Positions 1-64,000 of a stretch of 64,000 nt of DNA are shown one piece after another. Both the position numbers and the translations under genes were made by a program. A model generated the notes under the pieces. That model was not told the origin of the DNA, did no database searches, and saw only the letters and a program-made list of their open reading frames with translations. The stretch comes from Bacillus gobiensis (lineage in GTDB: Bacteria > Bacillota > Bacilli > Bacillales > Bacillaceae): positions 1,116,190-1,180,189 of the forward strand of contig NZ_CP012600.1 in NCBI RefSeq assembly GCF_001278705.1, written 5' to 3'. Numbering within the stretch: position 1 is the first letter of the stretch; the number at the start of each line of letters is the position of its first letter.

Positions 1-443
1 ACGAGCGCCTGATTACTGGAATTGCACATGTCAGCAATGTGACCCAGATTAAAGTCCCAGCAAAAGAAGGACAGTTTACGGTTCAGACGGAAGTGTTTAA
101 AGCGATGGCTAATGCTGAAATCAGCGTCGATTTTTTCAACATTACTCCGAGTGAAATTGTTTATACAGTCCCGGGACAAGTCGCTGAGCTTGCGGAAAGA
201 ATTTTGAAGGAGCTTGGCTACCGCCCGGTCATTACACGAAATTGTGCGAAGGTTTCTGCGGTTGGTGCAGGAATAATGGGAGTACCAGGCGTGACCTCCA
301 AAATCGTTTCTGCCCTGTCGGAAAAAGAGATATCAATCCTGCAATCCGCGGACAGCCATACTACGATTTGGGTGCTCGTGCATGAAGAAAATCTGGCATC
401 AGCTGTAAATGCGCTTCACGAAGCATTTGAACTTTCAAAATAA
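1..443 (+). CDS. dapG: Aspartokinase I (DapG), C-terminal fragment
   Basis: The reading frame is open from the window edge (first full codon at base 3) to TAA at 441-443, so about 147 residues of the C-terminus are present. It consists of the paired ACT-type regulatory domains of a Bacillus aspartokinase (motifs VTQIKVPAKEG, FNITPSE, SAVGAGIMGVPG). The missing N-terminus would hold the kinase domain that phosphorylates aspartate, first step of the lysine/threonine/methionine and diaminopimelate pathway. The B. subtilis enzyme of this type is feedback-inhibited by diaminopimelate. It lies 30 bp before dapA, as in the B. subtilis operon. An internal GTG at 39 is not the real start. Confidence 0.93.
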   Translation, partial: ERLITGIAHVSNVTQIKVPAKEGQFTVQTEVFKAMANAEISVDFFNITPSEIVYTVPGQVAELAERILKELGYRPVITRNCAKVSAVGAGIMGVPGVTSKIVSALSEKEISILQSADSHTTIWVLVHEENLASAVNALHEAFELSK

Positions 444-473
444 ATGTGATTGAATCATGATGAGGTGAAAAAA

Positions 474-1349
474 ATGGATTTCGGAAATATTTCAACCGCA
501 ATGGTCACCCCTTTTGACAAAAAGGAAAATATCGACTTTCAAAAACTATCGACATTAATTGAATATTTATTAAGAAACGGTACCGATTCGATCGTCGTAG
601 CTGGAACAACCGGAGAATCCCCTACATTAACGACAGAAGAGAAAGCCGCTTTGTTTCAGTTTGTCGTCAAAGAAGTGAACGGACGTGTACCCGTCATTGC
701 AGGTACTGGCAGCAATAATACGAAAGCATCCATACAATTGACAAAAAAAGCAGAAGAAGCAGGCGTTGACGCGATTATGCTGGTCGTTCCGTATTACAAT
801 AAACCAAGCCAGGAAGGAATGTATCAGCACTTCAAGGCAATTGCGGAAGAAACTCCGCTGCCAATTATGCTGTACAATGTACCGGGCAGAACAGCTTCCT
901 CGCTTCTGCCGGAAACGATTGTGCGTCTTTCTGACCTGCCGAATATTGTCGCAGTGAAGGAAGCAAGCGGCAATCTGGATGCAATTACAACCATCATTTC
1001 GGAAACGGATGATCGTTTTCTCGTTTACTCCGGAGACGACAGTTTGACATTGCCTATTCTTTCTCTAGGAGGAAGAGGCGTTGTATCTGTCGCTTCCCAT
1101 GTTGTTGGAAACGACATGCAGGAAATGGTCACAAGCTTCAAAGCAGGAGAGATAGGTAAAGCAGCATCGCTTCATCAAAGCCTGCTCCCTATCATGAAAG
1201 AGCTTTTTTCAGCGCCGAGTCCGACGCCTGTAAAAACAGCATTGCAAATGAAGGGCTTGGATGTGGGACCTGTACGGATGCCGCTTATTCCATTGACAGA
1301 GAATGAGAGAAATAATTTAAGCTTCGTACTGAATGCCTATCATCGATAA
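474..1349 (+). CDS. dapA: 4-hydroxy-tetrahydrodipicolinate synthase
   Basis: 291 residues, the family's normal length. It condenses pyruvate with aspartate semialdehyde, first committed step to diaminopimelate, lysine and dipicolinate. Seen: the GTTGES loop near residue 45, the YYNKPSQEGM segment, the catalytic Tyr in LYNVPGR, and the Schiff-base Lys in VAVKEASG. The ATG at 474 was chosen because GAGGTGA sits just upstream (462-468) and the protein then begins MDFGNISTAM like its orthologues; an in-frame ATG at 450 would add eight unlikely residues. Cotranscribed with dapG. Confidence 0.96.
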   Translation: MDFGNISTAMVTPFDKKENIDFQKLSTLIEYLLRNGTDSIVVAGTTGESPTLTTEEKAALFQFVVKEVNGRVPVIAGTGSNNTKASIQLTKKAEEAGVDAIMLVVPYYNKPSQEGMYQHFKAIAEETPLPIMLYNVPGRTASSLLPETIVRLSDLPNIVAVKEASGNLDAITTIISETDDRFLVYSGDDSLTLPILSLGGRGVVSVASHVVGNDMQEMVTSFKAGEIGKAASLHQSLLPIMKELFSAPSPTPVKTALQMKGLDVGPVRMPLIPLTENERNNLSFVLNAYHR

Positions 1350-1421
1350 TAGAAAAATTTCTTTAAGCAAAATTTTAAATATTTCGCGGACAGATTTTTT
1401 GCCTGCGAAATATACGTAAGG

Positions 1422-1461
1422 ACAGCCGCTCTCATGAAAAAGAGAGCGGCTGTCTGTTTAA
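1422..1461 (+). terminator. Hairpin terminator after dapA
   Basis: Perfect 12-bp stem (1422-1433 with 1442-1453, ACAGCCGCTCTC) and a short loop, followed by a weak T-containing tail. An imperfect inverted repeat at 1381-1411 (ATTTCGC...GCGAAAT) precedes it. Confidence 0.7.
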
Positions 1462-1498
1462 ATTGATACATACACGAAAACCTAATATGGTGATTCGC

Positions 1499-1528
1499 TT
1501 GTTTTATAAATTCAAGTTCAGTTATAAT
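1499..1528 (+). promoter_or_regulatory. Sigma-A promoter of rnjB
   Basis: TTGTTT (1499-1504), 18-bp spacer, perfect TATAAT (1523-1528), about 48 bp before the rnjB start codon. Confidence 0.6.
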
Positions 1529-1575
1529 AAAGATAATTGTTTTGAACGGGCAAGAGAGATTAGGAGGATTAGAAT

Positions 1576-3243
1576 TTGAAAAAGAAAAATACAGAAAATA
1601 TTCGAATTATCGCCCTTGGAGGGGTAGGGGAGATTGGCAAAAATCTCTATGTGATTGAAATTGATTCCGAGATCTTCATTGTTGATGCAGGGCTTATGCA
1701 TCCTGAAAATGAAATGCTTGGAATTGACGTAGTGATCCCTGATATCAGTTATTTAATCGAACGGTCTGATCGTGTAAAAGCAATCTTTTTAACTCACGGC
1801 CACGAAGAAAGCATTGGTGGCGTTTTTTATTGTTTAAACAAATTTTCAGTACCTGTCTACGGAACAAAACTAACTCTTGCTTTATTAAAAGAAAATTTTA
1901 AGCAGTTTCGTCCATCTTCAAAAGCGGATTTTCGTGAAATTCATTCAGATTCCGTGATTACGTTCAATTCAACAAAAGTATCGTTTTTCAGAACAAATCA
2001 CAGCATCCCAGATTCAGTAGGAGTCAGCTTTAAAACGTCTTTAGGCTCCATCGTTTGTACCGGGGATTTTAAATTTGACCAAACGCCTTCTGCCACACAG
2101 GCAAGTGATATCGGCAAGATGGCGAACATTGGAACAGAAGGGGTTTTGTGTCTTTTATCAGACAGCGCTAACGCTGAGAAGCCGGGGTATACACCATCGG
2201 AAGCCGTAGTAAAAGCTGAAATTTCAGACGCTATTTACGGATCGGAAAACAGGGTGATCGTTGCAGTCGCAGCATCGAATGTAATCAGAATCCAGCAGGT
2301 AATCGATGCAGCTATTCAACACGGCAGAAAGCTCGCCATTGCCGGAAAAGAAATCCAATCCATCTTACAGCTTGCAATAAAACAAGGTATTATTGAAGTT
2401 GAAGAAGAAATATTTGTCCCGCTGCAGGAAATAAAAAACCAACCAAAAAATCAAGTGGTTGTTTTAACCGCGGGAAGCCATGGCGAACCGCTTGCGGCAC
2501 TTACGAAAATGGTGCGCCAAGGCCATAAGCAAATCTCAATCGAAGAAGGCGACACGATTCTTATTGCATCTACGCCAATACCCGGACATGAGCTTATCTA
2601 CTCAAAAACAGTCAATCTGTTAACGCGTGCAGGAGCAAACGTTGTTTTTGCCCAAAAACGTGTCCACGTAACGGGACATGGCTTTCAGGAAGAGTTGAAG
2701 CTGATGCTGAATTTGATGAAGCCGAAGTATTTGATTCCGGTCAACGGGGAATACAGGATGCAAAAAGCCCACTCCAAACTAGCAGAAGAAACCGGCATGA
2801 AGCGGAGCGATATCTTTTTGCTGGATAAGGGAGACGTTGTGGAATTCCGCGGCCAAAACGTGAAAGTCGGCGAGAAAGTGACGTACGGTAATATACTAAT
2901 TGACGGATTAGGGGTAGGCGATATCGGAAATATTGTTCTCAGGGACCGTCGCTTGCTCTCTCAGGATGGTATTCTTATCGTTGTGGTTACTTTGGATAAA
3001 AAGAAAAAACAGCTGGTAGCCGGTCCTGAAATCATAACCCGCGGATTTGTGTATGTCAGGGAATCTGAACAGCTAATCGTGCAAGCGACAGAGCTGGTTC
3101 GTCAGATTACTGTTGAGAATACTGAGAATTCGATCGTGGAATGGTCGACTCTAAAACAAAACATGAGAGATAAACTCAACCAATTTTTATACGAAAAAAC
3201 CAAACGCAAGCCGATGATCATTCCGATCATTATGGAAGTTTAA
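1576..3243 (+). CDS. rnjB: Ribonuclease J2
   Basis: 555 residues, the same length as B. subtilis RNase J2. Beta-CASP metallo-beta-lactamase endo/5'-exoribonuclease that partners RNase J1 in mRNA decay and rRNA maturation. The motif at about residues 74-79 reads HGHEES where J1-type enzymes have HGHEDH, so a metal-binding His is lost, as is typical of the weakly active J2 subunit. Later motifs (CTGDFKFDQTP, SDSANAEKPGYTPSE, VTGHGFQEELK) and the C-terminal domain are intact. TTG start at 1576 with TAGGAGG upstream. Monocistronic: own promoter, terminator directly after the stop. Confidence 0.96.
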   Translation: MKKKNTENIRIIALGGVGEIGKNLYVIEIDSEIFIVDAGLMHPENEMLGIDVVIPDISYLIERSDRVKAIFLTHGHEESIGGVFYCLNKFSVPVYGTKLTLALLKENFKQFRPSSKADFREIHSDSVITFNSTKVSFFRTNHSIPDSVGVSFKTSLGSIVCTGDFKFDQTPSATQASDIGKMANIGTEGVLCLLSDSANAEKPGYTPSEAVVKAEISDAIYGSENRVIVAVAASNVIRIQQVIDAAIQHGRKLAIAGKEIQSILQLAIKQGIIEVEEEIFVPLQEIKNQPKNQVVVLTAGSHGEPLAALTKMVRQGHKQISIEEGDTILIASTPIPGHELIYSKTVNLLTRAGANVVFAQKRVHVTGHGFQEELKLMLNLMKPKYLIPVNGEYRMQKAHSKLAEETGMKRSDIFLLDKGDVVEFRGQNVKVGEKVTYGNILIDGLGVGDIGNIVLRDRRLLSQDGILIVVVTLDKKKKQLVAGPEIITRGFVYVRESEQLIVQATELVRQITVENTENSIVEWSTLKQNMRDKLNQFLYEKTKRKPMIIPIIMEV

Positions 3244-3268
3244 ACCGGGACGATCCCGGTTTTTTCTT
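3243..3268 (+). terminator. Terminator of rnjB
   Basis: AACCGGGA, loop, TCCCGGTT, then TTTTTCTT: a compact stem with a T-run, starting at the rnjB stop codon. Confidence 0.9.
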
Positions 3269-3336
3269 ATGTCAAGGCATGAAAAGTGCGCCTCATGAAA
3301 ATACTATCCAAAGAACACTTGGAAAGGGTGGTGCAT

Positions 3337-4089
3337 ATGAGCAAGAATCATGCAGACACAAATGCTGGAGATTACCCTCAGGAAGAACCGAAAAAACAGC
3401 CGGAAAAAGAAAACATCCTCAACAAGATCCAGCAGATGGGAGAAACGAATCTTCCGCAAATGGGGCAGGATACAAATATCCACTGTTTAACGATCATAGG
3501 TCAAATCGAAGGGCATGTACAATTGCCGCCGCAAAACAAAACGACAAAATATGAGCATGTGATACCGCAAATAGTAGCTGTTGAACAAAATTCTAAAATT
3601 GAAGGATTGCTAATCATTTTAAATACTGTAGGAGGAGACGTGGAAGCTGGTCTTGCGATTGCAGAAATGCTTGCCTCTCTTTCAAAACCGACCGTATCCA
3701 TTGTACTTGGAGGTGGCCATAGCATCGGAGTGCCGATTGCAGTGTCATGTGATTATTCTTATATTGCAGAATCTGCAACGATGACCATTCATCCCGTCAG
3801 GCTGACAGGTCTTGTCATCGGTGTTCCGCAAACCTTTGAATATTTGGACAAAATGCAGGAACGCGTCATCAACTTTGTTACGGCCCACTCCGAAATATCG
3901 GATGAGAAATTCAAAGAGTTAATGCTCTCAAAAGGTAATTTAACAAGAGATATCGGTACGAATGTCATCGGTAAAGACGCTGTAAAATTTGGGTTAATCA
4001 ATGAGGTCGGAGGAGTAGGACAGGCGATCAAAAAGCTAAATGAGCTAATTGAAAAAGGGAATCAAAAGAATGGGGAGTTATTGCAGTGA
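3337..4089 (+). CDS. tepA: TepA, ClpP-like protease
   Basis: 250 residues. Clp-protease-fold protein called translocation-enhancing peptidase in B. subtilis (YmfB); a cytoplasmic role in protein export or spore development has been proposed. Seen: [18 protein letters not shown], then the nucleophile segment [14 protein letters not shown] near residue 130, and [10 protein letters not shown]. The ATG at 3337 follows GGAAAGGGTGG and starts at MSKNHA, matching the family; an ATG at 3286 would add 17 residues without a good ribosome binding site. Overlaps ylzJ by 4 bp. Confidence 0.92.
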
Positions 4090-4301
4090 TATTATATACA
4101 ACGACTCCGCTGGAAATCGTTTTTGCCAATAACGAAAAAGACGCTGCAAACCGGCAATTGACAGAAGTAAATGGGATCCCTGTGCTTGTCGAAATTGCCG
4201 GTGATGAAGCAGAGATTATTCAGGTCATGAGTACAGACCCGATGCATTTTCTTCAACAGGAAGTAAACCCCGGCCAAAAAATAAAGCTGAGCTTGAAATA
4301 G
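4086..4301 (+). CDS. ylzJ: YlzJ-like protein
   Basis: 71 residues, GTG start overlapping the tepA stop (GTGA), so translationally coupled. A small conserved Bacillus protein always next to tepA; function unknown. No signal peptide or membrane segment is visible. Confidence 0.82.
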
Positions 4302-4324
4302 GTTTTAGCTTGGAACAGCTTGTA

Positions 4325-4333
4325 TGGTATAAT
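4325..4333 (+). promoter_or_regulatory. Extended -10 promoter for spoIIIE
   Basis: TGGTATAAT: a TGn extension plus perfect TATAAT at 4328-4333. The -35 is not clear, common for extended -10 promoters. Confidence 0.5.
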
Positions 4334-4350
4334 GAAGTAAGATTTTTGTT

Positions 4351-4376
4351 GCAGCCAGATTAGGCTGCTTTTGTTA
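4351..4376 (+). terminator. Terminator-like hairpin in the spoIIIE leader
   Basis: GCAGCC, 6-nt loop, GGCTGC, TTTTGTT. It lies between the extended -10 (4328-4333) and the spoIIIE start, so it could attenuate that transcript as well as end the tepA-ylzJ message. Confidence 0.65.
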
Positions 4377-4409
4377 TTCGGTATAGAATTTTTCGGTAAG
4401 GTGATGAGA

Positions 4410-6758
4410 TTGGCAAAAACAAAACGCAGGTCAAAAAAAAAATCGGTGAAGAAATTATCGATTAAATATGAGCTATATGGCTTATTATGTATCGCAATTT
4501 CGATTATTGCCGTTCTTCAACTTGGAGTCGTCGGCAATACGTTTGTTTATTTGTTCCGTTTTTTTATGGGCGAATGGTTTATCCTTTGTCTTATTTCTTT
4601 ATTTTTAATTGGTGTTTCAGTATTTTGGAAGAAAAAAACCCCAACGTTTTTTACGAGGAGAAAAGCTGGGGTTTATTGCATCATTGCAAGTATACTCTTG
4701 CTCTCTCACATTATGCTTTTTCAAAATGCGGCAAATGGCATGCATTCTCCGAGTGTAATCAGGGTAACATGGGAGCTGTTTAGTGAGGAATTAAAAGGAC
4801 AACGGGGACAAGCAGATCTCGGTGGCGGCATGATCGGCGCCGTTTTATTTGCCGCCTCGTATTTCCTGTTTGCTTCATTTGGATCGCGTCTGGTGGCGAT
4901 TTTGCTTATCTTGATCGGGATTGTCCTGATTACTGACAGATCCCTGCAGGAGATGCTGAAAAAATTTGGCGGTCCGGTGTTCCGTTTTTTCCAGAACCAA
5001 TGGTCTTCTTTTATCGATGATCTAAAGCAGCTCCGGGCAGGTGCAAAATCTTCAAAAACGAAATCTGCAAAAAAACAGAAGGTCCGGAAAAAGCCCGCTG
5101 AAGAAAAAGATGTTGAAGACGCCTGGGAGCCGGAACCATCTCAGCCGGTTCACAGTGAGCCCATCATCTCAAGCTTTTCTGATCGGGATGATTTTCAATC
5201 TGAAATTCCTGAGGATGAACAACCTGGCTCCGGGCAAAAAGCACCCGCAGCAAAAAACAAAACAGAAGAATCAGGTGAATCTCCTGCAAATGAAAATGTA
5301 GCCATTACGTTTTCTGAACCGGAAAACAAGGATTACCATCTTCCCTCGATTGAGTCTCTTTCCCAGCCGGCTCATTCCGGCCAGCTAACGGATAAGAAAA
5401 ATATTTATGAGAATGCAAGAAAGCTTGAGCGGACGTTTCAAAGCTTCGGAGTTAAGGCAAAAGTGACTCAAGTTCATCTTGGACCAGCGGTGACAAAGTA
5501 TGAAGTTTACCCGGATGTAGGTGTAAAAGTAAGCAAAATCGTTAATTTAAGCGATGATTTGGCTCTTGCCCTTGCTGCGAAGGATATCCGGATTGAAGCG
5601 CCGATTCCGGGAAAATCAGCAATTGGAATCGAGGTACCGAATGCTGAAGTTGCGATGGTTTCCTTGCGGGAGGTGCTGGAATCCAAGCTCAATGACCGGC
5701 CGGACGCCAAGCTTTTGATTGGGCTTGGTCGTAATATTTCCGGTGAAGCGGTGCTTGCCGAGTTAAACAAAATGCCTCATTTACTCGTTGCAGGCGCGAC
5801 CGGAAGCGGAAAAAGCGTTTGCGTAAATGGAATTATCATCAGCATTCTTATGAGAGCGAAGCCGCATGAAGTGAAGCTGATGATGATTGACCCAAAAATG
5901 GTTGAGCTTAACGTGTACAATGGAATTCCGCATCTTCTTGCGCCGGTCGTGACCGATCCGAAAAAAGCTTCACAAGCGCTGAAAAAGGTCGTTAACGAGA
6001 TGGAGCGAAGATATGAATTGTTTTCACATACCGGTACGCGTAATATCGAAGGCTTTAACGACTATATCAAAAGAAGCAATCAGGAAGAAGGCGCTATGCA
6101 GGCGGAGCTTCCATATATCGTTGTGATCGTCGATGAGCTCGCCGACTTAATGATGGTGGCTTCATCCGATGTGGAGGACAGCATAACAAGACTGTCGCAA
6201 ATGGCAAGGGCAGCCGGAATCCATATGATTATCGCGACTCAACGTCCTTCTGTTGATGTCATTACAGGGGTCATTAAAGCGAATATTCCTTCACGGATTG
6301 CATTTAGCGTTTCCTCTCAAATTGATTCAAGGACCATTCTCGATATGGGCGGCGCGGAAAAGCTTCTGGGCCGCGGGGACATGCTGTTCCTTCCGGTCGG
6401 GGCAAATAAACCGGTACGGGTACAAGGGGCGTTTTTGTCTGACGAAGAAGTAGAAAAAATCGTGGATTATGTGATCACACAGCAAAAAGCACAATATCAG
6501 GAGGAAATGATTCCTGATGAAGTTTCTGAACCGCAAGCAGAAGTATCAGATGATTTATATGATGAAGCAGTTGAGCTGGTCGTCGGTATGCAGACGGCGT
6601 CAGTATCTATGCTGCAAAGACGATTCAGAATCGGATACACTCGGGCTGCAAGGTTAATTGACTATATGGAGGATCGGGGAGTCGTCGGTCCTTATGAAGG
6701 CAGCAAGCCGAGGGAAGTCCTTTTATCAAAAGAAAAATATGAAGAGCTTTCTTCTTAA
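4410..6758 (+). CDS. spoIIIE: DNA translocase SpoIIIE (FtsK family)
   Basis: 782 residues. Pumps the chromosome into the forespore through the sporulation septum and clears trapped DNA in vegetative septa. N-terminus: Lys/Arg-rich start, then four or more membrane segments (about residues 20-165); next an acidic/polar linker (about 210-340), then the motor with Walker [10 protein letters not shown], Walker [14 protein letters not shown], and the C-terminal gamma winged-helix that reads SRS/KOPS-type DNA ([18 protein letters not shown]). TTG at 4410 was preferred because the protein then starts MAKTKRR like SpoIIIE and AAGGTGA lies 5-6 nt upstream; ATG 4404 is the alternative. Confidence 0.95.
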
Positions 6759-6762
6759 ACAA

Positions 6763-6792
6763 AACACCCGCCAATTTGGCGGGTGTTATTTT
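6763..6792 (+). terminator. Terminator of spoIIIE
   Basis: Perfect 12-bp stem AACACCCGCCAA / TTGGCGGGTGTT followed by ATTTTAG. Confidence 0.88.
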
Positions 6793-6955
6793 AGTGTTGA
6801 ATAATATTATTATGTAAACTAAAGTGATCTGTGGTTTTTCTTTACCACATACATATTTTGTTTATAGAGCAGACACAATAGACAGGAAGTTGCTGCTTTC
6901 ATGTTTTTCGGACTAAAACAAGTCAGGGCTTTTGTTTCCCTAATTTTTTTTCAAT

Positions 6956-6964
6956 TGGTATAAT
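6956..6964 (+). promoter_or_regulatory. Extended -10 promoter for the ymf operon
   Basis: TGGTATAAT at 6956-6964, same form as before spoIIIE. The rest of the 280-bp gap (6793-7040) shows no gene. Confidence 0.5.
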
Positions 6965-7040
6965 GACATTCATAAGCGGATTAGCGATTTATACCAATCT
7001 TTCTACATATGATTAAAGAATAGCAAAAGGAGGTCATACA

Positions 7041-8321
7041 TTGAAAGGCTTAACTGAAACGAAGCATAAACAAAACGGCTTAACTGCTCATTTCATAAAA
7101 ACAGAAAAATTTAAAACGATAACTGTAACTTTTAAAATGCTTGCGCCTTTGCAAAAAGAGACGGTGACGAAACGGGCGCTATTTCCTTATGTGCTTCAAA
7201 GAGGCACGAAGAACTATCCGAAAACATCGGACATCCAAGCATACTTAGATACGTTATATGGGGCCACTTTTTCTGTGGATCTAACGAAAAAAGGGGAACA
7301 GCATGTCATTTCCTTTCGGATGGAAGTGGCGAATGAAAAGTTTTTATCCGACCAAACGCCGCTTCTTGAAAAAGCCATGCAGCTTTTTTCAGAAATAATC
7401 TTCATCCCTGGTCTGGAAAACGATACATTCTCCGCCCACTATGTCTCTCAGGAAAAACGAACGATGAAACAAAGAATTCAAGCGGTATTCGATGATAAAA
7501 TGAGATACTCAAATTTACGTCTCGTGCAGGAAATGTGCAAGGATGAACCATATGCCCTACACGTCAATGGAGAACTTGAAGATGTTGAACAGATTACAGA
7601 GCAAGATTTGTACGATGCGTATCAAAAAGCTTTGCATGAGGATCAGCTAGATCTGTACATCGTAGGGGACATCGACGAGCAGCAGGTTCAAAACCTGACG
7701 GAAAAATTTTTCCAGACTAAAGACAGAGAGAACCGCTTATTTCAGGCAGCCGAGGCCAAAGGCGGGCAAGAGCCTAAGGAAGTTATTGAAGATTCAGATG
7801 TCAAGCAAGGAAAATTAAACATTGGCTACAGAACAAACATTCATTACGGCGATGAAGATTATCCGGCACTCCAAGTTTTCAATGGACTGTTCGGCGGATT
7901 TTCCCATTCAAAGCTATTCATTAATGTCAGGGAAAAGGAAAGCCTTGCCTACTATGCAGCATCCCGTGTCGAAAGCTTTAAAGGACTTTTAATGGTGATG
8001 TCGGGAATTGAAGTGAAAAATTACGAAAAAGCCGTCACCATTATTCAAGAACAGTTTCAGGCGATGAAAAATGGGGATTTTTCGGAAGATGAAATTGCCC
8101 AAACGAAGGCCGTCATCAAAAATCAGATGCTTGAAACGCTGGATACCTCTCATGGTGTTACAGAGCTTTTGTATCAGCAGGCTGCAGCACATGAAGAAAA
8201 AAGCGTTGAAGACATTCTTGAAGCCATTGAACGTGTGACAAAAGATGAAATCGTTCAAGCAGCCGCAAAAATCGAGCTCGATACCACCTATTTTTTAAAG
8301 GGATCGGAGGGAGAAGCTTAA
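7041..8321 (+). CDS. ymfF: M16-family protein YmfF (inactive zinc site)
   Basis: 426 residues with the two-lobed M16 (insulinase/processing peptidase) fold but no HxxEH zinc motif in the N-terminal half, so probably the non-catalytic partner of YmfH directly downstream (1-bp gap). TTG start at 7041 with AAAGGAGGT. In B. subtilis ymfF and ymfH also sit in tandem. Substrate unknown. Confidence 0.88.
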   Translation: MKGLTETKHKQNGLTAHFIKTEKFKTITVTFKMLAPLQKETVTKRALFPYVLQRGTKNYPKTSDIQAYLDTLYGATFSVDLTKKGEQHVISFRMEVANEKFLSDQTPLLEKAMQLFSEIIFIPGLENDTFSAHYVSQEKRTMKQRIQAVFDDKMRYSNLRLVQEMCKDEPYALHVNGELEDVEQITEQDLYDAYQKALHEDQLDLYIVGDIDEQQVQNLTEKFFQTKDRENRLFQAAEAKGGQEPKEVIEDSDVKQGKLNIGYRTNIHYGDEDYPALQVFNGLFGGFSHSKLFINVREKESLAYYAASRVESFKGLLMVMSGIEVKNYEKAVTIIQEQFQAMKNGDFSEDEIAQTKAVIKNQMLETLDTSHGVTELLYQQAAAHEEKSVEDILEAIERVTKDEIVQAAAKIELDTTYFLKGSEGEA

Positions 8322-8322
8322 A

Positions 8323-9603
8323 ATGAAAACCGAGACATTTGAACAGCTTCAGGAAACCTTATATCACGAAAAAATGAAAACCGGTCTTGAGGTGTATGTA
8401 CTTCCTAAAACCGGATTTAACAAAACATATGCCACATTTACTACGAAGTACGGATCTATTGACAATCAGTTTGTCCCGCTGCAAAAAAACGAGATGATCC
8501 ATGTGCCGGATGGGATCGCTCATTTTCTTGAGCACAAGCTATTTGAGAAGGAAGATGGCGATGTTTTTCAGCAATTTAGCAAGCATGGCGCTTCAGCCAA
8601 CGCGTTTACTTCCTTTACACGGACCGCTTATTTGTTTTCAAGCACCTCAAATGTCGAGCGCAATCTGGAAACATTGATCGACTTTGTTCAAGATCCTTAC
8701 TTCACAGAAAAAACGGTAGAAAAAGAAAAAGGGATTATCGGACAGGAAATTCACATGTATGAGGATAATCCTGATTGGCGGCTGTTTTTCGGTTTGATCC
8801 AGAATATGTATGAAGAGCATCCTGTTAAAATTGATATCGCCGGAACAGTAGAAAGCATTTCTCATATTACAAAAGATTTGCTGTACGAATGCTACAACAC
8901 GTTTTATCATCCGAGCAACATGCTGTTGTTTGTCGTTGGTCCGGTAGATCCTGAGGCAATTATTACACAGGTCAGGGAAAATCAAGAGAAGAAACCTTTT
9001 ACGGATCAGCCGGAAATCGCCAGAAAGGATATTAAAGATCCCGACCATGTTATAAAAAAAGTAAATGAAATTAAAATGAGTGTGCAGCGATCCAAATGCT
9101 TAGTTGGAGTAAAAGCGAAAAATCCATTCAAACAAGGAGATGAGCTGCTTACCCATGAGCTGGCAATGAATTTGCTGCTTGAATGCTTGTTCGGCAAGAG
9201 CTCTTCCAACTATGAAGAGCTTTACGAAAAAGGATTGATTGACGAGACATTCAGCTATGATTACACCGAAGAGTATGGATTTGGCTTCGTGTCTGTCGGA
9301 GGGGATACCGATTCTCCGGACGAACTGGCAAGCGCTCTGCAAGAAACTTTGCTGAAAGCATCATCCATTGTGAGCGAACAAAAAATGGAATTGGCTCGAA
9401 AGAAGAAAATCGGACAGTTTTTAAAAGCAATGAATTCACCGGAATATATCGCTAATCAATTTACGAGATATGCCTTTAGTCAAATGAATCTTCTAGAAGT
9501 TGTCCAATTCCTTGAACGGATTAAGCTTTCAGATATTATGAAAATTGCCGATGAGGAATTTTCTGAGAACAGAATCACGGTTTGTAAAGTGGTCCCTAAA
9601 TAG
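8323..9603 (+). CDS. ymfH: M16-family zinc protease YmfH
   Basis: 426 residues. Intact zinc motif HFLEH at residues 67-71 and the distal glutamate in GQEIHMYEDNP near residue 143, so a catalytically competent M16 peptidase. The C-terminal repeat of the fold follows. Pairs with YmfF; such pairs usually form a heterodimeric peptidase chamber. Cytoplasmic (no signal peptide). Cellular substrate not known. Confidence 0.92.
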   Translation: MKTETFEQLQETLYHEKMKTGLEVYVLPKTGFNKTYATFTTKYGSIDNQFVPLQKNEMIHVPDGIAHFLEHKLFEKEDGDVFQQFSKHGASANAFTSFTRTAYLFSSTSNVERNLETLIDFVQDPYFTEKTVEKEKGIIGQEIHMYEDNPDWRLFFGLIQNMYEEHPVKIDIAGTVESISHITKDLLYECYNTFYHPSNMLLFVVGPVDPEAIITQVRENQEKKPFTDQPEIARKDIKDPDHVIKKVNEIKMSVQRSKCLVGVKAKNPFKQGDELLTHELAMNLLLECLFGKSSSNYEELYEKGLIDETFSYDYTEEYGFGFVSVGGDTDSPDELASALQETLLKASSIVSEQKMELARKKKIGQFLKAMNSPEYIANQFTRYAFSQMNLLEVVQFLERIKLSDIMKIADEEFSENRITVCKVVPK

Positions 9604-9632
9604 CCATCCTTCGCCAAGAGGGATGGTTTTCC
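9604..9632 (+). terminator. Terminator of ymfFH
   Basis: CCATCC, 11-nt loop, GGATGG, TTTT, immediately after the ymfH stop. Confidence 0.8.
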
Positions 9633-9672
9633 CGTATGATGGATAGAAAAAAGAAAGCGGGGTTTTTAGAAC

Positions 9673-10401
9673 ATGAAGAAAGCGGCTCTCGTTACCGGTG
9701 CAAGCGGAGGAATCGGACAGCGTGTGGCGGAATCCCTTGCGGAAAACAACTATAATCTTTATTTACATTATCATCAAAACCATCAGGCTGCCAGCCGGCT
9801 GGCTGAAAAATTGAATAAGCAATTCGATGTGTCTGCAACTCTAATCCAATGTGATTTTTCAAGCAAAACAGAGGTGAATCGGATCTCTGATGAAATCACG
9901 ACTCCGCTAGATGCTATTGTGTTAACCAGCGGAATCAGCAGAATCGGGCTTATCACAGACATGACAGATGAACTCGTTGAAGAAATGATACATATTCACG
10001 TCTCCTCTCCTTTTAAGTTAATACGAAATCTTCTGCCGCCAATGATATCAAGAAAAAAAGGAAGCATCGTTGTCATCAGCTCGATTTGGGGAGAAACCGG
10101 TGCTGCGTGTGAGGTGCTGTACAGTATGGCAAAGGGTGCGCAGCATTCATTTGTAAAAGCTCTCGCCAAAGAATTGGCACCAAGCGGAATCCGTGTCAAT
10201 GCGGTGGCGCCAGGCGCAATCAACACTGCCATGAATGAACAGTTTTCAGATGAGGAAATCCGTATGATGTCTGAAGAAATTCCGATGGGAAGGCTCGGTA
10301 AGCCGAACGAAATCGCTGGCTGTGTTGAATTTTTGCTATCTGAAAAATCCTCTTATGTGACCGGACAAATTCTCTCGGCAAACGGCGGATGGCTTTGCTA
10401 A
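9673..10401 (+). CDS. ymfI: EF-P 5-aminopentanone reductase YmfI (SDR)
   Basis: 242 residues, classical short-chain dehydrogenase: NAD(P) motif TGASGGIG (8-15), catalytic Ser in VVISS, YSMAK as YxxxK, and the PGAINT loop. In B. subtilis YmfI completes the 5-aminopentanol modification of elongation factor P. The fold would also fit 3-oxoacyl-ACP reductases, but the position in the ymfFHIJ block supports ymfI. The start ATG has only a weak AAGAAAGCGGGG ribosome site. Confidence 0.87.
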   Translation: MKKAALVTGASGGIGQRVAESLAENNYNLYLHYHQNHQAASRLAEKLNKQFDVSATLIQCDFSSKTEVNRISDEITTPLDAIVLTSGISRIGLITDMTDELVEEMIHIHVSSPFKLIRNLLPPMISRKKGSIVVISSIWGETGAACEVLYSMAKGAQHSFVKALAKELAPSGIRVNAVAPGAINTAMNEQFSDEEIRMMSEEIPMGRLGKPNEIAGCVEFLLSEKSSYVTGQILSANGGWLC

Positions 10402-10420
10402 AAAGTGAATGAAAACGAAA

Positions 10421-10448
10421 TTGTCAGGACACACTACCATCGTAAGAT
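10421..10448 (+). promoter_or_regulatory. Sigma-A-like promoter of ymfJ
   Basis: TTGTCA (10421-10426), 16-bp spacer, TAAGAT (10443-10448). Confidence 0.45.
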
Positions 10449-10469
10449 AATTAAAAAGGAGGGGCAGCT

Positions 10470-10727
10470 ATGTCTGTATTAGACAACTGGGACAGCTGGA
10501 AAAGCTTTTTAGGTGACAGAATTAACTTTGCTCATGAAAGAGGAATGTCTGATGAAACCATTTCAGATTTAGCCTTTGAAATTGGCGGGTACTTAGCGAA
10601 TCAGGTTGATTCACAGAACCAGCAGGAGAAAGTTCTTGCCGATCTATGGAGTGTTGCCTCTGAAGATGAACAAAGAGCAATCGCAAAAATCATGGTAAAA
10701 CTTGTTGAAAATAACAGTACCCACTAA
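10470..10727 (+). CDS. ymfJ: YmfJ, DUF3243 protein
   Basis: 85 residues, acidic, Trp-rich start (VLDNWDSWKSFLG), mostly helical. AAAAAGGAGGGG ribosome site. Conserved in Bacillus, function unknown. Own promoter and strong terminator. Confidence 0.9.
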   Translation: MSVLDNWDSWKSFLGDRINFAHERGMSDETISDLAFEIGGYLANQVDSQNQQEKVLADLWSVASEDEQRAIAKIMVKLVENNSTH

Positions 10728-10728
10728 A

Positions 10729-10756
10729 AAAAGAGAGGGAATCCTCTCTTTTTTTC
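10729..10756 (+). terminator. Terminator of ymfJ
   Basis: AAGAGAGG, GAAT loop, CCTCTCTT, then seven T. The A-run on the 5' side makes it potentially bidirectional. Confidence 0.92.
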
Positions 10757-10846
10757 GTTTACCTGCACATAAGACTTTCTTAATCCGCAAAAATGATTTA
10801 TGATTAAGAGGAGTGAAATTTTGCCACAATGTAGGGGGTTTGTCGT

Positions 10847-11638
10847 TTGACAAAGCTTGAATGGTACTTCGAATATGAAATTCAAGTCAATCGTCCAGGG
10901 CTGCTTGGAGATATTTCTTCATTGCTTGGCATGCTTTCAATTAATATTGTAACGATCAATGGTGTTGATTTGTCCAGAAGGGGCCTCTTGCTCAGATGCA
11001 GCCACATGGATCAAATCAAGCGATTGGAATCGATTTTAAATACAATGGATACAATTAGAGTGACAAAGCTAAGGGAGCCAAAGCTTCGAGATCGATTAGC
11101 CGTCAGACACGGGCGCTATATTCAGAGGGATGCAGACGATAAAAAAACGTTTCGGTTCGTTAGAGATGAACTGGGCTTATTAGTTGATTTTATGGCTGAG
11201 CTTTTTAAAAAAGACGGCCACAAGCTAATTGGCATCCGCGGTATGCCTCGAGTCGGAAAAACGGAATCGATTGTTGCTTCAAGCGTTTGTGCAAGCAAGC
11301 GGTGGCTTTTTGTTTCATCAACTCTATTAAAGCAGACGATTCGAAGCCAGCTCATTGCAGACGAATACAGTACAGAAAATGTCTTCATCGTGGATGGGAT
11401 TGTCTCGACCAGAAGGGGTTCTGAACGACACCTTCAGCTTCTCAGAGAAATTATGCAATTGCCGGCGACCAAGGTGGTTGAACATCCCGATATTTTCGTA
11501 CAGAATACGGAATATACGATGGATGACTTTGATTATATTATTGAGCTTCGCAATCATGATGACGAAGTAATTACATACGAAAATGCCGAAGAATCTCAAA
11601 TGTTTGACCAATCGGGATTATCCGGCTTTGATTTCTAA
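10847..11638 (+). CDS. ymfK: YmfK, DUF3388 protein with ACT-like domain and P-loop
   Basis: 263 residues, TTG start after AGGGGGT. Residues 5-75 read as an ACT-type ligand-binding domain (QVNRPGLLGDISSLLG). A Walker A-like sequence GMPRVGKT lies at 132-139, followed by an Asp-containing beta-strand (FIVDG) near residue 180, so it could be an ACT-regulated nucleotide-binding protein. Function not established. Followed after 16 bp by ymfM. Confidence 0.88.
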   Translation: MTKLEWYFEYEIQVNRPGLLGDISSLLGMLSINIVTINGVDLSRRGLLLRCSHMDQIKRLESILNTMDTIRVTKLREPKLRDRLAVRHGRYIQRDADDKKTFRFVRDELGLLVDFMAELFKKDGHKLIGIRGMPRVGKTESIVASSVCASKRWLFVSSTLLKQTIRSQLIADEYSTENVFIVDGIVSTRRGSERHLQLLREIMQLPATKVVEHPDIFVQNTEYTMDDFDYIIELRNHDDEVITYENAEESQMFDQSGLSGFDF

Positions 11639-11654
11639 AATGGAGGGTGTAGTT

Positions 11655-12569
11655 TTGACTGAATTAGGACTACGGCTAAAAGAGGCCAGAGAGGAACAAG
11701 GAATGACTCTTGAGGATCTTCAGGGGACCACGAAAATACAAAAGCGGTATTTAGTGGCGATTGAAGAAGGAAACTACGATGTCATCCCAGGAAAGTTTTA
11801 TGTACGAGCATTCATTAAGCAATACTCAGAAACTGTCGGGCTAGATTCCGATCTTTTGTTCGATGAGTATAAAAAGGATGTTCCAAGTACGCAAACGGAC
11901 GAAGTATCAGAGAAGATTTCACAAATGCCCGCTAAAAAGGAGCTGCCAAAATCAGCCTCTAAATTCATGGGGGCATTGCCTACCATTCTTGTCATTTTAG
12001 GTGTGATCGTCGTTGCGGCAATCTTTTATATATTAATTTTGGGAGGAAATCAATCTCAGTCTCCTCCTAATAATACATCTCCAAATACTGAAAAAAGTGA
12101 GTACGCTGTTTCTGATGATTCTCCGCTAACTGATGCAGAAAAAAAGCAAAAAGACGGTGAAACCCAATCAGAAAAGACAACAAACCAGGAATCAAATGAT
12201 TCTGCTGCATCTACTACGGAAAACAAGAAGCCGGAATTGAATATTTCTGCAGTAGGCTCGGAAGGTACGACAACCACTTATGAAGTAACAGGAGCGGAAT
12301 CACTTAAATTAGAAGTGATTGCTAAAGAAAGCTCTTGGGTCCGCGTTCGTGATGAGGCAGGAAAGGAGCTTCAGGCCGGAGAGCTTTCTAAAGGAAAATC
12401 TTTTTCTCATGATATTTCCGATCAGGCAGAAGTTGATTTGCGCCTTGGCTATACGCCGGGAATCGAATTGAAAGTGAATGGGAAAACTGTCTCTTACAAA
12501 TTAAATCCAAATGAAGCTATAACTCAAAATATAAAGATAATAAATAAAAAGGAGGAAAAGTCATCTTGA
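11655..12569 (+). CDS. ymfM: RodZ-like protein YmfM
   Basis: 304 residues. N-terminal helix-turn-helix (LRLKEAREEQGMTLEDL to about residue 70), basic linker, one membrane segment near residues 110-135 (ILVILGVIVVAAIFYILIL), Ser/Thr/Asn-rich outer linker, and a C-terminal beta domain (DUF4115). RodZ-type proteins couple the MreB cytoskeleton to cell-wall elongation. TTG 11655 chosen: GGAGGGTG lies 5 nt upstream and the first residues are MTELGLRLKEA. Upstream of pgsA as in B. subtilis. Confidence 0.9.
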   Translation: MTELGLRLKEAREEQGMTLEDLQGTTKIQKRYLVAIEEGNYDVIPGKFYVRAFIKQYSETVGLDSDLLFDEYKKDVPSTQTDEVSEKISQMPAKKELPKSASKFMGALPTILVILGVIVVAAIFYILILGGNQSQSPPNNTSPNTEKSEYAVSDDSPLTDAEKKQKDGETQSEKTTNQESNDSAASTTENKKPELNISAVGSEGTTTTYEVTGAESLKLEVIAKESSWVRVRDEAGKELQAGELSKGKSFSHDISDQAEVDLRLGYTPGIELKVNGKTVSYKLNPNEAITQNIKIINKKEEKSS

Positions 12570-12591
12570 AATCACCGAAGATGACTTTTTC
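12556..12591 (+). terminator. Hairpin between ymfM and pgsA
   Basis: Perfect 12-bp stem AAAAGTCATCTT / AAGATGACTTTT with T-tail; its left arm contains the ymfM stop codon. Likely partial terminator that lowers read-through into pgsA. Confidence 0.75.
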
Positions 12592-12609
12592 ATATGATGG
12601 AGGAAAAAA

Positions 12610-13191
12610 ATGTTCAATCTCCCAAATAAAATAACACTTTCCAGAATTGCACTTATTCCAATCTTTATGATCTTCATGCTGGCTCCGCTGGATTTTGGCC
12701 AGGTGCAGATTGGAAATGAAAGTATACAGACTGCGCATCTTGCAGGAGCCATTCTGTTTATTATTGCTTCAACTACAGATTGGGTCGACGGTTATTACGC
12801 AAGAAAACTGAATATGGTTACGAATTTCGGGAAATTTCTCGATCCTTTAGCTGACAAGCTTCTCGTTTCTGCTGCATTGATTATTTTGGTACAAATTGGA
12901 TTAGCGCCTGCATGGATGGTAATTGTCATTATCAGCAGAGAATTTGCTGTCACCGGACTTAGGCTTGTGCTTGCAGGGACAGGAGAAGTCGTTGCTGCCA
13001 ATATGTTGGGAAAAATTAAAACGTGGGCACAAATCATTGCTGTATCTGCGCTGCTCTTACATAACCTCCCATTTGAACTGATTTCCTTTCCGTTTGGCAC
13101 TTTGGCTCTTTGGGTAGCTGTGTTTTTCACAGTCATTTCCGGTTGGGACTATTTTGCGAAAAATTGGGACGCTCTTAAAACGTCAGATTAA
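12610..13191 (+). CDS. pgsA: CDP-diacylglycerol-glycerol-3-phosphate phosphatidyltransferase
   Basis: 193 residues, integral membrane enzyme that makes phosphatidylglycerophosphate. The CDP-alcohol phosphotransferase motif is complete: D60-G61, A64-R65, G74, D78, D82. Four to five further hydrophobic segments. ATG with ATGGAGGAAAAAA upstream. Essential in B. subtilis. Confidence 0.95.
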
Positions 13192-13205
13192 TGGGAGTGG
13201 TTGAA

Positions 13206-14459
13206 TTGAAGATTGAAAAGAATGCTGAAATTATCGCTGTCGGCTCGGAACTTTTACTCGGGCAGATTGCGAATACGAATGCCCAGTTTATCAGCAAGCA
13301 GCTGGCGGAAATCGGTGTAAACATGTTTTACCATACCGTCGTAGGAGACAATGTATCCCGGCTCAAGCAAGTCATTAAAACGGCCCAAGAGCGCTCCGAT
13401 TTTCTTATTTTTACCGGGGGGCTGGGACCGACAAAGGATGACCTGACAAAGGAAACAATTGCTGAAATTATCGGCCGCCCGCTGGTGATTAATGATGAAG
13501 CTATGGCTTCGATAGAAAGGTATTTTGCCAAAACGAACCGAATGATGTCACCGAACAACCGTAAGCAAGCACTTGTTCTTGAGGGATCTGATGTACTGGT
13601 GAATCGATTCGGCATGGCTCCGGGAATGCTTTTAGAAAGCAATGGCTGTTTTTATATGCTTCTTCCCGGACCGCCTAGCGAGATGAAGCCGATGGTAGAG
13701 CAGGAAGCTATCCCGCTCTTGCTTGAAAAATTTGGGCACAATGAAAAGATTGTCTCTAAGGTTCTCCGTTTTTTTGGAATTGGCGAATCTCAGCTTGAAA
13801 CAGATTTGGAAGATATCATTGATTCTCAAACGAATCCTACGATCGCTCCTCTTGCCGCAGATGGGGAGGTCACTCTCCGTTTGACGGCCAAGCATGCTGA
13901 TCAGGATGAAACAAAGCGATTGCTTGAAGAAGCAGAAGCAAAAATCATGGATCGTGTAGGCGAGTATTTTTATGGATACGATGATACTTCTCTTGTTGGT
14001 GAGCTTGTTAAGGCATGCAGGGAAAAAGGGTTGAGCCTTTCAGCTGCAGAAAGCTTTACCGGGGGGCTTTTTTCTGAAGGAATTACGAATATCAGCGGAG
14101 TCTCAAGTTTTTTTAAAGGGAGCGTTGTATGCTATACAAATGAGATGAAGAACTCTGTTGTCGGAGTGTCTGAACAAACACTCAGGCATCACGGGGCTGT
14201 AAGTGCAGAATGTGCGAAAGAGCTTGCTGCGGGGATAAAAAGCGTATCCGGGAGCGATATTGGAATCAGCTTTACCGGAGTGGCTGGTCCTGATTCCCAA
14301 GAAGGCCATCCGCCAGGCAAGGTTTTTATCGGAATCGCTATTACTGGAAAGCAGGTATTGTCATTTGAGTTTATTTTTGCTGGAACGAGGTCGGGAATTC
14401 GAAAAAGGTCTGCCAAATACGGAAGCTACCTGCTTTTAAAGGAACTTGAAAATGAATGA
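13206..14459 (+). CDS. cinA: CinA, competence/damage-inducible protein
   Basis: 417 residues. N-terminal MoaB/MogA-like nucleotide pyrophosphatase domain ([26 protein letters not shown]) and C-terminal PncC-like NMN amidohydrolase domain ([23 protein letters not shown]). TTG at 13206 chosen since GGGAGTGG is 5-6 nt upstream and the protein starts [16 protein letters not shown]; the ATG at 13191 overlaps the pgsA stop. Directly upstream of recA, an arrangement linked to competence in several Firmicutes. Confidence 0.93.
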
Positions 14460-14560
14460 GTAGAGGCTGATTTTAATTTTTGAAGCCTTTTTATTAGGAG
14501 AATTACAATTTTTCCTAAAGCCATTTCTCTGTTTTGCAACACTTTTATTCTTAAAAAAAT

Positions 14561-14574
14561 CGAATATGCGTTCG
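14561..14574 (+). promoter_or_regulatory. LexA (SOS) box of recA
   Basis: CGAATATGCGTTCG, one base from the Bacillus consensus CGAAC-N4-GTTCG, 9 bp upstream of the recA -35 element. Confidence 0.85.
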
Positions 14575-14582
14575 CTTTTTTC

Positions 14583-14611
14583 TTGGCAAATCCTCGCAAA
14601 CAAGGTATAGT
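14583..14611 (+). promoter_or_regulatory. Sigma-A promoter of recA
   Basis: TTGGCA (14583-14588), 17-bp spacer, TATAGT (14606-14611). Confidence 0.8.
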
Positions 14612-14645
14612 ATATGTAGCGGTAATGATAAAGGAGGAAACAATT

Positions 14646-15677
14646 ATGAGTGATCGTCAGGCAGCCCTTGATATGGCTCTTAAGCAAATAGAAAAGCAAT
14701 TTGGAAAAGGTTCCATTATGAAGCTCGGTGAACAAACTGAGAGAAAGATTTCAACCGTGCCAAGCGGCTCTCTTACGCTGGACACCGCTCTTGGAGTAGG
14801 CGGGTATCCGCGTGGGAGAATCATCGAAGTTTATGGACCTGAAAGCTCAGGTAAAACAACTGTGGCCCTGCATGCCATTGCAGAAGTGCAGCAGCAGGGA
14901 GGACAAGCTGCGTTTATTGATGCTGAGCACGCGCTTGATCCTTCTTATGCCCAAAATTTAGGCGTAAATATAGACGATCTGCTTCTTTCCCAGCCGGATA
15001 CCGGCGAGCAGGCGCTCGAGATAGCGGAAGCGCTCGTTCGAAGCGGTGCTATTGATATCGTCGTCATCGATTCCGTGGCCGCACTCGTGCCGAAAGCTGA
15101 GATTGAAGGAGATATGGGCGACTCACATGTCGGTCTGCAGGCGAGACTGATGTCCCAAGCGTTGCGCAAGCTCTCCGGCGCTATTAACAAATCGAAAACA
15201 ATCGCTGTTTTCATCAACCAGATTCGTGAGAAGGTTGGCGTTATGTTCGGTAACCCGGAAACGACTCCGGGAGGAAGAGCTTTAAAATTTTATTCATCTG
15301 TACGCCTTGAAGTGCGCCGTGCCGAGCAGCTGAAGCAAGGCAATGACGTCATGGGTAACAAAACAAAAATTAAAGTTGTAAAGAACAAAGTAGCTCCTCC
15401 GTTCCGTACAGCAGAGGTTGATATTATGTACGGTGAAGGTATTTCGAAAGAAGGCGAGATCATTGACCTCGGTACAGAGCTTGATATTGTCCAAAAAAGC
15501 GGATCCTGGTACTCATATCAGGAAGAGCGCCTGGGTCAAGGAAGAGAAAACGCCAAGCAATTTTTAAAAGAAAATAAAGACGTTCTTCTGATGATCCAGG
15601 AGCAAATCCGCGAGCATTACGGCCTCGATACCGGCGTTGCTCCGAAGGATGAAGAACAAGAAGAACTTGAAATCTAA
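14646..15677 (+). CDS. recA: RecA recombinase
   Basis: 343 residues. ATP-dependent strand-exchange protein and coprotease that triggers LexA self-cleavage. Walker [10 protein letters not shown] at 64-72, Walker [18 protein letters not shown]-binding loop QALRKLSG, acidic C-tail [11 protein letters not shown] 14646 follows AAAGGAGG. Own LexA-controlled promoter and terminator. Confidence 0.98.
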
Positions 15678-15681
15678 AGTG

Positions 15682-15711
15682 AAAAAAGATGCGCTGATGC
15701 ATCTTTTTTTA
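15682..15711 (+). terminator. Terminator of recA
   Basis: AAAAAAGATGC, loop, GCATCTTTTTTT. Confidence 0.9.
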
Positions 15712-15853
15712 TGTCTAAAAACTCATGTCAAAGGGAACAACGTATATTAAGTGCATGATTTACCTGTTGTGTTTCCTGATGACCAAACCGGGAAGGAAGA
15801 ACGAGCAAAAAACGTTACATTCATTTTTGAGTGAAAAGGCTTAGACGGCGGGC

Positions 15854-15888
15854 TTGACAAGTATTTCACTCAACACTTACAATAAGTG
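15854..15888 (+). promoter_or_regulatory. Promoter of rny with palindrome over the -10
   Basis: TTGACA (15854-15859), 18-bp spacer, TACAAT (15878-15883). A perfect inverted repeat CACTTA-caa-TAAGTG (15874-15888) covers the -10, with a further CACTTA at 15895-15900. Otherwise the 363-bp recA-rny gap contains nothing I recognise; B. subtilis has pbpX here. Confidence 0.65.
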
Positions 15889-16040
15889 TGTGTCACTTAT
15901 TTTATTAACATGATTGGTAAAATATTGAAAAATGAAAAGGGCAGTGAATGATTTCATTCGCTCAAGGTGTGACCTGAAATCAGTAATCACCACTTTTATT
16001 TTTAGCAAGAAGCAAGTTCATAGCAAGAGGAGGTGAAAGT

Positions 16041-17600
16041 ATGAATTGGCAATTTATTCTCATCTCCATTTTGCTGGGCCTATTCTGTTTAGTTGTTGGC
16101 TATTTTGTTCGAAAAACCATTGCCGAAGCGAAAATTGCAGGTGCGCGAACTGCTGCGGAACAAATTGTAGCAGACGCAAAGCGTGATGCAGAAGCTTTGA
16201 AAAAAGAAGCGCTCCTCGAGGCAAAAGATGATATACACAAGTTTCGGGTAGATGCTGAGCAAGAAGTTAGAGAAAGAAGGAACGAACTTCTGAAGCAAGA
16301 AAACCGATTGCTTCAAAAAGAAGAAAACCTTGACCGAAAGCAAGATGCGTTAGATAAACGCGAAGCGATGTTAGAGAAGAAAGACGATTCTCTAAATGAA
16401 CGACAACAACATATTGAAGAGATGGAAAGCAAAGTGGATGAGATGATACGCATGCAGCAATTGGAGCTGGAACGTGTCTCTAGTTTAACTCGAGATGAAG
16501 CAAAACAAATCATTCTGGATCGGGTTGAAAGCGAGCTTTCCCATGACATCGCAATCATGTCGAAAGAAACTGAAAACCGAGCGAAAGAAGAAGCAGACAA
16601 AAAAGCAAAAAGCATACTTTCTTTGGCACTTCAGCGCTGTGCTGCTGATCACGTGGCAGAAACGACGGTTTCAGTTGTTAATCTTCCGAATGACGAGATG
16701 AAAGGACGTATTATTGGCCGTGAAGGGCGTAATATCCGTACATTAGAAACATTAACTGGAATTGACCTCATTATTGACGATACTCCAGAAGCTGTCATAC
16801 TTTCTGGATTTGATCCAATCAGACGTGAAACAGCGAGGATTGCTCTAGATAAGCTAGTACAGGATGGACGAATCCACCCTGCACGAATTGAAGAAATGGT
16901 CGAAAAATCCCGGCGTGAAGTCGACGATTATATTCGGGAAATGGGTGAGCAAACCACGTTTGAGGTGGGGGTTCACGGACTTCACCCTGATTTGATTAAA
17001 ATTCTCGGCCGTTTAAAATTCCGTACAAGCTATGGCCAAAACGTTCTGAAGCACAGCATGGAAGTTGCATTTTTGACAGGTCTTATGGCTGCAGAGCTTG
17101 GTGAAGATACCACACTTGCCAAAAGGGCAGGCCTGCTTCACGATATCGGTAAAGCGATTGACCATGAAGTGGAAGGAAGCCATGTGGAAATCGGTGTCGA
17201 GCTTGCAAGCAAATATAAAGAGCATCCTGTCGTGATTAACAGTATTGCTTCCCACCACGGCGACCAAGAGCCAACATCAATTATTTCTGTTCTGGTGGCT
17301 GCTGCCGATGCTTTATCTGCAGCTCGTCCGGGTGCAAGAAGCGAGACGCTTGAAAACTATATTCGCAGACTGGAGAAGCTGGAAGAAATATCTGAATCCT
17401 ATGAAGGTGTTGAAAAATCTTTCGCGATCCAAGCTGGCCGGGAAGTAAGAATCATGGTAAAACCTGATTCCATTAATGATTTGGAAGCTCACCGATTAGC
17501 GAGAGATATTCGTAAACGAATTGAGGATGAGCTTGATTACCCAGGCCACATAAAAGTGACTGTGATTAGGGAAACAAGAGCTGTGGAATACGCTAAATAA
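16041..17600 (+). CDS. rny: Ribonuclease Y
   Basis: 519 residues. Membrane-anchored endoribonuclease that starts decay of many mRNAs. N-terminal membrane helix (about 4-24), long charged coiled coil (25-200), KH RNA-binding domain ([15 protein letters not shown], about 210-275), HD phosphohydrolase domain with HDIGKAID (about 335-440). AGAGGAGGTGA precedes ATG. Confidence 0.97.
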
Positions 17601-17612
17601 GGTTTCATTCAC

Positions 17613-17650
17613 AAGTAAAGTGGTGCATTATGCATCACTTTACTTTTTTT
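17613..17650 (+). terminator. Terminator of rny
   Basis: 16-bp stem AAGTAAAGTGGTGCAT / ATGCATCACTTTACTT (one G-T pair) with T-run. Confidence 0.92.
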
Positions 17651-17710
17651 CCCGAATGAACCTTAAGTATTCCTGATTAAAGGACAAGAAATAGAAAGGG
17701 ATTAAACGAA

Positions 17711-18505
17711 ATGATTATTTTATTCGTCGGTGACGTCGTAGGATCACCCGGCCGCCAAATGGTTAAGGAATATTTGCCGAAGCTGAAAAAGAAGTATTCG
17801 CCGCATTTTACGATAATAAACGGCGAAAATGCAGCTCACGGGAAAGGGATTACAGAAGGCATTTATCGCAGCTTTATCGAAGGCGGAGCCGATGTAATCA
17901 CAATGGGAAACCATACGTGGAACAAAAAAGAAATCTTTGATTTTATTGATGATGCCAAGCAGCTGATTCGTCCTGCTAACTTTCCAACAGGAAATCCAGG
18001 GAAAGGTATCGCCTATGTTAAATCAGCCGGGAAAGAGCTGGCGGTAATAAATCTTCAAGGAAGGACATTTTTGCCTCCGATCGACTGCCCGTTTCAAAAA
18101 GCGGATGAGCTCATTGGAGAAGCGAAAAAAAGAACACCTTATATATTTGTCGATTTTCATGCCGAAGCGACGAGTGAAAAGCTTGCGATGGGCTGGTATC
18201 TAGATGGACGTGCCCAAGCCGTTGTTGGGACTCATACCCACGTGCAGACCGCGGACAATCGGGTGCTTCCTGAAGGCACTGCTTTTATCACTGATGTCGG
18301 CATGACAGGTCCCTACAACGGGATATTAGGAGTGGAACGAGAAACCATAATCAAACGGTTCAAAACAGGTCTGCCCGGACGTTTTGAAGTGGCTGAAGGC
18401 CCAACAAGCTTAAGTGCTGTCGTTATTCAAATCAATGATCAGACAAAGAAGGCGGTCAAGATTGAGAGAATTTTAATCAATGACGACCATATGTTTTTTG
18501 AGTAA
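17711..18505 (+). CDS. ymdB: YmdB metallophosphodiesterase
   Basis: 264 residues. Calcineurin-like phosphoesterase of the YmdB family; the B. subtilis protein has cyclic-nucleotide phosphodiesterase activity and affects biofilm and nanotube formation. Metal ligands in order: GDVVG (D8), NGENAAHG, GNHTWN, DFHAEAT, GTHTHVQTAD. Lies downstream of rny and upstream of spoVS. Confidence 0.94.
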   Translation: MIILFVGDVVGSPGRQMVKEYLPKLKKKYSPHFTIINGENAAHGKGITEGIYRSFIEGGADVITMGNHTWNKKEIFDFIDDAKQLIRPANFPTGNPGKGIAYVKSAGKELAVINLQGRTFLPPIDCPFQKADELIGEAKKRTPYIFVDFHAEATSEKLAMGWYLDGRAQAVVGTHTHVQTADNRVLPEGTAFITDVGMTGPYNGILGVERETIIKRFKTGLPGRFEVAEGPTSLSAVVIQINDQTKKAVKIERILINDDHMFFE

Positions 18506-18545
18506 ACAAAACGGGTAAATATTATAGAAAAATATTCAAAAAAAA

Positions 18546-18575
18546 GAAGGAATATTGAACACTGCTAGTGAATAT
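18546..18575 (+). promoter_or_regulatory. Sigma-H promoter of spoVS
   Basis: GAAGGAATA (18546-18554), exactly 12 bp, AGTGAATAT (18567-18575): a full match to the sigma-H consensus RnAGGAwww-N11/12-RnnGAATww. spoVS is a sigma-H gene in B. subtilis. Confidence 0.85.
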
Positions 18576-18702
18576 AGTAGCAATGGAAGGTAGCCTGCTA
18601 TTTTGAAAAGGACTGGGGATGACTTTTTAAAATAGTAATATCTAATAAGGATTGTTCTAATGAACACTCACTCATCCATTGTAAAATTAAGGGGGAGCAG
18701 AA

Positions 18703-18963
18703 ATGGAAATATTAAAGGTTTCAGCAAAATCAAGTCCAAATTCAGTTGCCGGAGCACTAGCAGGAGTATTAAGAGAACGGGGAGCAGCAGAAATCCAAGC
18801 CATCGGTGCAGGCGCACTTAATCAGGCGGTAAAAGCTGTCGCGATTGCAAGAGGGTTTGTCGCACCAAGCGGCGTGGATCTGATCTGTATCCCAGCGTTT
18901 ACGGACATTCAAATTGACGGAGAAGAAAGAACTGCGATTAAATTAATTGTAGAGCCGCGCTAA
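18703..18963 (+). CDS. spoVS: Stage V sporulation protein S
   Basis: 86 residues, Alba-like fold (VSAKSSPNSVAGALAGVLRERG, IGAGALNQAVKAVAIARGF). Affects septation and coat/core dehydration in sporulation. AAGGGGGAGC ribosome site. In B. subtilis tdh and kbl follow; here miaB follows directly. Confidence 0.97.
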   Translation: MEILKVSAKSSPNSVAGALAGVLRERGAAEIQAIGAGALNQAVKAVAIARGFVAPSGVDLICIPAFTDIQIDGEERTAIKLIVEPR

Positions 18964-18990
18964 CCCTCCAACCTAAAATGTTTTCTTACC

Positions 18991-19022
18991 AGCCTGCATG
19001 CAAATGGTGCAGGTTGTTTTTA
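18991..19022 (+). terminator. Terminator of spoVS
   Basis: AGCCTGCA, loop, TGCAGGTT, GTTTTT. Confidence 0.82.
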
Positions 19023-19053
19023 TGGCCGCAGGAAGGGGACTCATGTATACCAG

Positions 19054-19082
19054 TTGTTTATAGGGAGAATAACCTTTATACT
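19054..19082 (+). promoter_or_regulatory. Sigma-A promoter of miaB
   Basis: TTGTTT (19054-19059), 17-bp spacer, TATACT (19077-19082). Confidence 0.65.
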
Positions 19083-19117
19083 ATGGGTTGGAGCTGCTTT
19101 GAAAGGAGAAAGAAACC

Positions 19118-20647
19118 ATGAATGAAAAACAACGTAAAGAAAGCGGACAAGTACATCCTTCGGACAAAAAATCCGAAAAGGATTATAGCAAATACTTTGA
19201 AGCTGTCTATGTTCCTCCTTCCTTAAAAGAGGCGAAAAAAAGAGGAAAAGAATCGATACAATATCAAAGTGATTTTAATATATCAGAGAAGTATAAAGGA
19301 ATGGGAAATGGACGGAAGTTTTACATCCGTACGTATGGCTGCCAAATGAACGAGCATGACACAGAAGTCATGGCCGGAATTTTCACAGCCTTGGGCTATG
19401 AGCCGACGGATACAACTGAAGACGCCAATGTCATTCTATTAAATACGTGCGCCATTCGGGAAAATGCCGAAAACAAAGTTTATGGCGAGCTTGGCCACTT
19501 AAAAGCTCTAAAAAACAATCGTCCGGATTTAATTCTTGGCGTGTGCGGATGTATGTCCCAGGAAGAGGCGGTCGTCAATCGAATTTTAAAAAAACATCCG
19601 TTTGTAGACTTAATTTTCGGTACGCATAATATTCACAGATTGCCAGAGCTTATGTCTGAAGCTTATCTTTCAAAGGAAATGGTCATAGAAGTATGGTCAA
19701 AAGAGGGGGATATCATTGAGAATCTTCCGAAAGTAAGACACGGAAAAATCAAAGCCTGGGTAAATATTATGTATGGCTGCGACAAGTTCTGCACGTACTG
19801 CATTGTTCCTTATACACGCGGAAAAGAACGAAGCCGCCGTCCTGAAGAAATTATTCAAGAGGTCAGAAGGCTTGCAAGTGAAGGTTATAAAGAAATCACG
19901 CTGCTTGGCCAAAATGTCAACGCGTACGGCAAGGATTTTGAGGATATCACTTACGGACTCGGCAATTTAATGGATGAACTTCATAAGATCGACATTCCGA
20001 GAATCCGGTTCACTACGAGCCATCCAAGAGACTTTGACGACCGTTTAATCGAAGTTCTGGCAAAAGGTGGAAACCTCCTTGACCATATCCATTTGCCTGT
20101 ACAATCTGGAAGCTCTGATGTTTTAAAACTGATGGCAAGAAAATATGACCGTAAACGATACATGGAGCTGGTCGGAAAAATTAAAGAAGCCATGCCAAAC
20201 GCCTCATTGACGACAGATATTATTGTCGGCTTCCCGAACGAAACGGATGAGCAGTTTGAAGAAACCATGTCCCTTTATAAAGAAGTGGAATTCGACAGTG
20301 CGTATACCTTCATTTATTCACCACGCGAAGGGACGCCTGCAGCAAAAATGTCCGATAATGTTCCGATGGAAGTTAAGAAAGAACGCCTTCAGCGATTAAA
20401 TCAGCTGGTCAATGAAATTTCCGCGAAAAAAATGAAGGAATATGAAGGCCAGACTGTCGAAGTATTAGTAGAGGGAGAAAGCAAAAATAACCCGGATATA
20501 CTTGCCGGCTATACGAAAAAAAATAAACTAGTCAACTTCAAAGCTCCTAAATCAGCCATAGGCAAACTGGTTCAAGTAAAAATCCACCAAGCGAAAACAT
20601 GGTCGCTAGACGGTGAGATGGTGGGAGAAACGATCGAGGTGAAGTGA
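19118..20647 (+). CDS. miaB: tRNA-2-methylthio-N6-dimethylallyladenosine synthase
   Basis: 509 residues. Radical-SAM methylthiotransferase acting on i6A37 of tRNA, product of MiaA encoded at 32890. N-terminal UPF0004 domain with an Fe-S Cys in YGCQMNEHD, radical SAM motif CDKFCTYC near residues 221-228, C-terminal TRAM domain. The first 60 residues are a polar extension typical of Bacillus MiaB. Followed 1 bp later by ymcA, whose Ric complex has been reported to affect this tRNA modification. Confidence 0.96.
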
Positions 20648-20648
20648 A

Positions 20649-21080
20649 TTGACTCTTTATTCGAAAAAGGATATTGTTCAAAAAGCCCGGGATCTTGCCA
20701 AAATGATCGCTGAGACAGATGAGGTATCCTTCTTTAAACGTGCTGAATCACAAATTAATGAAAATGCGAAAATATCGCAAATCATTAATCAGATTAAGGC
20801 GCTGCAAAAACAAGCCGTGAATTTTAAGCATTATGGGAAATCTGAGGCTTTACAACAGGTGGAAGCAAAAATAGACGCTCTTCAGGAAGAGCTTGATTCT
20901 ATCCCAATCATTCAAGAATTTAAAGATTCGCAGATGGAAGTAAACGACTTGCTTCAGCTGGTAGCGAATACCATTTCGAACCAAGTGACAAACGATATTA
21001 TCACCTCAACAGGAGGCGACCTTCTGAAAGGCGAAACCGGCTCAAAAATAAAAAATTCTCAAGAAAGCTGCCCTCTTTAA
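20649..21080 (+). CDS. ymcA: YmcA (RicA), Ric complex subunit
   Basis: 143 residues, TTG start, GAGGTGAAG upstream inside the miaB end. Part of the YlbF-YmcA-YaaT complex needed with RNase Y for mRNA maturation, and for competence, sporulation and biofilm. Helical YlbF/YmcA family protein; the C-terminus ends SQESCPL, keeping Cys141, reported as an Fe-S cluster ligand in B. subtilis. Confidence 0.95.
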   Translation: MTLYSKKDIVQKARDLAKMIAETDEVSFFKRAESQINENAKISQIINQIKALQKQAVNFKHYGKSEALQQVEAKIDALQEELDSIPIIQEFKDSQMEVNDLLQLVANTISNQVTNDIITSTGGDLLKGETGSKIKNSQESCPL

Positions 21081-21081
21081 T

Positions 21082-21107
21082 AGATGTCTTTAGGGCATCT
21101 TTTTTTT
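21082..21107 (+). terminator. Terminator of miaB-ymcA
   Basis: AGATGTC, TTTAG loop, GGCATCT, then seven or more T. Confidence 0.88.
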
Positions 21108-21234
21108 GCTTCAATAATAGTGAACAGCGGTCCTGCATCTGTTTTTTGCTTTTAGAAAATAAACAAGCCTTTTTAAGCTCGCAAAATTGTCTCTTCCTCT
21201 GACTATTTTTATGGAAAGATTGCAGATAACCATG

Positions 21235-21242
21235 CATACAAT
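21235..21242 (+). promoter_or_regulatory. Candidate sigma-E/K -10 element for cotE
   Basis: CATACAAT matches the mother-cell sigma -10 consensus, about 105 bp before cotE, which is transcribed by sigma-E and sigma-K in B. subtilis. The -35 (around GAAAGATT, 21214) is only partly consensus. Confidence 0.4.
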
Positions 21243-21346
21243 GGAACAGAAATGATTTTTATGGGTGAGCGTTTCTTTTGTCACGCACATTAGACGAAAG
21301 CCTGGCATAAAAATAATTTGAATGAAGAACGAGGAGGCATGCTTGA

Positions 21347-21895
21347 ATGGCTGAATACAGAGAAATTATCACAAAAGCTATAGTCGCGAAAGGGCGAAAA
21401 TTTACCCAAAGCACTCATACTGTATCTCCTACACAAAAACCTACCAGCATTCTCGGCGGTTGGATTATCAATCATAAATATGACGCTGAAAAAGTAGGGA
21501 AAACAGTTGAAATTGAAGGATTCTATGATATTAACGTATGGTATTCGTATGCTGATAATACGAAGACTGAGGTTGTTACTGAAAGGGTAAAATATGTGGA
21601 TGTGATTAAGCTCCGCTATCGAGACAAAAACTACCTAGATGACGAACACGAGGTCATGGCAAAGGTTCTTCAACAGCCGAATTGTTTGGAGGTTACCATT
21701 TCTCCAAACGGCAATAAAATCGTTGTGCAAGCAGAAAGAGAGTTCTTGTCTGAAGTTGTGGGAGAGACAAAAATCGTTGTAGAATTAGATCCGGAATGGA
21801 CTGTAGACACTGAAGCAGAGTGGGATGATGATGACTTAGACAGCGAGCTCGAAGACATCAATCCGGAGTTTTTAGCCGGTGATCCTGAGGAATAA
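21347..21895 (+). CDS. cotE: Outer spore coat morphogenetic protein CotE
   Basis: 182 residues (B. subtilis 181). Nearly invariant core ([55 protein letters not shown]) and the acidic C-tail ending DPEE. Directs assembly of the outer coat around the forespore. ATG follows GAGGAGG. Confidence 0.98.
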
Positions 21896-21901
21896 AAGGT
21901 T

Positions 21902-21934
21902 ACTAGGGGAAATCAGCCCTAGTTTCTTTTTTTG
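21902..21934 (+). terminator. Terminator of cotE
   Basis: ACTAGGG, loop, CCCTAGT, TTCTTTTTTT. Confidence 0.88.
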
Positions 21935-21990
21935 GGGGTATTATAATCGCTTACTTTTAGGCTTACGCAACTGATTGAAGGTTCACTTTA

Positions 21991-21999
21991 TGCTATAAT
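21991..21999 (+). promoter_or_regulatory. Extended -10 promoter of mutSL
   Basis: TGCTATAAT at 21991-21999. Confidence 0.5.
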
Positions 22000-22046
22000 A
22001 GGTGTAAAATTTCAAAGGCAGATTGATACATAGAGAGGGAGTTACT

Positions 22047-24623
22047 ATGACAGGCTACACCCCGATGATTCAGCAATATTTAGCGATCAAGGCAGATAAC
22101 AAAGATGCCTTTTTATTTTTCCGTTTAGGGGATTTTTATGAAATGTTTTTTGATGATGCAATAAAAGCATCCCAAGTATTAGAGATAACTCTGACATCAA
22201 GAGATGGAGGGGCAAGTGAGCGCATTCCCATGTGCGGAGTTCCCTACCACTCAGCAGAATCCTATATTGAACAACTTATCCAAAAGGGCTATAAAGTGGC
22301 CATTTGTGAACAAACTGAAAACCCAAAGGAAGCAAAAGGGGTGGTCAGAAGAGAAGTAGTTCAAGTCATTACTCCGGGCACATTAATGGACGGAAAAATC
22401 ATTGAGGAGAATGAGAACAACTTTATCGCTTCCATCTCGAAATGCAAAGAAGGATACGGATTAGCGCTATCTGACTTATCGACTGGAGAAAATCTTGTGG
22501 CGGAAGTAAAGAGGCTTGAAGACGTAATTTCTGAAATCTATTCCTTTCGGGCGAAAGAAATCGTCGTCAGCAATGAGATAAATGAACAAGAGCTTAAACA
22601 TATAAAGGAAAAATTAGAGCTGACCGTTTCCTATCAGGAGGAAATGGAAGAGGTGATTCCAGCCATTGCTAAGCATGTAGAGGATGAGAACCTCTTAAAT
22701 AGTTTTATGAGACTGTATTCCTATCTTTGCCGTACGCAAAAACGGAACCTGGACCATTTGCAAAAGGTAAACATTTATGAGCTTGAAGAAGCTATGAAAA
22801 TAGATCTCTATTCAAAAAGAAATCTCGAATTGACAGAAACGATCCGTTCGAAAAGCAAAAAAGGGTCATTGCTGTGGCTTCTAGACGAAACGAAAACAGC
22901 AATGGGCGGAAGGCTGTTAAAGCAATGGGTGGAAAGGCCGCTCATCAGAGTTAATCAAATCGAAGAACGCCAGGATATGGTAGAGGCCTTTATCACTCAT
23001 TTATTCGAAAGAGAGGATTTAAGAGAGCTTTTAAAAGAGGTTTATGATTTGGAGCGTCTTGCTGGAAGAGTCGCTTATGGAAATGCCAATGCACGAGATT
23101 TAATTCAGCTGAAGTTTTCCTTGCAAAAGGTTCCTGAGATCAAGCATTTAATTGCCTCGATTGATCACCCGCAGGCCAAGCACAGGGCGGAACAATTGGA
23201 TATATGTAAGGAGTGCTTTGAGCTTTTGGAGGAATCGCTGAACGAAGATCCGCCGCTTTCGTTAAAGGAAGGAAATCTCATTAAGGATGGTTTTGACAAC
23301 AAGCTCGATGAATACAGATACGTCAGTAAAAACGGCAAGGATTGGATTGCCCAGTTGGAGCGACAGGAACGGGAGCTGACTGGAATCCGCTCTTTAAAAG
23401 TCGGATTTAATCGAGTGTTCGGCTATTACATTGAAGTGACCAAAGCGAATATTTCACTGTTGGAAGAAGGCAGGTACGAGAGGAAACAAACACTTGCAAA
23501 CGCGGAACGATATATTACTCCGGAGCTGAAGGAAAAAGAGGCGCTGATACTTGAAGCTGAAAGCAATATTTCAGAATTGGAATACGAGTTATTTACCTCA
23601 ATCAGGGAACAGGTAAAAATCTACATTCCCCGCCTTCAGCATCTGGCAAAGCAAATTAGCGAGCTAGACGCACTTCAATGCTTTGCGACGATAAGTGAAA
23701 CGCGACGATATACAAAGCCTTCTTTTTCGGAAAATCACGTGCAAATCACTGAAGGGAGGCATCCGGTGGTCGAGAAGGTCATGGACAGCCAGTCATACGT
23801 ACCGAACGATTGCATGATGGATGCCGAGAGGGAAATCTTATTAATTACAGGGCCCAACATGTCGGGGAAAAGCACGTTTATGCGGCAAATGGCGCTGATT
23901 TCGATCCTTGCGCAAATTGGCTGCTTTGTGCCGGCAAAAAAAGCGATTTTGCCTATTTTTGATCAAATTTTCACGAGGATCGGGGCGGCTGATGATTTAA
24001 TTTCGGGGCAAAGTACGTTTATGGTGGAAATGCTGGAAGCAAAGAATGCGATCGTTAACGCAACGAAAAACAGCTTAATTCTGTTTGATGAAATCGGCCG
24101 TGGGACAAGCACCTATGACGGCATGGCACTAGCACAGGCAATCATTGAATATGTCCATGACCATATCGGCGCGAAAACACTCTTTTCCACCCATTATCAC
24201 GAGCTGACAGTTCTTGAAAACGAGCTTCATCAGCTGAAAAATGTTCACGTAAGAGCAGAGGAGCACGAAGGAAAGGTCGTCTTTTTGCATCAGGTGAAGG
24301 AGGGGGCAGCCGATAAAAGCTACGGCATTCACGTGGCCCAGCTGGCTGAACTTCCAGATAATCTCATTCACCGGGCGAATGCCATCCTGGAAAAGCTAGA
24401 AAAAAAGGAGCCTGAAAGCCATAGGCCATCCAATCAAAACGAGCAGGTCAATGAAAATGCGCAGCTGTCATTTTTTGGAGAACATGCACCGCAAGAAAAA
24501 GTAAATAAAGCATCGGCAAAAGATCAAAAGGTACTTTCACGAATCAAAGAGCTTAACCTTCTTGATATGACGCCGCTGCAAGTGATGAATGAAGTCTATG
24601 CCCTTCAGAAAAAGCTTCGTTAA
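22047..24623 (+). CDS. mutS: DNA mismatch repair protein MutS
   Basis: 858 residues. Mismatch-reading motif [11 protein letters not shown] near residue 30, connector and lever domains, ATPase with Walker [11 protein letters not shown], Walker [13 protein letters not shown], and the FSTHYHEL motif. The C-terminal tail keeps a QLSFFG-type beta-clamp-binding motif. ATG 22047 (start [11 protein letters not shown]) with GAGAGGGA upstream was preferred to an in-frame start at 22023. Operon with mutL. Confidence 0.97.
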
Positions 24624-24641
24624 GTAAGGGGTGAACAAAAA

Positions 24642-26492
24642 ATGCAAAAGGTGATTAAGCTTTCTGCTGAGTTATCAAACAAAATTGCGGCTGGAGAAGT
24701 CGTTGAACGGCCGGCATCGGTCGTTAAGGAGCTGGTGGAAAACTCAATTGATGCAAATAGCACCGTCATTGAGGTAGATATTGAAGAAGCGGGATTATCC
24801 TCCATTCAAGTGAGAGATAATGGCGAGGGGATGTCGGAAATAGATGCCAAGACCGCATTTTCCAGACACGCAACCAGCAAAATCAAAGACGAAAATGATT
24901 TGTTCCGAGTGAGAACGTTAGGTTTTCGCGGAGAGGCGCTTCCCAGCATCGCCTCCGTTTCCCATTTGGAGCTAGTGACAAGCACGGGCCAAGAGGCAGG
25001 CTCGCATTTAACTTTTCAAGGCGGAAAGCTGATAGCTGAAGGCAAGGCTTCTGGAAGGCAGGGGTCGGAAATTACGGTCACACAGCTTTTCTTTAACACG
25101 CCGGCACGGCTTAAATATATGAAGACCATTCATACGGAGCTAGGAAACATTACTGACCTGTTGAATCGGCTGGCACTTGCCCATCCGGACGTATCATTCC
25201 GCTTGCGGCATAACGGCAAAGAAATACTGAAAACGAGCGGAAATGGCGACGTCAGGCATGTTCTTGCGTCAATTTACGGTACGGCGATTGCCAAAAAGAT
25301 GATTCCTATTCACGTTCAATCCCTTGATTTTAATGTAAAAGGCTATCTTTCGCTTCCCGAAGTGACCAGGGCTTCAAGAAGCTATATATCTACCGTCATC
25401 AACGGCCGGTATATTCGCAATTTCTCGCTTTCAAAAGCAATCGAAGAGGGATACCACACGCTTTTGCCGATCGGGCGGCATCCGATTGTGTATTTAGAAA
25501 TTACAATGGATCCGATACTAGTTGATGTCAACGTGCATCCTTCAAAGCTGGAAGTCCGAATCAGTAAAGAATCGGAATTGCATACATTGATTTCAGATGG
25601 AGTGAAGAACCAATTCCAAAGAAAGCAGCTGATTCCTAGTGTGGCTCCGCCAAAACGGACTTCAGCTGCAGGAAAAAATGAGCAGCAAACTTTGTCTCTG
25701 GACTCACAATCTGAAAAGCTTATGGAACGAAAGGTTGAAAAACCTCCTGTTTATGAGTCTCATTTTAAAACAGAAGACCTGATTACAGAGAGTAGAGATG
25801 AAGAATCCAGCTACCAGGAATCCGTTCATGAGGAAGCGCAGGAAGAGGAGATGCCTTCAACCTCGATCGAGCAGGAAGAAGAACCCATCGAAAAAGTGAT
25901 TCCTGAAGAAAGAGTACCCGTGATGTATCCAATCGGACAAATGCACGGAACGTATATTCTAGCGCAAAACGAAAATGGCTTGTATATTATTGACCAGCAT
26001 GCTGCCCAAGAGCGGATAAAGTATGAATACTTTCGTGAAAAAGTAGGGCAGGTCGAGCACGAGCTCCAGGAATTGCTCGTGCCGCTTACTCTTCACTATT
26101 CAAGTCATGAAGCTGTCATTATTGATGAATATAAGCATGAGCTTGAACGGGTTGGCGTCTTCTTGGAATCGTTCGGATCTAACAGCTACATCGTTCGCTC
26201 ACATCCATCATGGTTTCCAAATGGCGAGGAAAGCATGATCATCGAAGACATCATCCAGCAAGTATTGGAGGAGAAAAAAGCCGATATCAAAAAGCTGAGA
26301 GAAGAAGCCGCCATCATGATGAGCTGTAAGGGCTCCATCAAAGCGAATCACTATTTAAAGCAGGAGGACATGAAGGCCCTTTTGGACGAGCTTCGAACAA
26401 CGTCCGAACCATTTACGTGCCCGCATGGACGGCCTATCATTATCCACTTTACTTCTTATGAGATGGAAAAGATGTTTAAGCGTGTAATGTAA
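24642..26492 (+). CDS. mutL: DNA mismatch repair protein MutL
   Basis: 616 residues. GHKL ATPase ([28 protein letters not shown]), disordered Glu-rich linker (about 345-425), C-terminal endonuclease domain with the metal motif [12 protein letters not shown], so this MutL nicks DNA itself as in other bacteria lacking MutH. ATG after AAGGGGTGA. Confidence 0.97.
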
Positions 26493-26495
26493 AAA

Positions 26496-26533
26496 AACCG
26501 GTGTTCCATAATAAATGGAATGCCGGCTTTTTA
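26496..26533 (+). terminator. Terminator of mutSL
   Basis: Near-perfect 15-bp stem AAACCGGTGTTCCAT / ATGGAATGCCGGCTT followed by T. Confidence 0.88.
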
Positions 26534-26570
26534 GCGTAGAAGGAATACTTGAATGTCTTAATCAAAAATC

Positions 26571-26600
26571 TTGACATCCATAATTTTTTTCAATTAGAAT
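26571..26600 (+). promoter_or_regulatory. Sigma-A promoter of the exporter leader
   Basis: Consensus TTGACA (26571-26576), 18-bp spacer, TAGAAT (26595-26600). Predicts transcription about 280 nt ahead of the exporter start codon. Confidence 0.65.
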
Positions 26601-26606
26601 AAAGTG

Positions 26607-26820
26607 AAAAAAGTACATGTTTTATTGAAAATCTGTGCTTTTATGGATATTTCAAAGCATAAAACGTCCTTAGAGTTTGTGCTTTTTCCTATTCAGAAAA
26701 CAAAAAATATGATTCTATTTCTGAAATAGGATTGTTGAAGCACATGGAAGCTTGTCTGCTTTATTAAGTATGTGTTGATCATGACCCCTTATTGAAGAAA
26801 ATAGATAGGGGGTTTTTGTC
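26607..26820 (+). promoter_or_regulatory. Structured leader with internal terminator (putative attenuator)
   Basis: No gene longer than a few codons. In order: a minimal reading frame M-F-Y-stop (26617-26628) close to the predicted transcript start; a stem TTTTATG/CATAAAA (26639-26645 with 26658-26664); a long stem CCTATTCAGAAA / TTTCTGAAATAGG (26688-26699 with 26718-26730); then a terminator-like hairpin CCCC...GGGG ending in GTTTTTGTCTTTT (26785-26824). This arrangement ahead of a drug exporter resembles translation-sensing attenuators. Confidence 0.5.
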
Positions 26821-26887
26821 TTTTAGTTAGAAACGAAGGCATGAAATAATCGATTGATTTTTATGATAAAATTGTTGGAGGAACTGT

Positions 26888-28324
26888 ATGGAACAAAAGA
26901 TTAATTCAAGAGCGATTCTTATTACATTTATGATTGGCGCATTTTTTGCAATATTAAATGAAACCTTGCTGAATATTGCATTAACTGAGCTCATGGCAGT
27001 ATTTAATATCGATGCGCCTACTGTTCAATGGCTGGCAACTGGATTTATGCTCGTTATGGGAGTTTTAATGCCGATCTCTGCAATATTAATTCAATGGTTT
27101 ACTACGAGGCAAATGTTTATCGGAGTTATGACAGTTTTTTTGATTGGGACAGTTATTGCTGCTTGTGCTGTCAATTTTCCGATGTTGTTAACTGGGCGGA
27201 TGATTCAAGCAGTTGGTACCGGATTGTTAATACCGATTATTATGAATGCTTTGCTTTTACTTTATCGCCCTGAAGTTCGCGGGAAAATCATGGGAACATT
27301 TGGGTTAGTTATTATGTTTGCTCCGGCGATCGGCCCGACCCTGTCCGGTGTGATCGTTGACTTATTAGGCTGGCGCTGGTTATTTATCACCGTCATTCCT
27401 TTTGCTGTATTCTCCATCTTATTTGCCATGAAATATTTGAAAAACGTTGGAGAGGTTACTCGCCCTAGTGTAGATGTTTTATCGATTATTTTATCTTCCA
27501 TCGGGATTGGGGGAATCATCTACGGATTCAGCAGCGTTGGAGAGGATCCGGAAGGTTTTCGATCACTAACGATCATTTCAGTTCTGTTAGTCAGCTTCAT
27601 CAGTTTATTGCTTTTCGTCATACGGCAATTGAAGTTAGATGAGCCATTATTAGATGTCCGGGTATTTAAATATAAAAACTATTCAAAAGGTATTGCTCTT
27701 TTTATCATCGTCATCATGGCAATGTTTGCATCTGAAATTGTGATGCCGATGTATCTGCAGGGGCCGCTCGGATATTCTGCTAAGCTCGCAGGTCTTGTGC
27801 TGCTGCCGGGAGCGTTATTAAACGGCTTAATGTCACCATTAATGGGTACTTTATTCGATAAATATGGACCAAGGAAGCTAATGATACCTGGTTCTATTGT
27901 TTTGGTCGGGGTCATGCTGTTTTTTAGCAACATTAATCCTTCGATCCAGGTTTGGTCGTTTATCATTGCATACATCTTATTAATGCTGTCGATTTCAGCG
28001 ATGATGATGCCTGCCCAAACGAATGCATTAAATGAATTACCTAAGAAATTATATCCGCATGGGACGGCAATTGCGAATACATTACAACCCGTCGCAGGTG
28101 CACTTGGTGTTTCGATCTTTGTAAGCATTATGACCCAGAGCAGAAAAAGTTTCTTAGAAGGTCAATCAGCTCCGGTAAGCGAGCAGATTCAAAATGAAGC
28201 GATGACACAAGGGGTGCACCATGCTTATTGGTTTGCATTAGCCTTATGTGTGACAGCTTTAATCATTTCACTATTTGTTAAAAAGGCGTTTGCACCAGAT
28301 TATGATCAAGAGAGTGAAAACTAA
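26888..28324 (+). CDS. LmrB-like DHA2 multidrug exporter (MFS)
   Basis: 478 residues with about 14 hydrophobic segments, proton-drug antiporter of the DHA2 branch. Motif-like segments: NETLLNIALTEL (helix 1), TGRMIQAVGTGLLIP, MFAPAIGPTLSG (motif C of exporters), LLPGALLNGLMSPLMG. Close in pattern to B. subtilis LmrB (lincomycin/puromycin efflux). TTGGAGG ribosome site, long leader upstream, single-gene unit with its own terminator. The exact drug cannot be read from sequence. Confidence 0.88.
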   Translation: MEQKINSRAILITFMIGAFFAILNETLLNIALTELMAVFNIDAPTVQWLATGFMLVMGVLMPISAILIQWFTTRQMFIGVMTVFLIGTVIAACAVNFPMLLTGRMIQAVGTGLLIPIIMNALLLLYRPEVRGKIMGTFGLVIMFAPAIGPTLSGVIVDLLGWRWLFITVIPFAVFSILFAMKYLKNVGEVTRPSVDVLSIILSSIGIGGIIYGFSSVGEDPEGFRSLTIISVLLVSFISLLLFVIRQLKLDEPLLDVRVFKYKNYSKGIALFIIVIMAMFASEIVMPMYLQGPLGYSAKLAGLVLLPGALLNGLMSPLMGTLFDKYGPRKLMIPGSIVLVGVMLFFSNINPSIQVWSFIIAYILLMLSISAMMMPAQTNALNELPKKLYPHGTAIANTLQPVAGALGVSIFVSIMTQSRKSFLEGQSAPVSEQIQNEAMTQGVHHAYWFALALCVTALIISLFVKKAFAPDYDQESEN

Positions 28325-28339
28325 AATCAGCAATTCAAC

Positions 28340-28378
28340 AAAGAGTGTCTCTTTTATATGAGACGCTCTTTTTTTGTT
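28340..28378 (+). terminator. Terminator of the exporter gene
   Basis: AAAGAGTGTCTC, loop, GAGACGCTCTTTTTTT. Confidence 0.92.
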
Positions 28379-28391
28379 TGCGTAAAACTGA

Positions 28392-28420
28392 TTGCTTCAA
28401 CTCTATATTTATTATATACT
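28392..28420 (+). promoter_or_regulatory. Sigma-A promoter of the GntR/ABC operon
   Basis: TTGCTT (28392-28397), 17-bp spacer, TATACT (28415-28420). Confidence 0.6.
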
Positions 28421-28463
28421 ACATTACAACACTAATGCACTATGCCAGGGAGGGGGACTGACT

Positions 28464-28850
28464 TTGATCCCTAATACAGATGATACAAAACCAATTTATA
28501 TTCAAATTTCTGAATGGCTTGAAACAGAAATATTGAACGGCAATTTTTCCAGTGATCAAAAGGTTTATTCCCAGTACCAGCTGGCAGAGATGTTTACAAT
28601 AAATCCGGCGACTGCAGCAAAAGGACTAAATATACTGGCTGATGAAAATATTTTATACAAGAAGAGAGGGCTCGGTATGTTTGTAACGGCTGATGCAAAG
28701 AAATTGATTGTGACGAAACGAAAAGAGCAGCATTTGAAGCGGCTTGTGTGGGAAGTCGTGTTGGAAGCCCGCAGATTGCAGGTATGTGAAGATGAACTGC
28801 TGCAAATGATTCAAAAAGCAAGAGCAGAAAGTGAGGAGGATGGAAAATGA
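28464..28850 (+). CDS. GntR-family (YtrA type) transcriptional regulator
   Basis: 128 residues. N-terminal winged helix (PIYIQISEWLETEILNG, YSQYQLAEMFTINPATAAKGL) with only a short C-terminal helix, the layout of YtrA-type GntR repressors that control the ABC operon they belong to. TTG 28464 chosen after GGGAGGGGGA. The stop overlaps the ABC ATPase start (ATGA). Probably autoregulatory; effector unknown. Confidence 0.85.
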   Translation: MIPNTDDTKPIYIQISEWLETEILNGNFSSDQKVYSQYQLAEMFTINPATAAKGLNILADENILYKKRGLGMFVTADAKKLIVTKRKEQHLKRLVWEVVLEARRLQVCEDELLQMIQKARAESEEDGK

Positions 28851-29749
28851 ATGTTGTTGAATGTACACAACTATCAAAATCCTACGGCAATAAAAAAGCC
28901 TTGAATAACATATCGTTTCACATTCGTGAGAATTCGATAACTGGCTTGATCGGGCGAAATGGCGCTGGAAAAACAACTCTTTTGAAGCTTTTAGCAGGGT
29001 TGTCAAGAGAGACGTCCGGAGAGGTGAAAGTTTTTTCAGAACGACCATTTAATAATTTGAAAGTTTCGATGAATACGATATTTGTAGATGAGGATATCAA
29101 TCTGCCCGATTCGTTAAATCTTACGGAAATATTAGAAGAAATGAAGAGATTTTATCCAAACTGGGACATGGATCTGGCGAATCGGCTATTTTCCTATTTT
29201 TCTTTTCATCCTATGCAAAAATATGACAGTCTTTCAAAAGGAATGAGAAGCACGTACAACATGATAATCGGGCTATCAGCACGCTGTGCATTGACGATAT
29301 TTGATGAACCCACAACGGGAATGGACTCTGCTGCTCGGAAGGATTTCTACAAGGCGCTGCTTAAGGATTATCTTGATCATCCCCGAACGATTATTATTTC
29401 GAACCACCATCTGCATGAAATGGAGGCTGTTCTTGAGGATATCCTGCTGATCAAAAACGGCAGAAACTATTTACATATGCCCGTGGCTGAGTTAAAGGAA
29501 TTGGCGATCGGAATCAAAGGAAAGGAAGAAACCATTAATAGATGGACGGTAAATAGTGAAATATTTTATCGGAAAAGAATAGGAACGAATAGTGAATATC
29601 TCGCTGTTAAAAATGAATGGTCAGAGGCAGAATTGCAGCGAGCCAAAATAGAGGGACTCGACTTTACAGCTGTCGATCTAGCTGATCTTTGCGAATACTT
29701 GACAGATGAAGCAAAAGGGGGAATTGATGATGTCTTTAGCAAACGCTAG
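28847..29749 (+). CDS. ABC transporter ATP-binding protein
   Basis: 300 residues. Walker A GRNGAGKTT (about 36-44), degenerate signature (SLSKGMRS), Walker B LTIFDEPTTGMD, and NHHLHEME switch. The C-terminal 80 residues are an extra domain. Of the YtrB/YhcH type that pairs with separate permeases; likely exports lipophilic drugs, peptides or other envelope-active compounds. Overlaps both neighbours, so tightly coupled. Confidence 0.9.
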   Translation: MNVVECTQLSKSYGNKKALNNISFHIRENSITGLIGRNGAGKTTLLKLLAGLSRETSGEVKVFSERPFNNLKVSMNTIFVDEDINLPDSLNLTEILEEMKRFYPNWDMDLANRLFSYFSFHPMQKYDSLSKGMRSTYNMIIGLSARCALTIFDEPTTGMDSAARKDFYKALLKDYLDHPRTIIISNHHLHEMEAVLEDILLIKNGRNYLHMPVAELKELAIGIKGKEETINRWTVNSEIFYRKRIGTNSEYLAVKNEWSEAELQRAKIEGLDFTAVDLADLCEYLTDEAKGGIDDVFSKR

Positions 29750-30476
29750 ATTAGCAGAAGTGGTAAAAAAGCAATACTTATATAAGTTGAAATCCTATTC
29801 AAATGTTTTTAGCTCGCTTGTTATGGTTCAGATGATTGCAATCCTCATGTCATTTGGATCTACCTCGTCATCTGGAAGCAGCACTAGTACGATTGATTTA
29901 ACGGTGAATAAATACTCATCAGATGTAATCATTGCGTTTACGCTGCTTTGGGGATTTATCAGCGCAATCATCATTACAACAAAAGCGTATAGATACGATG
30001 ATTTTACGTTTGTCAGCAACCGGATCAGCAGCCACTTATCGAATATTTTATTTTTGCTGACAGCAAGCATTATCGGAGGGGCATGCGGGATTCTTTCAGG
30101 TTTTTTGCAAAAGGTTCTGATGTATTTTTTTGATTATTCGATTATTAGAGAATATAGTCATCTGGCATCTCCTTCAGAATTGCTTCTTGGCATAATAATG
30201 ACAACACTGTATGTGTTTTTCTTTTCTGCGTTCGGCTACGTGATTGGTTATCTTGTTCAAATTCACAAGCTTTTTATTGCAACTGTGCCTGTATTTTTAC
30301 TAGGTTCAATGTTTATCAGCGCAGAGCAAGGTAATGAAGGATGGATAGTCCGCTTTTTTGAATATTACTTTCTTGAACCTTCAGTTTTCATATTTTTTCT
30401 GAAAATCATCGGAACGGTAGCTATTCTCTATACGATAACGATTCTTATGTCAGATAAATTGGATGTGAGAACTTAA
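29727..30476 (+). CDS. ABC transporter permease
   Basis: About 249 residues with six hydrophobic segments (for example IIAFTLLWGFISAIIIT, LFIATVPVFLLGSMFI). ATG 29727 with AAAGGGGG upstream; an ATG directly after it (29730) is equally possible. Overlaps the ATPase gene by 23 bp and the next gene by 1 bp. Confidence 0.85.
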   Translation: MMSLANARLAEVVKKQYLYKLKSYSNVFSSLVMVQMIAILMSFGSTSSSGSSTSTIDLTVNKYSSDVIIAFTLLWGFISAIIITTKAYRYDDFTFVSNRISSHLSNILFLLTASIIGGACGILSGFLQKVLMYFFDYSIIREYSHLASPSELLLGIIMTTLYVFFFSAFGYVIGYLVQIHKLFIATVPVFLLGSMFISAEQGNEGWIVRFFEYYFLEPSVFIFFLKIIGTVAILYTITILMSDKLDVRT

Positions 30477-31180
30477 TGTTAGCACTAATACAAATCATTC
30501 CTTTTCTCATTATTTTGTTAATTTTGTTACTTATCTTTCGGCGAAAAAAAGCAATCACCAGAGGAAAATATGTGAGCCTGAAAAGAACGTATTGGATTTT
30601 TGCAAGCTATGTTGCCGCCTTGCTCGTATCCGTTCTTTTGTTTTATATGCTGCCTGAAAAAAGCCCAGCAGTTGGAGGGAAAGTTCAACCCGAAACAGCT
30701 AACAAAGAGTTAAGAGAATTTGACAATTTAGTACATGACGGCAGGCTTGGAGATATTGATCCCCGATATAAAAAGAAGCAGTGGAAGTTTCAGTATCAAT
30801 TGAAGCAGCTCAACATTGAAGGGTATATAGATCCGTCAATAGTGATCGAAAGAAAACAAGGCACAGATGGAACGATAGAAGCGATATATTTTGCAACAGA
30901 TACAATCTTGGAAGGTTTTAAAATAAGCAAACTCCCTTCAGTCAACGTTCGTTTAAACGAAGAAAGCTTGATAATTGACAGCCCTGAGCCAATACAAATT
31001 GAACTTGGCCTATACAGCAAAGAATTTCCAATCAGGCAGTTTACAGACGAGCAATTCATGGGAGAGAGCAAGGAAGATGGGTCGACCTTCACCCCTATGG
31101 AAGTTATCTATTTGCGTGTCCCTAAAGATCTAGAAATAACTGGAGCTTCTGACATGGATATCACCTATATAAACAAGTAG
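30476..31180 (+). CDS. Membrane protein of the ABC operon, function unknown
   Basis: 234 residues. Two N-terminal membrane segments (about 3-20 and 38-58) around a short basic loop, then a soluble domain of about 170 residues outside the membrane with many beta-strands and no motif I recognise. ATG overlaps the permease stop (TAATG). Probably an accessory subunit of the transporter. Confidence 0.78.
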   Translation: MLALIQIIPFLIILLILLLIFRRKKAITRGKYVSLKRTYWIFASYVAALLVSVLLFYMLPEKSPAVGGKVQPETANKELREFDNLVHDGRLGDIDPRYKKKQWKFQYQLKQLNIEGYIDPSIVIERKQGTDGTIEAIYFATDTILEGFKISKLPSVNVRLNEESLIIDSPEPIQIELGLYSKEFPIRQFTDEQFMGESKEDGSTFTPMEVIYLRVPKDLEITGASDMDITYINK

Positions 31181-31187
31181 ATTTACA

Positions 31188-31218
31188 GCCCTTTGTTCTA
31201 TGAACAGAGGGTTTTCTT
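31188..31218 (+). terminator. Terminator of the ABC operon
   Basis: CCCTTTGTTC, TAT loop, GAACAGAGGG, TTTTCTTT. Confidence 0.85.
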
Positions 31219-31364
31219 TCGTTTGTGAAACCTTTGCTATGTCCATCTTCGTCTCATAGATACTTAAAACGATTGTCATTTATACTTTTTCATGTTTCTT
31301 TTCATCGTGTATTAACATCTTTAGTTAGACAGCCGATAGCATTCATATAGGAGTGAAGCTGCAA

Positions 31365-31466
31365 ATGGAAAGCAAAAATTTATTTTTCAAAGGTCTTATT
31401 ATTGGTGTTCTAGTGACTACACCAATTTGGATTGTGGGAATCATTATCTACAACCTCATATTTTAA
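31365..31466 (+). CDS. 33-residue membrane peptide
   Basis: Small gene with a good ribosome site (AGGAGTG, 31349-31355) before ATG. Product starts MESKNLFFKG and continues as one hydrophobic helix (LIIGVLVTTPIWIVGIIIY) ending NLIF. Function unknown; small single-helix proteins of this kind are often regulators of membrane complexes or spore-membrane proteins. Coding nature rests on ribosome site, clean start/stop and composition only. Confidence 0.5.
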   Translation: MESKNLFFKGLIIGVLVTTPIWIVGIIIYNLIF

Positions 31467-31484
31467 TGGATTCATTTCAATTTC

Positions 31485-31513
31485 TTTGTTTTTTTACTCG
31501 CGGGCTCTATAAT
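31485..31513 (+). promoter_or_regulatory. Sigma-A promoter of ymaD
   Basis: TTTGTT (31485-31490), 17-bp spacer, TATAAT (31508-31513). Confidence 0.55.
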
Positions 31514-31549
31514 GGGCTTTGTAAGGAATCACAGGAGGAGTTGAGGTAG

Positions 31550-32005
31550 ATGGCTGAACATCACTTTCATTTACAAGCGCACTGGACTGGCGGCAGAAAC
31601 AGTGTTGGGGAGATTTCGTGCGGCGGTCTGCAAACGAATATATCGATTCCGCCTGAAATGGACGGCCCGGGAGTGGGGACAAACCCGGATGAAATGCTAC
31701 TTGGAGCAGCCTCAACGTGCTATATTATTACCCTTGCCGCGATGATGGAACGGAGCGGACTTGAAAAAAACACATTATCAATGACCTCCGAGGGAATTGT
31801 TGACGTGACCAATGGAATTTTCACGTATAAAAAGATCATTCACCGTCCCAAGATCGAGCTTAAAGCTGATGCCGAAAAAAAGGATGTGTCATTAGCATAC
31901 AAGCTTGCAGAAAAGGCAGAGAATGCATGTATGATCTCCCGAGCGATAAAGGGAAATGTTCAAATTGAGCTGGAAGCGGAAGTTCTCCCAAAAATTCTTA
32001 TGTAA
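31550..32005 (+). CDS. ymaD: OsmC/Ohr family protein YmaD
   Basis: 151 residues. OsmC-type thiol peroxidase-like fold with the two conserved cysteines: one in GAASTCYIITLA near residue 57, one in NACMISRAI near residue 125. Such proteins reduce organic hydroperoxides. AGGAGGAGTTGAGG ribosome site. B. subtilis has an OsmC-like gene, ymaD, in the same neighbourhood. Confidence 0.8.
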   Translation: MAEHHFHLQAHWTGGRNSVGEISCGGLQTNISIPPEMDGPGVGTNPDEMLLGAASTCYIITLAAMMERSGLEKNTLSMTSEGIVDVTNGIFTYKKIIHRPKIELKADAEKKDVSLAYKLAEKAENACMISRAIKGNVQIELEAEVLPKILM

Positions 32006-32033
32006 TCTGGCCCGCTTTTTGGGCCAGTGCATA

Positions 32034-32258
32034 TTAATAATAATATGGATACGGCGGATAAGGGTAAGGGTACGGATACGGCGGGTAGTAAAAGGGACTG
32101 ATGAGAGCGCTTCCGACTAATCCTCCGACGAGACCGCCGACAAATGGTCCTGCACCCCAAAAGCCAAAAGGCCTGCCAAATCCATACCATGGACGGCCGA
32201 AACCAAATGGCCGGATTCTTTCGTCTGTTTCACCAACAAACGGCGGGAATTGTGTCAT
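32034..32258 (-). CDS. Gly/Pro/Tyr-rich spore coat-like protein
   Basis: 74 residues on the minus strand, with GGAGG upstream of ATG. Gly/Phe-rich middle (FGFGRPWYGFGRPFGFWG), a glycine-zipper-like stretch (VGGLVGGLVGSAL), and a tail of alternating Pro-Tyr ending YYY. This composition is typical of inner-coat proteins. In B. subtilis the inner-coat gene ymaG lies next to ymaF, so this may be its counterpart, but the sequence is too low-complexity for certainty. Confidence 0.65.
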   Translation of the reverse strand: MTQFPPFVGETDERIRPFGFGRPWYGFGRPFGFWGAGPFVGGLVGGLVGSALISPFYYPPYPYPYPYPPYPYYY

Positions 32259-32392
32259 GTTTTATTTTCCTCCATTCAATATTTTTCATCTATATAAAAT
32301 TAATGTATTCAGCCTAGTTTTATTTGCTTGGGTATTAGACCACCCGGTTGTATCATCATCTAAAATCACTAATCTAGTTGGGAGTGGATCAA

Positions 32393-32791
32393 TTGCCGCT
32401 TTATCAATCAGATTGGGAAAGAAAGCCTTCCCATGTCCATGCATACCGGATAATAACCTCAAAAGAGATTGGGCATTATCACTTGATTGAAGGATTTTCT
32501 CAGCCGTCAAACGGTAGCAATTACGACAAGCACACTCACTTTTTTGCGGGAGTAGTTTCCTTTGAAAACGGGCATTATCACAGGTATTATGGGATTTCGG
32601 GTCCTGCGATTCCAAGTGTTGACGGGACGCATTATCATTTACTTAGCGGCTCCACATATCTTGCATACAATGAACCTGTTGATATTCCCCATGGGGGAGT
32701 CGTTTACCAAGAAGGTGAAAAAGAACGTCACAGGCATTCGTACCGTGGCAAAACGTTTGAAATTGTCGGAAATGAACCATTAAACTGGTAA
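32393..32791 (+). CDS. ymaF: YmaF family protein
   Basis: About 132 residues, very His-rich with repeated HxH or HYH units (SHVHAYR, GHYHLIEG, KHTHFF, GHYHRYYG, THYHLLSG, RHRHSYRG), which suggests metal binding. Starts as MPLYQSDW with TTG 32393; GGGAGTGG is 5-6 nt upstream (in-frame TTG at 32378 is less likely). Conserved upstream of miaA in Bacillus, function unknown. Confidence 0.85.
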   Translation: MPLYQSDWERKPSHVHAYRIITSKEIGHYHLIEGFSQPSNGSNYDKHTHFFAGVVSFENGHYHRYYGISGPAIPSVDGTHYHLLSGSTYLAYNEPVDIPHGGVVYQEGEKERHRHSYRGKTFEIVGNEPLNW

Positions 32792-32848
32792 GCGGTTTAA
32801 ACTTTCTGTGAATGGGTATCCTCTGTATAGATATTTGTTGATGGATAA

Positions 32849-32857
32849 TGTTATAAT
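32849..32857 (+). promoter_or_regulatory. Extended -10 promoter of miaA-hfq
   Basis: TGTTATAAT: TGn plus TATAAT at 32852-32857. Confidence 0.5.
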
Positions 32858-32889
32858 GATAGACAGCTTCAATAAAGAGAGTGATTGAT

Positions 32890-33831
32890 TTGGCAGGAAA
32901 AGAAAAGGTCGCTGTATTGATCGGACCAACAGCTGTAGGTAAAACAAATCTCAGCGTTCAACTGGCAGATATGCTGGATGCTGAAATTATCAGCGGCGAC
33001 TCCATGCAGGTTTATAAACAAATGAATATTGGCACTGCTAAAATCACAGCAGAAGAAATGCAAGGAATTTCCCATCATTTAATTGATATAAAAGAACCTT
33101 GCGAATCTTTCTCTGCTGCTGAATTTCAAGAACTGGCCAGAAAAAAAATCAGCGAAATATCCTCGCGGGGAAAATTACCGATGATTGTAGGCGGTACTGG
33201 CCTTTATATTGAAGCGGTATTGTCAGATTATTCCTTTACGGTAGAATCAGGTGATCCTCTATTTCGAAAAAAGCTTGAAAAAACCGCCCAAGAAAAAGGA
33301 AATATGTATCTCTATCATTTGCTTGCAGAGCGAGATCCTGAATCGGCAAAAAACATTCACCCGAATAATGTACGAAGAGTGGTTCGGGCATTGGAGGTTC
33401 TTCATACTACAGGGAGGACCAAAACGGACCAAACAGCAAACCAAAAAAGCGGGTACCTATATGATACGGCTCTAGTCGGTTTGACGATGGAAAGAGAACA
33501 GCTGTATGATCGGATCAATCGAAGGGTCGACCAAATGATGGTAGATGGTCTTCTTGAAGAGGTAAGAGGTTTTTATCAGGATGGATTGACCAATTGCCAA
33601 TCCATACAAGCAATTGGCTATAAGGAGTTTTATACATATTTGGATGGAGACATTAGTATTGAAGAAGCAGTTGCTGCCTTAAAACAAAACAGCAGAAGAT
33701 ATGCAAAAAGGCAATTGACATGGTTTCGAAATAAAATGGAAGTTCAATGGTTTGATATGTCAGATCCTCTAGACTTTGAGAAGAAAAAACACGAAATTTT
33801 TTCGTATATAGCAGGAAAGCTCAAATTTTAA
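32890..33831 (+). CDS. miaA: tRNA dimethylallyltransferase
   Basis: 313 residues. Adds dimethylallyl to A37 of UNN-reading tRNAs, making the substrate of MiaB. P-loop [40 protein letters not shown], and the C-terminal [14 protein letters not shown] 32890 chosen because GAGAGTGA sits correctly for it; GTG 32881 would overlap the ribosome site. hfq follows after 44 bp. Confidence 0.96.
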
Positions 33832-33875
33832 TCGAAACATTAACAAATAGTGATACATACCAAGGAGGACAAAAC

Positions 33876-34097
33876 ATGAAACAGATAAATATTCAGGACC
33901 AGGTCTTAAATCAAATCCGCAAAGATAATGTTTATGTTACTGTGTTCTTGTTAAACGGCTTTCAGTTGCGCGGACAGGTGAAAGGCTTTGATAATTTTAC
34001 CGTGTTGCTTGAAACAGAAGGAAAGCAGCAGCTTATTTATAAGCATGCTATTTCTACTTTCTCTCCGCAAAAAAACGTTAATCTTGAGCTTGAATAG
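33876..34097 (+). CDS. hfq: RNA chaperone Hfq
   Basis: 73 residues, AAGGAGGAC before ATG. Sm1 motif ([23 protein letters not shown]) and Sm2 ([10 protein letters not shown], the usual KHA). Forms a hexameric ring; in Bacillus it binds many small RNAs with mild phenotype. Confidence 0.97.
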
Positions 34098-34105
34098 CAC
34101 ACGGA

Positions 34106-34141
34106 GAACTAATCCTAAACAAAGGATTGGTTCTTTTTTTG
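34106..34141 (+). terminator. Terminator of miaA-hfq
   Basis: GAACTAATCC, loop, GGATTGGTTC (one T-G pair), TTTTTTT. Confidence 0.88.
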
Positions 34142-34616
34142 TTTTAATTTCGTTATTTTAAAATAATATATTATTTTGAGCTCTTTGTGTTAAATGTTGG
34201 AATCATCGCTTTATTCCACTGATAAATTAATCATCTATCGTAATAAAGGAATGGGGATTTATTATAAAAAATTATTTGGAAGTAACAATTGCTGCTTTTA
34301 TGTGGTAAGATATAGTTGTAAATTCGAAATTCTGTTAATGGCAAAATTGCAATTATCAGGCTTTTTACTTTCCCTACTGATCCACAGAGTATGGCTCGGT
34401 TAAGAGCACGACATCTTTACTGAATTGATGTGTTTAGCGTTTCGGTAGCTCTCCTAAATTACCCTTGTATGACTCTTTTACATTCGACTATTTTTAAATC
34501 CATTCACATAAAATGTAATTCAACGCACAAACCTAACAAATTTTAGATTCTAGGGAGTTATGTCCAGGAGTTGTATATGTCCTTGATGTAGCGCTCTTTT
34601 TTATAGGCAAAAAAGA
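34142..34616 (+). other. Intergenic region, no gene recognised
   Basis: 475 bp between hfq and hutH. AT-rich, no reading frame with a ribosome site, no confident promoter. Just before hutH there are two TAG triplets four bases apart (34546-34555), reminiscent of HutP RNA sites, but too few for a call. B. subtilis has a small gene, ymzC, in this position; none is visible. Confidence 0.5.
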
Positions 34617-34631
34617 AAAGGAGCTTGCCCG

Positions 34632-36125
34632 ATGGAAATTCAATTAAACGGAAATGACCTTGGCTTTCACGAAATTCGATCGATCTTGAATGGAGAAGCT
34701 TCTGTTCGGATCAAGGATGAAGCTTGGACTAAAATTGATGGAAGCAGAGCCGTTATTGACAGTCACTTAAAGATGGGTAAGGTTATGTATGGAGTGAATA
34801 CCGGATTTGGAAAACTAAGCGATACAGTTATTTCTGCCAGTGACACAGAAGAGCTGCAGCTGAACCTCATCAGAAGCCACGCATGCGGAATAGGAGAGCC
34901 TTTTTCTAAAAATGTCAGCAGAGCGATGCTTTTATTGCGGGCGAATGCGCTGGCGAAAGGGTATTCCGGTGTACGGCGAGAAACGATTCAGCTGCTTGTC
35001 GATTGCATTAATGCGGGCCTATATCCGATTATCCCAAGCCAAGGATCACTGGGCGCGAGCGGAGACCTTGCCCCATTATCACATCTGGCATTGGTTCTTG
35101 TCGGCGAAGGAGAAGCGATATACAAAGGACATAAAATGAATGGCAGAGCGGCGCTTAAGAAGGCCGGACTTCAGCCGATCCGTTTAAAAGCGAAAGAAGG
35201 CCTTGCTCTTATAAACGGAACGCAAGCAATGACTGCACTTGGCACGATTTCCTATCTCGAAGCGAATGATCTCGCGCATTTTGCCGATGCAGTAGCTTCT
35301 TTAACTTTTGAAAGCTTGCGCGGGATTGTAGATGCTCTTTTCCCGGAAACGCATGCTGTGAGACCTCATATTGAGCAGGCCGAAGTAGCCGCTTCGATCT
35401 TATCCTACTTGAAAGGCAGCCTTCTTACGACAAAGCAAGGCGAGCTTAGGGTGCAGGATGCATATTCTCTCCGCTGCATCCCTCAGGTTCATGGAGCTAT
35501 ACGTCAAGTGTTAAAGTATGCCGAGGAAAAACTGTTGATTGAAATCAACTCGGCAACAGACAATCCTCTCGTATTTACAGACAGCGGACAGATAATTTCA
35601 GGCGGTAATTTCCATGGTCAGCCGATTGCCTTTGCTATGGATTTTTTAGGAATAGGAATGGCTGAATTGGGAAGTATGTCAGAAAGAAGGGTGGAGCGTC
35701 TCGTAAACCCGCAGCTCAATGACCTGCCTGCATTCTTGAGCCCAAGACCCGGCCTTGAATCCGGGTTAATGATTATCCAATACACAGCAGCCTCTCTCGT
35801 TTCCGAAAATAAGACACTTGCCCATCCCGCAAGCGTTGACAGTATCCCTTCCTCAGCAAATCAGGAGGATCATGTGAGCATGGGGACGACGGCAGCAAGG
35901 CATGCCTATCAAATCATAGAGAATAGCAGACGGATTTTGGCAATCGAAGCGATTTGCGCTGCTCAAGCGGCTTCTATTCGGGGACCGGAAAAACTGGCAC
36001 CTAAAACTAAAAAGCTATACGAAAACATAAGATCCATTGTGCCGGAGATTACAAGTGACCGCAGCCTTTCGCCTGACATTGAAGCCATGTCCTTGGCAAT
36101 AAAAAATAGAAATATTAAGGTATAG
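34632..36125 (+). CDS. hutH: Histidine ammonia-lyase
   Basis: 497 residues. Converts histidine to urocanate and ammonia. The MIO cofactor triad Ala-Ser-Gly is at 142-144 ([12 protein letters not shown]); SH at 82-83 (IRSHACGIG) is the residue pair typical of histidine rather than phenylalanine/tyrosine selectivity. Conserved [16 protein letters not shown] and FHGQPIA segments. Start ATG 34632 after AAAAGGAGC. No hutP, hutU, hutI or hutG beside it, so an isolated copy. Confidence 0.93.
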
Positions 36126-36296
36126 AAAAGGAAAGCTAGAAAAAAATAAAACGCCCCTGGAACTCGTCCATATATTTCCCCGAGATGTTGATTCAAATAT
36201 TGTGTATGCAGGTCTTCTTGTTTTACAGCCAGGGACAAAATCAGCTACACTAGAATAGATTCGCTTAAAAACTAAAATACGAAAGTATGGTATAAA

Positions 36297-36515
36297 ATGA
36301 AACAAAAAATTACGATTTCACATTGGGAAGAAACATGTGAAGATGACTCCTGTTTTGAATACGGCACGAGCATCTCTTTAAACGGTAAGGAACTGATTCG
36401 CGAAGCTTCGATTAAGACCGCAATTGAAACGTTAGTTAAAGAATTGGGGATAGAGGCTGAAATTGAAGAAATTTGTGAAGAATTAAAATGCATTACTTAC
36501 AAAAAAAATAAATAA
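36297..36515 (+). CDS. Small conserved-looking protein at the ymzA position
   Basis: 72 residues, acidic, with CEDDSC near the N-terminus and EEICEELKC near the C-terminus (four Cys that could bind metal or form disulfides). A stop codon 24 bp upstream leaves this ATG as the only start, but no Shine-Dalgarno is visible. B. subtilis has ymzA between hfq and nrdI; I cannot confirm homology. Confidence 0.6.
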   Translation: MKQKITISHWEETCEDDSCFEYGTSISLNGKELIREASIKTAIETLVKELGIEAEIEEICEELKCITYKKNK

Positions 36516-36573
36516 AAGTCTAGTCTACATCATAATTTTTTTTCATGTTATGATAAACATCGACTTTTCATTA

Positions 36574-36622
36574 TGCCGAGTAGGATGCGGAAGAAAGCTG
36601 CATTCTGCTCTTCTTCTTTTTA
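36574..36622 (+). terminator. Terminator before nrdI
   Basis: 13-bp stem with G-T pairs, GAGTAGGATGCGG / CTGCATTCTGCTC, followed by TTCTTCTTTTT. Confidence 0.8.
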
Positions 36623-36642
36623 AAAACGTACGAATGAATCGA

Positions 36643-36690
36643 GATCAATATGTTGTGTTTTTGGACAAGTTATTATACTATATATTGTGT
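36643..36690 (+). promoter_or_regulatory. Twin NrdR boxes at the nrd promoter
   Basis: Box 2, ATACTATATATTGTGT (36675-36690), matches the NrdR consensus ACACwATATwTTGTGT at 15 of 16 positions. Box 1, GATCAATATGTTGTGT (36643-36658), matches 12 of 16. They start 32 bp apart, the three-helical-turn spacing of paired NrdR sites. TATACT (36674-36679) and TATATT (36681-36686) inside box 2 are candidate -10 elements. Confidence 0.8.
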
Positions 36691-36697
36691 TAGATAG

Positions 36698-39179
<2,482 letters not shown>

Positions 39180-39198
39180 TGAACCACCCCGGATCAAT

Positions 39199-39228
39199 TA
39201 GCAGCCGGAAAGACAAACCGGCTGCTAA
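39199..39228 (+). other. Hairpin between nrdE and nrdF
   Basis: AGCAGCCGG, 8-nt loop, CCGGCTGCT followed by A-rich rather than T-rich sequence, so not a terminator in this direction; possibly an mRNA stability or processing element setting the nrdE:nrdF ratio. Confidence 0.6.
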
Positions 39229-39260
39229 AAAAGCGGGTAAGCAAAAGGAGAGACAAAAGA

Positions 39261-40256
39261 TTGACGAAAATTTATGACGCTGCGAACTGGTCAAAGCACG
39301 AAGATGACTTTACACAAATGTTCTATAACCAAAATGTGAAGCAATTTTGGCTGCCTGAGGAAATTTCTTTAAATGGAGATTTGTTAACGTGGAAATATCT
39401 CGGTGCAAATGAGCAGGACACATACATGAAGGTGCTTGCAGGACTGACTCTTCTTGATACAGAGCAAGGCAACACCGGTATGCCAATCATCGCGGAGCAC
39501 GTTCAAGGCCACCAGCGAAAAGCGGTGCTGAACTTTATGGCAATGATGGAAAACGCGGTCCATGCCAAATCATATTCGAATATTTTTATGACTCTTGCTC
39601 CGACCGAGACCATTAATGAGGTATTTGAGTGGGTAAAAGAAAACAAATACTTGCAAAAAAAGGCTGAGATCATCGTAGGAATTTATGAAAAGATCAAAAA
39701 GGATGACGAGATTTCATTATTTAAAGCCATGGTCGCTTCGGTTTATTTAGAGAGCTTTTTGTTCTACAGCGGCTTCTATTATCCTCTTTATTTCTATGGA
39801 CAGGGCAAGCTGATGCAAAGCGGCGAGATCATTAATTTGATTCTTCGCGATGAATCGATTCACGGAGTATATGTCGGCCTGCTTGCTCAAGAAATTTATA
39901 GAAAGCAACCTGAAGAGGTCAAGGAAGAGCTGAAGACTTTTTCTCTCGAGCTGTTAGACACCCTTTATCAAAACGAGCTTGCATATACAGAGGATATTTA
40001 TGACCAGGTTGAGCTTTCCCACGACGTGAAAAAATTTATCCGCTACAATGCAAACAAAGCGCTGATGAACCTTGGCTTCGATCCTTATTTTGAGGATGAA
40101 GAGATCAACCCAATCGTATTAAACGGGCTGAATACGAAGACGAAGTCCCATGATTTCTTCAGCATGAAGGGCAACGGCTACAAAAAAGCAACCGTGGAAC
40201 CGATAAAGGACGAGGATTTTTACTTTACAGAAAAGGAAAAACAAGAGCAGGTGTAA
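39261..40256 (+). CDS. nrdF: Class Ib ribonucleotide reductase beta subunit
   Basis: 331 residues. Holds the di-manganese/tyrosyl radical cofactor: metal ligands Asp in LDTEQGNTG, Glu/His in [14 protein letters not shown] with the radical Tyr, Glu/Glu/His in [13 protein letters not shown] and [15 protein letters not shown] start with AAAAGGAGAG upstream. Last gene of the nrdIEF unit. Confidence 0.97.
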
Positions 40257-40270
40257 CATCTGCTCTTTTT
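40243..40270 (+). terminator. Terminator after nrdF
   Basis: AAGAGCAG, loop containing the nrdF stop, CTGCTCTT, TTT. Separates ymaB partly from nrdIEF. Confidence 0.8.
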
Positions 40271-40292
40271 ACATGTACTGGAGGTAACAACG

Positions 40293-40910
40293 ATGGGAAA
40301 AATGGATGAAATCATTTTAGTCGTACCAAGAAAAGAAGTATTTGCTGATGAAACGCTAACATTCCAAGGGCTTACGGGCAATGAGGAATTGGTTTCGAAA
40401 ATTATGGGGCAAATTGCCGAGCATTTTTCCGAAATGAGAAGAGGCGATGCAGAGGAAGCGCCGGAATTCAAACAGCCGATACCTTATGTAGTGATTAAAC
40501 GCAAGGATGAAGTATTTGTTTATGAAAGACTTTCAGGCGGCGGAGAAGCAAGGCTGCATAATAAGCTTTCGTTAGGCTTTGGCGGGCATATGAATATGGA
40601 GCCCGGTCAATCCTTTCAAGAGCTATTGAAAATCAATACAGATCGTGAGCTTGAAGAAGAGCTCATTATAAATGAACCGGACAAGCTCGGAATGACAGCT
40701 ATCGGTTTAATCAACGATGACGAAACAAATGTGGGCGCCGTCCATATCGGAATTTTATCCGCTCTTGAGCTAAAAGACGATGCCGCTGTTGCTGTTCGAG
40801 AAACCGAACAAATCCGGGGGTACTGGCTGCCCGTATCAGAATTGAAGAAAAAAGACCTTTATAACAGACTGGAAACATGGTCACAGTTTGTCGTTGATAT
40901 TCTTTCGTAA
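40293..40910 (+). CDS. ymaB: Nudix hydrolase YmaB
   Basis: 205 residues. Nudix-type signature GGHMNMEPGQSF...RELEEEL near residues 93-120, not a perfect Nudix box. Starts MGKMDEIILVVPR like B. subtilis YmaB, which is essential in some strains and lies after nrdF there as well. Substrate unknown; a role in nucleotide clean-up would fit the nrd location. Confidence 0.9.
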   Translation: MGKMDEIILVVPRKEVFADETLTFQGLTGNEELVSKIMGQIAEHFSEMRRGDAEEAPEFKQPIPYVVIKRKDEVFVYERLSGGGEARLHNKLSLGFGGHMNMEPGQSFQELLKINTDRELEEELIINEPDKLGMTAIGLINDDETNVGAVHIGILSALELKDDAAVAVRETEQIRGYWLPVSELKKKDLYNRLETWSQFVVDILS

Positions 40911-40923
40911 CCAATTAACAAAG

Positions 40924-40952
40924 GCCTCTCATTGAAGAGGCTGTTTTTTTTG
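40924..40952 (+). terminator. Terminator of ymaB
   Basis: GCCTCT, CATTGA loop, AGAGGC, TGTTTTTTTT. Confidence 0.9.
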
Positions 40953-41118
40953 TAATAAGTAAGTATGCATTTACATATATATCAATCTCTATGATCCAAT
41001 TAAATGGGGTTTGCCCAGGCTTTTCGTGAATACAATAGGAGTAGCCTTAAAAGAACATAGGCATTTGTCACGGATGCATTCGAAATCGCATAGACTAATG
41101 TGTGAGGTGAACACTGGG

Positions 41119-42093
41119 ATGGAGAGAGCGGTAACGTATAAAGAAAATGGCCAAATCAATATTATTCTTAATGGGCAAAAAAATGTTCTTGATCAAAAAG
41201 AAGCTGAAGCGGAATATCAAAAAGCCATGCAAAAAAATGAGACGAAGCACGGAATTTTAAGGGAAATTGAAAAGGAACTGGGAACTCTCGTAGGGATGGA
41301 AGAAATGAAAAAGAATATTAAAGAGATCTACGCTTGGATCTTTATTAATAAAAAGCGCGAAGAACAAGGGTTAAAAGCGGGCAAGCAAGCACTCCATATG
41401 ATGTTCAAAGGCAATCCTGGAACGGGAAAAACGACGGTCGCCAGACTAGTGGGAAAGCTATTTTTTGAAATGAACGTTCTTACCAAAGGCCATTTGATCG
41501 AAGCGGAACGTGCAGATTTGGTCGGGGAGTACATTGGGCACACCGCGCAAAAGACTAGGGATTTGATAAAGAAAGCAATGGGGGGCATTCTTTTTATTGA
41601 TGAAGCCTATTCTCTTGCAAGAGGCGGAGAAAAGGATTTCGGAAAAGAAGCAATCGATACGTTAGTGAAGCATATGGAAGATAAGCAGCACGAATTTATT
41701 CTCATCCTGGCAGGCTATTCGAGAGAAATGGAACAGTTTTTGCTGCTGAATCCAGGTCTTCAATCTAGATTTCCGATCAATATCGATTTTCCGGACTATA
41801 CCGTTCAGCAGTTGATGGAAATTTCAAAACGGATGATGTCAGAGCGTGAATACCAGTTCAGTTCAGAAGCAGAGTGGAAGCTTAAGGATCACTTAATGAC
41901 GGTTAAAAGCACGACCAGCCCGGAAAAGTTCAGCAACGGCCGTTACGTGCGCAACATTATTGAAAAATCGATCCGTTCTCAGGCGATGAGACTGCTCATG
42001 GGTGATTCCTATTTACGGAGTGACTTAATGACAATAATGAGCCAAGATATAACTTTTAAGGAAGAACACGCGACATCTGCTGATAATTTGTAA
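41119..42093 (+). CDS. spoVK: Stage V sporulation protein K
   Basis: 324 residues. AAA+ ATPase (CbxX/CfqX type) made in the mother cell and needed for late spore maturation. Walker A GNPGTGKTT, Walker B ILFIDEAYSLARGG, sensor region LAGYSREME, arginine finger segment NPGLQSRFP. ATG 41119 follows GAGGTGA and gives the family start MERAVTYKENGQ. An AATACAAT at 41029-41036 could be a sigma-E-type -10. cwlC, between ymaB and spoVK in B. subtilis, is absent. Confidence 0.95.
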   Translation: MERAVTYKENGQINIILNGQKNVLDQKEAEAEYQKAMQKNETKHGILREIEKELGTLVGMEEMKKNIKEIYAWIFINKKREEQGLKAGKQALHMMFKGNPGTGKTTVARLVGKLFFEMNVLTKGHLIEAERADLVGEYIGHTAQKTRDLIKKAMGGILFIDEAYSLARGGEKDFGKEAIDTLVKHMEDKQHEFILILAGYSREMEQFLLLNPGLQSRFPINIDFPDYTVQQLMEISKRMMSEREYQFSSEAEWKLKDHLMTVKSTTSPEKFSNGRYVRNIIEKSIRSQAMRLLMGDSYLRSDLMTIMSQDITFKEEHATSADNL

Positions 42094-42127
42094 CCTGCTG
42101 TCTTCACGATCGGCGGGTTTTCTTTTG
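42092..42127 (+). terminator. Terminator of spoVK
   Basis: AACCTGCTG / CGGCGGGTT stem (with G-T pairs) followed by TTCTTTT. Confidence 0.75.
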
Positions 42128-42198
42128 CAGAAGATTTCTGGCAACTGAAGTCACAGTCTGATAAGATTAATCTATTCGGAAGTAACAAGGAAAGGAAC

Positions 42199-43467
42199 AT
42201 GTATTTGAACCTATTAGACGATATTCATGAAAAGGTCATACTTGTTGGCTGCCAGCTGCCCCATGTGTCAGATGAACGATTTGAGTACTCGATGGAAGAG
42301 CTTTCTTCTTTAACGAAAACAGCACAAGGAGAGGTTGTCTCCATTTTTACTCAAAAACGTCATTCTCCTGATTCCTCTACATTCATTGGAAAAGGAAAAC
42401 TCGAGGAGCTTGCTGCATTCACGAAAGAATCGGGTGTGGATCTGGTCATTTTTAATGATGAGCTTTCGCCAAGCCAGCTAAGGGTATTAGCTTCCACGAT
42501 TGAAGCGAAAGTGATTGATCGTACACAGTTAATATTAGATATTTTTGCGGGTAGAGCACGAACACGAGAAGGCAAGCTGCAAATCGAACTTGCCCAGTTA
42601 AAATATATGTTGCCGCGTCTGGTTGGCCAAGGGATGAACTTATCTCGCCTGGGCGGTGGAATCGGAACACGAGGACCAGGTGAAACGAAGCTTGAAACTG
42701 ACAGGCGCTATATTCGCAGCAGAATCCATGAAATAGAATCGCAGCTGCAAACTGTCGTCAGGCACAGAAGCAGGTACCGTGATCGACGGAAGAAAAATGG
42801 CGTTCTGCAAGCAGCTCTTGTTGGATATACGAACGCAGGGAAATCGACGTGGTTTAATAAGCTGACAAGCTCAGAAAGCTTTGAAGAGGACTTGTTATTT
42901 GCCACGCTTGACCCAATGACAAGAAGGATGGAGCTGGAGAATGGTTATACTCTTTTATTGTCAGATACAGTTGGCTTCATACAAGATTTGCCGACGACGC
43001 TTATCGCTGCTTTTCGTTCTACATTAGAAGAAGTGAGGGAAGCGGACGTCATCCTGCACGTCGTCGACTCCTCAAATGAAGATAATATAGGGCATCAAGC
43101 GACAGTGAAAAATCTTTTAACCGAGCTAGAAGCAGATAAAATTCCGCGGCTGACCGTCTATAATAAGAGAGATAAAAAAACGGAGGAATTTATTCCTTCC
43201 CATGAAGAAAATTATGTATTGGTGAGCGTAAAAGATGAAAATGATGGGACAAGACTGAAAAAGCAAATGGAGTCCTTCATGAAGGAAGAACTGTTTGTTC
43301 CTTATTCTGTGAGAATTCCAGCAGATCATGGCAAGCTGATTGCTGAAATGAAATCTTCAACGATGATTGAAGGCACCACCTTCATTGAAGAACCTGAAGT
43401 ATATCATATCAGCGGCTTTGCCCATCCGAACCACCGAATCTACGGGGAGCTAAAAAAGTTTGAGTAA
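42199..43467 (+). CDS. hflX: GTPase HflX
   Basis: 422 residues (YnbA in B. subtilis). Ribosome-splitting/rescue GTPase. N-terminal HflX domain ([22 protein letters not shown]), coiled linker ([12 protein letters not shown]), G1 [11 protein letters not shown]2/G3 DPMTRR...[12 protein letters not shown]4 YNKRD. AAGGAAAGG ribosome site. Confidence 0.96.
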
Positions 43468-43481
43468 GAAAGGAAAGCTGT

Positions 43482-44750
43482 ATGTATTTACAACACGAGA
43501 TGTTTGATGAGAAGATAAGGAAGGTTGCTGAAGAAACTGAGAAAGAGATTGCTCCCATCCATCAAAAAATCGAAGAAATTACTGAGTATAATGAACTTAG
43601 GGTGCTTGATAGCTTTAGAAAACATAAGGTGAGTGACTCGCATTTCAACCCTTCCACCGGATACGGATACGATGACGCGGGACGAGATACACTGGAACAG
43701 ATTTATGCCGATGTTTTTGGCGGGGAAGCAGGACTCGTGCGGCCGCAGATTATATCCGGCACACATGCGATTGGGATTGCGTTATTCGGCGTCTTGCGGC
43801 CCGGAGATGAGCTCCTCTATATGACAGGAAAGCCATATGATACACTTGAAGAAATTGTTGGTATACGAGGAGAAAAAAATTCTGGGTCTCTAAAGGATTT
43901 CAATATCGGTTATCGATCTATCGAATTAAAGTCCGATGGGAAAATAGATTATGACGCAGTTTCAAAAGCAGTAAATAAACATACGAAAGTCATTGGCATC
44001 CAGCGTTCAAAAGGGTATGCCAACCGTCCTTCATTTACAATTGATGAAATTGAGGAAATGATTCGTTATGTAAAAGAATTAAAGGAAGATCTTATTGTAT
44101 TTGTTGATAACTGCTACGGTGAATTTGCGGAAACAAAAGAACCGTCCCATGTCGGAGCCGATTTAATTGCCGGGTCATTAATAAAAAATCCAGGCGGGGG
44201 CCTTGCGAAAACGGGCGGATACCTCGTCGGGAAAGCCGATTTGATCAAAGCTTGCTCTTACCGGATGACAACACCCGGGATAGGCAGTGAAGCAGGAGCC
44301 TCGCTTTTTGCATTGCAGGAAATGTATCAAGGCTTTTTCTTGGCTCCCCATGTGGTCGGACAGGCATTAAAAGGTGCTGTATTTACTTCGAGGCTGTTTG
44401 AAAAGCTTGGACTCAAAACGAATCCTGACTGGAATTCAAAGCGCACAGATTTAATTCAATCCATCGAATTTCATAATGCGGAAATGATGATCGAATTTTG
44501 CCAAGCCATTCAACGTTTTTCCCCGATAAACTCGCATGTCACTCCGTATCCAAGCTATATGCCGGGTTACGAGGATGACGTAATTATGGCTGCAGGGACT
44601 TTTGTACAAGGGGCAAGTATCGAATTATCGGCAGATGGTCCTGTAAAACCGCCGTATGTTACGTATATTCAAGGGGGACTTACATATTCTCATGTAAAAA
44701 CCGCTGTCTGCGGGGGAGTACAATCGCTCTTGGATAAAGGTCTATTGTGA
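43482..44750 (+). CDS. ynbB: YnbB, PLP-dependent methionine gamma-lyase family protein
   Basis: 422 residues, 'aluminum resistance protein' family of fold-type I PLP enzymes. Cofactor loop region SGTHAIGIALFG, Asp in VFVDNCYGEFAE, Schiff-base Lys in GSLIKNPGGGLAKTGGY. Sits 14 bp after hflX as in B. subtilis; reaction in vivo unknown. Confidence 0.93.
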   Translation: MYLQHEMFDEKIRKVAEETEKEIAPIHQKIEEITEYNELRVLDSFRKHKVSDSHFNPSTGYGYDDAGRDTLEQIYADVFGGEAGLVRPQIISGTHAIGIALFGVLRPGDELLYMTGKPYDTLEEIVGIRGEKNSGSLKDFNIGYRSIELKSDGKIDYDAVSKAVNKHTKVIGIQRSKGYANRPSFTIDEIEEMIRYVKELKEDLIVFVDNCYGEFAETKEPSHVGADLIAGSLIKNPGGGLAKTGGYLVGKADLIKACSYRMTTPGIGSEAGASLFALQEMYQGFFLAPHVVGQALKGAVFTSRLFEKLGLKTNPDWNSKRTDLIQSIEFHNAEMMIEFCQAIQRFSPINSHVTPYPSYMPGYEDDVIMAAGTFVQGASIELSADGPVKPPYVTYIQGGLTYSHVKTAVCGGVQSLLDKGLL

Positions 44751-44781
44751 ATACTTATTAGTACTAAAAGAATAAAAACGG

Positions 44782-44832
44782 TGTAAAGATTCCTTACATA
44801 TTGTTGACACATAATATAACATCAAATATAAT
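44782..44832 (+). promoter_or_regulatory. glnRA promoter with two GlnR/TnrA boxes
   Basis: Consensus promoter TTGACA (44804-44809), 17 bp, TATAAT (44827-44832). Box 1 TGTAAAGATTCCTTACA (44782-44798) is a perfect TGTnA-N7-TnACA site; box 2 TGACACATAATATAACA (44805-44821) has one mismatch and overlaps the -35. The boxes start 23 bp apart. Same design as the autorepressed B. subtilis glnRA promoter. Confidence 0.88.
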
Positions 44833-44864
44833 GAAATCATGTGATAGAGAAGGAGGAAATTGAG

Positions 44865-45266
44865 ATGAGTGATCAAATTCGCCGCTCAATGCCTTTATTT
44901 CCAATGGGAGTTGTGATGCAGTTAACTGAGTTATCTGCAAGACAAATTCGATATTATGAGGAAAATGAATTAGTATTTCCTTCCAGAAGTGAAGGGAACC
45001 GACGTTTATTTTCTTTTAATGATGTCGATAAATTATTGGAAATTAAACATCTGATCGACCAAGGTGTGAATATGGCAGGTATAAAACAAATATTTGCCAA
45101 AGCACAAAAAGAGAAAATGGGCAATGATAAGTCTGAAAAGACATTAAAACACAACATGTCCGATGAAGAATTACGTAAGATTTTGAAGAACGAGCTTATT
45201 CAAGCAGGACGCTTCCAAAAAGGCCAAACGACACGCCAAGGAGATATGTCCAGGTTCTTCCGTTAA
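44865..45266 (+). CDS. glnR: Nitrogen repressor GlnR
   Basis: 133 residues, MerR-type DNA-binding domain ([24 protein letters not shown]). The C-terminal tail ending QGDMSRFFR is the part that senses feedback-inhibited glutamine synthetase. ATG 44865 after AAGGAGG. Represses its own operon, including glnA 57 bp downstream. Confidence 0.97.
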
Positions 45267-45323
45267 CATTATTAGCAACTGCATTGCTATATACATTTAC
45301 CTTTAGAGGAGGAGTTTTGCGAA

Positions 45324-46661
45324 ATGGCAAAGTATACTAGAGAAGATATTGTCAAATTAGTAAACGAGGAAAACGTAAAGTATATCCGTCTGCAATTTAC
45401 AGACATTTTAGGAACAATTAAAAACGTAGAAATTCCTGTTAGCCAGCTTGAAAAAGCGCTTGACAACAAGTGCATGTTTGATGGTTCTTCTATCGAAGGG
45501 TTCGTAAGAATTGAAGAATCTGACATGTATTTATACCCGGATTTAAATACTTTTGTCATTTTCCCTTGGACTGCTGAAAAAGGTAAAGTAGCCCGTTTTA
45601 TTTGTGACATTTACAGCCCGGATGGTACACCGTTTGAAGGGGATCCGCGTAACAACCTAAAACGAATCTTGAAAGAAATGGAAGAATTAGGATTCACTGA
45701 TTTCAACTTAGGGCCTGAGCCTGAATTCTTCTTGTTCAAATTAGATGAAAAAGGAGACCCGACACTAGAGCTTAACGATAAAGGCGGATATTTCGACCTT
45801 GCTCCAACTGACCTTGGTGAAAACTGCCGTCGTGATATCGTTCTTGAGCTTGAAGAAATGGGATTTGAAATCGAAGCGTCTCACCATGAAGTTGCTCCTG
45901 GTCAGCACGAAATTGATTTTAAATATGCCGGTGCCCTTCGTTCATGCGATGACATCCAAACGTTTAAACTTGTTGTTAAAACAATTGCCCGCAAACACGG
46001 TTTGCATGCGACATTCATGCCTAAACCATTGTTTGGCGTAAACGGATCTGGTATGCACTGTAACCTTTCCCTATTTAAAGAGGGAGGAGTAAACGCATTT
46101 TATGATGAAAATGGAGAATTGCAATTAAGCGAAACTGCTAGACACTTTATCGCTGGAATTATTAAGCATGCTACAAGCTTTACAGCAGTAACAAACCCAA
46201 CGGTAAACTCTTACAAACGTTTGGTTCCTGGATACGAAGCTCCATGTTATGTCGCTTGGAGTGCACGTAACAGAAGCCCGTTAATTCGTATCCCAGCTTC
46301 TCGCGGTATAAGTACTCGCGTAGAAGTTCGCAGCGTAGATCCAGCTGCTAACCCATACTTGGCAATGAGTGTTCTTTTAGCTGCTGGTTTAGACGGAATT
46401 AAAAATCAATTATCTGCTCCGGCACCAATTGACCGAAACATCTATGTCATGAGCAAAGAAGAGCGTATTGAAAGCGGCATCGTTGATTTACCATCAACTT
46501 TGGCACTTGCCTTAGAAGAGCTAAAATCCAATCAAGTTATGGTCGATGCGCTTGGTGAGCATTTATTCGCACACTTCATTGAAGCAAAAGAAATCGAGTG
46601 GGATATGTTCCGCACACAAGTACATCCTTGGGAACGCGATCAATATTTAACTCAGTTTTAA
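45324..46661 (+). CDS. glnA: Glutamine synthetase
   Basis: 445 residues, GSI-alpha type without the adenylylation Tyr region. FDGSSIEGF near residue 52, catalytic [25 protein letters not shown] of the feedback-sensing RIPASRG. AGAGGAGGAG ribosome site. Assimilates ammonia and, when feedback-inhibited, controls GlnR and TnrA. Confidence 0.98.
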
Positions 46662-46667
46662 TAAATC

Positions 46668-46707
46668 AACCCCTCTTGGCGCTCTATGCGCTGAGGGGTT
46701 TTTTATT
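46668..46707 (+). terminator. Terminator of glnRA
   Basis: AACCCCTC, loop with a second small stem (GGCGC...TGCGC), GAGGGGTT, TTTTATT. Confidence 0.92.
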
Positions 46708-46819
46708 TGGGGCATGATTTCATATATTCTTTGTTAGCTGGACTGCTGCGCCCTATTTTTATTGTGTGTTTTTCGTATTTTTCAATCGAATCGGATTGGA
46801 TCTTTTCGCTCGGATGAGA

Positions 46820-47227
46820 TTAGATATCAGATCTGACCTTGAGTTGTGCCCCAATCTTATTTGAGTAAGTTTGCCGCAACGAATGGAAAAGTACACCGGG
46901 TAGATATGCTTTTTTGAGAATCCATCTAAATGCAGTAAATAGAGTGGAATTAGCTAAACAACTTCCAACTTCACGGCAAAATACTAAATGTAGATCATGC
47001 TTGTATTTTTCTTTAAATTGTTTTAGGCCATATATTTTGGTATCCCCGAATAACTCCTCATCATCTTCTGCTTCATAATCAATCGTATGATCAACCACTA
47101 TACAGGCGTTGTTTAAATCCGCACCAGCCCATTGTAAAGCGATTGCTCTAATACGCTGACTTACGGGGAAAGTATGGAACAAGATTCGGATATGTTGAAA
47201 CGGATTTCTCCAGTTGCATGGTAACAT
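46820..47227 (-). pseudogene. Tyrosine recombinase (phage/ICE integrase) remnant
   Basis: 135-codon frame that reads as a decayed integrase C-terminus. QRIRAIALQW corresponds to the RxGExxxLxW box I with the Glu lost; VVDHTIDYEAEDDEELFGDTK resembles the beta-hairpin seen in Gram-positive integrases; a block is missing before LKQFKEKYKHDLHLVF; GVLFHSLRQTYS is box II (HxLRHT, Arg near residue 118) with His changed to Gln. No N-terminal domain and no catalytic Tyr. Confidence 0.6.
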
Positions 47228-47254
47228 TTCAATCTAAATGGAGAAGTTATAGTA

Positions 47255-47403
47255 GAAGAAACATCGGCTGATTGAATGTGTTGGTATAGTTGTGGAGGGG
47301 GATACAAATCAATGACATAATCGCCGAATCTTTTCACGCGATGGGTGATATAAGGACTCAAATCAGCAATATCCCTGTCGTTAATGTCATATCCTTCTAA
47401 CAC
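47255..47403 (-). pseudogene. Tn3-family transposase C-terminal remnant
   Basis: About 50 codons starting VLEGYDINDRDIADLSP and continuing YITHRVKRFGDYVIDL, which read like the extreme C-terminus of Tn3-type TnpA. No upstream part: the frame runs into the IS3 relic. Short, so the family call is tentative. Confidence 0.45.
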
Positions 47404-47579
47404 AGTTAGTGATACACAGATCAAGGCGGGCATTATCAAATGAAGAAATATCGCTACACGTAAAAGAACCATGGGGTTACCAAAGCATGTCATGTATAGG
47501 AATTTGTTATGACAATGCCATTATTGAGAACTTCTTCGGCATTATGAAATCAGAGGTCCTGCCGACAAAACGCGAAAAA
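47404..47579 (+). pseudogene. IS3-family transposase (OrfB) remnant
   Basis: DDE transposase C-terminal piece broken by a frameshift and a stop. One frame gives DQGGHYQMKKYRYT-stop-KNHGVTK, the other continues QSMSCIGICYDNAIIENFFG then IMKSEVL, matching IS150-like OrfB (SDQGxHY, QSMSRKGNCYDNAxxExFFG). Only about 55 codons remain. Confidence 0.7.
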
Positions 47580-47599
47580 AGTACGCTAAGCAGGTTTCC

Positions 47600-47651
47600 A
47601 ACCTAAAAAAGCCGATTCCTAAATCGTACAGGGAATCGGCTTTTTTAGGTT
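47600..47651 (+). terminator. 20-bp perfect hairpin, bidirectional terminator
   Basis: AACCTAAAAAAGCCGATTCC pairs perfectly with 47632-47651 around an 11-nt loop; T6 on both strands. Strong isolation element between the IS relic and what follows. Confidence 0.8.
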
Positions 47652-47742
47652 GTTATTCAACGATACGATCGGGCGCGATTGTGGAAGAGAATCATATCAA
47701 ACTTCTAAAGACAGTAGAGCTATCATTCAATCGAGTAATACG

Positions 47743-47783
47743 AAATCCCTCCTGAGTCATTTACATCTCAGGAGGGATTTTCA
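47743..47783 (+). terminator. 14-bp perfect hairpin
   Basis: AAATCCCTCCTGAG / CTCAGGAGGGATTT around a 10-nt loop, short T-tail. A frame just before it (around 47683, IVEENHIKLLK) faintly resembles IS6-type transposase ends, not called. Confidence 0.6.
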
Positions 47784-47878
47784 TAATAAACCTTTTCGGG
47801 GGATATGCAAAAATACCCATTATCTTTTTTATTTTTTAGCGACTCTCATTACTTTTTCCAAAATTTTTATAAAAAACA

Positions 47879-47902
47879 GAACTTTTCTTGGTACATTCCG
47901 TC
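47879..47902 (+). promoter_or_regulatory. ECF-type (autoregulated) sigma promoter
   Basis: GAAC (47879-47882), 16-bp spacer, CGTC (47899-47902), in the context AGAACTTTT...CCGTCTAA: the classical ECF -35/-10 pattern, 37 bp upstream of the ECF sigma gene itself. Confidence 0.72.
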
Positions 47903-47939
47903 TAAACACTGAGATCTAAAAAAGGGGGAATAACAGTAG

Positions 47940-48467
47940 GTGAATGGAGATAGCAACAAAGCTATAGTTGAATGGTATGAAGAATACAATGAATCTATAT
48001 TCAAATTTATTTTCATGATGGTTCAGGATTATCAAATGGCTGAAGACTTAAGACACGAAACCTTTATAAAAGCATTTGTTAATTATCATTCGTTTAAAGA
48101 AGAATCTAGTCCCAAAACTTGGTTATACCGAATAGCGCATAATGTAACTGTTGATTTCGTTCGTAAACGGAAACCTTTTATACTCTTAAAAGATGCCTTT
48201 CATTTACAGAAAGATACCACAAAAACACCTCATGAATTTTTGCAATTGAAAGAGGATTCTTACGAATTATATCATGCGCTTAGTTCGATTAAAGAATCAT
48301 ATAGAAAAGTGATTATACTTAGAAAAATAAAAGAGTTTTCTATCCAGGAAACGGCATTAATCTTAGGTTGGTCTGAAAGCAAAGTGAAATCGACACTTTT
48401 TAGGGCTATTCAAGCTTTAGAAAAACAAATGCTTACGGAGGGCTATTTTAATGAAAAAACAGTATGA
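47940..48467 (+). CDS. ECF-family RNA polymerase sigma factor
   Basis: 175 residues, GTG start after GGGGGAAT. Region 2 (YNESIFKFIFMMVQDYQMAEDL, ETFIKAF, SPKTWLYRIAHNVTVDFVRKRKP) and region 4 (LSSIKESYRKVIILRKIKEFSIQETALILGW) are complete; region 3 absent, as in ECF factors. Overlaps by 17 bp the gene for a membrane protein with the layout of its anti-sigma factor. Not one of the ECF factors I recognise by name. Confidence 0.92.
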   Translation: MNGDSNKAIVEWYEEYNESIFKFIFMMVQDYQMAEDLRHETFIKAFVNYHSFKEESSPKTWLYRIAHNVTVDFVRKRKPFILLKDAFHLQKDTTKTPHEFLQLKEDSYELYHALSSIKESYRKVIILRKIKEFSIQETALILGWSESKVKSTLFRAIQALEKQMLTEGYFNEKTV

Positions 48468-49206
48468 TTCATGCCTATACGATAATGAATTAAAAAAATT
48501 AGACTCTGATTTTATTTGGACAGATGCAAATAACCCAGAATTAAAAGTAAAGTTAATAAGGGATATGAACAAGAGGCAACCTAAATCCAAGTTTACTAAT
48601 CCACTTGATTATGTATTAAGATTTAGTGCAGTTGCAACTGTATTACTAATTGTATTCATTATTGGAATTCAAGAAATAAAATTAAATCACAACTCTGGTT
48701 CAGAAAGTTCTACAGATACTGGAAGAGAATATCCATTTGATATAGAACCAATCAATGGAGATAGATTAATAACATTTACAGTGAGTGAACAAAATCGTAT
48801 TGAAGGTATAACTATTCCACTAACGAATGAATCAACTATCCCACGGGATATTAGTAAAGAAGTACCATTCATAAGTGGAAAACCAGAAATTGGAGTAACT
48901 AAAAATAATGATGATCTAATTTTAGTTAAGGCAGCCTACCCAGTAACAAATGGACAGCCTATTATTGTTAAAGCCACTGAAAATACGTATGGTTCTACTC
49001 AGGAAGCAAAAGAAGCACTTGGATTAATGTATCCAAAGTCAAAAAAAATCTCTATTGGAAATAGAGATGCTATCCTTTATAACCCTGGCGATGGAGAAAG
49101 CTCTGAGCTACTAATAATTGAGGATAAGTATTTATATTTAATTAAAGGTGAGCATAATGAATCAGCCTTAATTAAAGTTGCTGAACAGATAAATTTTTCT
49201 AACTAA
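48451..49206 (+). CDS. Predicted membrane anti-sigma factor
   Basis: 251 residues. Short cytoplasmic N-terminus (about 1-55), one membrane segment (about 56-74, SAVATVLLIVFIIGIQEI), then an external domain of about 175 residues (two beta-rich parts, DUF4367-like). Overlap with the sigma gene and single-pass topology are the usual signs of a cognate anti-sigma. No zinc-binding HxxxCxxC motif is visible. Confidence 0.8.
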   Translation: MKKQYDSCLYDNELKKLDSDFIWTDANNPELKVKLIRDMNKRQPKSKFTNPLDYVLRFSAVATVLLIVFIIGIQEIKLNHNSGSESSTDTGREYPFDIEPINGDRLITFTVSEQNRIEGITIPLTNESTIPRDISKEVPFISGKPEIGVTKNNDDLILVKAAYPVTNGQPIIVKATENTYGSTQEAKEALGLMYPKSKKISIGNRDAILYNPGDGESSELLIIEDKYLYLIKGEHNESALIKVAEQINFSN

Positions 49207-49384
49207 TACTATTTTAAAATTAGAGGTTGTAAATGGGGTAAGTTATCGTAACCTTTGATTGTGAGCCAAAGCCCAAAACCTTGGGAAGCCCAAGCACCAA
49301 AACATGACTCAAAATAGATTATATATGTCCGGAAAAAGAATATTTTTCGGTCTAAACAAAAAATCAAATTGGAGTGATGAAAAC

Positions 49385-49768
49385 ATGTCAACACCAAATT
49401 CTAATTTCGGAACAAAGGGAAAGACTGGATATAATAGTGAACAGGCGGCTTCTAGGCTGAAAGCTCAACAGGCAGCTAAGGCAGCTAGGCTGACAGTTCA
49501 ACAGGCAACTAAGGCTGCAAGTCAATTTAGAAAGGCGCTTGAGGCTCTTACTCAGGGAGTGGAGGCAGCTAGTCAGGCAGCTAAGGCAGCTCAAGAAGCA
49601 GGTAAGTATGGTAACGGTCAAGCGGGTGAGGCTGCTGGTCGGACAGCTGCGGCTTCTAGTCAGGCGGCTGCGGCAGCTATTCAGCTATCTGAGGCTATTA
49701 AACAAGCAGATAAGGCTGCTATAGAAGCAGATAAGTCTGAGTTTGATATTCAGGATAAATCCCTTTAA
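49385..49768 (+). CDS. Ala/Gln-rich helical repeat protein
   Basis: 127 residues, start ATG 49385 after TTGGAGTGATG. Nearly half Ala, Gln, Lys or Glu, with QAAKAA/QAAKAAR-type units repeated in 11- and 7-residue steps (QQAAKAARL, QQATKAASQ, SQAAKAAQE, SQAAAAAIQ), a Gly-rich hinge GKYGNGQAGEAAG, and an acidic end. Predicted long amphipathic helices, like LEA or other surface-binding proteins. No signal peptide. Follows the ECF/anti-sigma pair. Function unknown. Confidence 0.75.
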   Translation: MSTPNSNFGTKGKTGYNSEQAASRLKAQQAAKAARLTVQQATKAASQFRKALEALTQGVEAASQAAKAAQEAGKYGNGQAGEAAGRTAAASSQAAAAAIQLSEAIKQADKAAIEADKSEFDIQDKSL

Positions 49769-49823
49769 TTTCTTAATGGTGATCGTTCCAGAGAATATCA
49801 GGAAGTTATTTGATTTTATAATG

Positions 49824-49857
49824 ACCACACATTTTAGATATGTCTAATATGTGTGGT
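49824..49857 (+). terminator. Terminator of the Ala-rich gene
   Basis: ACCACACATTTTAGA / TCTAATATGTGTGGT hairpin with AT-rich tail. Confidence 0.75.
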
Positions 49858-49905
49858 TCTAATTTATTTCTTATTTAAACATATAAAATTAAAAAGCCTG
49901 AATAA

Positions 49906-49937
49906 AAGAAGCCCTACCACATTTGGTGGGCTTCTTC
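49906..49937. terminator. Second hairpin, possibly bidirectional
   Basis: AGAAGCCC-T-ACC paired with GGTGGGCTTCT, tail TCTCG on plus, TTTTATT on minus. Confidence 0.6.
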
Positions 49938-50329
49938 TCGTACACATCACATGAATATCATCGACTGATGGATCATTTAGGTCTCATAGGGTAGCCATTC
50001 CCGAAAAGGAAATTGCCATGATAATGCTTGTTTTGAATCCTTTTTCTCTCAAATAAAGGCTTTTTTATTTTGAACTAGTTGTTTTTTTCTTTGATAACTA
50101 ACCTAAATATAATTAATTGGCTTATTTTAAGCCATTTTGTTTACATTTATAATTGAATAAAACGGAGAATACATATTAGACATGTATAATAATGTATTTC
50201 CTTTTACTTTTATGATTTTTTAAAATTTAGGGTTTGTTTGTTGGATGACCCTTATATAGTTCTTTTTTATTTAGACATGCTAGTATTTTCTATTTTTCTA
50301 TTTTTTCTGATGGATCGGAAGGGAACTAT
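49938..50329. other. AT-rich intergenic region, nothing recognised
   Basis: About 390 bp of very AT-rich sequence between the hairpin at 49906 and the convergent nin-like gene. No supported gene, RNA or repeat. Confidence 0.5.
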
Positions 50330-50818
50330 TCAGACTGCCGCCTTGGCGTCCATAATCAGCGGAAGCTGCGGAGAAAGCTGACCGTCGTGCTTCAAAATTA
50401 TGGCCTGCGGGTCGGCGGATGGGATAAAGCGGAAGGCGTATCGAATCTTCGGCTTTCCTTTTTCCTCCACTTTCAACGGGATGGCCTCAAACAAGAGAGT
50501 GTATAGGCCATCCGGGATTTTGTAATCGAACGTCTTGGACAAAATGCTGCCGATCGTGATCCCTTCTCTACCCACTTCGAACGGCACTGCAATGGCTCTC
50601 ACCGAATCTTCCCCCGAAGATACCCTGTTCTCGATCGACACTTCAATTTCGCTATTCACATCACCCAATGTACCAAATGCAACGCTACCTGGTCTCCAGG
50701 CGAATCCTTGTCTGATGTGACCATCCGTCCAATCCGGGAAAGGATTGTCCAAGTTTTTCCGATAGACGGCAATTTGGGAGTACGATATGAGAAGCTGATG
50801 CACGGGCCATTTTTTCAT
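50330..50818 (-). CDS. nin: Nin-like nuclease inhibitor
   Basis: 162 residues, ATG with AGGAGG 8 nt upstream. Resembles B. subtilis Nin (ComJ), the inhibitor of the DNA-entry nuclease: shared pattern ISYSQIAVYRK, PDWTDGHIRQGFA, AVPFEVGREGITIGSILSK, and DYKIPDGLYTLLFEAIP. Longer than Nin (132) by a C-terminal extension. Second gene of a two-gene unit with the nuclease, 48 bp apart. Base composition is more GC-rich than the flanks. Confidence 0.8.
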   Translation of the reverse strand: MKKWPVHQLLISYSQIAVYRKNLDNPFPDWTDGHIRQGFAWRPGSVAFGTLGDVNSEIEVSIENRVSSGEDSVRAIAVPFEVGREGITIGSILSKTFDYKIPDGLYTLLFEAIPLKVEEKGKPKIRYAFRFIPSADPQAIILKHDGQLSPQLPLIMDAKAAV

Positions 50819-50866
50819 GGATTAAGCCTCCTAATATGAGAAGAAGAGCCCTGTATTACAAGGCCC

Positions 50867-51304
50867 CTAATACGACATAACGAATTTGACACGGGTTCCG
50901 TCCGGATACGATTCTAGTTGGTTTCCGACCCAAGCGCCCGCTCCGCGGTTGTCGGAGGAAGGAACATAGCGGACGCTTGCACCGTATCCGCCTTCTTCGC
51001 ACTTCGCCATCGGCCATTCGTCGCGGTCGTAAACTGATTTCGTAGGAATGCCCGCCAGCGATTGTTCGCGTCGCTCTTCAGCGCCGTCACGTTCGATCGT
51101 GCAGACGGACGGGTGTCCGGCCATGGCGTCGCGGACGTGGTCTCCCGTGTAAGGATACCGATAGAAAGGGAAATTAAGAGTCACGTCATAGCCTGTTGCC
51201 GCTTCTGCCTGCGTCGTATGTACGGCAAACAGACCGACAAGACAGCCAACCAGCGTAGCCACAGTCAAAAAAACAGAGAGTAGTACGGCATTACGTTTTT
51301 TCAC
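50867..51304 (-). CDS. nucA: NucA/NucB-type secreted DNase
   Basis: 145 residues, GTG start with GGAGGG 6 nt upstream. N-terminal hydrophobic signal (about 5-29), then the NucA/NucB core: [31 protein letters not shown], the catalytic YDRDEWPMA with paired Cys ([14 protein letters not shown]), and [13 protein letters not shown]. Homologous to ComI/NucA (DNA uptake) and NucB (biofilm/sporulation DNase). The adjacent inhibitor gene favours the NucA type. LVGC at 18-21 resembles a lipobox, so it may be lipid-anchored. Confidence 0.88.
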
Positions 51305-51329
51305 GTCAATCCCTCCAATTTCGATTTCA

Positions 51330-51349
51330 GGGCAGTTCTTGGACTGCCC
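51330..51349 (-). promoter_or_regulatory. Inverted repeat in the nuclease leader
   Basis: GGGCAGT, 6 nt, ACTGCCC, between promoter and ribosome site; candidate operator or mRNA hairpin. Confidence 0.4.
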
Positions 51350-51434
51350 AAAATAAACTCTACTGGAGGAATGTAAAACAGGTGTCAACATCAAATGAAG
51401 ATTATTTAAACCTTTCCAGGGAATGTAATTTTGG

Positions 51435-51463
51435 TTAATATGTAAGGGCTTTTTTTCTGTCAA
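51435..51463 (-). promoter_or_regulatory. Sigma-A promoter of the nuclease-inhibitor operon
   Basis: On the minus strand TTGACA (51463-51458), 17-bp spacer, TATTAA (51440-51435). No ComK box pair (AAAA-N5-TTTT) is evident. Confidence 0.55.
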
Positions 51464-51710
51464 GGTGCGCAAACGCCATACAATTCACAAGTTCAGAAAG
51501 GGCAGGAGCTGCCATTCAGCCTTATCCAATTTAAAAACAAAATGAATCATTCAATTGGATAAATAAAGAGCGTGTTTTGATAAATCTTTTCAAAACAATT
51601 TGTATAGATAATGGTTGTTGTTGTGTTGATCCTTTCTCTAGCCTAAGCCAACCAAAAAACAGATAGACATGTTACACTCCGGGCATAAAATTATAAACAA
51701 GTTATGGTGC

Positions 51711-52388
51711 TTAAAGTTTGTTATTCTCTATAGTGTTAACGGTTAGTGAATGATCTGTGCCTCTAACTGAAGCGTAAATTATATGTTTTATTTGCTGGTA
51801 TCCATTCGCCGCCAATTCCTTTTTTAACCATTCATCGTTCTTATTAATTAATTTTAAATTTTTCTTTTGAATCTTCCCCTCAATCACAACGGCAATTGGC
51901 AATCCTTTGTATTCAACATTTATATGTAAATCCTTCGGAGTAACGGGCACTAACTCTTTTTTAGGTAATATGCTGATTTCCCCATTAGGTTCCAATATCG
52001 CATATTCAATATCTTGGATATCCGGGTATCCTGACGCTCTTAGATTCGATAATAATTCTGCCAATGAATATTTGTTCTTCCTTAAGTTATTGTATATAAC
52101 CTCGCTATGTTTAATAAGAATTGTCGGATTCCCAATAATAAATTGATTAATCCAATTGTACAAGCTTAGCTTTGAAATAATCAGGTGCACACACGTAACG
52201 ACAATCATACCAATCAGCGCTTGTACAATTCCGTCTATTTTAATTGCTTCAAAAGCTAAATAAGATAAAAAAATGATTGCTCCAAAATCGTAGGGAGTAA
52301 GCTGTGCAAGAGCAGATTTCCCCAAAAATTTCACTGCAAAAATAAATACAACAAAGATAAATATTAAATTGACGACAAAAGAAAACAC
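51711..52388 (-). CDS. YetF/DUF421 membrane protein
   Basis: 225 residues from GTG 52388, chosen because GAGGTG is 6 nt upstream; an ATG at 52457 would add 23 residues with a weak ribosome site. Three N-terminal membrane helices (KFLGKSALAQLTPYDFG between 1 and 2), then the cytoplasmic YetF domain (ELLSNLRASGYPDIQDIEYAILEPNG, ISILPKKE). B. subtilis members (YetF, YrbG, YdfR and others) include spore-membrane proteins. Single gene. Confidence 0.85.
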   Translation of the reverse strand: MFSFVVNLIFIFVVFIFAVKFLGKSALAQLTPYDFGAIIFLSYLAFEAIKIDGIVQALIGMIVVTCVHLIISKLSLYNWINQFIIGNPTILIKHSEVIYNNLRKNKYSLAELLSNLRASGYPDIQDIEYAILEPNGEISILPKKELVPVTPKDLHINVEYKGLPIAVVIEGKIQKKNLKLINKNDEWLKKELAANGYQQIKHIIYASVRGTDHSLTVNTIENNKL

Positions 52389-52630
52389 TTCTAACACCTC
52401 GTTTGACGAAATGACAGATAGGAAATCCATGATGGCAAAGAGTCGACTATCTTTCATTTTCCAAGTTGTTCATATAATTAACTACTAAAAGAATTATATA
52501 CAATTGGGAATTTTTCATGATGGCGAGTTTAGAATGCAAAAAAGATTTTCAAAAATGAAGAATAAATAATATGATGAATGTATGAGGAAGTAATAACAAG
52601 AACTTTTCTGAGAACGGGGGCAGGTTGAGT

Positions 52631-53287
52631 ATGAATACATTAAGCAAGTGGGAAAACAAGGTATGGCTTACATTAGGGGATAGCATTACAGAATTTGACC
52701 AGACCTTTTACAACGGTGTATTTCTTCGCGGGTATCAAACGATCATGAAGGAAACTATGGGGTTTGCAGAATATATCAATCGAGGAGTTTCCGGAAAAAC
52801 GATGACCGCCAATGATGAAGGTTCAACTCATGTAGTAGGAGAGGCACAAAATCTGAATAATATTGATGTCATCACAATTTTTGCTGGAACGAACGATTAT
52901 AAATTAAACAAGCCAATCGGATCATTAGGAGCAATTGGCGATACGGAATTTGATACTTTTACGTTTTACGGCGCTTATCGCTCATTACTTGAAAACCTTC
53001 TAACGAGAAAACCAACTATAAAAATCTATTTATGGACTCCGTTACAAAGGGACAATGCTGGATATGATGTGAATTACATAAATCCAGCAGGCCATAAGCT
53101 GATTGATTATGTAAATGCCATAAAAGCAGTTGGCCAGATGTATGCCGTGCCGGTCCTAGACTTATATTCTGTAAGCGGTATCACAAAGCTGACCTTAAAT
53201 ACATATACTTGGGACGGCCTTCATCCAAACAATAACGGTTATGAGCGTATTGCTGAGATCGCCAAAGGCTTTATGGAAGTGAATTAA
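52631..53287 (+). CDS. SGNH/GDSL hydrolase
   Basis: 218 residues. Block I LTLGDSITEFD (catalytic Ser near residue 18), Gly in RGVSGKT, block III FAGTNDY, block V DGLHPNNNGYE (catalytic Asp/His). No signal peptide, so a cytoplasmic esterase/lipase-like enzyme acting on an unknown acetyl- or acyl-ester. ATG 52631 after GGGGGCAGG. Confidence 0.88.
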   Translation: MNTLSKWENKVWLTLGDSITEFDQTFYNGVFLRGYQTIMKETMGFAEYINRGVSGKTMTANDEGSTHVVGEAQNLNNIDVITIFAGTNDYKLNKPIGSLGAIGDTEFDTFTFYGAYRSLLENLLTRKPTIKIYLWTPLQRDNAGYDVNYINPAGHKLIDYVNAIKAVGQMYAVPVLDLYSVSGITKLTLNTYTWDGLHPNNNGYERIAEIAKGFMEVN

Positions 53288-53413
53288 GTGAATTAAGCTC
53301 ATAAAAAGAGAGAGGTGATAGATTCATTTCATTTAACACGACAGATTCAATTGTTTCTAAATTCATGATGCGCAAAAGGCAACTTAATTGAATTCCTTTA
53401 AGATATTTTAAAT

Positions 53414-53450
53414 AAAGAAAGAAGTGCGAATTTTCTGCACTTCTTTCTTT
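53414..53450. terminator. Bidirectional terminator between the SGNH gene and lexA
   Basis: Perfect 14-bp stem AAAGAAAGAAGTGC / GCACTTCTTTCTTT; A-run and T-run on both sides serve both strands. Confidence 0.88.
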
Positions 53451-53451
53451 A

Positions 53452-54072
53452 TTAATGAATCGTTCTGTATACGCCGATTACTTTCCCTAAAATACTGACA
53501 TTTTGTAAAATGATTGGCTCCATCAGTGAATTTTCAGGCTGCAAGCGAATGTAATTATCTTCCCTGAAAAAACGTTTTACTGTCGCTTCATCATCATCCG
53601 TCATCGCAACTACAATATCCCCGTTGTTTGCAGTGGTTTGCTGCTTAACAATAACGTAATCCTTATCAAGAATTCCGGCTTCAATCATACTTTCACCCAT
53701 AATTTCCAACATAAATACATTTTCATCAGGAGGAACAAGGCGATCTGGCAGCGGGAAATATTCCTCGATATTTTCTACGGCAGTAATTGGGCTTCCAGCA
53801 GTTACCTTACCGATTACTGGTACAGTAACGACCTGGCTCTGAGGGATTTGGACTACCTCGTCCTCCAAAACTTCAATTGCTCTAGGCTTGGTAGGATCAC
53901 GCCTGATCAACCCTTTTGTTTCGAGCCTTGCTAAATGTCCGTGCACAGTGGAACTTGAAGCAAGGCCGACTGCTTCACCGATTTCTCTAACAGAGGGCGG
54001 ATAACCTTTGCGTTTAACCTCTTCTTTTATAAATTGCAATATATCGAGTTGCCTTTTTGAGAGCTTTGACAA
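53452..54072 (-). CDS. lexA: SOS repressor LexA (DinR)
   Basis: 206 residues. N-terminal winged helix ([36 protein letters not shown]), Ala-Gly cleavage site in VTAGSPITA, catalytic Ser in [10 protein letters not shown] and Lys in [11 protein letters not shown] 54072 (MSKLSKRQ) has AGAGGTGA upstream; GTG 54081 is less likely. Divergent from yneA with the shared SOS region between. Confidence 0.97.
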
Positions 54073-54130
54073 AATATTCACCTCTGTACGTCTATTTTAC
54101 ACAAATTATAGCATGTTTTTCCTTAAAGTA

Positions 54131-54211
54131 CAAACATAGGTTCGAAAAAAACGATTGACAGAAACATTTGTTCCCCCTTATACTGAAAATAATCATACGA
54201 ACACACATTCT
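54131..54211. promoter_or_regulatory. lexA-yneA SOS control region
   Basis: Three LexA-box-like sites: CAAACATAGGTTCG (54131-54144), GAAACATTTGTTCC (54161-54174) and CGAACACACATTCT (54198-54211). The yneA promoter is TTGACA (54155-54160), 18 bp, TATACT (54179-54184), with the middle box filling its spacer. Mirrors the B. subtilis dinR-yneA region. Confidence 0.82.
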
Positions 54212-54229
54212 ATCAAGGGGGAGATCAGC

Positions 54230-54541
54230 GTGAAGAAGGAATCATTTATTTTTTTCTGTCTATTTGCTTTCACTTTATGCGTGTCTATATCTTTTATATC
54301 TTTCTTAGGGAAAAGCAGCAGTGATGAGAATTATGTTAAGATTGAAGTTCAAGAAGGTGACAGTCTTTGGAACTTAGCTGAATTGATGGAGGATAAACAG
54401 TCATTGAGCAAACAAGCTTTTATTGAGTGGGTAACTGAAAGAAACCATTTGACCACGGATTCTATTAAACCAGGTGATATTTTGGTGCTGCCCGTTGAAA
54501 AGGAACATCCGTCCACATATCAGCTCGCTACTGTCGAATGA
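54230..54541 (+). CDS. yneA: SOS cell-division inhibitor YneA
   Basis: 103 residues from GTG 54230 (AAGGGGGAGA upstream). One N-terminal membrane helix (about 4-24), then a LysM domain (VQEGDSLWNLAELM to SIKPGDILVLPV). Delays septation during DNA damage; placed behind LexA boxes. Confidence 0.93.
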   Translation: MKKESFIFFCLFAFTLCVSISFISFLGKSSSDENYVKIEVQEGDSLWNLAELMEDKQSLSKQAFIEWVTERNHLTTDSIKPGDILVLPVEKEHPSTYQLATVE

Positions 54542-54552
54542 CCGGAGGATAA

Positions 54553-55227
<675 letters not shown>

Positions 55228-55242
55228 CCTAAAACCGTTTGG

Positions 55243-55271
55243 TTGAAATTTGCATTCTTATTTAGTAGGAT
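55243..55271 (+). promoter_or_regulatory. Candidate promoter of ynzC
   Basis: TTGAAA (55243-55248), 17 bp, TAGGAT (55266-55271); ynzC could also be read from the yneA promoter. Confidence 0.45.
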
Positions 55272-55301
55272 GTATGAATAAACCACTTGAAGGAGAAGGT
55301 T

Positions 55302-55532
55302 ATGCTTTCCAAAGATAAGATTGCCAGAATAAATGAACTTTCAAATAAGTCAAAGTCAGGACAAATTACAGCTGAAGAGCAGGCTGAACAGAAGAAATTG
55401 CGTGAAGAATATTTAAAAAGCTTCCGTTCTTCTATGAAAAAAACGTTAAAAGGCGTTACAGTTATTGATCCTAACGGACAGGATGTGACTCCTGAGAAAT
55501 TAAAAAACGAGAAGCGAAAGGATCTTCATTAA
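55302..55532 (+). CDS. ynzC: YnzC, DUF896 protein
   Basis: 76 residues; ATG 55302 follows AAGGAGAAGG. Two-helix hairpin fold ([35 protein letters not shown]) with conserved [14 protein letters not shown]. Member of the SOS yneA-yneB-ynzC group; function unknown. Confidence 0.94.
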
Positions 55533-55624
55533 TCCGACAGTTCTTTATTCATATTTGCTTTTTCGACTGAGTTTTACTCTCTCTTTAAGGAAATAATTCC
55601 TTTTTCTTAAACCACACAAAAAAG

Positions 55625-55653
55625 TTGTGAAAACATTTAGAGAGTTTTATGAT
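55625..55653 (+). promoter_or_regulatory. Sigma-A promoter of tkt
   Basis: TTGTGA (55625-55630), 17 bp, TATGAT (55648-55653). Confidence 0.6.
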
Positions 55654-55693
55654 AAAATAGTGTAGTGAATAAAGCACAAGAAAGGGGATAACT

Positions 55694-57700
55694 ATGTCAA
55701 ATTCAATCGAATCAAAATCTATTGCAACAATTCGGACACTGTCTATAGACGCTGTAGATAAAGCCAACTCTGGCCATCCAGGAATGCCTATGGGAGCTGC
55801 TCCAATGACGTATTCTTTATGGGCCAAGCATTTGAATATTAACCCGGAAAATCCTGAATGGTTTAACAGAGACCGTTTTGTTCTTTCAGCAGGTCACGGT
55901 TCTGCACTTTTGTACAGCATGCTGCATTTAAGCGGTTTCGATTTGACAATTGATGACCTGAAAAGCTTCAGACAATGGGGAAGCAAGACGCCTGGTCATC
56001 CTGAATTCCGCCATACTGCTGGAGTAGATGCAACAACGGGTCCACTTGGACAAGGAATCGGAATGGCAGTCGGAATGGCATTAGCAGAACGTCATTTGGC
56101 AGAGACTTACAACCGTGATCATTTTAATATTGTAGATCACTTTACATATGCCATTTGCGGAGATGGAGACTTGATGGAGGGCATTTCTAATGAAGCGGCG
56201 TCTTTAGCCGGACATTTAAAATTGGGTCGCCTTATCGTCATGTATGATTCCAATGATATTTCTTTGGACGGAGAACTTCATCAATCCTTCTCAGAGGATG
56301 TAAAACAGCGCTTTGAAGCTTTGAATTGGGAAGTACTTTACATCAAAGACGGAAATAATGTTGAAGAAATTTCAGCTGCAATTGAAAAAGCAAAACAAAA
56401 CCAATCACAGCCTACATTGATTGAAATTAAAACAACCATTGGCTTTGGTTCTCCTAACCGCGCAGGAACATCCGGGGTTCACGGAGCTCCGCTTGGTCTT
56501 GATGAAACCAAATTGACAAAAGAAGCCTATAAGTGGACATATGATGAGGATTTTTATGTTCCTTCAGAAGTGTATGACCATTTCCAAACTGAGATTAAGG
56601 AATCTGGGAAGAAAAAAGAAAGCGAATGGAACGCGTTATTTTCTGAATATAAAAAAGAATATCCAGAGCTTGCCGCGCTGCTTGAAGCAGGTATAAAAGG
56701 AGAGCTTCCGGAAGGCTGGGACAAGGATATCCCTGTATACGAGAAAGGTAGCAAGCTTGCAACAAGAGCTTCTTCCGGAGAGGCACTTAACGGTATTGCA
56801 AAGAACCTTCCGTTTTTCTTCGGTGGCTCTGCAGACCTAGCAGGATCCAACAAAACAACAATAAAGAATGCCAAAGATTTTTCAGCTGCTGATTATTCAG
56901 GGAAAAATATTTGGTTCGGTGTTCGTGAATTTGCAATGGGAGCCGCTTTGAATGGAATGGCGCTGCATGGCGGATTACGAGTGTTTGCCGGAACGTTCTT
57001 TGTATTCTCTGACTACTTGCGTCCAGCTATCCGCCTTGCTTCTCTCATGGGATTGCCTGTTACCTATGTGTTTACTCATGATAGTGTAGCAGTCGGCGAA
57101 GATGGACCGACGCATGAGCCGATTGAACAGCTTCCTTCATTACGCGCGATGCCTAATTTGTCAGTTATCCGTCCTGCTGATGCGAATGAAACGGCTGCTG
57201 CTTGGAAGCTTGCTGTTTCATCTGAAACGCATCCTACTGCACTTGTTTTGACAAGGCAAAACCTTGAAACGATTGATCAGTCTGCAGACACTGCGTTTGA
57301 AGGTGTGTCAAAAGGAGCATACGTTGTCTCTGCAAGTAAAAATGAACAGGCAGATGCTTTGCTTCTTGCTACTGGTTCAGAGGTAAACCTTGCATTAGCC
57401 GCACAGGAAGAGCTTGCTAAAGAAAATATCGATGTTTCCGTTGTCAGCATGCCTTCGTGGAATCGGTTTGAAAGCCAATCAGATGAATATAAAGAGTCTG
57501 TACTGCCATCACAGGTTACAAAACGTTTAGCGATTGAAATGGCTTCCCCATTTGGTTGGGAAAGGTACACAGGATCAGAGGGAGATATTCTCGGCATCAA
57601 TCAATTTGGCGCATCTGCTCCTGGTGATACCATTATCAAAGAGTTTGGATTTACAACTTCTAATGTTGTAAACCGAGTTAAAAATCTTTTAAATAAGTAA
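55694..57700 (+). CDS. tkt: Transketolase
   Basis: 668 residues. Thiamine-diphosphate enzyme of the pentose phosphate pathway. TPP/metal motif [14 protein letters not shown]...NDISLDG, catalytic His in [11 protein letters not shown] and GTSGVHG, pyrimidine domain with [12 protein letters not shown] and RPADANE. AAAGGGGATAACT before ATG. Confidence 0.97.
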
Positions 57701-57706
57701 GTGAGG

Positions 57707-57740
57707 AAAAAGAGAATGAGTTTTCATTCTCTTTTTTTTG
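57707..57740 (+). terminator. Terminator of tkt
   Basis: AAAAAGAGAATGA, loop, TCATTCTCTTTTTTTT. Confidence 0.92.
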
Positions 57741-57748
57741 TTCGACAA
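57741..57748 (-). promoter_or_regulatory. Spo0A box upstream of sirA
   Basis: TTCGACAA, reverse complement of the perfect 0A box TTGTCGAA, about 50 bp before the sirA -10 candidate TATAAT (57801-57806), which lacks a good -35 as expected for a Spo0A-activated promoter. Confidence 0.65.
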
Positions 57749-57851
57749 AAATAGTCTTCTCTCTTGCCACCAAATGACAATCCTTGATTATACTATTTTG
57801 TATAATAGAGCTTAAAATGAAGGGTTACCGGCATGAAAGGAGATGCGGGGA

Positions 57852-58331
57852 ATGGACCGTCACTATTACACTTATTTAATCGAGGATGAATTTGCTTCTC
57901 ACTATTTTGGAAGGGAATCCGTTATGTACCATCTTTTTCGTGACTATCATTGGACAAACCTCACACGGGATGAGTATATACTTGTATCTAAACAAGTGGA
58001 CTATATTACTAAGCCGATACCTATGCTTTCTATGCATCAAAAATTGAATGTTGAATTGAACCAGCTTGATTTCGTCCAAATTAATTCTTTATACAGAGCA
58101 GTAATGCCAAATGGTAGAGGCTGTGCCACATTTATGATGAAGGATCGACATATTGAAGTGCTTGCAAGCGGCGATTATGAAGCGGAAACTATCTTTTTTG
58201 AAATATTGCGAAAGATAAGTCCTTGCTTTTTGGCAATGGATTTTAGAACAAATCGTTATGGATGGCTAAACCCAGTAAAAGAAGAAAATTTGTCTAAAAA
58301 ACAAGAAATCTATGGCGGAAATGTTGTATAA
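57852..58331 (+). CDS. sirA: Sporulation inhibitor of replication SirA
   Basis: 159 residues (B. subtilis SirA 148, YneE). Binds DnaA domain I to block new replication rounds at sporulation onset. Conserved HYYTYLIEDEFASHYFGRE, ATFMMKDR, ASGDYEAETIFFEIL, FLAMDF and RYGWLNPVKE. ATG 57852 after AAAGGAGAT; an in-frame start at 57843 is less well placed. Confidence 0.95.
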   Translation: MDRHYYTYLIEDEFASHYFGRESVMYHLFRDYHWTNLTRDEYILVSKQVDYITKPIPMLSMHQKLNVELNQLDFVQINSLYRAVMPNGRGCATFMMKDRHIEVLASGDYEAETIFFEILRKISPCFLAMDFRTNRYGWLNPVKEENLSKKQEIYGGNVV

Positions 58332-58383
58332 TATCCTTTGGTTTAGTACACTTTAATCGAGACAACATGAAGGAGGAAATATT

Positions 58384-58602
58384 ATGGATTTATGGGTTGT
58401 CATCCTGGTTGGAGTTCTTGCATTGCTTGCTGGAGTTGCACTCGGGTTTTTTATTGCTCGTAAATATATGATGAGTTATCTTAAAAAGAATCCGCCAATT
58501 AATGAGCAAATGCTTCGAATGATGATGATGCAAATGGGCATGAAGCCATCTCAGAAAAAAATTAACCAAATGATGAAAGCTATGAACAACCAAGTGAAAT
58601 AA
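58384..58602 (+). CDS. yneF: YneF membrane protein
   Basis: 72 residues, almost identical in pattern to B. subtilis YneF: one N-terminal membrane helix ([20 protein letters not shown]) then a Met-rich amphipathic tail ([18 protein letters not shown]). AAGGAGGAAATATT ribosome site. Function unknown. Confidence 0.95.
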
Positions 58603-58626
58603 ATGGTCTGCATATCAATAATCATT

Positions 58627-58652
58627 AAAAAACCCTTTTTGGGGTTTTTTAT
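58627..58652 (+). terminator. Terminator of yneF
   Basis: AAAAAACCC, TTTTT loop, GGGGTTTTTT; could also serve the minus strand gene ending at 58665. Confidence 0.88.
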
Positions 58653-58664
58653 TTTTGGAGAACT

Positions 58665-58823
58665 TTATCTGTCTGACTGGTGTAGTTTTTGATATTCAAG
58701 AACTAGATAATCTAATTGCTGGCTGTATTCTAATACAGCCGGCGACTTTATTCCATTCGCTTTAACTACATGTAAAAGCTCGTCTCTTTTTTTCTCAATT
58801 TCTGAAAGTAGTTTATTAGTCAA
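58665..58823 (-). CDS. ynzD: Spo0E-like aspartyl-phosphate phosphatase (YnzD)
   Basis: 52 residues, too short for routine gene calling. TTG 58823 with GGAGAGGT 8 nt upstream. Two helices with the Spo0E signature: IEKKRDELL, G..SPAVLEYSQQLDYLVLEYQKL (S-x-x-LD core). Spo0E-type proteins dephosphorylate Spo0A-P and delay sporulation. In B. subtilis ynzD also lies between yneF and ccdA. Confidence 0.85.
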   Translation of the reverse strand: MTNKLLSEIEKKRDELLHVVKANGIKSPAVLEYSQQLDYLVLEYQKLHQSDR

Positions 58824-58924
58824 CGGACGTTACCTCTCCAATTTCGTAATAGTAATCTTTTATTTTCAAAAGTATAGCGACTTTCTTTGCTCGAATAAAG
58901 CGCTTCGGAGAAGATGACAATAAA

Positions 58925-58942
58925 ATGACATGAAATTGTCAT
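58925..58942 (+). promoter_or_regulatory. Inverted repeat upstream of ccdA
   Basis: ATGACA, 6 bp, TGTCAT, followed 14 bp later by TATGAT (58956-58961). Candidate operator; regulator unknown. Confidence 0.4.
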
Positions 58943-58999
58943 GCCATGAAATAATTATGATAGAAGGGTTTCTGGTACACTACATAGAGGGGTGAGGGA

Positions 59000-59710
59000 A
59001 TGGGTTCGAATATTAATTATTTTCTTGCGTTGGGGGCAGGTTTTTTGTCATTTATTTCGCCATGCTGTCTGCCGTTATATCCTGCATTTTTGTCTTATAT
59101 TACGGGAATTAGTACTGGCGATGTCCAAGCAGATAAAACAATGTCCAGCAGAAAAGGGGTACTCCATACGCTTTTTTTCCTAATCGGCTTTTCGATCATT
59201 TTTGTGGCCCTTGGGTATAGCACGTCATTCATAGGCGGCTTTTTCTTCCGTTATCAGGAGTTTATTCGTCAACTGGGGGCAATTTTGATTATCTTTTTCG
59301 GATTGATCACGCTTGGCGTGTTTAAGCCCGAGTTTATGATGAAGGAGCGCCGCTTCCATCTTAAAAACCGGCCAGCCGGAATCATTGGTTCTGTTGTTAT
59401 CGGAATGGCGTTTGCAGCTGGATGGACTCCTTGTACAGGTCCGATTCTAGCAGCAGTGATTTCACTAGCTAGTACAAATCCTGGTTCATCAGTACCTTAT
59501 ATGATGTTATACGTCGCAGGCTTTGCCATTCCATTTTTCGTGTTGTCGTTCTTTATTTCAAAATTACAATGGATAAAAAAACATCAGCTGCTGTTCATGC
59601 GGACAGGCGGCATCGTTATGATTTTCGTAGGAATCCTGCTTTACTTTGATTGGATGACAAAAATCATTATCCTATTATCAGATGTTTTCGGAGGGTTTAC
59701 AGGATTTTAG
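59000..59710 (+). CDS. ccdA: Cytochrome c biogenesis protein CcdA
   Basis: 236 residues, six membrane helices. Carries reducing power across the membrane to thiol-disulfide proteins for cytochrome c maturation and spore cortex synthesis (via StoA/ResA). Redox cysteines in SPCCLPLYP (helix 1) and GWTPCTGP (helix 4). Preceded by GAGGGGTGAGGG. Confidence 0.96.
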
Positions 59711-59804
59711 AAAGTTAAAAAACATTCCTTGGATGATTTCGGTTCTATTTTCCTATATAATTAAGTTAAATTAATTAATTTTTAGGAATCAAGGAGTGGG
59801 ATGA

Positions 59805-60181
59805 GTGACTAAAGTCCTGATTATTGATGATACTAAGTTTATTAGATTAAAGATAAGAGAAATTGTTGAAAAAATAGGGATGGACGTCGTAGGTGAAGCA
59901 TCTGACGGAGAAGAAGGACTTTCTCGATTTATCGAATTAAAACCTGATTTAGTAACCCTTGATATTACGATGCCTGTTAAAAACGGTATCGAAATGTTAA
60001 AGAAATGATAGCGATCAACCCAAAAGCGAATATCATCATGTGTTCAGCAATGGGGCAGCAAAGGCTGGTAGTCGAAGCTATCGAAAATGGAGCGAAAGAT
60101 TATATTGTGAAGCCTTTTGAAGAGTCGAAAGTAATTGAAGCAATTAATCGGTTGATGATGAATGTAAACAAAACCATTTAA
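59805..60181 (+). pseudogene. yneI: Response-regulator-like YneI, frameshifted
   Basis: GTG 59805 after AAGGAGTGGG opens a CheY-type receiver (LIIDDTKFIRLKIREI, phospho-acceptor Asp in LVTLDITMP) that stops at 60006-60008 after GIEMLKK. The rest of the domain continues in another frame: MIAINPKANIIMCSAMGQQ (about 60005 on), then the conserved Lys in IVKPFEE, ending at TAA 60179-60181. A single-base deletion in TTAAAGAAATGA explains it. In B. subtilis yneI lies between ccdA and ccdC. Confidence 0.9.
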
Positions 60182-60204
60182 TCTTACGCTAAATGGTTTT
60201 TTTT
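60170..60204 (+). terminator. Terminator of ccdA-yneI
   Basis: AAAACCATTTA, loop, TAAATGGTTTT, TTTTATT; contains the yneI stop. Confidence 0.9.
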
Positions 60205-60253
60205 ATTGGATTGGAGTATAGTATAGATAGAGTACAAAAAAGGGTGATGTCAA

Positions 60254-60736
60254 TTGATGATTATACTATCCTCCGTTTTTGCAGTTTTCATGGCTCTCCT
60301 TGTCATGTTTATTAGGGTGAAATCGTCTGAAAAGCCGGCTACCTCGAAAAAAATTATTTTGCCGCCCATATTCATGAGCACAGGCGCGCTTATGTTTCTT
60401 TTTCCTGTGTTTAAAGTGACCGCTGCCGAGTTTTTGGAAGCCATTGCAGTTGGGATGTTTTTTTCGATTTTTTTAATCATTACATCTAAGTTTGAAGTCC
60501 GGGAGAATCAAATTTATTTGAAACGTTCGAAGGCATTTATTTTTATTCTCATTGGTCTTTTAGTTATCCGGATTGTGATGAAGACGGTTATGAGCTCAAC
60601 AGTGGATTACGGCGCGTTAAGCGGAATGTTTTGGATATTGGCCTTCGGAATGATTGTGCCATGGAGAGTGGCGATGTATATATCCTATCGAAAGCTTTAT
60701 AGCAAGCTTCACTCATCAAATATCCAGTTAAATTAA
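60254..60736 (+). CDS. ccdC: CcdC (YneJ) membrane protein
   Basis: 160 residues, five hydrophobic segments. Conserved KKIILPPIFMSTGALMF, ITSKFEVRENQIYLKRSKAF, GMFWILAFGMIVPWR. TTG 60254 with AAAGGGTGAT upstream (ATG 60257 possible). Next to ccdA and yneI as in B. subtilis; not required for cytochrome c there. Confidence 0.93.
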   Translation: MMIILSSVFAVFMALLVMFIRVKSSEKPATSKKIILPPIFMSTGALMFLFPVFKVTAAEFLEAIAVGMFFSIFLIITSKFEVRENQIYLKRSKAFIFILIGLLVIRIVMKTVMSSTVDYGALSGMFWILAFGMIVPWRVAMYISYRKLYSKLHSSNIQLN

Positions 60737-60773
60737 AAAGAACCTTTTCGCGTAGGAAGGGTTCTTTTTATTG
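60736..60773 (+). terminator. Terminator of ccdC
   Basis: AAAAGAACCTTTTC / GGAAGGGTTCTTTTT stem and T-tail; faces the convergent yneK. Confidence 0.85.
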
Positions 60774-60782
60774 GCTCTATTT

Positions 60783-61211
60783 TTACTTCATTAAAATCTC
60801 ATAAGCGGAGAAGTCAATATTTTTTTCCTTTAGATGCTTTCGCAAAAATTTGTGGTCTCTTTTTGGTGTTGCAAGAATATATCCTCGGATGATCAAGTCC
60901 AAGCTAATGGCATCTGCGTCTTCTTTTATAGCAAGCTCGCCGATTTTTCCTGCGATTTTCGCTTTTGCAACATCACGAAATAGATCTGGGACAGGCGAAA
61001 CCAATTCATTTAACAGGTTGATTTTCTCTTTTGTCCAAAGATGCTTGCTTTTTTCAATATAGTAGTCCTGCCAATCGAGATCGGACCTCCCGTCTTCTTT
61101 CGGCAGCCGTTTTAAAAACTTTCGAAACATAAAAAATCCGCCTATCGCAAGCAAGACGATCATTGTTGCTCCCCAGCCCAAGATCATCCATAGATACCAT
61201 CCCTCTAGCAT
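60783..61211 (-). CDS. yneK: YneK, DUF2621 protein
   Basis: 142 residues. One N-terminal membrane helix (about 7-30, LWMILGWGATMIVLLAIGGFFMF) and a soluble helical domain with DLDWQDYYIEKSKHLW, PVPDLFRDVAKAKIAGKIGELA and GYILATPKRDHKFL. Matches the size and orientation of B. subtilis yneK. Function unknown. Confidence 0.9.
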   Translation of the reverse strand: MLEGWYLWMILGWGATMIVLLAIGGFFMFRKFLKRLPKEDGRSDLDWQDYYIEKSKHLWTKEKINLLNELVSPVPDLFRDVAKAKIAGKIGELAIKEDADAISLDLIIRGYILATPKRDHKFLRKHLKEKNIDFSAYEILMK

Positions 61212-61399
61212 CTCCCATTCACCCCTTTGCTCTTACATTTTACCGCAAGAAACAATAGAAAAAAATGAAAAAAAGAGAAAATAGAGGGTTTCGTCTAGTC
61301 AATTAAAAAAAGAAAACATAGAATAAAACATATCATGTGATCTACTATTTGGCCATGGAGAACACATGAATGGGTATTGACGTAAATGAACGAAAATAG

Positions 61400-61437
61400 A
61401 AACCGCGTTCCTTGGGCAGAGCGCGGTTTGTTTTTGT
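61400..61437. terminator. Terminator downstream of the cotM-like gene
   Basis: AAACCGCG, loop, CGCGGTTT; T-rich tails on both strands (TGTTTTT plus, CTATTTT minus). Confidence 0.78.
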
Positions 61438-61439
61438 GC

Positions 61440-61817
61440 TTATTGGAACGGAAGAATAATGGAGAAAGAAGAATGATCACCGTTCTGCTGCTTGGCAATT
61501 TTTATTGAGAGGATGTGGTTAGCACATTCAGTTTCAATGGATTTATCGGTTAAATCGAAGGGGAGAAAGAGGTTTTTAGTAAAGTCTTCTTTTTCTGTCT
61601 TTACAGTTAAACAGAGTTCTTGATTATGATAATTGATTTCTATTTGGGTCACATGAAAAGAACTTATGTCGGCTTCTACAATATACTCATTCGTTGTTTC
61701 ATACAAATCGATAGGAAATATATCGTCATAAATCGCATAAGGGTCGTCTAAAAACTGCTTCATCCAATCGTCCAATCTTTCGAAATCATCAGGCTTGGCT
61801 TTTTTTTCTTTTGACAT
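61440..61817 (-). CDS. cotM: CotM-like Hsp20/alpha-crystallin coat protein
   Basis: 125 residues. Alpha-crystallin domain (IDLYETTNEYIVEADISSF, ICL-type LCLTVKT, FDLTDKSIET) with an acidic N-terminus and C-terminal FSIILPF. CotM of B. subtilis is an outer-coat protein of this fold, in the same place between yneK and sspP. ATG 61817 after GGGGGAAT; sigma-K promoter upstream. Confidence 0.88.
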   Translation of the reverse strand: MSKEKKAKPDDFERLDDWMKQFLDDPYAIYDDIFPIDLYETTNEYIVEADISSFHVTQIEINYHNQELCLTVKTEKEDFTKNLFLPFDLTDKSIETECANHILSIKIAKQQNGDHSSFSIILPFQ

Positions 61818-61845
61818 TGATATTCCCCCATACCTGGCATATCTA

Positions 61846-61875
61846 TAGTTTATGCAAGCAGGTGGGGGAATGGTG
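61846..61875 (-). promoter_or_regulatory. Sigma-K promoter of the cotM-like gene
   Basis: Minus strand CACC (61875-61872), 17 bp, CATAAACTA (61854-61846): full match to mACm-N16/17-CATAnnnTA. Confidence 0.78.
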
Positions 61876-61879
61876 ACGC

Positions 61880-62032
61880 TTAAAAATCGTGGTGGCTGTT
61901 ATGCTTTTGGCGAGAGTGATTCCTGTTCTTTACCTTTTTACTTCCGCTTAAAGGCTCAGGCTGACCCGGTCCAAGCTGATGTCCCTTTGGCGCATTTTTT
62001 CGAATGTCTTTACCGCTGTTTTTATTTGTCAT
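61880..62032 (-). CDS. sspP: Small acid-soluble spore protein P
   Basis: 50 residues, missed by routine calling because of its size. GGAGGT 8 nt before ATG 62032. Begins [18 protein letters not shown] and ends in the family pattern [20 protein letters not shown] plus a His-rich tail. Made in the forespore. Confidence 0.95.
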
Positions 62033-62053
62033 CTATCGTTACCTCCGTGGGAC

Positions 62054-62200
62054 TTACCTGTTGGTTTTTCTTTTTTTATTGTTTTGTCTTTCCTCTTCAG
62101 TTAATACCTCTTGGTGTTCCTCGTTATAGCCGGCACCTCTGCCTTGCGCCTTTGCTGCATTCATGCCATTTACGACATGATTGGCTTTTCGCTTAGTCAA
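62054..62200 (-). CDS. sspO: Small acid-soluble spore protein O
   Basis: 48 residues as in B. subtilis. TTG 62200 with GAGGTG 8 nt upstream. [20 protein letters not shown], then GAGYNEE and [16 protein letters not shown]. Operon with sspP (21 bp apart); normally a sigma-G unit, but no clear sigma-G promoter could be placed. Confidence 0.96.
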
Positions 62201-62259
62201 AATGTCTTCACCTCATCTATAGTGTGACCGTCTATCTGAAAAAGAAGCATAAGGTGTTC

Positions 62260-62275
62260 TTATCAATTTTGATAA
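62260..62275. promoter_or_regulatory. Palindrome upstream of citB (candidate CcpC site)
   Basis: TTATCAATTTTGATAA, a perfect 16-bp palindrome, about 106 bp before citB. CcpC, the citrate-sensing repressor of B. subtilis citB, binds ATAA/TTAT dyads there. A possible citB promoter lies at TTTACT (62287-62292), 17 bp, TAAAAT (62310-62315). Confidence 0.5.
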
Positions 62276-62381
62276 ATACATTGATATTTACTTATGTATA
62301 AAATTACTTTAAAATAAATTTGTAGAAGATTATGCAAATAAACGTTGAAATTGATCTTGACCTAAGGGGGATTTAAACTGA

Positions 62382-64000
62382 ATGGCAAATCAGCAGAAGC
62401 TTGTTAAAAATGATGTATTTCAAGCAAGAAAATCATTTACTGTGAATGGAAAAACGTACTATTATTATTCATTAAAAGCATTGGAAGAACAAGGAGCAGG
62501 AAAGGTTTCAAGACTTCCTTATTCCATCAAAGTATTGTTGGAATCCGTTCTTCGCCAAGTAGACGGCAAAGTCATTACGAAAGAACACGTGGAAAATCTG
62601 GCAAAATGGGGTACGTCGGACGTCAAGGAGATCGATGTTCCTTTTAAACCGTCGAGAGTTATTTTACAGGATTTCACTGGCGTTCCTGCAGTCGTTGACC
62701 TTGCCTCTTTACGTAAAGCAATGGATTCCGTTGGGGGAGATCCTGACAAAATCAATCCTGAAATCCCTGTGGATTTGGTTATTGACCACTCAGTACAGGT
62801 AGATAAAGCAGGTACCGAAGATGCATTGGCAATCAATATGGATCTCGAGTTTGAACGAAACGAAGAACGATACAAATTCTTAAGCTGGGCAAAGAAAGCC
62901 TTCGATAATTATCAAGCAGTACCGCCTGCAACAGGTATCGTCCACCAAGTGAATTTGGAATATCTTGCAAGCGTTGTCCATGAGCAAGAGATAGACGGAG
63001 AAACTGTTACCTATCCGGATTCTCTAGTCGGTACCGATTCTCATACGACGATGATCAATGGGATTGGCGTTCTTGGATGGGGAGTTGGCGGTATTGAAGC
63101 CGAAGCAGGTATGCTTGGTCAGCCATCTTATTTCCCAGTTCCAGAAGTGATTGGTGCAAAGCTTGTCGGTAAGCTTCCTAATGGAACGACAGCAACCGAT
63201 TTGGCGCTTAAAGTGACACAGGTTCTTCGTGAAAAAGGTGTAGTTGGCAAGTTTGTTGAGTTTTATGGTCCTGGTGTTGCTGAACTTCCATTGGCCGATC
63301 GTGCAACGATTGCGAACATGGCTCCAGAGTACGGAGCGACTTGCGGATTTTTCCCTGTCGATGATGAAGCTCTGGTTTATATGAAGTTAACCGGCCGAGA
63401 AGACAAGCATATCGATGTTGTAAAAGAATACTGTATACAAAACGGCTTATTTTATACTCCTGATGCAGAGGAGCCTGAGTTTACTGATACAGTTGAAATT
63501 AATTTGTCAGAAATCGAAGCTAATCTTTCAGGACCTAAACGTCCTCAGGATTTAATCCCGCTTTCTGCAATGAAAGAAACATTTCATAATCATCTAACCA
63601 GCGCTGCCGGCAACCAAGGTTTTGGTTTGGAAGCAGATGAAATCAATAAAGAAGTAAAATTCAAGCTGGCGAGCGGAAAAGAAACGGTCATGAAAACAGG
63701 TGCAATTGCGATTGCAGCGATTACCAGCTGTACAAATACGTCAAACCCTTACGTATTGGTTGGTGCTGGCCTAGTTGCAAAAAAAGCGACGGAGCTTGGC
63801 ATGCAGGTTCCTGATTACGTAAAAACATCACTTGCGCCAGGTTCAAAAGTTGTTACCGGATACTTAGTTAATTCCGGACTTCTTCCTTATCTTCGCGAGC
63901 TTGGCTTTAATCTCGTCGGCTACGGATGTACGACATGTATCGGAAACTCCGGCCCATTAGAGCAAGAAATTGAAGAAGCGGTCGCAGAAAGTGATTTATT
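62382..64000 (+). CDS. citB: Aconitate hydratase, N-terminal part (runs off the window)
   Basis: Open from ATG 62382 (AAGGGGGAT upstream) to the window end: about 540 of roughly 905 residues. TCA-cycle aconitase and, in B. subtilis, an iron-responsive RNA-binding protein. Near-identical blocks: [39 protein letters not shown], the Fe-S ligand Cys in SCTNTSNP and the pair in [12 protein letters not shown], all inside the window. Confidence 0.98.

What the first reader, a model, noticed from the sequence alone, without database searches (positions are those of the whole stretch)
26571..26888. Possible antibiotic-sensing transcription attenuator ahead of an LmrB-like exporter
A consensus-type promoter starts an RNA of about 280 nt before the exporter. 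The leader has a minimal frame M-F-Y-stop near its 5' end, two clear stem-loops (one with a second short frame, M-I-L-F-L-K-stop, running through its 3' arm) and a terminator-like hairpin with T-run 60 nt before the gene. Leaders of this kind upstream of resistance genes can work by ribosome stalling on a tiny frame that opens an antiterminator. I know of no description of this leader.
Basis: partly seen in the sequence, partly recalled or inferred. Interest (0 to 1): 0.72.

Follow-up and report, generated by a model that had tools for sequence, protein, structure and literature searches.

The report
Truncated drug-sensing RNA leader before exporter
The stretch before this drug-exporter gene is a shortened member of a widespread family of RNA switches thought to turn on antibiotic-resistance genes when a drug stalls a ribosome; this copy seems to have lost its sensing part, while its relatives suggest a two-step version of the switch.

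Summary
The leader is real. It aligns with leaders of four related genes (0 of 300 shuffles score as high for each). A covariance model of the first hairpin of such leaders matches 80 of 397 genomes of the order. Of 89 places examined, 86 carry a three-codon uORF whose stop lies in the 5' arm; 82 of 89 precede ABC-F, MFS, LmrB-like, Vgb or Vat genes. The antiterminator pairing covaries. The B. subtilis vmlR leader (Rfam ncr1575), experimentally lincomycin-responsive, belongs to the family, so the kind is known. New here, as far as eight paper searches show: the range of genes, a translational version, and a two-hairpin relay. The window's copy derives from the relay type but lacks the uORF's Shine-Dalgarno stretch and the core of hairpin 1; in folding tests it does not switch. 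I predict attenuation with little or no drug response. An apparently intact sibling precedes a Vga-type ABC-F gene in the same genome. No expression data were available.

The parts
26571..26600 (+). promoter-like site TTGACA-18-TAGAAT
   Evidence: 11 of 12; TTGAC aligned in 5 of 5 leaders
26607..26617 (+). outer 5' strand of stem 1 (what is left of arm A)
26617..26628 (+). three-codon uORF M-F-Y-stop, without the Shine-Dalgarno stretch found before it in relatives
   Evidence: 85 of 86 family uORFs have an SD-like sequence
26633..26644 (+). outer 3' strand of stem 1 (what is left of arm B)
26683..26699 (+). arm C, 5' arm of hairpin 2
26718..26733 (+). arm D, 3' arm of hairpin 2; 11 of 13 positions complementary to arm F
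26784..26817 (+). intrinsic terminator, arms F and G and U-run
   Evidence: -14.2 kcal/mol
26888..28324 (+). LmrB-like DHA2 exporter, 478 aa
   Evidence: TIGR00711 323.4 bits (cut-off 230.2); LmrB model 478.6 bits (cut-off 800, not reached)
26498..26526 (+). terminator-like hairpin after mutL, separating the leader from the gene before it

Best explanation
The leader is a truncated member of the vmlR-type ribosome-stalling transcription attenuators. In intact members a ribosome starts a three-codon uORF whose stop codon and following bases are arm A of hairpin 1. If it passes, A pairs with B, terminator arms F and G pair, and transcription stops. If a drug holds the ribosome on the uORF, A is covered, B pairs with F, the terminator cannot form and the resistance gene is made. 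In the two-hairpin relay form, freed B takes C, C lets go of D, and D takes F. The window's leader comes from the relay form but has lost the uORF's Shine-Dalgarno stretch and the inner arms of hairpin 1; C:D and the terminator remain, so I predict steady attenuation of the exporter with some leak and little or no drug induction through this uORF. Shown here by computation: homology, missing stretches, complementarity and covariation in the family. Shown by others: lincomycin induction of vmlR and of the Rli53-controlled gene. Inferred: drug response of the other members, the relay, the locked state of this copy.
For: Alignment with four relatives, scores 66.5-101.5 against shuffle maxima 51.5-85, 0 of 300 each (for L032 the margin is small, 88 against 85). 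About 20 and about 59 alignment columns absent. Own-genome R1 match of the leader at 29.6 bits, E 0.0147. Family: 80 of 397 genomes, uORF in 86 of 89, antiterminator covariation, switching on masking in 61 of 79. In the window C:D goes 0.65 to 0.77 and D:F 0.10 to 0.01 on masking. vmlR leaders match R1 without having been used for it, and the Rfam model of the vmlR leader overlaps three MFS leaders found by R1.
Against: 29.6 bits is in the range where some hits are probably false (L225, 28.5 bits), so membership rests on the alignment, not on the model. Equilibrium folding ignores co-transcriptional order and pausing. No expression data. M-F-Y-stop and the terminator have been kept, which pure decay would not favour. 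Masking the loop of hairpin 1 also raised the antiterminator in 24 of 78 leaders. 72 of 80 exporter relatives lack the leader motifs.
Confidence: 0.62

Rival explanations
1. The window's leader is still a working drug-responsive attenuator: a ribosome stalled on M-F-Y opens stem 1, and a rearrangement not captured by equilibrium folding, or RNA polymerase pausing, allows read-through.
For: The uORF frame, stem 1, hairpin 2 and terminator are all present; arm D can still pair with F over 11 of 13 positions. Pausing matters for vmlR (PMC9226507, passages).
Against: No Shine-Dalgarno stretch before the uORF against 85 of 86 in the family; no switch in folding (0.32 to 0.44 by the cruder measure).
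Confidence: 0.2
2. The leader is a neutral leftover and the exporter is controlled otherwise, by a DNA-binding regulator or a promoter downstream of the terminator.
For: 72 of 80 relatives of the exporter lack the leader motifs, so the gene can do without.
Against: One search lists no promoter-like site between the terminator and the gene; the terminator and promoter are kept.
Confidence: 0.13
3. A metabolite- or drug-binding riboswitch rather than a ribosome-stalling attenuator.
For: Structured, terminator-controlled leader ahead of a transporter.
Against: Three-codon uORF in 86 of 89 family places, resistance genes of different folds downstream, no Rfam cut-off reached by the window, and vmlR works through its uORF (PMC9226507, passages).
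Confidence: 0.02

Closest known systems
B. subtilis vmlR leader, Rfam RF02452 (ncr1575)
   Same: Three-codon uORF (M-I-N) with SD, first hairpin holding it, antiterminator strand, terminator; matched by R1 (27.6-31.2 bits in L237, L241, L245). Lincomycin induction needs the uORF start codon and SD (PMC9226507, passages). vmlR recognised here by the reported AUGAUUAAC and AGAAGGG, not by a protein scan.
   Different: One hairpin before the terminator arm rather than the relay; different sequence of arm F. The window lacks SD and inner arms and does not match RF02452.
Listeria Rli53, leader of lmo0919 (Rfam RF01481)
   Same: Attenuation by lincomycin-stalled ribosomes on a three-amino-acid ORF (PMC8079631, passages). 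L214 matches RF01481 weakly: 38.7 bits, cut-off 70, E 1.8e-4.
   Different: Below cut-off, one of 12 loci in that call; the Listeria leader itself was not fetched or aligned.
vmlR2, cplR and lsaA leaders
   Same: Short uORFs MK[L/Q], MR[I/M], MAGN before ABC-F genes; cplR leader tested (PMC10201436, section 20 read; passages). The ABC-F group here has mostly MKY and MKF (30 of 39).
   Different: Their sequences were not compared here; the paper's text as seen does not mention other resistance genes sharing the leader.
bmrCD leader of B. subtilis
   Same: Ribosome-mediated transcriptional attenuation ahead of a drug exporter (PMC4191407, title and start of abstract in a listing).
   Different: ABC exporter; leader not compared here.

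Membership tests
vmlR-type three-codon-uORF attenuators (R1 family) | homology of the leader to members | tested here: met
   alignment, 0 of 300 shuffles for each of four relatives; R1 29.6 bits, E 0.0147
vmlR-type three-codon-uORF attenuators (R1 family) | uORF of three codons | tested here: met
   M-F-Y-stop, 26617-26628
vmlR-type three-codon-uORF attenuators (R1 family) | Shine-Dalgarno sequence before the uORF | tested here: not met
   absent in the window; present in 85 of 86
vmlR-type three-codon-uORF attenuators (R1 family) | inner arms of hairpin 1 (A with the stop codon, and B) | tested here: not met
   about 59 alignment columns absent
vmlR-type three-codon-uORF attenuators (R1 family) | antiterminator strand freed when the uORF is covered | tested here: not met
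   D:F 0.10 to 0.01; 61 of 79 others rise by more than 0.3
vmlR-type three-codon-uORF attenuators (R1 family) | terminator before the gene | tested here: met
   -14.2 kcal/mol with U-run
vmlR-type three-codon-uORF attenuators (R1 family) | drug-dependent read-through | not testable with these tools
   no expression data
Rfam RF02452 (ncr1575) | score at or above the gathering cut-off | tested here: not met
   window: none; 26540-26900 at E up to 10: not among nine weak matches
Rfam RF01481 (rli53) | score at or above the gathering cut-off | tested here: not met
   L214 only weakly, below cut-off

The most novel reading that the evidence does not exclude
Bacillales use one RNA cassette, a three-codon-uORF drug sensor, before unrelated resistance genes (ABC-F, DHA2 and other MFS exporters, Vat, Vgb), and have lengthened it into a two-stage relay: the stalled ribosome frees B, B takes C, C releases D, and D opens the terminator. 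Adding a whole hairpin keeps the sign of the switch. The window's copy is a relay that lost its first stage and is therefore locked.
Probability: 0.5. Interest if true: 0.7.

Novelty: new variant of a known kind. Interest (0 to 1): 0.52.

Why it matters
It ties described leaders (vmlR/ncr1575, and weakly Rli53) to many for which I found no description, and predicts from DNA which exporters, acetyltransferases and lyases in Bacillales are switched on by ribosome-targeting drugs. The relay would be a clear case of chained RNA strand exchange. The window's copy is a natural test of what remains when the sensor is lost while an apparently intact sibling guards an ABC-F gene in the same cell.

Tried and rejected
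Rfam on the whole window (nothing) and on 26540-26900 at E up to 10 (nine weak matches below cut-off). The second frame M-I-L-F-L-K: set aside (no SD seen, frame not kept in 4 aligned relatives). Plasmid collection, distant mode, window and L138 leaders: no match. A first folding measure (arm F paired with anything upstream) was noisy: rise above 0.3 in ABC-F 28 of 38, LmrB-like 1 of 5, MFS 8 of 23, Vgb 0 of 3, Vat 1 of 1, MFS2 1 of 2, others 0 of 3; I replaced it by arm-specific pairing, so the better result is the second measure tried. One search flagged 8 of 80 leaders as two-hairpin by spacing; I checked six arm by arm, L146 and L220 not; one search called L188 and L222 double by a looser rule, which I do not use. 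Of 26 places listed I followed L115, L116 and L126 and did not examine the others. Of the 92 rows I used 87: dropped were four opposite-strand matches inside leaders already listed and the window's own; with L115 and L126 that makes 89. One search used 80 of 89: L115, L158, L178, L223, L225 gave no T-run hairpin by my script, L126 and L218 only weak ones, L224 and L228 no two- or three-codon uORF. A4 holds ten secondary matches (opposite strand or second hairpin) among 102 and is fitted to the model, so I rest.

Full report
What was checked. The window lies in a 4.6 Mb single-contig genome (G000). Its GTDB genus includes genomes whose contig lengths equal those of B. haynesii (405,374) and B. 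paralicheniformis (110,274) records. The leader sits between a terminator-like hairpin after mutL (26498-26526) and a DHA2 exporter at 26888-28324. The exporter passes TIGR00711 (323.4 bits) but not the LmrB cut-off (478.6 of 800): 'LmrB-like' is fair, the substrate is untested.

Relatives. A scan of named genomes kept the best 80 of 217 relatives. Eight of the 80 (L032, L037, L038, L041, L052, L056, L066, L089) carry both leader motifs upstream; the window's own copy does not match these strict motifs. The eight leaders share a uORF ATG-x-x-TAA running into UCCUAUU or UCCUGUU, a partner strand, and a terminator beginning CCUCCU. A pattern search in 44 genomes of the genus listed 26 places; the three I followed were one in the window's own genome ahead of a Vga-type ABC-F gene (L116/L139; best solved relative 7nhl, a lincosamide-streptogramin A resistance protein) and two ahead of Vgb-like lyases (L115, L126).

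Family. A covariance model of hairpin 1 (R1, 9 sequences) matched 80 of 397 genomes of the order, 48 of 135 genera, at E up to 0.1, G000 included; in the phylum sample 3 of 398 at E up to 0.01, G000 included. The other two precede a Vat-like and Vgb-like gene pair (L261) and an MFS gene resembling L183 (L262) (named by resemblance, not scanned). Of 89 places examined 88 had a downstream ORF of at least 150 aa: ABC-F 40, MFS of TIGR00900 type 29, Vgb 5, LmrB-like 4, Vat 2, a Tet-like MFS 2, singletons 6. Groups are BLAST clusters named from one or two scanned members: ABC-F and Vat pass curated cut-offs; the TIGR00900-type MFS, Tet-like MFS and Vgb members do not. L142, a singleton, has a transposase-like ORF (by eye) between leader and exporter. 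L224, L225 and L228 are probably false.

Anatomy. 86 of 89 places have three codons before the stop by script; the stop is TAA in 82 of 86; residue 2 is I in 41 and K in 35. An SD-like sequence precedes 85 of 86 (81 by a stricter pattern). R1 itself scores these bases, so the proportions are partly selected. The stop codon is part of arm A. In 80 leaders A:B pairs in 94.9% of cells, but it hardly varies and covaries little beyond shuffles (5 cells changed on both sides, 47 of 1000 shuffles as high). Antiterminator B (or D):F pairs in 89.8% (shuffle maximum 85.0; slid versions 34.5-53.2%), with A-U/G-C exchange at one pair (40 and 34 leaders) and U-A/A-U at another (31 and 26); 86 cells change on both sides against a shuffle maximum of 50. 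The number of pairs with such a change is not unusual (7; 179 of 1000 shuffles as high), and pair types only modestly so (27 of 1000). With 59 distinct rows: 66 cells against a maximum of 39 (all). Changes follow gene families, so independent events are fewer than cells. The outer stem also covaries, on an alignment fitted to the model.

Mechanism. RNA ending just after arm F was folded free and with the uORF region held unpaired. The antiterminator probability rose by more than 0.3 in 61 of 79 leaders: ABC-F 35 of 36, LmrB-like 5 of 5, MFS 15 of 28 (8 of 28 already above 0.4 when free), Vat 2 of 2, Vgb 1 of 3, second MFS 1 of 2, others 2 of 3. Controls: masking 28 nt downstream did so in 3 of 79; masking the hairpin-1 loop in 24 of 78, so that control is not clean. 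In L115 and L126 my script found no, or only a very weak, T-run hairpin; the CCUCCU arm pairs instead with the gene's SD, whose pairing falls from 0.72 to 0.44 and 0.37 on masking: a translational version.

Relay. Six leaders (L138, L139, L141, L142, L143, L173) have two hairpins, with A:B, B:C, C:D and D:F complementary over 8-15 positions. On masking, B:C ends at 0.67-0.87 and D:F rises from 0.00-0.03 to 0.55-0.82 in the six. L141 and L173 are less tidy: when free, A pairs with D (0.47, 0.84) and B with C (0.51, 0.86). B and F can also pair directly (8-13 positions), so a direct route is not excluded. The sign of the switch is the same with one hairpin or two.

The window. Aligned with relay leaders it lacks about 20 columns holding the uORF's SD and about 59 columns from the uORF stop to the end of arm B. 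Local alignment scores exceed all 300 shuffles for L041, L032, L052 and L139; for L032 narrowly (88 against 85). In folding, C:D stays formed (0.65 free, 0.77 masked) and D:F does not form (0.10, 0.01). I therefore expect steady termination with some leak. This is inference.

Known relatives. Leaders with uORF M-I-N before 542-545 aa ABC-F ORFs in B. subtilis-type genomes (taken as vmlR from the reported AUGAUUAAC and AGAAGGG) match R1 although not used for it; L237 reaches the cut-off of Rfam RF02452, which also rings in the B. subtilis control. RF02452 is over its cut-off in 95 of 397 genomes of the order and, below cut-off, overlaps three MFS leaders found by R1 (58.1 bits at L149, 54.3 at L184, 43.5 at L150). 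In gathering scans of 39 other loci no leader but L237's reached a cut-off; L199's does (148 bits). L214 weakly matches RF01481, rli53. For vmlR, induction by lincomycin needs the uORF start codon and SD (PMC9226507, passages); for Rli53, stalling on a three-amino-acid ORF is reported (PMC8079631, passages, citing Dar et al. 2016, which is not held). In eight paper searches I saw nothing listed on this leader before LmrB-like, Vat or Vgb genes or on a relay; the library lacks most subscription journals, listings were capped, and I read passages and one section.

Verdict. Known in kind, wider in range than I found described. The window's own copy is best read as a relay attenuator that has lost its sensor; the family around it is the more interesting result.

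Noticed in passing
L116 / L139 (G000:C1:234386-234487): Apparently intact relay-type leader (uORF M-K-F) in the window's own genome, ahead of a Vga-type ABC-F gene of 525 aa starting with TTG.
   Followed up: yes
L115 1487-1697; L126 minus strand from 1536: Same hairpin 1 before Vgb-like genes, where the terminator seems replaced by a hairpin that covers the gene's Shine-Dalgarno sequence.
   Followed up: partly
L261, minus strand, 1593 down to 3: R1 match outside the order ahead of a Vat-like gene followed by a Vgb-like gene (named by resemblance).
   Followed up: no
L142 from 1501 (G045:C1:3658138): A transposase-like ORF of 157 aa (by eye) lies between the leader and the exporter gene.
   Followed up: no
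L138 2584-2649: Rfam Bacillaceae-1 RNA (52.7 bits) on the strand opposite to the leader.
   Followed up: no
L032, hairpin 2 (about 2803-2815): A second three-codon frame, M-L-F-stop, in the second hairpin (by eye); the window has M-I-L-F-L-K-stop there.
   Followed up: no
L035, L040, L044, L051, L090 upstream of the exporter: Bacillus licheniformis-group relatives of the exporter have a different upstream region, with a shared stretch near TATAGTTGCCAATC (by eye).
   Followed up: no
window 28392-31180: Downstream ORFs that read like a GntR-type regulator, an ABC-transporter ATPase and two further proteins (by eye, not scanned).
   Followed up: no
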